This document shows positions 1-42,926 of a DNA stretch of 42,926 nt, piece by piece; position 1 is the stretch's first letter, and every line of letters begins with the position of its first letter. This DNA is from Bacteroidia bacterium (GTDB lineage Bacteria > Bacteroidota > Bacteroidia > SpSt-205). The notes beneath the pieces are model-generated. The model had not been told where the DNA came from, made no database searches, and was given only the letters and a program-made list of their open reading frames with translations. The stretch is from assembly GCA_026414975.1 (NCBI GenBank), contig JAOAHZ010000013.1, positions 1 to 42,926 of the forward strand. The letters are read 5' to 3'. A program made the position numbers and the translations under genes.

Positions 1-1000
1 CAAACTCAGGCGTCATCACATAGACCGAAATATCCACATAATCCACAATCTCCGTATCAGCCTGGCCAATCCCGGCTGTTTCTACCCAGATGAGATCAAA
101 GCCAGCCAGTTGGAGAATATCTATAGCTTCTCGGAGGAAGGGGGGTATGGAGCGATGAGCGGTGCGCGTAGCGAAAGAGCGCATATACACATTAGGGTGG
201 TATATGCTATTCATGCGTAGGCGGTCGCCAAGGAGAGCCCCGCCGCTTTTGCGGTGCGAAGGGTCTATGGAAAGAATCGCTAATCTTTTGTCAGGGAAAT
301 GACGCAGAAACCGTTGGGCAAACTCATCGGTGAGCGAGGATTTCCCAGAGCCCCCCGTACCCGTAACGCCAATCACTACCGCTCGGCGAGGCACAGGGGT
401 TTCAGCTAAGTAACTGCGGATGGCTTCTGAATCATTTTCTAATCGGCTTAGCGCGCGGGCGATAGGGAGGTAGTAGGGGCCTTCGGCTTGGAAGATTTCC
501 GTGAGGGCGCCATTCAAGTCGGCCCAAGGAGCAAAGTCTGATTTTTCCAAGACATCGTTAATCATGCCCTGCAGGCCCATTGCCCGCCCATCATCGGGAA
601 GGTAGATACGAGTGATGCCACGGCGATGGAGTTCCTCGGCTTCTTCGGGTAGGATAGTACCGCCTCCCCCACCAAAAATCCGCACATGCGACGCGCCAGC
701 TTTATCCAGCAGTTCTCGTACATAGGTGAAAAATTCCATGTGTCCGCCCTGGTAGGAAGTCAGGGCTACGGCCTGGACGTCTTCCTGCAGGGCAGCGGTT
801 ACAATCTCAGCCGCACTGCGATTGTGGGCTAAATGGATTACCTCAGCCCCGGAGGCCTGCATGATGCGCCGCATGAGATTAATAGCTGCATCATGCCCAT
901 CAAAGAGCGAGGCAGCGGTTACGATGCGAATAGGATATTTGGATTTGTAAGGTTGGGCTTCGGCCTTTCCGGCGAAGCGTTGAGCGGTGGGCGCAGGCAT
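1..1000 (-). CDS. icmF: Fused isobutyryl-/methylmalonyl-CoA mutase (IcmF), N-terminal part
   Basis: About 333 codons are present; the gene continues off the left edge. The product carries an N-terminal B12-binding domain with the motif DGHDAAIN near residue 30, then a glycine-rich stretch (RIFGGGGGTILPEEAEEL), then a MeaB-like G-protein domain with Walker A GTGGSGKSS and a DPSHRKSGGALLGDR segment. That order (B12 domain, chaperone GTPase, and presumably the mutase barrel beyond the edge) is diagnostic of IcmF, which interconverts isobutyryl-CoA and n-butyryl-CoA using adenosylcobalamin and a built-in GTPase chaperone. The family is roughly 1,100 residues long, so about 30% is visible. The start at 1000 is supported by a TATCTTTG box four bases upstream. 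Substrate preference cannot be judged without the mutase domain. Confidence 0.93.
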   Translation of the reverse strand, partial: MPAPTAQRFAGKAEAQPYKSKYPIRIVTAASLFDGHDAAINLMRRIMQASGAEVIHLAHNRSAAEIVTAALQEDVQAVALTSYQGGHMEFFTYVRELLDKAGASHVRIFGGGGGTILPEEAEELHRRGITRIYLPDDGRAMGLQGMINDVLEKSDFAPWADLNGALTEIFQAEGPYYLPIARALSRLENDSEAIRSYLAETPVPRRAVVIGVTGTGGSGKSSLTDEFAQRFLRHFPDKRLAILSIDPSHRKSGGALLGDRLRMNSIYHPNVYMRSFATRTAHRSIPPFLREAIDILQLAGFDLIWVETAGIGQADTEIVDYVDISVYVMTPEF

Positions 1001-1004
1001 AGAG

Positions 1005-1012
1005 CAAAGATA
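1005..1012 (-). promoter_or_regulatory. TATCTTTG -7 box of icmF
   Basis: Exact match to the Bacteroidota -7 consensus TAnnTTTG, ending four bases before the icmF ATG. Transcription would begin at or within a few bases of the start codon, giving a leaderless mRNA. I did not identify a convincing -33 TTG element. Confidence 0.75.
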
Positions 1013-1033
1013 GCTTAATTCCTGATGTGTGCA

Positions 1034-1041
1034 TATCTTTG
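1034..1041 (+). promoter_or_regulatory. TATCTTTG -7 box of the divergent methyltransferase
   Basis: Exact TAnnTTTG match ending four bases before the ATG at 1046. It decides the start: an in-frame upstream start at 1025 would lie upstream of the promoter. It is back to back with the icmF box, 21 bp away. Confidence 0.75.
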
Positions 1042-1045
1042 TCGC

Positions 1046-1894
1046 ATGTCTAATCCCCAGATTGAAATCGCTCAGAAAGATCAAGCCCCTTCTCCATCTT
1101 CACTCTACTGGGTCTTTGATGAACCGAACGCCCTTGCCATAAATAAAGCACGAATGGAATTCATAGCCTCTGTCTTGGAGCCACTTTCCCCCCATGTGAG
1201 CTTGAAGTCAGCCTTAGATGTGGGGGCAGGTGTAGGGTATTTCAGCCGTTTTCTGAAAGATAAGGGACTGGAGGTATTAGCTATAGAGGGAAGGGAGGAG
1301 AATGTACGAGAAGCCCAGCGCAGACACCCAGACATTCAGTTTCTCTGTAGGAATGTGGAAGACCCCTCTCTTCCAGAGATAGGGACATTTGACTTAGTAT
1401 TAGCAGTTGGTCTCCTGTACCATTTAGAGAATCCTTTTGCTGCCGTGAAAAATCTTGCAAAAATGACCAATAAGGTTCTCCTAGTAGAGTCCATGGTAAT
1501 CGGCTGGGAGCTTCCGAGCATGATGCTAGTAGGGGAATCTAAGTATATCAATCAAGGGCTAAATCATGTAGCCTTTTATCCGTCAGAGAGCTGCTTGGTG
1601 GCGATGCTGCATCATGCTGGTATGCCTTTCATCTACAGACCTAAAAGAATGCCTGATCATATAGACTTTAGGAGGCATGGCTTTTATAGTAAAGCTCGCA
1701 CTGTTCTCATAGCTACCCGATTTGAGGTTTCGCATTCTGCTTTTGTACCAGTCAGGAGGGATGTGATGTACGACTTCAGCGCCTTGTACAATAGTAGGTT
1801 TGAACCTATCAACAAGTTACATAGCTCATTATCCTACTTGCTGCAAAAAGCAAAGCAAATAAGAGCCCGATTGAATATATGGCGTAAAATCTAA
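1046..1894 (+). CDS. Class I SAM-dependent methyltransferase
   Basis: A 282-residue protein with a Rossmann-type methyltransferase core. Motif I is ALDVGAGVGYFSRFL (about residues 58-72), followed by an acidic loop ending strand 2 (VLAIEGREEN) and a motif-IV-like strand (FDLVLAVGLLYHLENPF). The YHLENPF segment resembles methyltransferases of the UbiE/TylF-like group acting on small molecules or sugars, but no substrate can be assigned. The C-terminal hundred residues are basic and have no motif I recognise. The ATG at 1046 is preferred because a TATCTTTG box lies just upstream. It is divergent from icmF with a 45-bp spacer and appears monocistronic. Codon use seems more AT-rich than its neighbours, which may indicate a recent arrival. 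Confidence 0.85.
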   Translation: MSNPQIEIAQKDQAPSPSSLYWVFDEPNALAINKARMEFIASVLEPLSPHVSLKSALDVGAGVGYFSRFLKDKGLEVLAIEGREENVREAQRRHPDIQFLCRNVEDPSLPEIGTFDLVLAVGLLYHLENPFAAVKNLAKMTNKVLLVESMVIGWELPSMMLVGESKYINQGLNHVAFYPSESCLVAMLHHAGMPFIYRPKRMPDHIDFRRHGFYSKARTVLIATRFEVSHSAFVPVRRDVMYDFSALYNSRFEPINKLHSSLSYLLQKAKQIRARLNIWRKI

Positions 1895-2424
1895 AGATTA
1901 GTCAGAATACTGGGTATAAGCTCCATAGCTTATCAAAAACGATAAGGCTCTTGATTAGGCGGCTCTTTACGGATAGGTACATAGGTGAAATAAGGCTGGC
2001 TAAACTTAGCCCATTTCACCTGACAGTGCTCTGTAAGGACTGAGAAGTGCTACGAAGGAGCATTAGCAGCCTCCTGTTGGTAGGTATCGGCTTCTCCTGC
2101 GAAGCGCTGAGAAGCAGGCGTGTTCATGAGACAAGCGCTACAATAAGGGCGCAAATAGGGGTTATAATCCACATAGGGCGAAAAAGCGGGGAAAGCTTCC
2201 CCTTCATGACCATGCCCTAATCGTTCGTTTTTATCGGATACTCAAGGAGCTTTTTTGGATAGGGGTGTCCAATCGCTTTTATTGCCCTTGTCTAAACTAA
2301 TGGCTGTGCTCGGAGGAAGGCGTACGGGAGTTGGGGAGAACGACCCTTGGTGATGAGAGCCGACATGAGAACCTGAATGGAGTTGGCATAGGGATAATGG
2401 GGTTTTATATTTTTGCTATGAGAG
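1895..2424. other. 530-bp intergenic region with a decayed minus-strand reading frame
   Basis: No intact gene. On the minus strand, 2241 down to 1933 reads as one frame of about 100 codons broken only by a TAG at 2050-2052 and ending in TGA. It has no ATG near its beginning. An internal piece, MNTPASQRFAGEADTY, resembles the icmF N-terminus (MPAPTAQRFAGKAEAQPY), and the plus-strand DNA at 2089-2128 is visibly similar to 961-1000. It may be a relic of a duplicated gene start. The function of the rest is not recognised. Confidence 0.35.
2408..2415 (+). promoter_or_regulatory. TATTTTTG -7 box
   Basis: Exact TAnnTTTG match ending nine bases before the ATG at 2425. This is the longest gap among the exact matches in this window, so a very short leader is possible. 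Confidence 0.6.
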
Positions 2425-3051
2425 ATGACTCTCGCAGAACTCAGAGAAATAGCCCAGCGGCTCGGTCTTCAGGTAGATGAGGCATTCTTGGCATTTTTGG
2501 CAGAGGTGCTCTCTTTGAGAAATTCTGGTGAAGCACGCATCCTTGCTCATCTCAGTGAAAGTGAAGGGCGAATCCGTAAGCGTTTGAGGCTCCTTTATCG
2601 TCGCTTCAAGTTAGAGCAGGAGTTTCTGGAAAAGCATTTTGCGCTTTTGAGGGAGGGAATGGAGAGGCGCTTTGAAGAAATGGACAAGCGCTTCGCTCTC
2701 ATTCTTCAGGTACTGAATGAGCATAAAGCGGATGTTGAGAGGCATTTCGCTGAGCAGAAGGCTGAAATGGATAGACGTTTCACCGAGCAGCAGGAGTACA
2801 TGAACAAGCGTTTCGCTGAGCAGAAGGCTGAGATGGATAGGCGGTTTGCTGAGGTGAGGGAGGACATGAACATGAGGTTTGAGCTGGTGGTGCGAATGCT
2901 GAATGAGCAGCGGGTGGAGACGGACAGGCGATTAGCTGAGCTGAGGCAGGACTTAGAAGCACGCTTTCGTACACTGACTTGGATAGCGACGGTGGGCTTC
3001 ACGGTGGTATCGCTGGTGGTAGCACTACTTACGCTGTGGGGGCGAAGCTGA
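2425..3051 (+). CDS. Hendecad-repeat coiled-coil protein with C-terminal membrane anchor
   Basis: A 208-residue protein of unknown function. Residues 1-60 form a small, probably helical head. From about residue 65 to 185 the sequence is almost entirely coiled coil built of 11-residue units of the pattern D-x-R-F-x-E-x-x-x-x-M (for example NKRFAEQKAEM followed by DRRFAEVREDM). At the DNA level two 66-bp copies begin at 2745 and 2811. A hydrophobic segment (WIATVGFTVVSLVVALLTLW) ends the protein, so it is predicted to be tail-anchored in the inner membrane with the coiled coil in the cytoplasm. Hendecads favour straight or right-handed coils. The layout recalls DUF1640-like and Borrelia Bdr-like proteins, but I cannot assign it to either. 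A decayed paralogue lies at 7024-7407. Confidence 0.8.
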   Translation: MTLAELREIAQRLGLQVDEAFLAFLAEVLSLRNSGEARILAHLSESEGRIRKRLRLLYRRFKLEQEFLEKHFALLREGMERRFEEMDKRFALILQVLNEHKADVERHFAEQKAEMDRRFTEQQEYMNKRFAEQKAEMDRRFAEVREDMNMRFELVVRMLNEQRVETDRRLAELRQDLEARFRTLTWIATVGFTVVSLVVALLTLWGRS

Positions 3052-3302
3052 GGGATGAGGGGGATTTATTAGTACATCGGCCCAAAGCTGCATTCTTCCT
3101 GAGGCACGGGTTTTTTACCTTAGGGGCCTTCTGGTTCGGCTGGAAGGGGTACTGGTTCAGCATAGCTGGGCCGTTCTGCCGAGGGTATTTTGAGGGGTAT
3201 GTCTTGGTGCTGCTTGGGAGCGGGTATGAGCTTACCCACTGAGGGTTGGGGTTGATTGGGAGTTCTGGTTTTTTTTCGTAGCATTGCAAAAATTCTACGA
3301 CT

Positions 3303-6300
3303 ATGCGCGGAGTATCGCTACTTTTCCTCAGCACTGGTTTGGCGTTGGGCTTTCTGAAAGCGTAGGAAGCAGCAGCTCAGGCTGCCCTCAGCAAAGTCAA
3401 TCGGGGCTTTTTCATAGAAAACAAAGGTCAGTCGCATCCCGATGTGCTGTACCTCTATCGCGGACCTGGGCTGGATGCTTGGGTCACCCGCTATGGGCTC
3501 AATTTGACCTTCATCAAGATAGAAAAGCCCACTCTACCCCTCTCGCCTGATTTACCTTTTCACGAGCGGGAGCGGCTGGAGCGGGAGCACACTACCCTCC
3601 TTGGCCACCGAATGCTGATGGAGCTGGAGGGAGCGAATCTCCACCCCACCTCTGAGGGACTGGACAAGAAGCCCGGCTACTACAACTACTTCATCGGGAA
3701 CGACCCCTCCAAGCATGCCAGCTTCGTCGGACTCTACGGGGAGGCTCGAGTGAAAGAGGTATACCCCGGCATCTCGCTGCGGTACTATCTGGAGGGGGGG
3801 CGGCTGCGGTATGACTATTTGGTAGCGCCGGGGGCGGACCCCTCGCAGATACGATTTCGCATCCGAGGGGCGGATGAGGTGGAGGTGAGGGGGCAGAAGC
3901 TGGTATTCACTACTCGTTTTGGGTCGGTGGAGCTGTGTGAGCTGCGGGCGTATCAGGGGGAGCAGAGGGTGCCGGTGCAGTTCGTAGGCGAGGGGGGTAT
4001 CTATCGGATAGCGGTGGGGGCCTATGATAGGTCGCAGCCCCTCGTGATAGACCCGCTGGTGTATTCTACCTACCTCGGGGGAAGTGGTGATGACTCTGGC
4101 TATGGCATAGCGGTGGATGGGAGTGGGCGGGCGTATGTGGTAGGAGTTACCCAAGGCTCTTTTCCTGTTACTTCTAACGCTGACCAGCCTACTCATCGCG
4201 GGATTGGGGACGGCTTTGTAGCTGTGCTGAATGCGGCAGGCAACTGTTTGCTGCACTCCTCTTACTTAGGCGGCTCTTCCAGTGAAAGAGTAAGCTCTAT
4301 TGCGATTGGCTCAGGTGGGGAAGTATATGTGGCGGGTACCACTAGCTCCCCAGATTTTCCTACAACAGCGGGTAGCTATGATGGAACGCATGATGGGGAT
4401 AGAGATGTTTTTGTTACGGTACTTTCCGTACTTCCTCTTCGGGTGGAGGTTATACCTTTGACGAACTGCCGCAGTCCGAATGGGGAGATTAGGATTCAGG
4501 GGAGCTGTCCTGGATGTACCTACACGTGGATACCGAATGTAGGGAGCGGGCCGGTGGTGACTGGGCTGGCGCCTGGCATTTATACTTGCATCGTTCAGGG
4601 CGTTCCATCTCTCTGTGGGGGCAGTACTACTGAGACTCTTCGGGTGGAAGTGCCTCGGGTACAGCTCAATGTGAGTGCTACGATGGTTTATCCCACGCGG
4701 TGTCAGGGTTCGTGTAATGGGTCTATTTCGGTGAGTGTGAGGGGTGGCACGGCGCCGTACAGCTATCAGTGGAGTCCTGGGGGACAAACTACGCCGACTG
4801 TGAATGGGCTTTGTCCGGGGCTTTATCGTCTGACGGTTACCGATGCGCAGGGATGTAGTAACGATTTCACGTTTGCCTTGACTTCTGACCCTGCCAGCAT
4901 TACGCATACGGTTACGCCGACTAATGGGGCGTGTCCGCGCTGTTCTGGGCGTGCTCGGGTGCAAGTGTCTGGGGGTACGCCTCCTTATTCGTATCGGTGG
5001 GATACAGCGGCTGGTGGTCATACTACCTCGGAGGTGAGTGGGTTATGTGGTGGGCGCTATACTGTGGAGGTACGGGATGCTGGGGGCTGCTGGTGGATAG
5101 ATACGGTGGAGGTACCTGTGGTGAATGCTCCTCTTGTTGTGGATGCCTCGGTGGTGCAACATCCTACGCAGTGTGGGCCTTGTAATGGTTCGGCTGTGGT
5201 TAGGGTTTTGAATGGGATACCTCCTTTTCAGTATGAATGGAGTGTTAGGGGGGTTGTACAGAGTGGCAATCAAGCATCGGGTTTATGTCCTGGGCTGTAC
5301 TGGGTGAGGGTGCGGGACTCTGCGGGATGTGAAGGGGTGGATACGATTCGATTGCAGGCTCCTACTCATCCTGATACTGGTGTGGTGGTGGTGAGTATAT
5401 CTGCGGTGGATGAGGCGAATGCGGCGCAGGATTTTGCTCAGTATTATAGGTTTCAGCTACCTCGGCGGATTAATCCTCATCCCAGCAATCCGAGGAATTT
5501 AGCGGATCCGGGTCGGTATGTGAGGTTTCTTGTTTTGTCGGGTAATCTTCGGCAGGATGGCAGGTCTATTGTGAGTGGGTCATGTCATGTTAGGACTTCT
5601 AGTCCGTATGTGCGGCTTACGGATTCGGTAGCGGCTTTTAATAACTTAGCGTGGACGCAGGCGGTATGGTCGGCGGATGAGTTTGAGGTGTATGTAGATC
5701 CTGGTACGCCTGTGGGTTCGGAGGTGTATGTAGATTTTTTGTTGCGGGAGTACAATCAGGTATGGCGCACTCCGTGTATTCCTATACCTATTCGTCCGAT
5801 AGTGTATTCGGTGCCTGATGAGATGACGATAGATGATGATGGTAATCCGGATAGTCAGGGCAACAATAATGATTTATGTGAGCCTGGGGAGCGGATAGAG
5901 TTTTATCCGCGTTTGGACAATATATCTTCTCGCAGGGCGCAGTTGGTGTGGGGTAGGTTAGAGAATTTGGATGGTTTATCTTTTATAAGCATGTGGAACA
6001 ATCGTCCTGGGGTGAATACGGTGGTGTATGATTGGTCGTGGTGGAATTATGCGTTTGATCGGCCGCAGCCGATAGAGGCTGGGGCGAGGAACATGCCTCC
6101 TCGGTTTGACTTTGTATTTGATTATTTGAGGAATGGGGGTGTTCGGGATAGTTTTTATCTTTATTTGGTGGTGGCTGGGGGTTTTCGGCTTTTTTATAGT
6201 AGTCGGGTGATTTTGATAGGGGGTGATACGGCGGGTTTATCGTTGGTGCAGTGGAGTTTGCCGTATGTATTTCGTCGGGTGCCTGTAGCTGGGGTAGGTG

Positions 6301-6545
6301 GGGTAGGTGGTGAGGCTGGGAGGTACTGGCGGGTGTATCCGAATCCTGCTATGGGGTGGTGTATGGTGGAGAATGGGTTAGGTCGGGTAGGGTTTTGGGA
6401 GGTGGTGGATAGGACGGGGCAGGTGGTGGCGGTATGGGAGGGTGGAGAGGGTATTTTTGTGAGGGCTATAGCTTTGCCGGCGGGGGTGTATATAATTCGG
6501 GAGCGGGGCAGTGGTACGGTGCAGCGGCTGGTGGTGGTAGAATGA
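3303..6545 (+). CDS. T9SS-exported SBBP/SprB-repeat surface protein, interrupted by an in-frame TAG
   Basis: From ATG 3303 the frame encodes a signal peptide (MRGVSLLFLSTGLALGFLKA), meets TAG at 3363-3365, then continues open for about 1,060 codons. After the stop come the motif FFIENKGQ typical of this family, two SBBP beta-propeller repeats (YSTYLGGSGDD near 4065 and SSYLGGSSSER near 4258), about four SprB-type repeats rich in paired cysteines (roughly 4440-5370), a less defined region, and a C-terminal type A T9SS sorting domain (YWRVYPNPAMGWCMVENG...LPAGVYIIR). It should be an adhesin-like protein exported by T9SS and attached to the surface. The other signal peptides in this window end in AQ (LLWAQ, AIYAQ, SLHAQ), so the TAG most likely replaced a CAG glutamine codon. 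If the stop is real, this is a recent pseudogene, or translation restarts internally (GTG 3444) without export. The second half is strikingly C-poor on the coding strand. Confidence 0.82.
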
Positions 6546-6553
6546 TCCGCCTA

Positions 6554-6632
6554 AGCCAGTCACCTATCGGAGCGCTGCGCCTGCGTTTCGCAGGCGCAGC
6601 GCTTTCTGCACTCCGATTAAGGTTGACTGGCT
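6554..6632. terminator. Large nested hairpin between convergent genes
   Basis: A perfect 15-bp stem (6571-6585 with 6589-6603, loop TTT) sits inside an outer imperfect stem (6554-6572 with 6611-6632, arms AGCCAGTCA and TGACTGGCT). It fills the space between the stop codons at 6545 (plus) and 6635 (minus), so it is best read as a bidirectional terminator or mRNA 3'-end protector. A six-T run follows on the plus strand at about 6643. Confidence 0.8.
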
Positions 6633-6634
6633 AC

Positions 6635-6838
6635 CTATTTGCCTTTTTTGACTATGCAGGTGTTGATACCGAGGATGTAGTACAGTCCGCAACGTCCCAC
6701 TGCGGCTGTCAGCGCTAAGATACTTCCAATGATTATTGCTATCCATGAGGTGTAGTAGATACCTGCGCCTACAAGCACGCCGCCTGCAATGTATCGGATT
6801 ATTTTATCTTTGCCACCAACATTTGGCTGTAGCTTCAT
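6635..6838 (-). CDS. DUF2892 (YgaP transmembrane-like) small inner-membrane protein
   Basis: A 67-residue protein beginning MKLQPNVGGKDKIIRYIAGG, which matches the start of the DUF2892/YgaP-type transmembrane domain (an N-G-x-x-D-R/K-x-x-R pattern followed by a two-helix hairpin). Two hydrophobic helices follow: about residues 16-34 and 37-57. The end is basic (CIVKKGK). The frame is open further upstream to 6970, but the domain starts at 6838, so I prefer that ATG. In other bacteria the domain is either fused to rhodanese or stands alone as here; its molecular role is unknown. No exact TAnnTTTG box precedes it. It converges on the T9SS gene across the hairpin at 6554-6632. Confidence 0.78.
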   Translation of the reverse strand: MKLQPNVGGKDKIIRYIAGGVLVGAGIYYTSWIAIIIGSILALTAAVGRCGLYYILGINTCIVKKGK

Positions 6839-7023
6839 AGAGGCTATAACAAAAAAGCTCTCTGCTCTGGTTTTCGTCGGGAGCTCCTTATTTTGACCTT
6901 CAGACGGGTGCGTTTTAGGCGTCTCGAAGTTTCTATTCAGCGCTTTCTCCAAATAAAGCTTGAATAGCATACGGTTTCAAGATGGGCTTGATTGAAATCG
7001 TGCTGGGTATTTATGTCTGTAGC

Positions 7024-7407
7024 ATGACCTTCTCAGAGCTTCGGGGAATAGCAAAGCGACATGAGGTTCAGTAGATGAGGGCTTCTTTGAAGTTTGTTTT
7101 AGAGATTTTGTCCCTGCGACCTTTGATAGAATCCCTCATAACGGTTCGGATTAGGAGAGTGAGCAGCGTATGAATAGTCGCTCAAATTCAGTCTCAGAAC
7201 AGGAGCTTCAAGTTCGGTATTTTACCCATTACAGGACATAATGAGGTGATGGAGCGTCAGCTCAAAGACCTGAGGGAGATTATGGATCAGCGCTTCGTGG
7301 AACAGAAGGGAGAGATAGATAGGCGCTTTACTGAGCAGAAAGCTGACATGGGTAGTCATTTTTCTGAACAACTTCGCTCTAATCACGGTTCTGATGGGCA
7401 TATATGA
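7024..7407 (+). pseudogene. Decayed paralogue of the hendecad coiled-coil gene
   Basis: The start MTFSELRGIAKRHEVQ aligns with MTLAELREIAQRLGLQ of the intact gene at 2425. One base is lost at the next codon (CAGGTAGATGAG there, CAGTAGATGAG here), which creates a TAG and a frameshift; further indels follow. The 3' part is readable again from ATG 7249 to TGA 7407 as 52 residues with the same 11-residue pattern (DQRFVEQKGEI, DRRFTEQKADM), but it lacks the membrane anchor. The two copies flank the T9SS gene and the DUF2892 gene. Confidence 0.78.
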
Positions 7408-7595
7408 GTTTATCCTTTAGAGGTAGAGAGGAGTGGATCCTTCTTTCTTCAGGGGACCGATTCGGCAAAGACGGCTTGCGCCACGATACCAGCAACTTGT
7501 GGCTACTTGCACTCTAACTGGGGTTCAGACGCAACTGACCGCTGAAATCCTGGTTCCTTCAGCTTCGGAGAGCCTTACTTCCGTACTTTTGACGC
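7408..7595 (+). other. Short gene-free stretch after the pseudogene, possibly more relic
   Basis: The frame that ends at TGA 7405-7407 stays open to TGA 7543 and again to TAA 7645. The last piece reads SFSFGEPYFRTFDAYFQTL, which looks protein-like but matches nothing I know. It overlaps the end of queG on the other strand, so it is most likely debris or chance. Confidence 0.25.
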
Positions 7596-8549
7596 CTACT
7601 TCCAAACCCTCACCGAGGTAACAGGCACTGATCTTTTAGTTCCATAAGTTTGGTTTACGCTGAGGGCGGCTATCTGAAGGAGTTTCTTTGGACGGGCTCT
7701 ACGCATAGCGCTTTTCTCCTGAAGTTTTTTTACCTGAGGGAGGGAAAGGGAGGCCCATTGCTCTTGGCTCCAGAACACATGAGCTTTCGGGCGAAAGGCT
7801 ATTTCACCTTGAGGTTTAGCGAACCGATTCCAAGGACAAACCTGTTGGCATATGTCGCATCCAAAAATCCAGCCTTGGGTCTCTGGCATGCCCTCTTCCA
7901 TGGAAGGCGCTTCTATTGTCCAATAAGCGATACACCGGCGTGCATCTAATCGGTAAGGCGTCAGAGCTTGCGTCGGGCAAGCGTCTAGGCATCGCTGGCA
8001 AGTACCACATAAATCTTCTGTGAAGGGGCTATCGGGTAAGAGTTCAGCTGTCGTTATAACTCCCCCGATGAAAGTATAGCTTCCGAGGCGCCGATTGAGA
8101 AGGAGTGTATTTTTGCCTATCCAACCTAATCCAGCTATGACCGCCCATGCTTTTTCCAGCAGAGGAGCTGTATCTACGAAAGGACGCGCGTTATATCCGT
8201 GCCGAGTGAGATAATCTGCGATGATTTGCAAACGCCTCCGCATGTGAGTGTGATAATCATCCCCCCAGGCGTACTGAGCTATCGGAGCAGAGGCGCGGCG
8301 AGTATGAAAATAGCTCTGGAGAACCATAAGAAGGCTTTTAGCTTCTGGTAGGACAGAACGAGGGTCAGAGCGTAGATGAGCGGTTTCTGCAAGGTAATGC
8401 ATCTCTGCTTGCATGCCCTCCTTCAACCAGTTCAGATAATGCTGGTAGGCTTGAGCGTAGGCAGCTGAAGTCACTGGGGCGATGCCCCAAGCGTGAAAAT
8501 CAAGGGCTTGAGCTAAGGCCTTGACGGCTTGGGTAAGCGGTAGATTCAT
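7596..8549 (-). CDS. queG: Epoxyqueuosine reductase QueG
   Basis: A 317-residue protein with the QueG layout: an N-terminal cobalamin-binding region, the segment FVDTAPLLEKAWAVIAGLGWIGKNTLLL (about residues 122-149), and two [4Fe-4S] clusters (CGTCQRCLDACP and CDICQQVCPW). QueG uses B12 and iron-sulfur clusters to reduce epoxyqueuosine to queuosine in tRNA anticodons, the last step of the pathway. The ATG at 8549 overlaps the ruvB stop as ATGA, so it is the last gene of the operon. The C-terminal end (about the last 20 residues) is unlike the usual family tail and overlaps relic-like sequence on the other strand. queD and folE of the same pathway lie 6 kb away at 14648-15722. Confidence 0.93.
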   Translation of the reverse strand: MNLPLTQAVKALAQALDFHAWGIAPVTSAAYAQAYQHYLNWLKEGMQAEMHYLAETAHLRSDPRSVLPEAKSLLMVLQSYFHTRRASAPIAQYAWGDDYHTHMRRRLQIIADYLTRHGYNARPFVDTAPLLEKAWAVIAGLGWIGKNTLLLNRRLGSYTFIGGVITTAELLPDSPFTEDLCGTCQRCLDACPTQALTPYRLDARRCIAYWTIEAPSMEEGMPETQGWIFGCDICQQVCPWNRFAKPQGEIAFRPKAHVFWSQEQWASLSLPQVKKLQEKSAMRRARPKKLLQIAALSVNQTYGTKRSVPVTSVRVWK

Positions 8550-9538
8550 CTGAAGAGGGTAGGAGAGCGCCCGGCTATACTTCGTCCAAAGTGCTCATAA
8601 CTACGAGGTAATGCTCGGCGTCCCCGAGGCGTTCGCTCAATAAAGCCTTCCATAATCAGATAAGGTTCATAGACCTCTTCTAAGGTTTCGGCTTCCTCGC
8701 CAATAGCCACTGCCAGAGTTTGTAGGCCCGTAGGTCCTCCGCCGAAGCGGTCTATAAGGGTCAGGATAAACTTCTTGTCTATTTCCTCTAAGCCTGCTGG
8801 GTCTATTTGCAGAGCTGCCAAGGCCTCTTCCGCCAGAGCTTCATCTATTATGGGACTTTCATGGACCTGAGCGAAGTCGCGCAAGCGGCGCAGAAGGCGA
8901 TTGGCTGTTCGGGGGGTGCCGCGGCTACGCTGAGCTATGGCTTCTGCAGCAGAGGGCAAAATGGAAATATTCAAAAGCTGAGCCGAGCGTAATACAATCT
9001 GGGTTAGCTCTGCTTTGGAATAGTATTCCACATGTATCGCAATGCCAAATCGAGCGACGAGGGGAGCGGTAAGAAGGCCCAGTCGGGTTGTAGCTCCCAC
9101 TAAGGTGAAAGGCTTGAGGCGGAGTTGAAGGGTTTTAGCGTGCGGTCCGCTGTCAATCACGATATCTAACCGGTAATCCTCCATCGCACTGTATAGGTAC
9201 TCTTCTATGGAGGGGTGAAGCCGATGAATCTCATCAATGAACAGTACATCCCCGGTTTCCAGTTGAGTCAGTAGTCCAGCTAAGTCAGCGGGGCGTTGTA
9301 GAGCTGGGCCACTGGTGGTAAATAGGCGTGTACCCATCTCATGAGCTACAATATGAGCTAAGGTCGTTTTTCCTAAACCTGGCGGACCATAAAACAAAGT
9401 GTGATCAAGAGGTTCCTTTCGCTGACGAGCTGCTTCTAAGAAAATGCGGAGATTTTTGAGAAAAGGTCTCTCGCCAATGAAGTCAGCTAATCGTCTTGGC
9501 CTTAGAGCTTTTTCCTCAGGATCAAGAACTGTTTTCAT
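8546..9538 (-). CDS. ruvB: Holliday junction branch-migration ATPase RuvB
   Basis: A 330-residue AAA+ protein, the family's normal length. It shows Walker A GPPGLGKTT, Walker B LFIDEIHRL, the sensor segment GATTRLG, the arginine-finger region, and the C-terminal winged helix ending PRGRRALPRSYEHFG. RuvB hexamers pump DNA through RuvA-bound Holliday junctions. The ATG at 9538 (MKTVLDPEEKALRPRRL) is chosen because the family's conserved N-terminus begins there; a longer start at 9598 would run deep into the upstream kinase gene. It overlaps that gene by 17 bases and queG by 4, so it is translationally coupled to both. ruvA and ruvC are not in the window. Confidence 0.95.
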   Translation of the reverse strand: MKTVLDPEEKALRPRRLADFIGERPFLKNLRIFLEAARQRKEPLDHTLFYGPPGLGKTTLAHIVAHEMGTRLFTTSGPALQRPADLAGLLTQLETGDVLFIDEIHRLHPSIEEYLYSAMEDYRLDIVIDSGPHAKTLQLRLKPFTLVGATTRLGLLTAPLVARFGIAIHVEYYSKAELTQIVLRSAQLLNISILPSAAEAIAQRSRGTPRTANRLLRRLRDFAQVHESPIIDEALAEEALAALQIDPAGLEEIDKKFILTLIDRFGGGPTGLQTLAVAIGEEAETLEEVYEPYLIMEGFIERTPRGRRALPRSYEHFGRSIAGRSPTLFR

Positions 9539-9953
9539 GGGTAAGCTGCTTGACCATGTGATATACGGAGCTGCCTCCACGTCGGCGCTTGATATCAATC
9601 TTATCTACGATTCGCCGTATCAGGTAAATACCAAACCCCCCCGGTCTATCTGTATTAGCTCGCAGGAGAGTCGGTTTGGAAGGATAACTATGGAGGTCGT
9701 AGGGTGGTGCAGGATCATACAGATAAATATGGAGCGTCTCCCCCTGCAAGCGCAGTTCCAATCGCAGTTCTTTTTGCGGGTCCTCGGCGTTGCCGTGGAG
9801 GATAGAATTAGCACAAAGCTCTTCTATGGCAACGGTTACTTGATTGAGCATCACTGAGTTAGGGATGCGGGGGCGCAGGTGAGCTTGAACAAAATGCCGT
9901 ATAATCGGCAGGTTATCCGTAGTTGCACCGAACTGCAAACTGGCTTTATACAT
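9522..9953 (-). CDS. RsbW-like anti-sigma/switch kinase (HATPase_c_2)
   Basis: A 143-residue GHKL-fold ATPase. The N box is AIEELCANSILHGN (Glu and Asn that bind Mg-ATP), the G1 box is YDPAPPYD, and the G2 box is GGFGIYLIRRIVD. This is the size and layout of RsbW/SpoIIAB-type serine kinases, which bind a partner protein and phosphorylate a STAS antagonist. In G1 the usual glycine of D-x-G-x-P is alanine, which may lower ATP affinity. It overlaps the STAS gene upstream by 8 bases and ruvB downstream by 17. No sigma factor gene is nearby, so its target is unknown. Confidence 0.88.
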   Translation of the reverse strand: MYKASLQFGATTDNLPIIRHFVQAHLRPRIPNSVMLNQVTVAIEELCANSILHGNAEDPQKELRLELRLQGETLHIYLYDPAPPYDLHSYPSKPTLLRANTDRPGGFGIYLIRRIVDKIDIKRRRGGSSVYHMVKQLTHENSS

Positions 9954-10266
9954 GACTTACAGGCATAAGCTTGGTCAGACCTAAAAGGTCTAAAATGTTA
10001 TAGACCTCGGGCTGAACATCTACCAGCTCTAATGAGATACCTTTTGGGGTTAGATTGTCTATAGACATCAGGAGTATGCCTGCGCCTGCGCTCGAGATAT
10101 AAGTCAATCCTTTGCAATAAATCTTGACTTCGCGAACGGTAGCGTGCTGCTGAAGAAGACGGTTGAGGTTTTCATAGAGCTTGGGGGCAGTTATGGCGTC
10201 CAGTTCGCCTGAGAGGGCGATTTTAAGCTGGGTGTCGGTACTACCGGGTAGGACTTCTACCTGCAT
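9946..10266 (-). CDS. STAS-domain anti-anti-sigma factor (RsbV/SpoIIAA-like)
   Basis: A 106-residue single STAS domain: MQVEVLPGS at the N-terminus, the strand LKIALSGELDAITAPKLYENL, and the phosphorylation loop GLTYISSAGAGILLM, in which the serine pair matches the phospho-acceptor site of RsbV/SpoIIAA. Such proteins are phosphorylated by the RsbW-like kinase and dephosphorylated by a PP2C phosphatase; genes for both partners are its immediate neighbours. The ATG at 10266 is chosen because a TATCTTTG box ends four bases before it; the longer frame from 10287 would start upstream of that box. This internal promoter lets STAS-kinase-ruvB-queG be expressed independently of guaB. Confidence 0.9.
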   Translation of the reverse strand: MQVEVLPGSTDTQLKIALSGELDAITAPKLYENLNRLLQQHATVREVKIYCKGLTYISSAGAGILLMSIDNLTPKGISLELVDVQPEVYNILDLLGLTKLMPVSHV

Positions 10267-10270
10267 ACAA

Positions 10271-10278
10271 CAAAGATA
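10271..10278 (-). promoter_or_regulatory. TATCTTTG -7 box inside the guaB-queG cluster
   Basis: Exact match ending four bases before the STAS ATG at 10266. It lies in the 17 bases between the phosphatase stop and the STAS start and implies an internal leaderless transcript. Confidence 0.7.
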
Positions 10279-10283
10279 CAAGC

Positions 10284-12284
10284 TCAACCCAAATACCGAA
10301 TGATGATTAGGGTTCCATCATCCCCTAAAGAAGGGCCGCCAACAAACTCTTGGACAGCCTTCGTGATAGCTTGACTGATTTCCCGCGGGGTAGTATGAAC
10401 CGTGGCTTTGAAGAGAGACAATAGCCGTTCAATCCCGAACATGTCTCCATCTAACTTACTGGCCTCCGAAAAGCCGTCGCTAAACAGCATAAAGAGGCTA
10501 CCTGGTACGAGTTTGCCCCGCTCAGGTATCAGAATCCGACTGATAATCTGAGACGAAGCGTTTCCCAACACGATGCCGGGTGGGCGGAGTATATCTACGG
10601 CGTCGGTGAGGGGATTCCAGTACAATATTTCGGGCGTTCCGGCTCGAATCAGTGTATATTCTTGGTGGGCGAAATCAAATCGTAGAAGGGTAGCGGCAAG
10701 GAAGTTGTTTTTATGGAACACACGTTTGAGAGCATCATTTAGACGAAAGATAAGCTCTTCGGGTGGGAGTTTTTGGAGCCAGAGGGTATTGAGAGCTGCG
10801 CGAGCTTGAGCCATTTGATAGGCTGCGGCGATCCCACTGCCAGCGCTGTCGGAGAGCCAAAAATCCACTGTATCTTCCTCAGGGTACTCGTATATTTGAT
10901 AGTAGTCCCCACCTATGGTGCGATCATACTGTTCAAAATGCACATGAAAGTCTACCCGTTTCAGGATAGGGGGTGGAGGAGGCATGAGAGCCTCTCGGGT
11001 TTCTCGGAGGAAATCGGCTTCCTTCCGCGCTGTGAGTAGCTGTTCCTGATAAGCGCGACGCTCTAAGTTCTCCAAAAACAGAGCTGTTTGTTCTGCAAGC
11101 GTGGTGATGAGTTGGATATCCTTTTCTTCAAATCCATCTGGTTCTTGGCTCAGGGCGGCGATAGAAAGGGTTTGGTTTAGCAAGGCACCTGATAGACGGA
11201 GAAGGGGACGCTGCACGATGACCGCTGACCGATCAGGCAGGTTAGGTTGTTGCTTTTGGAGACTGGGGATGAAGTCTATGAAAGCCTCTGTACCGCTGCG
11301 CTGAAAGATCATTTTGCGAAGGGTCTCGTAGAGGAGTCCGGAGGAAAGGGAGCCTGCCGTGTGATTAGCTTCGGGCGCTGCTCTCAAGATAAGCAGAGTT
11401 TCACCGACTGGGGGCAGTTTTTGCAGAGTTTCTTTAGCTATATCTAGAATCTCTGAAGAAGAGGTGGTACGCTGCTGCTGAGCTAAGAATTCTGTCATAA
11501 GCTCTAGGGTAGCTCCCCCTTCGTTTCTCGAGAAGTGAGCTAATCGCAAGAGAATCGGAACGACTATCCAGCCTCCATGGAGAAATATGAGCGCAATCAG
11601 CAGAGAATAGAGCACTTCCAGCAAGGGGGGACGAGGAGAGAAGAAGAAAGAGACTATTACTTGCCATTCTATGAAGAGTATGAGCAGCGTACCTCCTAAT
11701 AGAAGGAGAGGTTGGAGCATTTGGCGGCTGGATACCTCTTGCAGCCAGTCGCTGAAGTAAAGAAGCGGCAAAATCCCGACCCACAGTAAGGGTGCAAAGA
11801 GGGCACCAAACTTGGGGCTCACTAGGCGCAGGCTCAAGACGAGGGTGATTAGTCCAAAGTATAACTTCACTACGAGGGGCTTGGGAGGGCGCATGCGAAC
11901 CCCAACTAAATGTCCCGCTAAGGCCACATGACCGGCTGCTTGACAAACCATACCGATTTCCATGAGGGCAGCAACCAGTGCGTAAAAGCGTTCGGCCTCT
12001 GGCGAAACAAGTAAGGAAATAAGCCCCCAAAAGAACAAATGGCTAATCCCTAAAACACTGAGTAGAGCGTTCCATCTGAGAAGTCGTTCAGGCGTACGCC
12101 ATCGTCGAGAGATTTGGGAGCCAATCACCAGGTAGAGTCCGGCCGTGAGAGAAATAAATCCCAGCGTGCCTGCATAAGCGGCTAAAGGACTGTGAGGCAA
12201 AAAGTATCGCAGCCAGCCATACAATATAGCTCCAGCAGCTCCAAAGGCACCGAGAGCCGGTCCTAAGGAACGAGGAGGCTTCAC
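10284..12284 (-). CDS. Membrane PP2C (SpoIIE/RsbU-type) serine phosphatase with N-terminal multi-helix and GAF-like domains
   Basis: A 666-residue protein. The first ~250 residues contain about seven or eight hydrophobic helices, then a GAF-like region (about 270-400), a short helical linker with a proline run (MPPPPPILKR), and a PP2C domain from about 430 to the end. PP2C motifs are present: GGDYYQ, DSAGSGIAAA (usual DVSGxGxxAA), LFMLFSDGFSEA and the final GDDGTLIIIRYLG, so metal-binding aspartates look intact. It should dephosphorylate the STAS protein encoded just downstream, in response to a signal sensed by the membrane or GAF part. The start is GTG, overlapping the guaB stop as GTGA. 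Confidence 0.88.
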   Translation of the reverse strand: MKPPRSLGPALGAFGAAGAILYGWLRYFLPHSPLAAYAGTLGFISLTAGLYLVIGSQISRRWRTPERLLRWNALLSVLGISHLFFWGLISLLVSPEAERFYALVAALMEIGMVCQAAGHVALAGHLVGVRMRPPKPLVVKLYFGLITLVLSLRLVSPKFGALFAPLLWVGILPLLYFSDWLQEVSSRQMLQPLLLLGGTLLILFIEWQVIVSFFFSPRPPLLEVLYSLLIALIFLHGGWIVVPILLRLAHFSRNEGGATLELMTEFLAQQQRTTSSSEILDIAKETLQKLPPVGETLLILRAAPEANHTAGSLSSGLLYETLRKMIFQRSGTEAFIDFIPSLQKQQPNLPDRSAVIVQRPLLRLSGALLNQTLSIAALSQEPDGFEEKDIQLITTLAEQTALFLENLERRAYQEQLLTARKEADFLRETREALMPPPPPILKRVDFHVHFEQYDRTIGGDYYQIYEYPEEDTVDFWLSDSAGSGIAAAYQMAQARAALNTLWLQKLPPEELIFRLNDALKRVFHKNNFLAATLLRFDFAHQEYTLIRAGTPEILYWNPLTDAVDILRPPGIVLGNASSQIISRILIPERGKLVPGSLFMLFSDGFSEASKLDGDMFGIERLLSLFKATVHTTPREISQAITKAVQEFVGGPSLGDDGTLIIIRYLG

Positions 12285-13738
12285 CGAACGGAATAGTTAG
12301 GAGCCTCCCGTATGATTTCTAAACTATGGGGGTGGCTTTCGGCGACACTGGCGGCGCTGATGCGGATAAAGCGGGCTTGTCGCAGCTCTTCTAAGTTAGA
12401 AGCTCCACAATAACCCATCCCCGCTTTGAGTCCGCCGACAAGTTGATAGAGCACTTCTGCGGCTGTTCCTCTATAGGGTACTCGACCGACTACCCCTTCA
12501 GGTACAAGCTTACTCAGAGGGCGTTTAGCCTGTCCATATCGGTCTGCGCTCCCGGCCTGCATTGCTTCTAGCGACCCCATTCCCCGATAGACCTTGAACT
12601 TGCGCCCTTCATACAGGATGGTCTCACCTGGGCTTTCCTCGGTACCAGCTAATAGGTTGCCTATCATAACTGCGTCAGCCCCAGCGGCCAGGGCTTTCGT
12701 GATATCTCCGCTGTACCGAATTCCCCCATCAGCGATTAGACCTATTCCTGCTGGTCGCGTAACCTCGCTAACGGCCATGATGGCTGAGAGTTGAGGCATA
12801 CCTACGCCTGTTACGACACGAGTGGTACAAATGCTTCCTGGGCCGATTCCCACCTTGACGGCATCGGCTCCTGCTTCTATGAGGGCTTCAGCTGCTTCGG
12901 GGGTAGCGATGTTTCCCGCTGCTATAGGCAGAGAGGGATACCGGTCTCGGAGCTTGCGCAAGGTCTCAATCACGGCTCGACTATGCCCATGAGCGGTGTC
13001 AATCACCAGCAAATCCACGCCCGCTTGTACCAGAAGCTCAGCTCGCTTGAGGGCCTCTTCACCTACTCCAATGGCGGCTCCTACCCGCAAGCGACCCAAA
13101 GTGTCTTTGCATGCGTTCGGGTAAGTACGCTTTCGCAAAATGTCTTTGTACGTTATGAGCCCCACCAGTTTGCCTTCACTATTTACTAAGGGGAGCTTTT
13201 CAATCCGGTGCTTGCGGAGGATAGCTTCGGCTTCGTCTAAGGTAGTATCCTCGGGCGCCGTAACGAGCGGGGCGGGCGTCATGTAAGTAGAGACTGGTGT
13301 GTCATCCGGTACAGTAAAGCGAATGTCCCGATTGGTCAAGATGCCTAAAAGGCGCCGCTCTCGGTCCACGATGGGGATGCCCCCGATGCGATGTTCAGAC
13401 ATAAGCTGAAAAGCCTCTCGCACAGGAGCATGAGGAGGTAGCGTAATCGGATCCACGATTAATCCGCTTTCGTATCGTTTAACTCGGCGTACCTGTTCGG
13501 CTTGTTCCTGGGGTGAGAGATTTTTATGCAGGATACCCAGTCCGCCCTCGCTTGCTACGGCTATCGCCATCTGGTATTCGGTAACGGTATCCATCGCTGC
13601 ACTTAGGATGGGGATATTGAGAGGCAGGGTTGGAGTTAGATAAGTCTTCACATCGGCCGCCTCTGGGAGTATCTCCGAATAAGCTGGCACTAACAAGACA
13701 TCATCGTAAGTAAGTGCCAGCGGAATTTCTCGTGCCAT
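12281..13738 (-). CDS. guaB: IMP dehydrogenase
   Basis: A 485-residue enzyme oxidising IMP to XMP, the committed step of GTP synthesis. The barrel is split by a CBS pair (about residues 95-205: [20 protein letters not shown] and [19 protein letters not shown]). The catalytic loop [13 protein letters not shown] carries the nucleophilic cysteine, and the flap region reads [10 protein letters not shown]. The first ATG (13738) is preferred over an upstream TTG because TACCTTTG ends only three bases before it. It shares a 30-bp spacer with divergent nuoI and is followed by the phosphatase with a GTGA overlap, making it the first gene of the signalling operon. Confidence 0.97.
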
Positions 13739-13741
13739 AGA

Positions 13742-13749
13742 CAAAGGTA
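13742..13749 (-). promoter_or_regulatory. TACCTTTG -7 box of guaB
   Basis: Exact match ending three bases before the guaB ATG. It is back to back with the nuoI box at 13756-13763, separated by 6 bp. Confidence 0.75.
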
Positions 13750-13755
13750 AGAAAG

Positions 13756-13763
13756 TATCTTTG
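13756..13763 (+). promoter_or_regulatory. TATCTTTG -7 box of nuoI
   Basis: Exact match followed by GAGGA and the ATG at 13769. The GAGGA looks like a Shine-Dalgarno core but abuts the start codon, too close to work as one, so the transcript is probably leaderless. Confidence 0.72.
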
Positions 13764-13768
13764 GAGGA

Positions 13769-14266
13769 ATGTGGAGTCTACTGCAAGGTTTGTGGCTGGC
13801 ACTCAAGCATGGATTGAGTGGATGGAGGCGACACCTTAGGTACCCTATGGAGCCTACCGCAATAGAGGGAAGGGGAGCGGTGACGCTATCTTACCCTCGT
13901 GAGAGGTTTCCTGTGCCGGAAAATGGACATTACCGTTTGCATGTAGCCATAGAAGATTGTATTGGTTGTGATCTCTGCGCTCGCATTTGTCCTGTAAGCT
14001 GTATCACTATAGAGAAGGAGAGAGCGCCGCAGGTACTTGGATATACTTCCTCAGGCTCACCTAAGCGCTTTTATTTGCCTCGGTTTGACATAGACCATGC
14101 TTTATGCTGCTTTTGCGGCTTATGTACAGTTGTCTGTCCTACTGAATGCATTATCATGGAGCCGACTTATGACTACGCTACTAGCGATAGAAGTGCTCTG
14201 GTCCGTCGCTTTGGGGAGCGCGATTGTGTATCTTCTTCGGAGGCGAACGGTAGCCGGGGGACTTAG
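13769..14266 (+). CDS. nuoI: NADH-quinone oxidoreductase subunit I
   Basis: A 165-residue ferredoxin-like subunit with two [4Fe-4S] motifs, CIGCDLCARICPVSC and CCFCGLCTVVCPTEC, and the usual N-terminal amphipathic segment. NuoI carries clusters N6a and N6b that pass electrons toward quinone in complex I. The segment RFPVPENGHYRLHVAIEDC is the usual lead-in (family: R.RG...L.R.E..C). The final 30 codons overlap the start of nuoJ by about 98 bases in another frame; the family's YDYATSDRSALVRRF-like tail supports that this end is real. Only nuoI and nuoJ are here, so the other complex I genes must be elsewhere. Confidence 0.92.
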   Translation: MWSLLQGLWLALKHGLSGWRRHLRYPMEPTAIEGRGAVTLSYPRERFPVPENGHYRLHVAIEDCIGCDLCARICPVSCITIEKERAPQVLGYTSSGSPKRFYLPRFDIDHALCCFCGLCTVVCPTECIIMEPTYDYATSDRSALVRRFGERDCVSSSEANGSRGT

Positions 14267-14651
14267 TGGGGCCTTCATTGTGCTACTTGGATTGGGCCTG
14301 TGGTATGGCTGGCGAAGTGCCTCTTACCTCTGGGCCCTTCAATGGACTGTGTATGCGGCTGGCATTTTGCTCCTATGGGCGTGGCTTGCCTTAGAGGCAC
14401 CGTTGGCGTCCATCTCGTCTCGCTTAGCTCACTATCCTGCTATATTAGCTCTCACTTTTGTCGTTTGGGGGCTCTCTGAAGCTTTATCCGAACGCTATAT
14501 CCTGTACTCGCTTCCCAGTGTCTTGCCCACGCTAGGCGACATAGGGATGCGCTTCACGCATGAATGGGCTCCTATATTTGTTTGGTTATCGGTGGTGTTA
14601 GCTGTGTCCTGGTTCCTGCTGCTTCTCTCATGGAAAAAGTCTTCTGTATGA
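14169..14651 (+). CDS. nuoJ: NADH-quinone oxidoreductase subunit J
   Basis: A 160-residue membrane protein with five predicted helices (about residues 3-20, 28-43, 49-68, 83-103 and 135-155). The third contains VYAAGILLLWAWLALEA, which corresponds to the conserved VYAGAIMVLF segment (with its pi-bulge) of NuoJ/ND6. It is part of the proton-pumping arm of complex I. The ATG at 14169 is needed to include the first helix and makes the gene overlap nuoI by about 98 bases. The end overlaps queD as ATGA. Sequence similarity to NuoJ is in one motif and the helix layout, supported by the adjacent nuoI. Confidence 0.8.
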   Translation: MTTLLAIEVLWSVALGSAIVYLLRRRTVAGGLSGAFIVLLGLGLWYGWRSASYLWALQWTVYAAGILLLWAWLALEAPLASISSRLAHYPAILALTFVVWGLSEALSERYILYSLPSVLPTLGDIGMRFTHEWAPIFVWLSVVLAVSWFLLLLSWKKSSV

Positions 14652-15082
14652 AAGCAGCTCGCCCGCGTGTATATGTCTCTCGCCGCTTTCATTTTTCAGC
14701 CGCCCATCGGGTGTATAATCCTGCCTGGTCTGATGAAAAAAACGCTGAAGTTTTCGGCCTCTGCAGCCATCCCGCTGGGCATGGACATAACTACGAATTG
14801 GAAGTGGTCATAGCCGGTACGCCCGATCCAGACACAGGGTATGTGATGGATATCGCTCGCTTGCGAGACCTCGTGGAGGGGAAGGTTATTCGGGTTTTAG
14901 ACCACCGAAACCTAAACACGGATGTGCCGTTTCTCTCTGGCCAAATCCCTTCTTCCGAAAATCTTATAGTCGCTCTATGGAATCAAATCCAGCCGCTGCT
15001 TCCTGAGGGTGTCGAGCTGGTGGAGCTGCGCCTATGGGAGACTCCGCGAAATTGTTTTGTGTATTATGGCGAAACCAGCTGA
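14648..15082 (+). CDS. queD: 6-carboxytetrahydropterin synthase / 6-pyruvoyl-tetrahydropterin synthase family (QueD)
   Basis: A 144-residue protein with the family's zinc-binding and catalytic signature: RRFHFSAAHRV, the segment EVFGLCSHPAGHGHNYELEV (catalytic Cys and zinc His), DIARLRDLV, LDHRNLN, and a C-terminal ETPRNCFVYY. QueD converts dihydroneopterin triphosphate to 6-carboxy-tetrahydropterin for queuosine and 7-deazapurines; the related enzyme makes pyruvoyl-tetrahydropterin. The spacing around CSHPAGHGHNY is close to the pyruvoyl type, so specificity is open. It is followed by folE, whose product is its substrate, and queG occurs nearby, which favours queuosine. The start at 14648 gives an ATGA overlap with nuoJ. 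Confidence 0.88.
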   Translation: MKAARPRVYVSRRFHFSAAHRVYNPAWSDEKNAEVFGLCSHPAGHGHNYELEVVIAGTPDPDTGYVMDIARLRDLVEGKVIRVLDHRNLNTDVPFLSGQIPSSENLIVALWNQIQPLLPEGVELVELRLWETPRNCFVYYGETS

Positions 15083-15722
15083 TTATACAAACGGACAAGA
15101 CCCGACGGCCCACAGCTACAGCCCGTGTGCCTCCGAGGAGGTGGAGCAGTCCCCTGCTTCTGATGAGCGAGAAGCGCTGATAGCTTACCATTTCGGGGAG
15201 ATCATGCGTATCTTAGGTATGGACTTAGAAGACCCCAGCCTGCGCGGCACCCCTCGGCGGGTAGCGAAGATGTACCTCCGCGAGCTATTTATTGGCTTAA
15301 ATCCCGAAAAGGCCCCGCGCGTGCGCCTTTTTCCCAACACCTATGGCTATCAGCAAATGGTCGTGGAAAAAGACATTCGCGTGCGCTCTGTATGCGAGCA
15401 CCACTTCGTCCCTATCATTGGGGTGGCCCATGTAGCGTATATTCCTCGTGAGCTTGTCGTCGGGCTCTCTAAACTGAATCGGATCGTGGATTACTTCTCT
15501 CGGCGTCCCCAAGTCCAAGAACGACTCACGCAGCAAGTAGCTGACTTTTTGGAAACTCAACTTCACACTCCTGACGTGGCGGTCGTCATAGATGCTAAGC
15601 ACTATTGCGTCTCTATGCGAGGGATTCAAGACGAGGCGAGCCGCACCCTTACTTATGCTTTTAGAGGGGCTTTTACACAGAAGCAGACACAGGATACCTT
15701 TCTAAGGCTGGTTGGGCTCTAA
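15066..15722 (+). CDS. folE: GTP cyclohydrolase I (FolE)
   Basis: A 218-residue protein with all landmark motifs of type I GTP cyclohydrolase: GTPRRVAKMY, the zinc site SVCEHHFVPI, HVAYIPRELVVGLSKLNRIVDYF, and HYCVSMRGIQD. It makes 7,8-dihydroneopterin triphosphate from GTP for folate and queuosine. The first ~45 residues are a variable extension. The ATG at 15066 (MAKPADYTNG) is chosen; it overlaps queD by 17 bases. Its 3' end overlaps the oppositely oriented lipoprotein gene by 21 bases, leaving no room for a terminator between them. Confidence 0.95.
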   Translation: MAKPADYTNGQDPTAHSYSPCASEEVEQSPASDEREALIAYHFGEIMRILGMDLEDPSLRGTPRRVAKMYLRELFIGLNPEKAPRVRLFPNTYGYQQMVVEKDIRVRSVCEHHFVPIIGVAHVAYIPRELVVGLSKLNRIVDYFSRRPQVQERLTQQVADFLETQLHTPDVAVVIDAKHYCVSMRGIQDEASRTLTYAFRGAFTQKQTQDTFLRLVGL

Positions 15723-17237
15723 GCGCACTTTATCCAAAGGTAGCCACACGGATAGGGGGCTTTGGGGAAAATTTTGTACTCGCTTGCTGACGAACCAAAC
15801 TCCATGGGCGTGATAGAGAGGTATGACAGGGCACTCCACTGCTAAGAGGCTCTCTGCTTGGCTATACCAATAGCGCCTTGCAGAAGCGTCTAAAGTGCGG
15901 CGACTCATAGCAATAAGGGAGTCCATGAGCGGATGAGAAAACTGCGTGGTATTTGGTCCGACAGGTGCTCGCTGGCTAGACTCAAAGAGTATGAGAAAGT
16001 TCTCGCCATCGGGGAAGTCAGCCAGCCAGCTCGCTTTCCAAAGCTTAATGTGTCCCTTGAGTATTTGCTCTCTGAGCGATGGGCCGAATAGGTATTCCAC
16101 TTTTAGGCGGACTCCCTCCCGAGCGAATCCCGCTTGAATGTACTCACAGAGCTCCCGAAAGGCAGGGGCTGCGTACAGAGTGAAACTATGTCCTTGGAGG
16201 GAGCGAATCTCCTTTTCGGAAATGGTATCCGAAGGTACTTTCGCTAAGAGAGGAGGGGGGATAAAGCTGCGCGCAGGAGTCCCATCTATACGAAGAGCGG
16301 TTGTTGGATGGAGCTTTCTGATCAAGCTGCGTAAAGCTCGGCGTAGCTTCTTATCGGCAAAAGGGCTCCCCGGCTGGGTATTCATGCCTAAGTATTCGGT
16401 GCCGAGCTGAGGTGTGGATAAGCGTTGTATCACCGATCGCCAAGCTGTGTCTTGCCTGAGCTGGTATTCTAAGGCGCGGTCGGTTCCCTCAAACGCATCT
16501 ATCTCACCCCGGCGCAGAGCTTCCCAAGCCCAGAGGCGGTTTGGATACCAGCGGAAAGCGATTTTACGGGGCATCCCAGTGTCTCGTTTTAGAACGATCT
16601 GGCGCCCTTGCTCCTCATATAAGAGGTAAAAGGGTCCTAATCCCACGGGCTGTCGCGCAAAATCTCGCCCTAAGCTCTCCGCTACCTCCGGCAAGACGAT
16701 GGCGGCATAGGGTAGGGTCAGCAGATGAAGGAAAAGGGCATAGGGCTTTTGAAGCGTCACTTCTACGACGCTATCGTTGAGAGCCCGCAATCCACTTATA
16801 GCTGGCACCTTTCCTTGCTGAAAATCTTCCCATCCTGCGATGATTCCTCGGAAAAGGTAGCTGCCAGGGGAAGCCCAGTGAGGGTCTGCTAGCCGATGCC
16901 AGCTATACACCACATCTTGGGCTCGTAGGTGTCTATGCGGATGCTTCACAAAGGTTAGGTCTTTCCGTATGAAGAACCGATAGACCCGTCCGTCCGGACT
17001 TATCTCCCAGCGATGCGCTGCAGCGGGAATGAGCCTCAGAGAACTGTCATAGGTCACTAACCCCTTGAAAAGTTGTTGAACAAACCACACACTTGTTTGG
17101 TCTCGGGCGTACAAGGGGTCTAAACTGGCATAAGGCGCAAAGAGTCCGATTCGTAAGACTTCTGGGGGCGGCGTTTCCTTTTCTCTGCAGCCTAATGCTC
17201 CCAACAGCCCGATGTATTTCCACCATTTCTGCACCAT
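15702..17237 (-). CDS. Family 5 extracellular solute-binding lipoprotein (DppA/OppA-like)
   Basis: A 511-residue protein with a lipoprotein signal peptide (lipobox ALGC at about residues 14-17) followed by a family 5 binding-protein fold. Typical segments are LDPLYARDQTSVWFVQQLFKGLV near residue 40, RVYRFFIRKDLTF near 80, and VYSWHRLADP near 110. Such proteins capture peptides or other solutes for ABC importers. No permease or ATPase genes follow, so it is an orphan; the ligand is unknown. A near-consensus GTACTTTG box lies eight bases upstream of the ATG, back to back with the parA promoter. It is convergent with folE, overlapping by 21 bases. Confidence 0.88.
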   Translation of the reverse strand: MVQKWWKYIGLLGALGCREKETPPPEVLRIGLFAPYASLDPLYARDQTSVWFVQQLFKGLVTYDSSLRLIPAAAHRWEISPDGRVYRFFIRKDLTFVKHPHRHLRAQDVVYSWHRLADPHWASPGSYLFRGIIAGWEDFQQGKVPAISGLRALNDSVVEVTLQKPYALFLHLLTLPYAAIVLPEVAESLGRDFARQPVGLGPFYLLYEEQGRQIVLKRDTGMPRKIAFRWYPNRLWAWEALRRGEIDAFEGTDRALEYQLRQDTAWRSVIQRLSTPQLGTEYLGMNTQPGSPFADKKLRRALRSLIRKLHPTTALRIDGTPARSFIPPPLLAKVPSDTISEKEIRSLQGHSFTLYAAPAFRELCEYIQAGFAREGVRLKVEYLFGPSLREQILKGHIKLWKASWLADFPDGENFLILFESSQRAPVGPNTTQFSHPLMDSLIAMSRRTLDASARRYWYSQAESLLAVECPVIPLYHAHGVWFVSKRVQNFPQSPLSVWLPLDKVRLEPNQP

Positions 17238-17245
17238 AGCTCAGG

Positions 17246-17253
17246 CAAAGTAC
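17246..17253 (-). promoter_or_regulatory. Weak GTACTTTG -7-like box of the solute-binding protein gene
   Basis: TTTG is conserved but the first two bases differ from TAnnTTTG. It ends eight bases before the ATG at 17237 and lies 12 bp from the parA box on the other strand. Confidence 0.4.
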
Positions 17254-17265
17254 ACAGCCTTTCCG

Positions 17266-17273
17266 TAGCTTTG
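17266..17273 (+). promoter_or_regulatory. TAGCTTTG -7 box of parA
   Basis: Exact TAnnTTTG match ending seven bases before the parA ATG at 17281. Confidence 0.68.
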
Positions 17274-17280
17274 TAGGGCA

Positions 17281-18066
17281 ATGGGCAAGGTCATCACCAT
17301 CGCCAATCAAAAGGGCGGCGTCGGTAAAACGACCACAGCTATCAACTTAGCGGCTTCTCTCGCAGCGTATGAGTTTAGGGTTTTGCTCATAGACGTAGAT
17401 CCTCAGGCAAACGCTACCTCGGGTCTGGGTGTTGATCCTCGCAACGTAACGCAAACGATTTATGATGTAATCTTAGGCAACTTGCCCGATCCCCACGCTC
17501 TCATCTATCATGTCTCGGGCTTGGAGACACTACATTTGATTCCTGCTCACATAGATTTGGTTGGAGCTGAGGTGGATATGATTAATCTGCCTCAGCGGGA
17601 GCATCGTCTTCGGCATGCGATTGAGCCTTTGCGGAATGAGTATGACTTTATTTTCTTGGATTGTGCGCCTTCGCTTGGTCTCATCACGGTGAATGCCTTA
17701 GTAGCAGCCGATAGCGTACTTATACCTGTTCAGTGCGAGTATTTCGCTTTAGAGGGATTAGGCAAGCTCCTCAATACCATTAAGATTGTCCAGCAGCGTC
17801 TCAATCCCGGTTTGACGATTGAGGGCATTCTTCTGACCATGCATGATGCTCGCTTGCGGCTTTCCCGTCAAGTGGTGGAGGAAGTATCGCATCACTTTGA
17901 GGGGATTGTGTTTAAGACTGTCATTCAGCGCAATACTCGGCTGAGTGAAGCTCCCAGCCACGGTAAGCCTGTCATTCAGTACGATGCCAACTCACGTGGA
18001 GCTCAAGACTACCTTGCGCTGGCGGCGGAGATTCTGCAGCGTAATAACATCCCCGTACCCGCATGA
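17281..18066 (+). CDS. parA: Chromosome-partitioning ATPase ParA (Soj)
   Basis: A 261-residue deviant Walker ATPase: [19 protein letters not shown] (signature lysine K11 and catalytic K16), [16 protein letters not shown], and [18 protein letters not shown]. It lacks an N-terminal HTH, so it is a Soj-type chromosomal ParA, which forms nucleoid-bound gradients that move ParB-parS complexes. It precedes parB with an ATGA overlap. A CACGTG core occurs in the gene at 17993-17998, but the flanks do not match parS. Confidence 0.95.
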
Positions 18067-18923
18067 AACCACGAGGCTTAGGACGCGGACTCGGGGCTAT
18101 CCTCCCCGTAGAAGAGACCGTCATAGAACGCTCTCACGCGGTACAAGACATACCCATAGAAGCGATTGAGCCTAATCCCTATCAGCCTCGTTTGGACTTT
18201 GCGGAAGAGGAGCTGGCAGAGTTGGCGGAATCTATCCGTCAACATGGACTGATTCAGCCTATAACCGTTCGAGCGGTCGGGGAAAGGTATCAAATCATCG
18301 CCGGGGAGCGACGATGGCGAGCAGCCAAGCGCGCCGGTCTGTCGCACATCCCCGCTTATGTACGCACCGCAGATAATACGCAGCTCCTCGCTTTTGCGCT
18401 AGTGGAAAATGTACAGCGTGAGAATCTCAATCCCATAGAGCTGGCTTTGGCTTACAAGCGACTCATAGAAGAGTGTGGGCTTACGCAAGAAGAAGTAGCT
18501 CAGTATGTCGGAAAAAGCCGGCCCACTATCGCTAATACCCTTCGTCTCTTGCGCTTACCCCCTGAGATTCAGAAAGCTCTAAAGGATGGCATGATTGCAG
18601 AGGGGCATGCTCGCCCCTTGCTCGCTTTGGATTCACCCGACCTGCAGTTAGAGGTTTTCCGGCAGATCCAGCAAAAGGGGCTCAATGCCCGTCAAGTAGA
18701 AGCCCTCGTCCTCCAGCTTACCACGGCTAAGCCTGCTCGAGAGTCTCCTGGGCCTTCTATGATAGAGATTCATCTCGCAGATATAGCGAAAAAGCTCACT
18801 TACCATCTCCACGCCCCCGTGGAAATAAAGGCAAAGCGTGATGGAAGCGGTGAACTGCGGATTCGTTATACTTCACCAGAGGATTTAGAGCGTCTCTTAG
18901 AGCGGTTTGGCGTGAGTCCATGA
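18063..18923 (+). CDS. parB: Chromosome-partitioning protein ParB (Spo0J)
   Basis: A 286-residue protein with the chromosomal ParB layout: an N-terminal ParA-interaction peptide ([15 protein letters not shown]), a CTP-binding ParB/sulfiredoxin domain containing [14 protein letters not shown] (near residues 78-91), a helix-turn-helix ([23 protein letters not shown]), and a C-terminal dimerisation segment ending in a sequence like LEDLLERF. It binds parS and spreads as a CTP-dependent clamp. It starts with ATGA over the parA stop and overlaps the M16 peptidase gene by four bases. Confidence 0.95.
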
Positions 18924-20137
18924 GGCCTTGGACGCTCGCTAATGGGCTTTCGGTTTATTTCCTGCCGAGCGACACGCCCTTCACGGCGGTTGTTTTAGGA
19001 TACAAGGTTGGAGCGGCTTACGACCCCTCCTATGCTCCCGGCACGGCTCACCTTCTGGAACATCTCCTCTTTGAAGACGAGGATATCCGCTACGACCAGA
19101 AGATTCAGTCTGTGGGAGGGAGTACCAACGCTTACACGGGTCAGGATTATACCGTGTATTACGCTCGGGTCCCAAAGGATCAGGTGAAGTTAGCCCTTGA
19201 GTTAGAGGCAGCTCGCCTCTTTGACCTCAAGCTGACCCCCGAGAAAATCGCTATACAGCGTCAAGTCGTAGCCGAGGAATTTCGTCAGCGCTACCTAAAC
19301 CCCCCCTATGCGGATCGGTTTTTTCATCTCACTCGCATGGCTTTTCCCGATCACCCCTATGGGACGATGGTTATAGGGGAGTCGCCAGAACAGGTTTTAA
19401 CTCTGCCCGAGGAGGCCTTACGCAGCTTCTATGAGCGATTTTACATCCCGCCTAATGCAGTGCTATGCGTAGCTGGAGGGGGCATAGAAGAAGACTTGAG
19501 CGCCTACATTCGTTTGCTCTATGAACGGCAAAAGGAGGGGGAGCTCGCCCCTACCGTTCCCTCCGCTGATACAGTGCCTATCCGAGAGAGTCTGACTGTA
19601 CGAAAGGGGGCCTTTCCTCAAGTAGCGGTCTTTTGGGCTTATCGTCTCCCTCCTCTCGCCGCACCTACCACGCAGGCGATGGACTTGCTGGATGACTTTT
19701 TAGGTGAGAGCCGCAGCGGCTTCCTCACAAAGCGGCTTGTATACGATAAGGGCTTGGCTTCTCGGCTCAGTTCTTTTGTCTGGTCTATGCATCAGGGGGG
19801 TCTGTGGGTCGTGGAGGCCTACCTCTCTCCGAGGGTGTCTGTTGAAACCTACGAAGCGGAGCTGGAGAAAGCGATGCAAGACCTTCTCCAAGCAGACCTA
19901 ACTGAGGCTCTGAGTTTGTATCGTCCTCTCAGATACTTAGCCCTTCATCGAGAGCGAGAGAAAGCCTTAGGTCGTGCCTCAGCGCTTGTTCATGCTGTTC
20001 TTGCAGGGCATCCAGAATGGTACGAGGACCCGCTAACTCCCTACGAGGCGTTGAGCGTAGGCGACTTACAAGAAGTGATAGAGCGGTTCTTAACTCCTGA
20101 TAGACGAGTGAGGCTTCACTATCTTCCCGAAAAATAG
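18920..20137 (+). CDS. M16 family zinc metallopeptidase (pitrilysin/processing-peptidase-like)
   Basis: A 405-residue protein with the inverted zinc motif HLLEH near residue 45 (H-x-x-E-H) and a downstream glutamate in the segment VVAEEFRQRYLNPP, both needed for catalysis in M16 enzymes. The second half (about 215-400) has the usual paired M16 domain without a zinc site (FLTKRLVYDKGLASRLSSFVWS). There is no signal peptide, so it may be cytoplasmic, unlike many M16 proteins of this phylum. It is translationally coupled to parB (ATGA) and is the last gene before the hairpin at 20267. Substrate unknown. Confidence 0.9.
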   Translation: MRPWTLANGLSVYFLPSDTPFTAVVLGYKVGAAYDPSYAPGTAHLLEHLLFEDEDIRYDQKIQSVGGSTNAYTGQDYTVYYARVPKDQVKLALELEAARLFDLKLTPEKIAIQRQVVAEEFRQRYLNPPYADRFFHLTRMAFPDHPYGTMVIGESPEQVLTLPEEALRSFYERFYIPPNAVLCVAGGGIEEDLSAYIRLLYERQKEGELAPTVPSADTVPIRESLTVRKGAFPQVAVFWAYRLPPLAAPTTQAMDLLDDFLGESRSGFLTKRLVYDKGLASRLSSFVWSMHQGGLWVVEAYLSPRVSVETYEAELEKAMQDLLQADLTEALSLYRPLRYLALHREREKALGRASALVHAVLAGHPEWYEDPLTPYEALSVGDLQEVIERFLTPDRRVRLHYLPEK

Positions 20138-20501
20138 GGTGGGAATGAAGGCTATGTTTGGCGGGGTTTTTGGCCGGTAGAGACTGCTGCTGGTTGGGTT
20201 GGGGCTTGCGGGTGTTAGCGGCGTATTATAGGCGTCGTCTTGTCATTGGGTTGCTGGTGGGATGGGTTGGGGGGGTGCGCCAGCGCCTGTGGCGCTGGCG
20301 CACCCCCCCAACTTCAAATCAAAAACTCCTTTTCTGCATCCGATCTCGGGCCGTATCATTAGTTCGGCTCACCCTAAACTAAAAATATCCAGCTTTTCAA
20401 GCCGGCTTTTTCGCAAATCATTCGGCGTTATTTACTCAAAAAACGGCGATCCCAGCTCTTTCCTAATGCTAAGCCCCGAGAGCCGTAAAGGCTATTTTGA
20501 C
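20138..20501. other. 364-bp gap between convergent genes
   Basis: The left half is GT-rich and contains the strong hairpin described at 20267-20311. The right half (20312-20501) has no convincing open frame, promoter box or RNA that I can recognise. A self-complementary GCCGGC followed by a T run is present near 20400, which might be a second weak terminator. Confidence 0.5.
20267..20311. terminator. Perfect 21-bp GC-rich hairpin
   Basis: The arms 20267-20287 and 20291-20311 are perfectly complementary with a three-base loop (TGT). Each arm has a run of seven G or C next to GCGCCAGCGCC. It lies between the stops of the plus-strand M16 gene (20137) and the minus-strand SDR gene (20502). There is no T run directly after it, so it may act as an RNA 3'-end barrier rather than a classic intrinsic terminator. 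Confidence 0.75.
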
Positions 20502-21308
20502 TTAACCCGATAGACTTTGGAAATTTTGTTGAAGGTATTGATGGCGGCGTTTGGCTGCTCCCGGCTCAAGGAAACGGGGCGCCCACCCCAATACGCTCGG
20601 GAAAAGCGATACCAATCGCGCTGCAATCGCCTTATTCATCGGTAGTAGGATTTCACGGGGACGACGCTGAATCGCTCGCCATACCGCATGGGCTACGGCA
20701 TCTGGCGATAGCAGGCCCCCTGCTGCAAGGGTATAAACGCTTTCAGGCTTGGGTAGCTCGTTAAAGATGAGTGGGGTAGCCACCGGCCCGGGACAAATCA
20801 CTGTAACAGGCACACCCTTAGGACGCAGTTCCATATCCAGGGCCAGGCTGAAACCCCTCACAGCAAATTTTGTAGCTGTATATCCCACAATACCTGGCAC
20901 AGGAGCTACCCCGGCCATAGAAGCCATGTTAATGATGTGTCCATACCCTCTTTGCGCAAAATGTCGCCCCCACACATGAGAGCCATAGATCACCCCCGTT
21001 AGATTGACACTTTGTTGAATGTGCCATTCCTCTAAGGGCTGCTCTATGAAGGTGCCAGCACGCATAATGCCTGCCAACTGAATCAGGATATCCGTATCGG
21101 GATAACGCTGGACGATAGCCTCCCAAGCGGAAAGCTCAGTTACATTCAAAGTGTCTGCAATGGAGCCTTCCGGCAGGTGCGGGAAAGCCTTATGCAGAGC
21201 CGACTCAGAGGCATCGGTTAGAATCAAAGAGAAGCCTTTCATCCAGAGAAGCTGAGCGGTGGCTTGACCGATGCCTCCTGCCGCTCCAGTAAGCAGTATC
21301 TTAGGCAT
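20502..21308 (-). CDS. Short-chain dehydrogenase/reductase (SDR)
   Basis: A 268-residue classical SDR: the cofactor motif LLTGAAGGIGQATAQ at the N-terminus, the catalytic serine in NMASMAG, and the YTATKFAVRGF active-site tyrosine and lysine. The ILTDAS segment after strand 2 (aspartate) suggests NAD rather than NADP preference. It overlaps the flavin monooxygenase by eight bases, so the two are co-translated; the SDR probably oxidises or reduces a compound that the monooxygenase makes or consumes. A similar FMO-SDR pairing is known in the mycobacterial mymA operon. Substrate unknown. Confidence 0.88.
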   Translation of the reverse strand: MPKILLTGAAGGIGQATAQLLWMKGFSLILTDASESALHKAFPHLPEGSIADTLNVTELSAWEAIVQRYPDTDILIQLAGIMRAGTFIEQPLEEWHIQQSVNLTGVIYGSHVWGRHFAQRGYGHIINMASMAGVAPVPGIVGYTATKFAVRGFSLALDMELRPKGVPVTVICPGPVATPLIFNELPKPESVYTLAAGGLLSPDAVAHAVWRAIQRRPREILLPMNKAIAARLVSLFPSVLGWAPRFLEPGAAKRRHQYLQQNFQSLSG

Positions 21309-22614
21309 AGGCTGATGCCTGGTGCAGAGCCCGAGGAAGGGGATGCTTGCGAATGAGTTTGTCTAAAGTATCGGCGTATTCATACCATTCTACCTCCCAG
21401 ACGTGGCGAGGGCTGTCAGCAAAGCGCTGCCTATGCTCTTGCCAGTAGCGCTTTGTTTGAGATTCTACATCAGGGGGCAAACGATAGGCTCCGGTGATAT
21501 ATCGAGCTACCAGAGCTGCTTGCTTTTCTGAGAGGTTCCATATGCAGCCGTTGGGTTGTATCAGCCCTAAGTAAAACAGACGGGGTTCATCTAAGTGAAA
21601 AATATGAAGATAGATGCGCTCAGCTTTTTCATAAGTGGGGATTACCGCCGAGGGCAAGTAAGGAAAATCAACTTCATAGCCCGTAGCCCATACGATCGTG
21701 TCGTATTCTCCCCAGCTACCGTCGGTGAAATAAACCCGATTTCCCTCCAGTCTGTCTATACCGGCTCGTATGCGTACTTTTCCATGACGCAGGTGGTAGA
21801 GTAGTTCGCTATTCATGAGGGGATGGGTGTAAAAGAGGGGGTGAGTAGGCTTAGGCATGCCATACCGTTCCAGAGGGCCGACCATGATTCGCAAGGTGAG
21901 ATTAGAGAAAAAGCGCCGCATTGGCTTGGGCAGCGGAGCGAGGGCGCGGCGATACAGCTCGTCCGTCGGCAGCCCAAAGAAAGCAAACTTAGGTAGGATA
22001 TGGTAACCTCGCCGAGTAGAGATATCTACAGAGCGAGCTACACGGACGGCATCTACAGCAATATCGGCTCCAGAATTGCCTACCCCTACTACTAATACGC
22101 GCCGATCCCTCAGTTGAATAGGCCGTTTGTAGGCGTGGGAGTGGTAGCTTTCGCCCTCAAAAGTGCCGGGATAGGAAGGCAAATAGGGCTTCCAGTGATG
22201 CCCCGAAGCTGCAACGAGATAACGGCAGTGAAAAGTCTCACCCGCTGAGGTAGTAACCTCCCAGCCCTCAGAGGTAGGTGTGGCTCTCTGTACCTCTGTA
22301 TGAAAGCGTATGTGGTCTATGAGCCGAAAGTGCTCGGCGTATCGGCGCAGGTACGCTTGAGCTAAATAGTAAGGGACATAGTCAGGCCATTCCTTAGGAA
22401 AAGGAAACCCCTCAAACTGAGAGCAAACCTTGGATGTAATCATCGTAAGGGTTTGATAGGCGCTGGAATGCCCTTCCGGATCGTCCTCATAAAGCCAAAC
22501 GCCTCCCACATCATGACGCTTCTCAAGAGCGAGAACAGAAAGGCCCGCCTCTCGGAGCTTTCGTATTCCAGCCAGGCCTGAAGGACCTGCGCCTACAATA
22601 ATAACATCCCACAT
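21301..22614 (-). CDS. Flavin-containing monooxygenase (class B, FMO/Baeyer-Villiger type)
   Basis: A 437-residue enzyme with an N-terminal FAD motif (VGAGPSGLAGIRKL), a second dinucleotide motif (VVGVGNSGADIAVD near residue 175) and the group signature F-x-G-x-x-x-H-x-x-x-[YF] as FEGESYHSHAY (about residues 148-158). A conserved ATGYEVDFPYL follows near residue 310. It uses NADPH and O2 to oxygenate soft nucleophiles or ketones. No signal peptide. It starts five bases after the stop of the DUF1573 gene and overlaps the SDR, so the three genes form one transcript. Confidence 0.9.
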   Translation of the reverse strand: MWDVIIVGAGPSGLAGIRKLREAGLSVLALEKRHDVGGVWLYEDDPEGHSSAYQTLTMITSKVCSQFEGFPFPKEWPDYVPYYLAQAYLRRYAEHFRLIDHIRFHTEVQRATPTSEGWEVTTSAGETFHCRYLVAASGHHWKPYLPSYPGTFEGESYHSHAYKRPIQLRDRRVLVVGVGNSGADIAVDAVRVARSVDISTRRGYHILPKFAFFGLPTDELYRRALAPLPKPMRRFFSNLTLRIMVGPLERYGMPKPTHPLFYTHPLMNSELLYHLRHGKVRIRAGIDRLEGNRVYFTDGSWGEYDTIVWATGYEVDFPYLPSAVIPTYEKAERIYLHIFHLDEPRLFYLGLIQPNGCIWNLSEKQAALVARYITGAYRLPPDVESQTKRYWQEHRQRFADSPRHVWEVEWYEYADTLDKLIRKHPLPRALHQASAYA

Positions 22615-22619
22615 AGCTC

Positions 22620-23726
22620 TCAGTATCCTACTCCATTTGTGGGGGCAGTCCCGCCTAATCCGAAGCCCGAGGCCGATATGACATGAGCTTTCAGATGTAG
22701 AACAGCCCGTCCATTCTGAGGGTCATTCGTCTCTACCGTGATCGTTTTATGTTGAGGTCCAGTCCGTCCTCGGGAATCAAACTTTGCTACGATCGCCGTG
22801 CTCGCTCCAGGCTTTAGGACTTTCTCAGCCGGTTCCACGGCTGTACAGCCGCATGAGGCTTTAACGCTTTCTATGATGAGGTCGCTTTTACCTTCATTTC
22901 GTAGGACGAATCGGTACTCTACCATTTGACCTTCTAAAACCTCCCCTCCATCAAACTCTATGACTGGAAAGACGGCTTTAGGCGCCTTAGCCAGTTCCTC
23001 AGGGGTATAGACTATTTCAAAGCTCCCATTCACCACAAGCTGTTTCTCCGAGCTGATGGGGTCTGTGGTACGAATGCGGATGTTTTCATAGAAGCCCGTC
23101 TGGTTTTTCCAGCCGGCGGCTCTCGCCGCTTTCCCGTCCAGCGTAACGATAACCTTGCCTTCTTGGCCAGGCGCCAAGGTCTTCGGAGAAAAGGTCAGCT
23201 TGAACATAGGTTTTAAGTCAATCCCCTCTACGAACTCCACGGGCACTTGACCGATGTTTTTCACTTCAAACGATACACTGGGGGTTTGATCTGATTTTAC
23301 ATGACCGAAACTCTCCCGTCGTTTTGTCCAAGCGAGGTTGGCGTCTACTTCGGCGTATTTGTCCAGCGGCTGGTTAGATGACTTGACGACTCCCTTGATA
23401 GTGAGGATAACCGGTTTATCGTCTGCATCATGCTGGACGGTAACTGTCTTGATAAAGTTACCAGGGCGCCCCTTGGTATCGTAGGACACCTGGATTTGTC
23501 CAGTGCCGCCGGGTGGGACAGCTTCCTGAGTCCAGTTGGGGGTGGTACAGCCGCAGGAGGCTTTCACGGATGTGAGCTTGACAGGCTTAGAGCCTATGTT
23601 TTTAAAGATAAAGGTGTGAACGGCGGGAGGTCCTTCTATCACTTCGCCAAAGTCGTACTCAGACTTCTCAAAAGTGATCTGAGCCCAGAGAAGGGATAGG
23701 CTGAGAAGTGCGACAGAGGTCCGCAT
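22620..23726 (-). CDS. DUF1573 protein, duplicated Ig-like domains with CGC(T) motifs
   Basis: A 368-residue secreted protein. Signal peptide MRTSVALLSLSLLWAQ. Two DUF1573 domains are visible, one after the signal peptide (EYDFGEVIEGPPAVHTFIFKN then KASCGCTTP) and one near the C-terminus (EFDGGEVLEGQMVEYRFVLRN then KASCGCTAV), separated by an additional Ig-like domain (about 115-240). DUF1573 folds like ASPM/hydin immunoglobulin domains and is abundant in Bacteroidota; function is unknown, though the pair of cysteines in CGC is conserved. The ATG at 23726 is used because TATCTTTG ends four bases upstream. Confidence 0.86.
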   Translation of the reverse strand: MRTSVALLSLSLLWAQITFEKSEYDFGEVIEGPPAVHTFIFKNIGSKPVKLTSVKASCGCTTPNWTQEAVPPGGTGQIQVSYDTKGRPGNFIKTVTVQHDADDKPVILTIKGVVKSSNQPLDKYAEVDANLAWTKRRESFGHVKSDQTPSVSFEVKNIGQVPVEFVEGIDLKPMFKLTFSPKTLAPGQEGKVIVTLDGKAARAAGWKNQTGFYENIRIRTTDPISSEKQLVVNGSFEIVYTPEELAKAPKAVFPVIEFDGGEVLEGQMVEYRFVLRNEGKSDLIIESVKASCGCTAVEPAEKVLKPGASTAIVAKFDSRGRTGPQHKTITVETNDPQNGRAVLHLKAHVISASGFGLGGTAPTNGVGY

Positions 23727-23730
23727 AAGG

Positions 23731-23738
23731 CAAAGATA
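23731..23738 (-). promoter_or_regulatory. TATCTTTG -7 box of the DUF1573-FMO-SDR operon
   Basis: Exact match ending four bases before the ATG at 23726; it rules out the longer in-frame start at 23783. Confidence 0.72.
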
Positions 23739-23886
23739 ATAAATACCTATCGGCCTTATCATGAGCAGAGGTTGACCTCCCAAAGTTCCATAGATGTACG
23801 CGGCCTAACTCAACCGCTGGGAGGGTCGTGGATTTTTACTCATCCAAAGTTGGACAGCTTCTTTAGCTTAGTGTCTGCCTGTAGCC

Positions 23887-25065
23887 TTATGGGCTGCGAA
23901 TAAACTTCCAGATAGCTTTCCAACTTAGCTTCTGTCCGTAGAGAAGCAGGGCATGCCGATAGAGGCGTGCAGCCATAAAGCGGGCAGCCCAGACCGAACC
24001 CCACAAAATCACCGCTGATAGGATTCTTTCCCCCCATCCCACCGTCCCTTCCACCAATCGCAGGGGCATGGCTAAGGGGGAGGTCAGAGGGAAGTGGCTC
24101 AGAAATAAGCTGAAGGGATCGCCCGACTGCAAATTGGAGATGCTGACGAGAATAAAGCTAAGAATAAGAGGCCAATGCAGAGATTGGGCAAAGCTAGACA
24201 GCTCGGTTACAGAGTCTGAAGAGGCGCCAGCCGCTGCGTATAACAACGTATAGAGCAAAATACCTCCAGCTACATATACGGCTATCCACCCCCAAGGCAG
24301 CTTAGCTATAGGTAACAAAGGCGGCTTGATAGGTAGCAGCCCTATAATACCCGCTGCAAACCCCAACCAAATCCCTCCTTGAAGGAGTGCAAGAGCTACG
24401 CCAGCCAAAAGCTTTCCTGTCAAAAGCTCAGTGGGAGAGATATAAATCAGCAGATACTCTGCTAATCGGTTTGTTTTTTCCTCTAAGACGCTCAGGAGTA
24501 CCTGCCACCCGGTGCTTAGGATGATGATCAACAGGATAAATCGCAAGGCTGCACTTAGCAAGCTAACCAGGCCGGCTGATCGGGACACTTGACCTTTTTC
24601 AGATAGAATGAAAGTTCGCAGCGAAGGGGGGGTAAGTAGAGTAGCGGTTTGTTCAGCGGTCAGCCCTGCCTCTGCAAGCTTCTTCCTGAGGATGGCGTCG
24701 TGTAGGAGCTGCTCTAAGTTTTCTAAATCAGAAGCTGGAAAGGATTCTCGGGAGTAGAGTTCTGCGACGGGAGTGCCTGCCCTGTAAGTCAAGAGACCTT
24801 GTCCTTTCTGCAAATGGGCTTTTAGGGAGTCTAAAGGCAGAGGAGGAGCTACGACAAACTGAAAGCGGCTTGTGTTGGATAGAGATAGGCTTTCCGCTTC
24901 ACCTGCCAAATAGATTTGAGTAGGAGTGCGCGTTTTCCGAAGTAATGCGATGATGACCCCTACAATGATCATCAAGAGGGGCAGACTAAGGACTCCTATC
25001 CAGAATCGCCAGTCCCTTAGCCTAATTAGCAGTTCCCGCATGAAGACGAGACCGATAGCTCTCAT
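23887..25065 (-). CDS. ABC-2 type exporter permease (NatB-like)
   Basis: A 392-residue membrane protein. One N-terminal helix (about residues 19-42) is followed by a large extracytoplasmic domain (about 45-165), then about five helices from 168 to 375. The segment VLEEKTNRLAEYLLIYISP matches the coupling motif of NatB/YhaP-type ABC-2 permeases. It works with the ATPase encoded immediately upstream (ATGA overlap). Relatives export Na+ or are of unknown substrate; I cannot decide here. Confidence 0.86.
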   Translation of the reverse strand: MRAIGLVFMRELLIRLRDWRFWIGVLSLPLLMIIVGVIIALLRKTRTPTQIYLAGEAESLSLSNTSRFQFVVAPPLPLDSLKAHLQKGQGLLTYRAGTPVAELYSRESFPASDLENLEQLLHDAILRKKLAEAGLTAEQTATLLTPPSLRTFILSEKGQVSRSAGLVSLLSAALRFILLIIILSTGWQVLLSVLEEKTNRLAEYLLIYISPTELLTGKLLAGVALALLQGGIWLGFAAGIIGLLPIKPPLLPIAKLPWGWIAVYVAGGILLYTLLYAAAGASSDSVTELSSFAQSLHWPLILSFILVSISNLQSGDPFSLFLSHFPLTSPLAMPLRLVEGTVGWGERILSAVILWGSVWAARFMAARLYRHALLLYGQKLSWKAIWKFIRSP

Positions 25066-25958
25066 GCCTCGCCGACGACTTGGAGGAAGATATCTCGGAT
25101 AGTGGGGAGCTTTTGAGCAAAGAATCGTATTTCGGCTTGGGGAAGCAGAGCTTCTAAGAGCGTTTGTCCCGATAGATTTTCAGATAGAGTGAGGTAGATG
25201 CGGTTCATTTTCACTTCAGCTACTTTGACTCCCTCGGGCAGTTGAATTTGCTCTAAGAGGCGATCTATCTCTATTTCGTAGGTGTGGCTCCAAAAGCGTC
25301 GCCGGATTGCGTCGGTTTCCCCAGCCAGTACGAGGCGTCCTTTATGAATCAGCAGAACATAATCGCACAAGTGATCCACCTGTTCTAAGCGATGGGTAGA
25401 AAGGATAATCAGGGTGTCTTTTTGGGCTTTTTCGCGCAGTAAAGCCTCTATGTCAGTGGAGACGATGGGGTCTAGGCCTGAAAACGGTTCATCCAAGAGA
25501 AGTACCGGTGGATCCCCTTCTAAAGCTAAGACCAGCTGGACTTTTTGCTGCATGCCCTTGGAGAGGCTGCGTGCAGGCCGGTCTATCCAAGGCATCTCTA
25601 ATCGTTTCACCCAGTAGGCGATCTTATCTGAGACGGTAGAGGGACTCATGCCTCTGAGTCTCAGGAGATAGAAGAGTTGACTGCGGGCTGTCATCTTAGG
25701 GTATAATCCTCGTTCTTCGGGCATGTAGCCGAAGCGTAGGCGCATCGTCTTGGATAAGGGTTGTCCTTTGTACCAAATCTCCCCAGATTCAGGTGAGATT
25801 ATACCCATGATGATTCGCAGTAGGGTAGTTTTTCCAGAGCCGTTTGGACCTAAAAGACCCACGATACCTTTCGAGGGCAGCTCAGCTGAGACGCCTTGAA
25901 GAGCATGTACCCTCCCACTGAGGGAGGGAAAGCTGTGGTAGATTTCTCGAAGCTCCAC
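25062..25958 (-). CDS. ABC transporter ATPase (NatA-like)
   Basis: A 298-residue ATPase with Walker A GLLGPNGSGKTTLLR, the signature motif ARSLSKGMQQK, Walker B VLLLDEPFSGLDP, and the H-loop in LIILSTHRLEQVD. The ~75 extra C-terminal residues are typical of ATPases paired with ABC-2 permeases. The start is GTG at 25958, set by the TACCTTTG box four bases upstream; an ATG two bases further upstream is out of frame. It is divergent from the CPBP gene with only 27 bp between start codons. Confidence 0.93.
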   Translation of the reverse strand: MELREIYHSFPSLSGRVHALQGVSAELPSKGIVGLLGPNGSGKTTLLRIIMGIISPESGEIWYKGQPLSKTMRLRFGYMPEERGLYPKMTARSQLFYLLRLRGMSPSTVSDKIAYWVKRLEMPWIDRPARSLSKGMQQKVQLVLALEGDPPVLLLDEPFSGLDPIVSTDIEALLREKAQKDTLIILSTHRLEQVDHLCDYVLLIHKGRLVLAGETDAIRRRFWSHTYEIEIDRLLEQIQLPEGVKVAEVKMNRIYLTLSENLSGQTLLEALLPQAEIRFFAQKLPTIRDIFLQVVGEA

Positions 25959-25962
25959 ATTG

Positions 25963-25970
25963 CAAAGGTA
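25963..25970 (-). promoter_or_regulatory. TACCTTTG -7 box of the ABC exporter operon
   Basis: Exact match ending four bases before GTG 25958. Together with the next box it forms a perfect inverted repeat, CAAAGGTA-gagg-TACCTTTG. Confidence 0.75.
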
Positions 25971-25974
25971 GAGG

Positions 25975-25982
25975 TACCTTTG
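25975..25982 (+). promoter_or_regulatory. TACCTTTG -7 box of the CPBP gene
   Basis: Exact match ending three bases before the ATG at 25986. It decides that start over a longer frame from 25896, which would lie inside the divergent gene. Confidence 0.75.
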
Positions 25983-25985
25983 AAC

Positions 25986-26828
25986 ATGCGGGAGTTTCTG
26001 CGCTTAGCAGCTCTCTTGGGGCTCCTTGGCCTGGCTGTGATCGCTTCGGGCATTCTGCTGAGTAGTTTGGGACTTACACCTGTACCTGTTTCAGATCAAG
26101 GAACGGCTCATCGTACCGCAGGTGGTAACGCTCTCACTTTACTTATTAGCTTCGGCGGAGCGGGCTTGCTATACTTCATGCTGATGGGGCGAGGGGAAAA
26201 CTGGCGTTTATTCAAAGGTTTGGGCGGGGATATGACTATTTATCTTGGTATAGCGGGCTTTATGGCGGGGTTATTCCTGCTTTTGCCTTGGCTGGGATTA
26301 GACGCTGAGAGTTTTGAGTTACCAGCTTCTTTGAAGCGCTGGGAGCGGATTTTGGAGGCTCAAGAAGCTCAGATAGAGACCTTGATGCGTGCTCTTATCC
26401 AGTATGCGAGTTTGGCCTTTCTGCTCCTTACGATGGCGGTAGCGCCAGCCATAGCGGAGGAGCTATTTTTTCGGGGTGCCCTTCAGACGCAGCTCGCCCG
26501 CCTAATGAATCCGCATTTAGCGGTCTGGCTTGCTGCTTTCATATTTAGTGCCATTCATTTTCAAGTGTATGGCTTGGTGCCCCGTTTTATTTTAGGAGCT
26601 GTGATGGGGTATCTCACTCTCTGGACGGGTCGGTTAGCCCCTGCCATGTGGGCTCATTTCCTCAATAACGCTTATGCCACGATTCTGGCTTACCTTGGCA
26701 TGCACTTCTTGGGCCATCCAGAGTGGATAGACTCTACTTATCGACCCCCTTTATGGATAGCCTTATTAGGGGCTGGTATTGCAGGGGGGACTGGCTTTTG
26801 GCTTTACCGTCGTCTCCGTCGTGCTTAG
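25986..26828 (+). CDS. CPBP (CAAX protease/Abi) family intramembrane metalloprotease
   Basis: A 280-residue membrane protein with about eight hydrophobic segments. The family motifs are in order: EELFFRG (E-E-x-x-x-R, near residue 158), FSAIHFQVY (F-x-x-x-H), and the last HFLNNAYA (H-x-x-x-N). These residues bind zinc and catalyse cleavage in the Rce1-type protease group. Bacterial members are linked to bacteriocin immunity, signalling or protein turnover, but no partner is evident. The ATG at 25986 fits a leaderless transcript. The stop overlaps the probable GTG start of cdsA. Confidence 0.88.
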   Translation: MREFLRLAALLGLLGLAVIASGILLSSLGLTPVPVSDQGTAHRTAGGNALTLLISFGGAGLLYFMLMGRGENWRLFKGLGGDMTIYLGIAGFMAGLFLLLPWLGLDAESFELPASLKRWERILEAQEAQIETLMRALIQYASLAFLLLTMAVAPAIAEELFFRGALQTQLARLMNPHLAVWLAAFIFSAIHFQVYGLVPRFILGAVMGYLTLWTGRLAPAMWAHFLNNAYATILAYLGMHFLGHPEWIDSTYRPPLWIALLGAGIAGGTGFWLYRRLRRA

Positions 26829-27582
26829 GCGCATTGGAACGGCTGTCGTAGCTGGGGCCTTACTTCTTTCGTTTTTGTACTGGGCTGGAAAGGTAGGCCT
26901 TCTTATTGCGTGGCTCCTAATAGGCTTACTTTTACTGGATGAGTGGATGCGAGGCGAACATTTATCTCTCCCGCAGCGCATTTTCCTGTCTATTCCCATT
27001 TTGGCTTTATGGGGTAGTCCGTTTCTACCAGAACTGGTCAAGGGAACTGTATTGAGTTTTGTCCTTCTGGCTTTGTGGGGTTTGCGCCAAAGAGAGCCTC
27101 AAACAGTCCATCGCTGGTTTCAGCAGTCTCTATATGGCTTAGTGGGAATGGGGGTTGGATGGGGTTCGGTAGGGTGGTTGCTTTATGAGCCTTATTCATT
27201 TGGGCGTACTCTAGCCTTTTTGTCGCTGGTGTGGATGGCGGATACCGCAGCCTACTTTGGAGGGCGCTGGATGGGACGCAGGCGCATTTTGCCTCAGATT
27301 AGCCCTAACAAAACCGTGGAAGGCTTAGGTATTTCGGTTATAGCTTCGGCGATCTGGGGGCATTTCGCTGTGCCTTGGGTAGGGGGATTGGAAGAAGTAC
27401 CGCCTTTTTTAGTAGGGGGGGGCGTGAGTCTCCTCGCTTTCATAGGGGATGCCTACCAGTCGGTATGGAAAAGGGTTCATCAGCTCAAAGATTCGGGGCG
27501 CCTACTACCTGGGCATGGAGGTATCTGGGATCGGGTAGATTCGCTGATTTGGGTGGCTCCAGCTTGGTATTTTCTCTCATGA
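26821..27582 (+). CDS. cdsA: Phosphatidate cytidylyltransferase (CDP-diglyceride synthase)
   Basis: A 253-residue polytopic membrane enzyme that makes CDP-diacylglycerol from phosphatidate and CTP. The complete family signature is visible: S-x-x-K-R-x4-K-D-x-G-x-x-L-P-G-H-G-G-I-x-D-R-x-D (residues about 213-240). Another conserved piece is ADTAAYFGGRWMGRR, with SPNKTVEG downstream. The frame is open upstream to 26779, but GTG at 26821, overlapping the CPBP stop, is the most natural coupled start. pgpA of the same phospholipid pathway is at 40008-40457. A hairpin with a T run follows directly. Confidence 0.92.
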   Translation: MLRRIGTAVVAGALLLSFLYWAGKVGLLIAWLLIGLLLLDEWMRGEHLSLPQRIFLSIPILALWGSPFLPELVKGTVLSFVLLALWGLRQREPQTVHRWFQQSLYGLVGMGVGWGSVGWLLYEPYSFGRTLAFLSLVWMADTAAYFGGRWMGRRRILPQISPNKTVEGLGISVIASAIWGHFAVPWVGGLEEVPPFLVGGGVSLLAFIGDAYQSVWKRVHQLKDSGRLLPGHGGIWDRVDSLIWVAPAWYFLS

Positions 27583-27606
27583 GCTCCTATGGGTAAGGAG
27601 CTTTTT
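27582..27606 (+). terminator. Intrinsic terminator after cdsA
   Basis: A 7-bp stem (AGCTCCT with AGGAGCT, loop ATGGGTA) beginning at the last base of the cdsA stop codon, followed by five T. This is the only classic hairpin plus T-run arrangement I see in the window. Confidence 0.65.
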
Positions 27607-27729
27607 CCGATAGATAAACTTGAGTGCATCGTCAAGTGCCTGGTTGGTGTATTCGGGGTGTGCTCGTATCAGGCAAGTCCTATCCAAAGATTTGGCTCTA
27701 CGGGGTACTGAGTCGTCGCCAGCGTACAG

Positions 27730-29034
27730 TTATTCCGCTTCTCTGAGCTGAAACTGTAGTCGCCACCCTGCAAAGGGAAAAATCTTTCGGATTTGCTTTT
27801 CTACGAAGTGTAGGTAAGCCTGGCGGAGTTTATCGGCGTGTCTTACCCGAAGGAGAAATCGCGGAGGAGACGTGCCGACCTGCTGAATGAATCGTACAGA
27901 GGGTTGCACGGACCCCGTCAGGGGGTGAGGGTACTGGCGAAGGATGGGTAAGAGAAAGTCGTTGAGCTGCCGAGTGGTAAGTTCCTGTCGTCCCGCATCA
28001 TATACCTGAAAGGCGGCAGCGGGGATCTCCTCTACGCCTCGTCCCGTGAGAGCCGATACAAGGAGTATAGGCACAGGGTCTAAGGGACGCACCTTAGCTT
28101 GGGCCCAACTCAGGAGGCGCTCCCGCTCAGCCTGCTTGAGAAGGTCAGACTTATTCAAAAGGAGCACCATACCCCGACCAAGCTCTTCAGCTCGCCGAAG
28201 GAGCGTCATATCCTGAGCCGTAAGAGCTTCGGTTGCATCTATAACGAGCAAGACCACATCAGCAATTGTCAGCGCCTCCAAACTTCTCAGGGCTGCGTAT
28301 CGCTCCAGTGACAAAGCTGGGATTTTAGATTTCCTCCTCAACCCTGCCGTATCTACCCAGTAAAACTGCCGTTGATTCCACTCGGTCAGTTCATAGAGGC
28401 TATCGCGGGTCGTTCCGGGTATATCGCTTACGATAGCCCGTGGAGCCTGGAGAAGGGCATTGAGGAGGCTAGACTTGCCGACATTCGGCCGTCCAATCAA
28501 GGCAAAGCGTGGATAGTCTCTTAGGGGTTCAGCCGGGGTCTTGGCGTGAGTGAAGAGGGCTTCTTTGAGGGTTGGGATGCCATGCCCAGTGGCCGCTGAC
28601 ACCGTGTAGATGGGCTCTACCCCCAGTCGGTGAAATTCTAAAGCTACCTGAGCGCGCAGGGGGTTGTCTGCTTTATTGACGATAAGCCAGAGCGGTTGAT
28701 AGGGGCTTCGGTGGCGTCGCAGCCAAACGCCAAACTCCTCATCCGCTGGAACTAAGCCTACCGAAGCATCCACGACCCATAAGAGCAAGTCAGCTTCCTC
28801 CACAGCAAAGCGAACTTGCTGCGCTATTTGAGCTTCCAGACCCTGTTCTTCCCCAAAGAACCCTCCCGTATCTATCAGTAGGATACGCTTTCCCTCTGAG
28901 TCAAGTATGGCGTAATGGCGGTCTCGGGTTACACCGGGTGTGTCCTCTACAATGGCTTGGCGCCGGCCTATAAGGCGATTGAATAAGCTGGATTTACCTA
29001 CATTGGTGCGACCCAGCAGGGCGACTTTGTACAT
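27730..29034 (-). CDS. der: Ribosome-assembly GTPase Der (EngA)
   Basis: A 434-residue protein with two tandem GTPase domains and a C-terminal KH-like domain, the hallmark of Der. Domain 1: [31 protein letters not shown]. Domain 2: [35 protein letters not shown]. It acts in 50S subunit maturation. It starts three bases after the stop of the SH3 lipoprotein gene. After its stop, the same frame stays open for about 50 codons (27729-27580), reading through the cdsA terminator; no good start codon is present there. Confidence 0.97.
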
Positions 29035-29037
29035 ACC

Positions 29038-29724
29038 TCAGAAACGGCGCTTCCACAATACAGCATATCTATCTTTCTGTTGGATGAGCAGTCCTCTCAA
29101 GCCTTCCTTGCGGATGAACTCAGCTTTCCGAAAAGGTGATTCATCGCTGTCTATCTTGAGAAGGTTGCCTTCACGGCGCACTTCGGATGTAAAAATGTAC
29201 TCCTCCTCGCGAGGTTCCAGAGCTTCGGGGTCTATGTAAGAAACTTTGACCGAGAGACTTATGGCGGTGGGGTAGATATTCACGATGACTAAGCCGACCT
29301 CTTCGCCTGGCAGCCCTTCGTAGAATCCTGCATACAGGGAGTCATCGGGCACAAACCAAGGAGAGAGTTGTGAGAGGAGAATAGTAGTTCGCTTGTCTCC
29401 CTCTTCCACTGCTATAGTAACCGAGTCATCTGGAGCCTGAGCTATTAAGCTTTCTTCTGAAGGGGTTCCTTCTACGTAATCGGTACTGATTGAGGCATCG
29501 GCAGGAATCCACCCCTTCACTCCCCTATAACACACAAGAAGCCAGTTGCCTTTCTGGGTAAGGCGATAGACGCTGAGCCCAGCAGCCAGTGTATCTATGA
29601 TAGCTGAAGAGGTCGTTGCAGCCGCATATCGGGGGGTAGAGGAGGTCAAAGTAATCTCTTCTTGAGGAGAGGGCATGCAGGCGCTGGCCAGGAGGAGGGC
29701 TACCAGAAGATTTGTATATCGCAC
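29038..29724 (-). CDS. Lipoprotein with bacterial SH3 domain
   Basis: A 228-residue protein. The signal peptide has a lipobox, LLASAC, so the mature protein would be lipid-anchored at about residue 16. Residues 20-80 look like an SH3b domain (LTSSTPRYAAATTSSAIIDTL...GNWLLVCYRGVKGWIPAD), usually a peptide- or cell-wall-binding module. The rest (about 95-228) is mostly beta strand with no family I know, ending in a sequence about stored values (YAVLWKRRF). The start is GTG at 29724, four bases after TAGATTTG. It is followed by der. Confidence 0.78.
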   Translation of the reverse strand: MRYTNLLVALLLASACMPSPQEEITLTSSTPRYAAATTSSAIIDTLAAGLSVYRLTQKGNWLLVCYRGVKGWIPADASISTDYVEGTPSEESLIAQAPDDSVTIAVEEGDKRTTILLSQLSPWFVPDDSLYAGFYEGLPGEEVGLVIVNIYPTAISLSVKVSYIDPEALEPREEEYIFTSEVRREGNLLKIDSDESPFRKAEFIRKEGLRGLLIQQKDRYAVLWKRRF

Positions 29725-29728
29725 CCGG

Positions 29729-29736
29729 CAAATCTA
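29729..29736 (-). promoter_or_regulatory. TAGATTTG -7 box of the SH3 lipoprotein-der operon
   Basis: Exact TAnnTTTG match ending four bases before GTG 29724; back to back with the box at 29755-29762. Confidence 0.7.
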
Positions 29737-29754
29737 CGAAAAGCATGGGGGCTG

Positions 29755-29762
29755 TATCTTTG
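29755..29762 (+). promoter_or_regulatory. TATCTTTG -7 box of the beta-barrel gene and its operon
   Basis: Exact match ending four bases before ATG 29767, 18 bp from the divergent box. Confidence 0.74.
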
Positions 29763-29766
29763 AGGG

Positions 29767-30363
29767 ATGCTGGGGTTTGGCCTTATTGTTTGGGTTCAGG
29801 TTGCTTTGGGGTTGGATGGAGGAGTAGGCTTGACTCACCGAATACCGGTGCCTCGAGAGCGGTTTTGGGTGGGTGTGTGGAATCGACGGGGAGGTGAAAT
29901 CCGTCGCGTCGGGCCTCATGCTTACGGTGGCTTCACCCTTCGGTACTTGTATCGGCGAGACCGATTCATTGAGTCAGGGGGCATGGGACGCTGGTACGAA
30001 GTCGGAGTAGGGGGACGGCGCGAGACCTTCTTTGCCGCTACGGTGCCGATTCGTTGGGGAGCTCGGATAGATACGACGGGTTGGTGGGTCTGGGGAGGGC
30101 TCAGTGCCTCCTTTCTGCTTCAAGTTAGAAGTCGTCCAGACTCCGCTCAAGTCTATCGCTTTGCTGACTACTTCAACCGCTCTCAGCTCCACTTGCAGGC
30201 TGGTATAGAACGCCTATTCATGAACCGCTGGGGGGTAGGCTTGCAAGTATCCTGGGACCTCAGTTCAGCTTGGGATCGGGTTCTCTATCAAGATAGCCAA
30301 ACCTTGGCTCGCCACTTTCACCTTACCTCTTACCTACGCTATACTGTATGGAACTTGCAATAG
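29767..30363 (+). CDS. Predicted outer-membrane beta-barrel protein
   Basis: A 198-residue protein with a short hydrophobic N-terminus (MLGFGLIVWVQVALG) that may be a signal peptide. The rest alternates polar and hydrophobic/aromatic residues (FTLRYLYRRD, YEVGVGGRRET, WWVWGGLSASFLLQVRS, GVGLQVSWDLSSA, LTSYLRYTVW), which is the texture of a small outer-membrane barrel of about eight strands. No specific family is recognised. It is the first gene of a four-gene run and overlaps the methyltransferase by 16 bases. Confidence 0.65.
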   Translation: MLGFGLIVWVQVALGLDGGVGLTHRIPVPRERFWVGVWNRRGGEIRRVGPHAYGGFTLRYLYRRDRFIESGGMGRWYEVGVGGRRETFFAATVPIRWGARIDTTGWWVWGGLSASFLLQVRSRPDSAQVYRFADYFNRSQLHLQAGIERLFMNRWGVGLQVSWDLSSAWDRVLYQDSQTLARHFHLTSYLRYTVWNLQ

Positions 30364-31031
30364 GTCGGGCGGGCATTCGCCTTGCCTATTGGTGGTTCTG
30401 GCAACGGAAAAGAGCTTCTCCTGCTCTCCAGAGTATATTTGACTTATACCGTCGTCTGCGGAGGGCAGATAAATGGACCTTACAGGTAGAGTTGTTTGGT
30501 GCTAAGGCTCGGGCGATAGGTGAACTTCGTTCTTATTCGCTTTCCCAGCTTGTGGTTCGGGGAGCCACCCCTCCATGGAAAGGAAGGTTGCTTTATGAGC
30601 TCGTGCGATCCGTATCGCCGAAGCGGATATTAGAGCTTGGGACTCACTTAGGTTTCGGGACAATGTATTTAGCTGCAGCAGCACCCCAAGCGGAGATTCA
30701 CACCATAGAAGCGTCTCCAACTCTTGCCACACAAGCTCGCCGGCATTTCCGCCTCTTGGGCATCCAGCCTCAGCTTCACGTCGGCCTCTTTGATCAAGTG
30801 CTCCCACGTTTGGCAGGGCCATGGGATATAGTTTATATAGATGGAGATCATCGGGGAGCGGCGCTTTATCAATACGGCACTTTGGTGTGTGGGCAGCTTC
30901 GCTCGGGCGGCTTGTTGATCTGTGATGATATCTTTTGGAGTGCGGACATGTATGCTGGCTGGGAAGCTCTCCGACAGGCTTGCGGTGCTCGGCATCAGCT
31001 GGTGGGTCCTCTGGGTCTCCTTTGGAAATGA
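30348..31031 (+). CDS. SAM-dependent methyltransferase (O-methyltransferase-like)
   Basis: A 227-residue class I methyltransferase. Motif I ILELGTHLGFGTMYLA (about residues 85-100), IHTIEASPTLATQARRHF (strand 2 acidic residue), VLPRLAGPWDIVYIDGDHRG (motif IV with DGDH), and GGLLICDDIFWSADMYAGW. The DGDH and GG-L-ICDD pattern resembles the catechol O-methyltransferase-like and methyltransferase_24 groups, in which the aspartates bind a metal. Substrate unknown. It sits between an outer-membrane protein and the transglycosylase and ends in an ATGA overlap with it. Confidence 0.86.
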   Translation: MELAIGRAGIRLAYWWFWQRKRASPALQSIFDLYRRLRRADKWTLQVELFGAKARAIGELRSYSLSQLVVRGATPPWKGRLLYELVRSVSPKRILELGTHLGFGTMYLAAAAPQAEIHTIEASPTLATQARRHFRLLGIQPQLHVGLFDQVLPRLAGPWDIVYIDGDHRGAALYQYGTLVCGQLRSGGLLICDDIFWSADMYAGWEALRQACGARHQLVGPLGLLWK

Positions 31032-32767
31032 AGCGGTGGCACATATGGACCCTCGCTATAGGTGTGTTTCTGAGTAGTAGCATCGGGCTATTGTGGGTAT
31101 TTCGGCTGGAGGTTCTACCTCTCTTAATATACCTTTTGGGGTCTGGATACGGTATAGACAAGGTGCGATACAACCTCGCTGAATGGGACAAGCTCCAGGA
31201 GATAACCTTCTACGGGTTTAGGGTGGAAAAGCACAGATGGGCCGTTACGGCTGACACTCTAAGAGTGCGCTTTTTTCCGAACTGGGTTTGCCGAGCCTCA
31301 GCGGGTAGAGTACTTTTATCCGAGCCTTCCCCCCTTTCCTTATATGAGACAGCCAATCCTAAACCGCATCCCTTTGCCCTTCCTTCAATCTTACATCTCA
31401 GGCGCCTTCTGAACCAGATGGATACCCTTTACTGGGAAGATTTGGCCCTACCTCATGGCATGCGATTCTCATTGCACAAGAGGGGTGATTCATGTATAGT
31501 TTATGTTCGCCGAGATACCTTATTCCAATCCGTCTTTGCCTATCTGCATGGAGATAGCGTTGTGTTTCGCTGTGGGCGTAGTAGTCTGGCAGCTCAGTCG
31601 GGTGCTTTCGTAAAATGGGATACCCTTGTAGGGTCTCTTTTTATACAAAATACCAAGCTATCAGCCGAAATCCATACAAAGGCGCTGCGATTTTATCACT
31701 GGCGACTTGCCAGTCGTCCTCTATGGTATGCAGCTGCAGGCTTTCGGCTCGCAATGAACTGGATGGCTGATACTTTTGAGGTAAAAGGAGAGCTTCTTGA
31801 CCTTCCTCTGAGGGCGTATCTATCTGCAAAGGGTGCTCTCTCCGATCAGGCTTGGGAACTTCGCTTAGAGATCCCTAAACAGCCTCACGAAGCCTATATT
31901 CGGGCTTTTCCAGAGGGGTTTCTGACATGCATTAATCGGGCGGACATAGCCGGGATATCAGCCCTCTCAGTTATGCTGCGATACGATACTCGTCTAACAG
32001 ATACCCTACTGCTTGAGGTGGATTGGCAACCTGAACGGTTTAGCATACGGCGATGGGAGGGGGATCGTACCCCTTTTACCCTTCAAGAAGCCTTTGTATA
32101 TCAGCCTCATGGTTCTGAACGCCGTTTGAACATAAGCCCCGAATCCCCCACCTTCCTGAGCTATAATCAGATTACCCCCTATGTTCTACAGGCGGTGCTG
32201 CATAGCGAAGATGGCTTATTTTTCTATCACCAGGGCTTTCAGAAAGCTCATTTTCTCAAAGCGATGCTGGAGAACTGGCGCTGCCGGTGTTTTCGGCGGG
32301 GGGCGGGTACCATCACGATGCAGCTCGTCCGTAACCTTCTCCTTACGCGAGAGAAGACTATCGCCCGAAAAGTGGAGGAGATTCTCCTTACAGCTATCAT
32401 AGAACGATTCCGCCTTCTATCTAAACAGCGTATTGCTGAACTTTACCTCAACATAATCGAATGGGGGCCTGAAGTCTATGGCCTGACGGAAGCCTCGCGC
32501 TTTTACTTTGGGAAAGAGCCACACGACCTTACCATACCTGAGGCTATATTTTTAGGTATGATCCTTCCGAGCCCGAAAGCGTATCGGTACTTCATAGATC
32601 GTCAAACCGGATGTGTTTTACCTAGCTTCAAGGCTCATTTCCAGAAAATAACTCACTATTTGGTTCAGCAAAACTACCTCTCCCCCGACTCGGTGGAGAC
32701 AATCCTTCCTGAACGGGTATGTCTGCGTTCCCCAGCTTGGACTCCGCCTGATTCATTGTCTCCATGA
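31028..32767 (+). CDS. GT51 peptidoglycan glycosyltransferase with a long AsmA-like N-terminal domain, no transpeptidase
   Basis: A 579-residue protein. An N-terminal membrane helix (about 8-35) is followed by about 330 residues rich in short beta strands (VRYNLAEWDKLQEITFYGF...WAVTADTLRVRFFP), reminiscent of AsmA/TamB-type repeats. The GT51 domain is at about 375-550: AVLHSEDGLFFYHQGF (catalytic E-D-x-x-F-x-x-H-x-G), GAGTITMQLVRNLLL, RKVEEILLTAIIERF, LYLNIIEWGPEVYG. It would polymerise lipid II into glycan strands, like MtgA. There is no penicillin-binding transpeptidase domain. The N-terminal assignment is my inference from pattern only. The gene overlaps its neighbours on both sides as ATGA. 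Confidence 0.85.
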   Translation: MKRWHIWTLAIGVFLSSSIGLLWVFRLEVLPLLIYLLGSGYGIDKVRYNLAEWDKLQEITFYGFRVEKHRWAVTADTLRVRFFPNWVCRASAGRVLLSEPSPLSLYETANPKPHPFALPSILHLRRLLNQMDTLYWEDLALPHGMRFSLHKRGDSCIVYVRRDTLFQSVFAYLHGDSVVFRCGRSSLAAQSGAFVKWDTLVGSLFIQNTKLSAEIHTKALRFYHWRLASRPLWYAAAGFRLAMNWMADTFEVKGELLDLPLRAYLSAKGALSDQAWELRLEIPKQPHEAYIRAFPEGFLTCINRADIAGISALSVMLRYDTRLTDTLLLEVDWQPERFSIRRWEGDRTPFTLQEAFVYQPHGSERRLNISPESPTFLSYNQITPYVLQAVLHSEDGLFFYHQGFQKAHFLKAMLENWRCRCFRRGAGTITMQLVRNLLLTREKTIARKVEEILLTAIIERFRLLSKQRIAELYLNIIEWGPEVYGLTEASRFYFGKEPHDLTIPEAIFLGMILPSPKAYRYFIDRQTGCVLPSFKAHFQKITHYLVQQNYLSPDSVETILPERVCLRSPAWTPPDSLSP

Positions 32768-35088
32768 GACACGTCCTGCGGTTTATAGGGGGGGCTGTCT
32801 TGGGATTGGGTATGGTTCTGGGTGTTATTTTGACCCTCATCTATGTCTCCAAAGAGAAGCTGCTAACCTGGGTTATCAAGGAACTGGGGCGCTCGTTCTC
32901 AGCTAAGATTCAGCTCACGGCTGTAGAGGTTGGTTCTTTGCGAGCTCTTCCTGATTTAGGGTTGCGATTGCGGGACTTTACCCTCCAGACCAAGGGCGGG
33001 GATACGCTCTTCATAGCTAAAAGGGCGGAACTGCACCTCAACCTCTGGCAGGCTCTCTTTAGGGAGAACTACCGCATCCAAGCCCTCACTTTAGAGGAGC
33101 CGACCGTTTGGCTGGTCTATGACAAGGCGGGGCGGACAGCATGGGAACAGGTTTTCCAGACGCCAGAGCGGCCCGCCGATGAACCATCCCCTTGGGCCTT
33201 AGAACGAGTATGGGTACAGCATGGCCGTTTTATCTATCGGGATGACCAAGCTGATTTCAGGTTGTATCTCGTAGTCTCCTCCTTAGGCAGCTCTATTGAG
33301 GGTCAGGGTGATAAACTCTACATTCAGGGAACAGCAGAAGGCCAAGTGGAGCGCTTTACCTACCGAAAGAAAAAGTGGCTTTATGATCAACCCTTTCGGC
33401 TGGGGGGAGAAATCACCCATGAAGAAGGGTGGCTCTTATTTTCTCCGATTCGGGTAGGTGTGGCAGGCGTTCTCATGAGGGTGGAAGGGGGCATCAAGCT
33501 AAGCGGCTTGCGTCCGGAGCTATCTCTGCGAGTCCGAAGCTTAGACATAGACATGGATAGAGTCAAGGCTCTATGGCAGGAGGCTTCTCCCTGGCTGAGT
33601 CAGTTAAGTGGAGCTCTCAAGGGGGAGGGGGAAATTTTAGGTCCTGTAGGTAAAGGCAAGCTGCCCCGCCTCTACCTCAAAGCCGAGCTTCGTACCGATA
33701 AGCCCTTTTCGGCCGAGGGCTATATTTGCCATGCTCTTTATGCGAAGGGGCGGCTGCACTGGGATCCTGGCCTACCTCGAAAAAGCGCCCTGGACATAGA
33801 CACCTTGTGCTTTATCGGGGGAGATGCCGATACAGTGTATCTACGGGGTAGATATGGCTTCTATTCGGAGGAGCTTTCAGCTTCTTTCCACACTCGCCTC
33901 AATCTCACTCTCTTGAGCCAATGGTACCGTTCTCAAATAGATTCCCTCTCAGGCCTCCTTTATGCTAAGGGTTCCATTCGTCGCCTGGGGCAAAAATGGC
34001 TTCTCTCAGGCGAGGGGCAGCTTAGCGAAGCCAGCCTCAGAGAAGCTCAAATCAAGTTCGTCTCCTTTAAGCTTTCTCCAGAGCGAATAGTGCTTACAGA
34101 CTTAGATGGGCGGTACGGTCAGATGACCCTAAAAGCCTCAACCCTGAGTGTAGAATCTTACGCTCGCCTCTGGGATAGTGCAGCTCCCCCAGCTTATGTC
34201 ACAGGAGATGTATATGTATCGTCTCTCGCTTATGCCCCTGACACGACTCAGAGCCGCTCTTATTTTGAATGGGGGGGCGATCTGTCTGTCCGAGTGGATA
34301 CCTTTCGGTGGGGGAATGTAGTCTTAGGCCCTATTCGGGCTCGGCTCGTGAAAGAGGGCAACGCTCTCCAAATGAAAGGGTTGCATCTGAGGGGTGTGGG
34401 TGGAGGAGAGATAAGATTGGAGGGGCTCTACTCTCCCGCCCGAATAGAAGGGGAAGGTGATTTCAGTCAGATAGACCTCGCCTACCTACACAGACAGCTG
34501 CCTCAGTTGGATACTCTTTTCCCGCTTCTTCGGCATATAAGGGGTATAGCTAATGGTCACTTTCAGGTTTCACTGCCTTTTCGCGGGGACAGGCTTGCAT
34601 GGGCAGAAGCCGCAGGCCGCCTAAGCCTTTCACTCCAAAACGTCATAGTGGTAGAGAGCCCTTATACATATGAACTCTTCTCCTTAGTGCCTCTGACTGA
34701 CTTTCGCCGTATAGAAGTGGGCCGAGTGGAAACTGGCCTGTCTCTCCAAGAAGGGGTGCTCCGCACGGACACCACATGGGTTCGGGCGAATCGCTGGTGG
34801 ATGCGTATCGCTGGGGCGCATACCCTTCAGGGGGATTTGTATTATGACCTTTTGGTAGAGGTGCCTCGGATTGTCTTGGATAAGAGTACCCAGCGCGTGG
34901 CGGAATATATTCAGGAAAGCGAAGGGGATCGGTTGCGGTTGGCTATTCTGATAACTGGTACAGCTGAGAACCCCCGTTTCTCATGGAAGCCTGCGGGGAG
35001 GAGCTTACAACAGCCCTCGCCTATATCCGCTCCTTCTGAGAAGCAGAAACCGACTCGACGCAGGACTTTACCGGTGGAAGAGCGATAA
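32764..35088 (+). CDS. AsmA-family protein
   Basis: A 774-residue protein with an N-terminal membrane helix (VLGLGMVLGVILTLIYV) and then the AsmA start pattern: VIKELGRSFSAKIQLTAVEVGSLRALPDLGLRLRDFTL and LFIAKRAELHLNLWQALF. The rest is repetitive beta structure with a second AsmA-like segment toward the C-terminus (YYDLLVEVPRIVLDK...LRLAILITGTAENPRFSWKP). AsmA-type proteins bridge the periplasm and are thought to carry phospholipids to the outer membrane. It overlaps the transglycosylase by four bases, linking lipid delivery and wall synthesis. It is the last gene before the G-rich hairpin. Confidence 0.83.
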   Translation: MRHVLRFIGGAVLGLGMVLGVILTLIYVSKEKLLTWVIKELGRSFSAKIQLTAVEVGSLRALPDLGLRLRDFTLQTKGGDTLFIAKRAELHLNLWQALFRENYRIQALTLEEPTVWLVYDKAGRTAWEQVFQTPERPADEPSPWALERVWVQHGRFIYRDDQADFRLYLVVSSLGSSIEGQGDKLYIQGTAEGQVERFTYRKKKWLYDQPFRLGGEITHEEGWLLFSPIRVGVAGVLMRVEGGIKLSGLRPELSLRVRSLDIDMDRVKALWQEASPWLSQLSGALKGEGEILGPVGKGKLPRLYLKAELRTDKPFSAEGYICHALYAKGRLHWDPGLPRKSALDIDTLCFIGGDADTVYLRGRYGFYSEELSASFHTRLNLTLLSQWYRSQIDSLSGLLYAKGSIRRLGQKWLLSGEGQLSEASLREAQIKFVSFKLSPERIVLTDLDGRYGQMTLKASTLSVESYARLWDSAAPPAYVTGDVYVSSLAYAPDTTQSRSYFEWGGDLSVRVDTFRWGNVVLGPIRARLVKEGNALQMKGLHLRGVGGGEIRLEGLYSPARIEGEGDFSQIDLAYLHRQLPQLDTLFPLLRHIRGIANGHFQVSLPFRGDRLAWAEAAGRLSLSLQNVIVVESPYTYELFSLVPLTDFRRIEVGRVETGLSLQEGVLRTDTTWVRANRWWMRIAGAHTLQGDLYYDLLVEVPRIVLDKSTQRVAEYIQESEGDRLRLAILITGTAENPRFSWKPAGRSLQQPSPISAPSEKQKPTRRRTLPVEER

Positions 35089-35124
35089 GCGAGGATGGGG
35101 TTTTGAGTTGGGATGGTGGTTTTT

Positions 35125-35179
35125 TTTGAGGGGGGGGCGGGGGGGGGCGCAAGCGGCCCCCCCCGCCCCCCCCCTCAAA
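35125..35179. terminator. Extreme G/C-run hairpin between convergent genes
   Basis: Left arm: TTTGA, then eight G, C, nine G. Right arm: eight C, G, nine C, then TCAAA. The two fold into a roughly 23-bp stem with one bulge and a small loop around GCAAGC. It contains the stop codon of the glycosyltransferase (35175-35177) and lies after the AsmA stop at 35088, so it probably terminates both transcripts. The G runs could also form a quadruplex. Confidence 0.78.
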
Positions 35180-36296
35180 TACCTTTCCCAAAACTTACAA
35201 TCTGCTCTGCGAAGGTGCGCCAACTGTATTTAGCCTTACCCGCTCTCAGGCCCTGCACAAACCGTTCAGAAGGTGTCTCCAAGAGCCGTTCTATAGCTTC
35301 AGCTAAAGATTCGCTATCCGGCTCGCAGCAAAATCCAGTTTCTCCATCGGTTACCATCTCCGAGAGTCCTCCCACCCGCGTAACTATCATCGGCTTCTCG
35401 AAGTAGTAGGCTATCTGCGTTACGCCGCTTTGGGTGGCGCTTCGGTAGGGTTGGATGACCGCATCGGCGGCACAGAAGTAGTATTTGACCTGTTCGTCGG
35501 GAACAAACCCCTCATGAAATAGTACTGTTTCCTTGGCTCTCGGAGACTCTAAAAGCGGACGATACTTGTCGTAAGGTTCGTAGAGCTCGCCTGCAATCAA
35601 AATCTTGACATCCGTGAAGCGATACAATCGCTGGGCGAGCCAAGCCTCCAGCAGAAGGTCCAGCCCCTTATAGGCTCGGATGAGTCCAAAGAAGAGAAGG
35701 TAGCGGTAAGCAGGATTTAATCCAAGCGCATCGCAGGCTTCCTGCTTGGATACAGCGGGGCCATAGTGGTCGTATATCGGATGAAATAGAAGACGCAGCG
35801 GTTTTTGGGTCAAACGCTTCCATTCCTCCGCAACAGCCGCCGTCATAGCTACGGCCCCATCTACCGCACGGATGAAATAGCGAGTAAAAGCCTTATCTCC
35901 GGGTCGTCTTTCGTGGGGAATAACATTATCTAAGATAGCGAGCCTTCGGGCTGTCTTAGGAGCTAAGTAGAGAACACTGCCTAAGCTTAACCCCATCACA
36001 GGCAGCCAAAACTTAGCGATAACTAAATCAGGCTCCCAGTGCTGAAGCTGGCGTCCCGTTCTCCACCATGAGAGAGGTTCTATAGAGTGTAGAGTACGCT
36101 GAATGTCTAAGTCTGCTGGGGGAGGGCCAGAGCGAAGTTGAGTCTTGCCTGGGAATAGCCATGTAGGGTACTGGACGGTAAAAGTATATAACCGAACCTC
36201 ATGTCCTAAGCTCATGAACTCTCGGGCTAAGCGTTCATTGAAAGCAGCCAATCCTCCCCGAAAGGGATAAGCTGAACCTACGATGGCAATCCGCAC
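35175..36296 (-). CDS. Glycosyltransferase family 4 (GT-B fold)
   Basis: A 373-residue protein. N-terminal glycine-rich loop MRIAIVGSAYPFRGGLAAFNERLA; C-terminal Rossmann domain with RYLLFFGLIRAYKGLDLLLEA, VLFHEGFVPDEQVKYYFCAADAVIQPYRSATQSGVTQIAYYF, and VGGLSEMVTDGETGFCCEPDS. This is the layout of GT4 retaining enzymes; the E-x7-E-like region is QPYRSATQSGVTQIAYYFEKP. It probably adds a sugar to a surface polysaccharide or lipid; acceptor and donor are unknown. The start is GTG at 36296, four bases after TACTTTTG. Confidence 0.9.
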   Translation of the reverse strand: MRIAIVGSAYPFRGGLAAFNERLAREFMSLGHEVRLYTFTVQYPTWLFPGKTQLRSGPPPADLDIQRTLHSIEPLSWWRTGRQLQHWEPDLVIAKFWLPVMGLSLGSVLYLAPKTARRLAILDNVIPHERRPGDKAFTRYFIRAVDGAVAMTAAVAEEWKRLTQKPLRLLFHPIYDHYGPAVSKQEACDALGLNPAYRYLLFFGLIRAYKGLDLLLEAWLAQRLYRFTDVKILIAGELYEPYDKYRPLLESPRAKETVLFHEGFVPDEQVKYYFCAADAVIQPYRSATQSGVTQIAYYFEKPMIVTRVGGLSEMVTDGETGFCCEPDSESLAEAIERLLETPSERFVQGLRAGKAKYSWRTFAEQIVSFGKGI

Positions 36297-36300
36297 CCAT

Positions 36301-36308
36301 CAAAAGTA
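36301..36308 (-). promoter_or_regulatory. TACTTTTG -7 box of the GT4 gene
   Basis: Exact TAnnTTTG match ending four bases before GTG 36296. An out-of-frame ATG lies in between, so the box supports the GTG. Confidence 0.66.
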
Positions 36309-36398
36309 GGAGGGTTGCTGCTGAGCGGATGGGGGCTATGACTTCAGGTCGGCGTTGTAGAGACCGAAGCTGGGGCGGAACTCGTATTATTGGCGACC

Positions 36399-37646
36399 AT
36401 GTTAGAGACCAGGATTCTGCTCATCGGCAGTGAGCTGACAGAAGGGCGCATCGCAGACCAAAATGGAAGGTTTTTGGCTGCTGAGCTTACAGATTTGGGC
36501 TTTTTTGTGAGAGATATTCAGATGGTGCCGGATGACAAGGTTCAGCTTCGGGCTGTCATGCAAGAGATGCTGGCAAGCGGAGTGGCTCTTATCTTGTCCT
36601 CTGGAGGGCTTGGACACACAAGCGATGACCTCACGGCTGTTCTATGGGCAGAAGTGCTACGGGATAGTCTTGTGCTATCGGAGGAGATGCTGGCTCACCT
36701 TCAAAAGCAGTTGCATGCTCGAGGGATTTCTTCTCTGCCGTATTTAGAGCGATATGCTCTTGTTCCAGAGCGTGGAAAAGCGTTCGTCAATCCGATTGGT
36801 TTGGCTCCGGCGTTGTGTTGGGAGCGGGATTCGCAGATGGTATGGGCTCTACCGGGTCCTCCCTCTGAACTACGGGCCATCTGGTATGCATCTATCAAGC
36901 CGAAGCTGCAGGAGCGCTTTCCGCTTCGTCCGCCTAAGCAGTACCTCGTTCGGACTACGGGTATATCTGAGAGTCGGCTTTCTGCGCTTATAGATTCATG
37001 GGAGAAAGCTCTGCCTGATACTTTTCGGTTAGCCTACAATCCCTCTTGGGAGGGGGTAACTCTTCGTCTTCGGGCTCCGGCTGATACCGAGACCGACCTG
37101 ATCCTGGATCGGGTAGAAGAGCTGCGTGCCATCCTTCGCCCATACATCTATGCGGAGGGAGATATCTCCTTATCTGAGGCTCTTCTCCAGCTTATGAAGG
37201 AAAAAGGGCTTTCCTTGGCTATCGCTGAGAGTTGCACAGGCGGCGCTCTATCTGCCGAAATAGTGAAAGTCGCAGGAGCCTCTGAAGTTCTAATGGGTGC
37301 TGTGGTAGCCTACGCAAACTTGCTCAAGCAGCAGCTATTGGGGGTGTCTCCTTACACCTTAGAGACTGAAGGCGCCGTAAGCGAAGCCACAGCATTACAA
37401 ATGGCAGAAGGAGCCCGAAAAGTAGCATCAGCCGATATAGGTCTCTCTACAACTGGTATCGCAGGACCTGCTGGCGGCTCTCCAAACAAGCCGGTTGGAA
37501 CTGTATGGATCGGCCTATCTACCCCTTGGGGAGCCTCCGCTAAAAAGTATAACTTTTCGGGCGATAGACAAACCATTATTCAGCGTGGCGTTGCTGCAGC
37601 GCTTAGTTTTCTATGGCAAAACTTGACTCGCAACCTATACTCTTAG
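36399..37646 (+). CDS. cinA: CinA family protein (nicotinamide-nucleotide amidase / competence-damage protein)
   Basis: A 415-residue two-domain CinA. The N-terminal MoaB/MogA-like COG1058 domain includes LLIGSELTEGRIADQNG, LSSGGLGHTSDDLT and ALPGPPSELRA. The C-terminal PncC-like NMN deamidase domain includes LAIAESCTGGALSAEIVKVAG, VVAYANLLKQQLLGVS, GAVSEATALQMAEGAR and TGIAGPAGGSPNKPVGTVWIG. It recycles NMN and ADP-ribose derivatives. The ATG at 36399 (MLETRILLIGSEL) matches the family start; a near-consensus TATTATTG box ends six bases before it. Transcribed on its own or with the photolyase gene 68 bp downstream. Confidence 0.95.
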   Translation: MLETRILLIGSELTEGRIADQNGRFLAAELTDLGFFVRDIQMVPDDKVQLRAVMQEMLASGVALILSSGGLGHTSDDLTAVLWAEVLRDSLVLSEEMLAHLQKQLHARGISSLPYLERYALVPERGKAFVNPIGLAPALCWERDSQMVWALPGPPSELRAIWYASIKPKLQERFPLRPPKQYLVRTTGISESRLSALIDSWEKALPDTFRLAYNPSWEGVTLRLRAPADTETDLILDRVEELRAILRPYIYAEGDISLSEALLQLMKEKGLSLAIAESCTGGALSAEIVKVAGASEVLMGAVVAYANLLKQQLLGVSPYTLETEGAVSEATALQMAEGARKVASADIGLSTTGIAGPAGGSPNKPVGTVWIGLSTPWGASAKKYNFSGDRQTIIQRGVAAALSFLWQNLTRNLYS

Positions 37647-37714
37647 CCTTACAAACTTCCCTCGGCTGACTAATCTCAACCTTGCGGCAGGCTTGATTAT
37701 TTGTTTGGGGGTAT

Positions 37715-39160
37715 ATGGGACTGCTTCTGTTGTATCCCCACCAGCTATTTCACCCGCGTTATTTTCCCTCCCCCTTAGGCGAGGTATGGCTGGTAGAAGA
37801 ACCTTTATTCTTCCATGAGCCTAAGAATGCCCCTGTTTTCCATAAGCAGAAACTCATTCTGCACCGAGCCAGTATGCGGCGCTATGAGGAGCTCCTACGA
37901 ACACAAGGTTATGCGGTAGAGTATTGGACGTATGCGACTCTTACTGCTCGTCAGGCTTTCAGAGCAAGCGAGGTGCTCTTAGAAGAGGCTCGCCGTCGCC
38001 GCTTTGATTCAGTCCATCTATTTGAGCCAGTGGATTATCTCTTAGAGCGTCGGCTGCGACGAGCAGCGCAGGCCACCGGAATCACCTTGAAGATTCACGA
38101 TACACCTGCTTTTCTCACCTCTCGCCTTCAAAATGCCGCCTATCAATCCCAGCATCAGCGCTATCATCAGACAAGCTACTACATCTGGCAGCGTAAGCGC
38201 TTGCGTATCCTTCTCACACCCGAAGGAACCCCTCAGGGCGGACGCTGGACCTACGATACCGAAAACCGAAAGCGCTTGCCCCTCCATCATCGACCCCCCT
38301 CTATTCGCCCCATCCAGCCCAATGCTTTCGTAGAAGAAGCCACGCTCTATGTGGAACAAACCTTTCCCCACGCTTGGGGTGCTCCCGGACCATGGTGGCT
38401 CCCCACCTCCCATGAGGAAGCAGAGCAGTGGTTGGAGGATTTTCTCAAAGAACGCTTACCCCATTTCGGCCCCTATGAAGATGCTTTTGAGCCTAATGAA
38501 CCCTTCCTATACCATAGCGTTTTATCTCCCCTTCTCAACACTGGCTTGCTCACGCCTCAGCAAGTGATTGAACGGACGCTTCAGTACGCTGAGACCCATG
38601 ATGTGCCTCTACCTTCATTGGAAGGCTTCATTAGGCAAGTAATAGGATGGAGAGAGTACATCCGAATGGTATATGACACAGCTGGGACGACCCTGCGCCT
38701 TAGTAATCACTGGCAACACATGAATGACCTTCCAGAAGGTTTGGAAGAAGCTAACACAGGCATCCTTCCTGTGGATGCTACCTTGCGTCGTCTCTATCGG
38801 TGGGGCTACACCCATCACATAGAGCGCTTGATGGTCTTGGGGAGCTTCCTTTTCCTGAATGAGGTTTATCCCGATAAAGTCTATAGGTTTTTCATGCGCA
38901 GCTATGTAGATGCCTACGATTGGGTGATGGTGCCAAATGTGTATGGCATGAGCCAGCATGCTTCCCCTCTTATCACGACAAAACCGTACTTCTGCGGAAG
39001 CCGATACCTGTGCCGTATGAGTCATTATCCGAATGGAGAATGGGCCGCAAAATGGGACAAGCTATTTTGGGATTGGGTGCGCCGCCACCAGAATCAGCTG
39101 CGAGCCTATCCTCGTCTCATACCCCTTTTGCAAAACCCAAAGATTAAGGCCCTTTCCTAA
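37715..39160 (+). CDS. Cryptochrome/photolyase-related protein (FeS-BCP/DPRP family) lacking cluster cysteines
   Basis: A 481-residue flavoprotein. Family landmarks: an N-terminal DPRP domain (LLLYPHQLFHP...), FIRQVIGWREYIRM, SNHWQHMNDLPEG, RLMVLGSFLFLNEVYPDKVYRFFMRSYVDAYDWVMVPNVYGMSQHASP and ITTKPYFCGSRYLCRMSHYP. This is the bacterial (6-4) photolyase-like lineage (PhrB/CryB). PhrB holds a [4Fe-4S] cluster by four cysteines; here the whole protein contains only two, both in YFCGSRYLC, so a classic cluster cannot be bound. FAD-binding residues seem conserved. It may repair UV lesions or sense light. Its stop overlaps the stop of the convergent UbiA gene by three bases. Confidence 0.9.
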   Translation: MGLLLLYPHQLFHPRYFPSPLGEVWLVEEPLFFHEPKNAPVFHKQKLILHRASMRRYEELLRTQGYAVEYWTYATLTARQAFRASEVLLEEARRRRFDSVHLFEPVDYLLERRLRRAAQATGITLKIHDTPAFLTSRLQNAAYQSQHQRYHQTSYYIWQRKRLRILLTPEGTPQGGRWTYDTENRKRLPLHHRPPSIRPIQPNAFVEEATLYVEQTFPHAWGAPGPWWLPTSHEEAEQWLEDFLKERLPHFGPYEDAFEPNEPFLYHSVLSPLLNTGLLTPQQVIERTLQYAETHDVPLPSLEGFIRQVIGWREYIRMVYDTAGTTLRLSNHWQHMNDLPEGLEEANTGILPVDATLRRLYRWGYTHHIERLMVLGSFLFLNEVYPDKVYRFFMRSYVDAYDWVMVPNVYGMSQHASPLITTKPYFCGSRYLCRMSHYPNGEWAAKWDKLFWDWVRRHQNQLRAYPRLIPLLQNPKIKALS

Positions 39161-40032
39161 AACAGCCAGGGGAATTTTATCATTTCCAGTATGGTCAAGA
39201 CAGCGTAAATCCCCCCCAATCCAAGCAGCATAGGGTCTGTCAGAAGCTCGCGAGAGGGTTCGCCTGCATTTCGGATATGAGTAAGGTAGTAGTAGCGAAA
39301 AATGCCCATCACTACCACGGGCAGGGTCCCTAATAGCCAAGTGAACTGTCCATGCACGATATACAAAACATACACTACGAGGGTCAGAGTAGCCGATATG
39401 CTCATGAGCTGATCTAAGTAGTACACTGAATAACCGCGCAGACTCTTTCGGCTTTGGGTAGCTATCTCTTCAGATGGCTGTAGGATAAGCTCATAGCGTC
39501 TTTTGCCCAAGGCGAAAAAGAGCGAGAGAAAGAATACCGCCATGAAAAGGTATTCAGATACGACGATATGTCCGATAGAGGCGCCGGCGTAGATGCGCAT
39601 AAAGAAGCCAGCTGAAATGCTGAATACGTCCCAAAGCGCTAAGCGCTTGAGCCAGAAGGTATAGGCAAGGTTATTCAGGAAATAGAGGGTCAAAACAATA
39701 CCAAACGTGGCTTGCATTCCAAAAGCACTACTTAGACTGAGTACGAGCAAGAGGAGAGCAGTTAGATAGGCCGTCAGGGGAGAAATCATTCCAGAGGCGA
39801 CAGGACGATATCGCTTTTCTGGATGTTTGCGGTCGGCTTCGGCATCCCATGCATCGTTCACAGCATAAACCGCTGAGGCGGCCATGCAAAACAGCCCAAA
39901 TCCTAAGCTGGTTTCATCCCAGAGTTCCCATCGTCGCGCAAAGACCATCGGAACGAAGATGAGCCCATTCTTTACATACTGATGAGGGCGTAAAAGCTGA
40001 ATCCAGCTTAGAATCCGACGAGAAGCAGACAC
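39157..40032 (-). CDS. UbiA-family prenyltransferase
   Basis: A 291-residue membrane protein with about eight helices. The first aspartate-rich motif is NDAWDAEADRKHPEKRYRP (N-D-x-x-D-x-x-x-D), and the N-terminus is LLRPHQYVKNGLIFVP. The start R-P-x-Q-Y-x-K-N and the first motif are those of the decaprenyl-phosphate phosphoribosyltransferase-like branch (UbiA superfamily; DPPR synthase), which transfers a phosphoribosyl group to a polyprenyl phosphate. The second motif is near LGKRRYEL. It overlaps pgpA by 25 bases. Confidence 0.85.
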   Translation of the reverse strand: MSASRRILSWIQLLRPHQYVKNGLIFVPMVFARRWELWDETSLGFGLFCMAASAVYAVNDAWDAEADRKHPEKRYRPVASGMISPLTAYLTALLLLVLSLSSAFGMQATFGIVLTLYFLNNLAYTFWLKRLALWDVFSISAGFFMRIYAGASIGHIVVSEYLFMAVFFLSLFFALGKRRYELILQPSEEIATQSRKSLRGYSVYYLDQLMSISATLTLVVYVLYIVHGQFTWLLGTLPVVVMGIFRYYYLTHIRNAGEPSRELLTDPMLLGLGGIYAVLTILEMIKFPWLF

Positions 40033-40457
40033 AGAACCGTATAAAAAGCCGCAACAATATCATCCGCTAAGATGCCCCACGGCTCGGGTAGAGCCTCCAT
40101 TACATCTGCAGGCCATAGCTTGATGATGTCCCAAAAGCGAAAAAACAGGAAGCTCAGGATCATATTGGTCACAGGATTCGCTATACCCAGCGTACCTATA
40201 CCACAAAGGGCTATGATCTCATCGGCTACAAGCCAACGAGGGTCTTTCTCCCTCAAAGGAGCTACCTTCCGAAAACACCAGAGAGAAAAAGCTATCAAGA
40301 TAGCCCAGGTGGCGACTCGCCCCCCCAGAGAGAGTGAATTCATGGCTCCAATGATAGGTAAAGCTAACAGGCTTCCCCACGTGGCTGGGGCGATAGGAAG
40401 ATAACCTAAACCCAAACCGCTCAACCATATTAGGGCAAGACGCTTACTGCTAAGCAC
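40008..40457 (-). CDS. pgpA: Phosphatidylglycerophosphatase A
   Basis: A 149-residue membrane protein with LPIAPATWGSLLALP near the N-terminus (G-T-x-x-S/G region), DPRWLVADEII, FLFFRFWDIIKLWPADVME and WGILADDIVAAFYT: the conserved PgpA landmarks, including the D-E and D-D pairs that bind Mg2+. It dephosphorylates phosphatidylglycerophosphate to phosphatidylglycerol. The start is GTG at 40457, seven bases after TAACTTTG. It overlaps the UbiA-family gene, probably cotranscribed. Confidence 0.92.
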   Translation of the reverse strand: MLSSKRLALIWLSGLGLGYLPIAPATWGSLLALPIIGAMNSLSLGGRVATWAILIAFSLWCFRKVAPLREKDPRWLVADEIIALCGIGTLGIANPVTNMILSFLFFRFWDIIKLWPADVMEALPEPWGILADDIVAAFYTVLCLLLVGF

Positions 40458-40464
40458 GGGTCCT

Positions 40465-40472
40465 CAAAGTTA
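40465..40472 (-). promoter_or_regulatory. TAACTTTG -7 box of pgpA
   Basis: Exact match ending seven bases before GTG 40457, in the 28-base gap after the stop of the upstream gene. Confidence 0.64.
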
Positions 40473-40485
40473 TGCTACCCGGCCT

Positions 40486-40992
40486 TCACTCCCCGATGTA
40501 GGAGCCAAAAGTAAGGACGGACTTGAGGGTTGTACCCGGGGTGGGGTAGAAGCTGTAACGCAGGAAGATGCCATCTACGAGGGTGCTTGACCCTATTTCC
40601 ACTGACAAGATGGGGCGTAACTGCCTATCGGTAAGGGTGTTATTACCTCCATCGGTGAAGCGAAGGGTATATCCATCTAAACCTAATCCAATCTGAGCAT
40701 AGTACCGAGCCCGTGAAGGTATCTCAGCTCGTGCAGCCATGCCAGCCGCAGCACCCAAAGAGAGGGGAAGGCGAGAAGCACCGATTAGGTAAAAGAGTTT
40801 CGCTTCGCCCCAGCCTATGAGCTTGTAGGACTCACCCGAACGATATAACTCTCGGCTTAGGCCGCCCATGGCTCCTGCTGCTAAAATAGGAGGATAGAAC
40901 CCTTTGTAGAACCTCAGCAAGACCAACTCGCTCCCCATGTATAGGTCCTGAGCATGGAGAGAGGCGATCAAGAGAGCTAACCCGCTGCGCAT
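40486..40992 (-). CDS. Small secreted or outer-membrane protein, unknown function
   Basis: A 168-residue protein with a signal peptide (MRSGLALLIASLHAQ) whose end, SLHAQ, matches the AQ pattern of the other exported proteins here. The mature part alternates glycine and aromatic residues (ELVLLRFYKGFYPPILAAGAMGGL, RYYAQIGLGLDGYTLRFTDGG, DGIFLRYSFYPTPGTTLKSVLTFGSYIGE), suggesting a small beta-barrel. No family is recognised. It lies upstream of pgpA, in the same direction, and is divergent from the glycine-rich gene, 117 bp away. Confidence 0.68.
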   Translation of the reverse strand: MRSGLALLIASLHAQDLYMGSELVLLRFYKGFYPPILAAGAMGGLSRELYRSGESYKLIGWGEAKLFYLIGASRLPLSLGAAAGMAARAEIPSRARYYAQIGLGLDGYTLRFTDGGNNTLTDRQLRPILSVEIGSSTLVDGIFLRYSFYPTPGTTLKSVLTFGSYIGE

Positions 40993-41109
40993 AGGAGGAC
41001 AGATAAGTTACAACGTTTTTCGCTGTATGCATAGGATCGAGTCTGAGCTGCATGAGTCCTCTCCCATTCAGTATTGTAGGGTCAAGAAAAAGCTGTATCT
41101 TAGCGTCTG

Positions 41110-42926
41110 ATGAAGCGCTATGTATTCTGGCTTGCACTGGGCGCGATATATGCTCAATCACCAGATGCCTGTGGGGACGGTCGTATCTGGTATGTGCGCC
41201 CCAACGGATGCACAGGTGGAGCCAACTGCGGCTCTCGCGCTAATCCAGCCGACATCTACTACGCCCGAAATCAAGCGTGTGCTACAGCCACAGCTTTATC
41301 TCCGCATATTATCCGCTTGGCTACGGGCAACTATACCCTTGATCAGACCTTAGAGCTCTGCTCGCACGTGTATTGGGATGGAGGGTATGACGAGTCTCAG
41401 CAGTGGAAAAAAACAAACTCTACTAACACCGTCCTGAACCGCACGACGAATAATGCCGAGGGGCTGTCTCTTACCTCCCCCCAAGTACCTCGACTTATTG
41501 GTCTGCGCGGGGTGAATATCACAAACTTTCAGCTCCATGACCTCATAATAAATGTAGCAGGATTCAATCCGACGGCCGTCCATCCAAACTCTCGTCACGG
41601 CGTGAGTGTCTATGGTATCTACCTCAATGGCTGCTCTAACTACCGTATAGTGCGCTGTGATGTAACAGCAGGAGCTGGGTCAAGGGGGGCAAATGCGCCC
41701 GCAGGAGGAGCGGGAGGAGTAGGGGGAAATGGAAACGCTGGCGCTAATGCACCAGATCCCGGGGGCGTCTGCACTTTTTTCTCTGAAGGAACGGGTGGTA
41801 GTGGAGGAAGTGGTGGAGGGGGAGGAACCGCTGGAAGTGCAGGTGCATTGACAGATATGCATCCTGGTCAAGCAGGAGGAGGAGGAGGAGCTGGTGGAAA
41901 TGGAGGGTCAGGTGGAAACGGCCACACCCGCCAAGCTGGTAGTGGGGGCATATGCGGAAATGGGTCTAACGGTAATGGAGGAGGTGCCGGTGCTAACGGT
42001 GGCAGTGGCGGAGCTACTGGAGGAACAGGTGGGAATGCTGGAAGTGGAGGCGCTGGGGGAACAGTACAAGGAGGATGTAGCTGCTGTGGAAGTGGAAACT
42101 CTAACCCACCTGGGGGTACAGGATCACAGCCTACTGGTACGCCTACGGCAGGGACAAACGGCGCCTCAGCTACTGGCTTTATATTCATGAGCGATTACTA
42201 TATGCCTAACTGGGGGCGAGGCGGTGGCGGTGGTGGTGGCGGCGGCGGTGGTGGCGGCGGTGGCGGCGGAGCGTCAAAGAGTGGAGCAGCATGCTTTACT
42301 GGCTGCCCCGGTTGTTGTCGCCATTCTGGAGGCGGTGGCGGTGGCGGTGGCGGAGGGGGTGGAGGTGGCGGCGGTGGCGGAGGCGGGGGATATGGAGGCG
42401 GAGGGTCGTTTGGGATCTTTATCATAAATAACGGTTCAGGAGGAGCTTTAGTGGATTGCCGATTTGTCAGTAGTGGTGGTGGAGGTGGTGGTAGTGGCGG
42501 GACGGGAGGAAATGGAGGTGGAGCTGGTAGCGGCGCAAACGGAGGATCAGGATGGGATCATTGTAGTGGTAACGATCCAGGCAGCGGGGGGCAAGGCGGC
42601 AATGGTCGCCCAGGAGCCTCAGGAGGGGCAGGCGGAAATGGTCTCGCTGGCCCCTCCTATGCTATAGCCAATGTCTCTGGCGGTGCTTTCTCCGCTGTTG
42701 GAGCGCCGACCCTCACTGGCTTCGGCTGCACCCTCAATAGCTCCGGCACCTGCGGAACTGTACCTAATCCGCCTTACGTCTTCAATGTAGACCATAAAGA
42801 AGGCTGCACCAACTCTGAAATCACTATATCCCAAATTTTGGGTCCTGGGGCGCAGTGGAGCACACCCGGCGCCACGCTCCTCCAAACCGCAGGGGGGGGC
42901 TCCACAGTCGTGGTCTGGTACGGTAA
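41110..42926 (+). CDS. Giant glycine-rich secreted protein with beta-helix segments and poly-Gly tracts (5' part)
   Basis: At least 605 codons, open at the right edge. Signal peptide MKRYVFWLALGAIYAQ. The mature N-terminus has a DUF1565-like or beta-helix start (IWYVRPNGCTGGANCG). Right-handed beta-helix-like strands follow (GIYLNGCSNYRIVRCDVTAG near residue 180 and GIFIINNGSGGALVDCRF near 435), separated by Gly/Asn/Ser/Ala-rich loops. Two pure glycine tracts are encoded at 42220-42270 (17 Gly) and 42328-42390 (21 Gly). Cysteine clusters (GCSCCGSG, GCPGCC) occur between them. The last visible residues (WSTPGATLLQTAGGGSTVVVWYG) resemble the PKD-like domains common in T9SS cargo. Near-consensus TATCTTAG ends six bases before the ATG. 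Probably a T9SS-exported surface or matrix protein. Confidence 0.83.
   Translation, partial: MKRYVFWLALGAIYAQSPDACGDGRIWYVRPNGCTGGANCGSRANPADIYYARNQACATATALSPHIIRLATGNYTLDQTLELCSHVYWDGGYDESQQWKKTNSTNTVLNRTTNNAEGLSLTSPQVPRLIGLRGVNITNFQLHDLIINVAGFNPTAVHPNSRHGVSVYGIYLNGCSNYRIVRCDVTAGAGSRGANAPAGGAGGVGGNGNAGANAPDPGGVCTFFSEGTGGSGGSGGGGGTAGSAGALTDMHPGQAGGGGGAGGNGGSGGNGHTRQAGSGGICGNGSNGNGGGAGANGGSGGATGGTGGNAGSGGAGGTVQGGCSCCGSGNSNPPGGTGSQPTGTPTAGTNGASATGFIFMSDYYMPNWGRGGGGGGGGGGGGGGGGGASKSGAACFTGCPGCCRHSGGGGGGGGGGGGGGGGGGGGGYGGGGSFGIFIINNGSGGALVDCRFVSSGGGGGGSGGTGGNGGGAGSGANGGSGWDHCSGNDPGSGGQGGNGRPGASGGAGGNGLAGPSYAIANVSGGAFSAVGAPTLTGFGCTLNSSGTCGTVPNPPYVFNVDHKEGCTNSEITISQILGPGAQWSTPGATLLQTAGGGSTVVVWYG

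Follow-up and report, generated by a model that had tools for sequence, protein, structure and literature searches.

Promoters of the sigma-ABfr type in Bacteroidota carry a -7 box (TAnnTTTG) and a -33 element (TTTG). In Flavobacterium johnsoniae, the box lies at -12 to -5, the start site lies 4–5 nt beyond it, and the -33 element is not evident (PMC6847099). Leaders shorter than 10 nt occur in 3.7% of the mRNAs of Bacteroides thetaiotaomicron, and 5.5% of the mRNAs of Flavobacterium psychrophilum are leaderless. A limited literature collection contained no paper on leaderless genes in thermophilic Bacteroidota. In the bidirectional promoters of E. coli, both directions share one symmetrical -10 element, and the start sites commonly lie 10, 18 or 23 bp from each other; in those tested, the two directions do not compete at basal activity and compete clearly when one direction is strengthened (PMC12825309).

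The window, that is, the whole stretch of 42,926 nt that was analysed, came from the genome (G000) of an uncultivated Bacteroidia genus. KatS3mg025 and KatS3mg026, both MAGs from hot springs, are among its named relatives. A second genome, G005, was compared with G000. Genomes were sampled by 20-kb stretches and pattern searches, and the positional sample was 400 kb of G000.

Two divergent genes in the window, an ABC ATPase gene starting at GTG 25958 and a CPBP protease gene starting at ATG 25986, are separated by a spacer of 27 bp. The spacer contains at 25963–25982 the sequence CAAAGGTAGAGGTACCTTTG, an inverted repeat without mismatch whose 8-bp arms flank a 4-bp centre (CAAAGGTA-gagg-TACCTTTG), and both the repeat and the divergent starts agree with what the sequence-only reading had described. 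Dinucleotide shuffles would give 0.01 matches to the inverted-repeat pattern at up to two mismatches; the window has 1. Each half was an exact match to TAnnTTTG, the Bacteroidota -7 box, and the earlier proposal of one such box per strand was supported; both boxes are conserved in relatives. The box of the ABC ATPase gene (TACCTTTG, 25963..25970, minus strand) is separated by 4 nt after its final G from GTG 25958; the box of the CPBP protease gene (TACCTTTG, 25975..25982, plus strand) is separated by 3 nt after its final G from ATG 25986. The gap between the boxes (25971..25974, no strand) is 4 bp here, and its length varies across orthologous spacers.

The ABC transporter ATPase gene (25062..25958, minus strand; PF00005, E 6e-29) encodes a DrrA-like C-terminal domain and is followed by an ABC-2 permease gene (23887–25065) that overlaps its end. 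The gene for the CPBP/Rce1-like intramembrane protease (25986..26828, plus strand; PF02517, E 4e-20) is overlapped at its end by a cytidylyltransferase-family (CdsA-like) gene (26821–27582). The start codons were supported by orthologues: in most species the CPBP protein opens with MRE-LRLA or a similar sequence, and the ABC start lies 4–6 nt past its own box, which supports the GTG call. The CPBP box-to-ATG distance of 3 nt is 1 below the modal 4 and is kept in most relatives; start-site choice at this gene could be imprecise because of it.

With a probability of about 0.85, the spacer holds two independent, probably leaderless -7-box promoters placed back to back. Each strand would carry one core promoter for the primary sigma factor, pared down to its -7 box. 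The predicted start sites are 25958 on the minus strand and about 25986 on the plus strand, at or within 1–2 bases of the start codons; both mRNAs, that of the ABC gene from its GTG, are thus predicted to be leaderless, so that a divergent pair would fit in 27 bp. Upstream, at -18, -28 and -33, the DNA of each promoter would overlie the other gene's box and first codons, and RNA polymerase would bind in one orientation at a time. Judged from this geometry, with 28 bp between the predicted start sites, opposing polymerases very likely exclude each other sterically, in line with the earlier statement that two of them could not melt the DNA at the same time. At ordinary promoter strength, exclusion would probably have little regulatory consequence, while strong firing of one promoter would lower the output of the other. 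The predicted leaderlessness of both mRNAs, about which the sequence-only reading said nothing, is the more general finding.

Box-to-start distances were taken from a simple ORF scan and not from curated starts. In the 400 kb of G000, the distance from TAnnTTTG to an open start codon showed a sharp peak, with 40 sites at 4 nt and 14 at 5 nt, while reversed or altered control motifs were flat in the same test (0–4 sites per distance). The G005 sample gave a similar peak. TAnnTTTG-N4-ATG and TAnnTTTG-N14-ATG stood at 192:20 in the whole G000 genome and at approximately 2023:207, about 10:1, over the 12 family members, a genome-wide excess of boxes placed with their predicted +1 on the start codon. 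The ratio was near 1–2:1 in most other members of the class, and family f41 was intermediate (about 3.5:1 in G051). Since the box-to-start distance in F. johnsoniae is 4–5 nt (PMC6847099), a 4-nt gap predicts a leaderless mRNA; given this roughly tenfold N4 excess, mRNAs without a leader are probably frequent in the family, unlike in Bacteroides and Flavobacterium. The TTG within TAnnTTTG can be taken as a start by mechanical ORF callers, as in the ORF 12281–13744 (at position 13744 of the window), and the starts annotated in this lineage may hence extend into the promoter box.

Both -33 regions had been placed inside the opposite gene. This held as geometry, but no -33 motif was detectable at the locus or in the lineage: TTG or TTTG at -33 was absent on both strands of the locus (plus, AAGCTCCA; minus, ACTCCCGC), and the aligned upstream DNA of 85 promoters of G000 and 95 of G005 contained no -33 motif. 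The same alignments showed the box, with C favoured at its variable positions, and a weak rise in A+T about 6 bp upstream of it (-18 position). A -33 element is not a firm requirement, as it is not evident in F. johnsoniae either (PMC6847099). Searched with sigma-70 region 3, the genome yielded a single sigma factor, in which regions 1.2, 2, 3 and 4 were present; loss of region 4 as the explanation of the missing -33 element was rejected, region 4 being intact.

The ABC and CPBP genes were divergent in seven species including this one, and both boxes were kept in six of the seven; in G004, the ABC-side box was degenerate. Among the six, the gap was 4 bp in G000 and G002, 6 bp in G009, 1 bp in G005, 12 bp in G007 and 11 bp in G011, and the ABC box lay 4–6 nt before the ABC start in every one. 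Three of the six have a perfect mirror (G000, G009 and G007) and three a broken one (G002, G005 and G011); G002 keeps the 4-bp gap with halves that are not complementary. The comparison of the spacer in related genomes, which the sequence-only reading had proposed, thus upheld the two boxes but neither a constant gap nor the mirror. The CPBP box was kept in all 10 other family genomes that have the gene. In four of these (G001, G003, G008 and G010), CPBP has no adjoining ABC gene and a single box lies 3–5 nt before its start; in G001, the separated ABC gene retains its own box. Because single boxes persist where the two genes stand apart, the boxes belong to the genes and not to the palindrome, and on this comparative evidence the spacer is composed of two modular putative promoters, one per gene.

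The same arrangement was found at many other places. The pattern CAAANNTA-N0-14-TANNTTTG had 27 sites in G000 and 0 in the reversed-pattern control, and divergent box pairs with gaps of 15–45 bp numbered 36 against 1. In the sampled DNA of G000 and G005 together, 33 divergent and 5 convergent pairs had gaps of 0–45 bp. An open start codon lay 3–8 nt after both boxes in 16 of the 27 tight pairs and after one box in 9. No preferred gap or helical phase was evident among 57 tight pairs of two genomes, the gaps being spread over 1–14 bp. A second tight pair of the window (13742–13763, gap 6) lies between guaB (IMP dehydrogenase, ATG 13738) and a 4Fe-4S protein gene (ATG 13769), and wider divergent pairs at 1005–1041 and 29729–29762 have gaps of 21 and 18 bp with boxes 4 nt before the starts. 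The compact back-to-back layout of these putative promoters recurs throughout this uncultivated hot-spring Bacteroidia family.

Pair spacing was also compared between species. Of 21 divergent box pairs common to G000 and G005, 10 were tight in both, 7 were wide in both and 4 were tight only in G000 (2 vs 31, 7 vs 23, 9 vs 21 and 14 vs 27 bp); this comparison left out one wide site per genome, and one further site was not placeable.

Back-to-back boxes exceeded the reversed control in other Bacteroidia families as well: 64:13 and 69:8 in f41 (G051 and G090), 59:19 in f49 (G059), and 35:7 and 41:6 in f34 (G044 and G084). The excess of TAnnTTTG-N4-ATG was present in f41, weak in f49 and absent in f34. 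The excess of back-to-back boxes in these families suggests separate origins of the tight layout. Overlapping boxes that share TA (CAAANNTANNTTTG) were counted 38 times against 12 in the control in 11 genomes (G000–G010), and may possibly be shared-element bidirectional promoters.

The perfect palindrome follows from both boxes matching one consensus, roughly TAYCTTTG. The two variable bases are most often CC, as in 26% and 46% of the leaderless boxes of two genomes. Of the 27 tight pairs of G000, 7 had identical halves, whereas independent draws would give 3.7–5.2; this is no clear excess (p 0.07–0.26), and the perfect mirror was rejected as significant. As far as the motif counts indicate, the symmetry needs no cause beyond two draws from one consensus and is mostly coincidence. 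A palindromic operator, at which a dimeric regulator would control both genes, could account for the perfect 8-bp arms and 4-bp centre, but the variation in the arms follows the promoter consensus and not symmetry. The range of gaps in the orthologues, the three broken mirrors, the non-complementary halves in G002 at an unchanged gap, the lone halves persisting after gene separation and the spread of gaps at the 57 tight sites all stand against it. The operator was rejected as hardly credible, fixed spacing and conserved symmetry both being absent.

The sequence-only reading had offered a mutually exclusive switch or a truly bidirectional promoter. In a switch, occupancy by polymerase in one direction would shut off the other, giving alternative ABC exporter and protease states. 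The predicted start sites are close enough for overlapping footprints, the promoters could be strong as both boxes match the consensus, tight spacing is kept in six species, and E. coli bidirectional promoters do compete once one direction is strengthened (PMC12825309). Those tested did not compete at basal activity, however (PMC12825309), and competition by itself gives no memory. The gap ranges over 1–12 bp among species here, and at another pair it is 2 bp in one species and 31 bp in the other; the four pairs that are tight in G000 are wide in G005. The spacing is inherited yet drifts, which speaks against an obligatory switch. The same layout serves the housekeeping gene guaB and some 27 other pairs, and CPBP lacks an ABC neighbour in four relatives. 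A regulatory switch at this spacer is possible but unsupported, and we consider it improbable. An equally improbable reading is that of one shared promoter of the E. coli kind, with a symmetrical element read both ways. The proximity of the divergent start sites and the occurrence of the overlapping form (CAAANNTANNTTTG) in the genus would fit it, but the boxes at the locus are separate, 4 bp apart and non-overlapping, TAnnTTTG is not self-complementary, and each box is kept alone elsewhere. These features point to two separate boxes instead.

Judging by its box positions, the family appears to be an exception to the leadered transcriptomes of Bacteroidota. The broader interest lies in a leaderless architecture that we infer to be family-wide, in a phylum with few leaderless mRNAs in its published transcriptomes. 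In such a family one could study the adaptation to leaderless mRNAs of ribosomes that make no use of Shine-Dalgarno sequences, and the distance below which two divergent promoters interfere. For a test of interference, about 27 natural pairs (gaps of 1–14 bp, some of them wider in a sister species) are a ready-made series. It is conceivable, though we hold it doubtful, that the whole family has moved to widespread leaderless genes and promoters of little more than a -7 box, which together would let it tolerate dozens of overlapping divergent core promoters, with polymerase competition coupling the expression of neighbours.

In comparison with known systems, the locus resembles the bidirectional promoters that Warman, Grainger and colleagues studied in E. 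coli and other prokaryotes in that its predicted divergent start sites are too close for two polymerases; it differs in having two separate boxes, a variable gap and predicted start sites about 28 bp apart. The leaderless genes surveyed by Zheng in 2011 likewise have a -10-like promoter box placed about 12 bp ahead of the start codon throughout the genome, as in Actinobacteria and Deinococcus-Thermus (PMC3160421). In that survey, 1 of 37 Bacteroidetes/Chlorobi genomes was of this kind (2.4% of genes), with a TANNNT and not a TAnnTTTG box (PMC3160421). With sigma-ABfr promoters the family shares the box and, by prediction, its role and the 4–5 nt to the start site; the lack of a clear -33 element is as in F. 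johnsoniae (PMC6847099), and the A+T rise matches the -18 motif. Published Bacteroidota mRNAs are mostly leadered, unlike the mRNAs predicted here, and what sets this family apart from other sigma-ABfr promoters is a box that favours C at its variable positions and stands directly before start codons family-wide.
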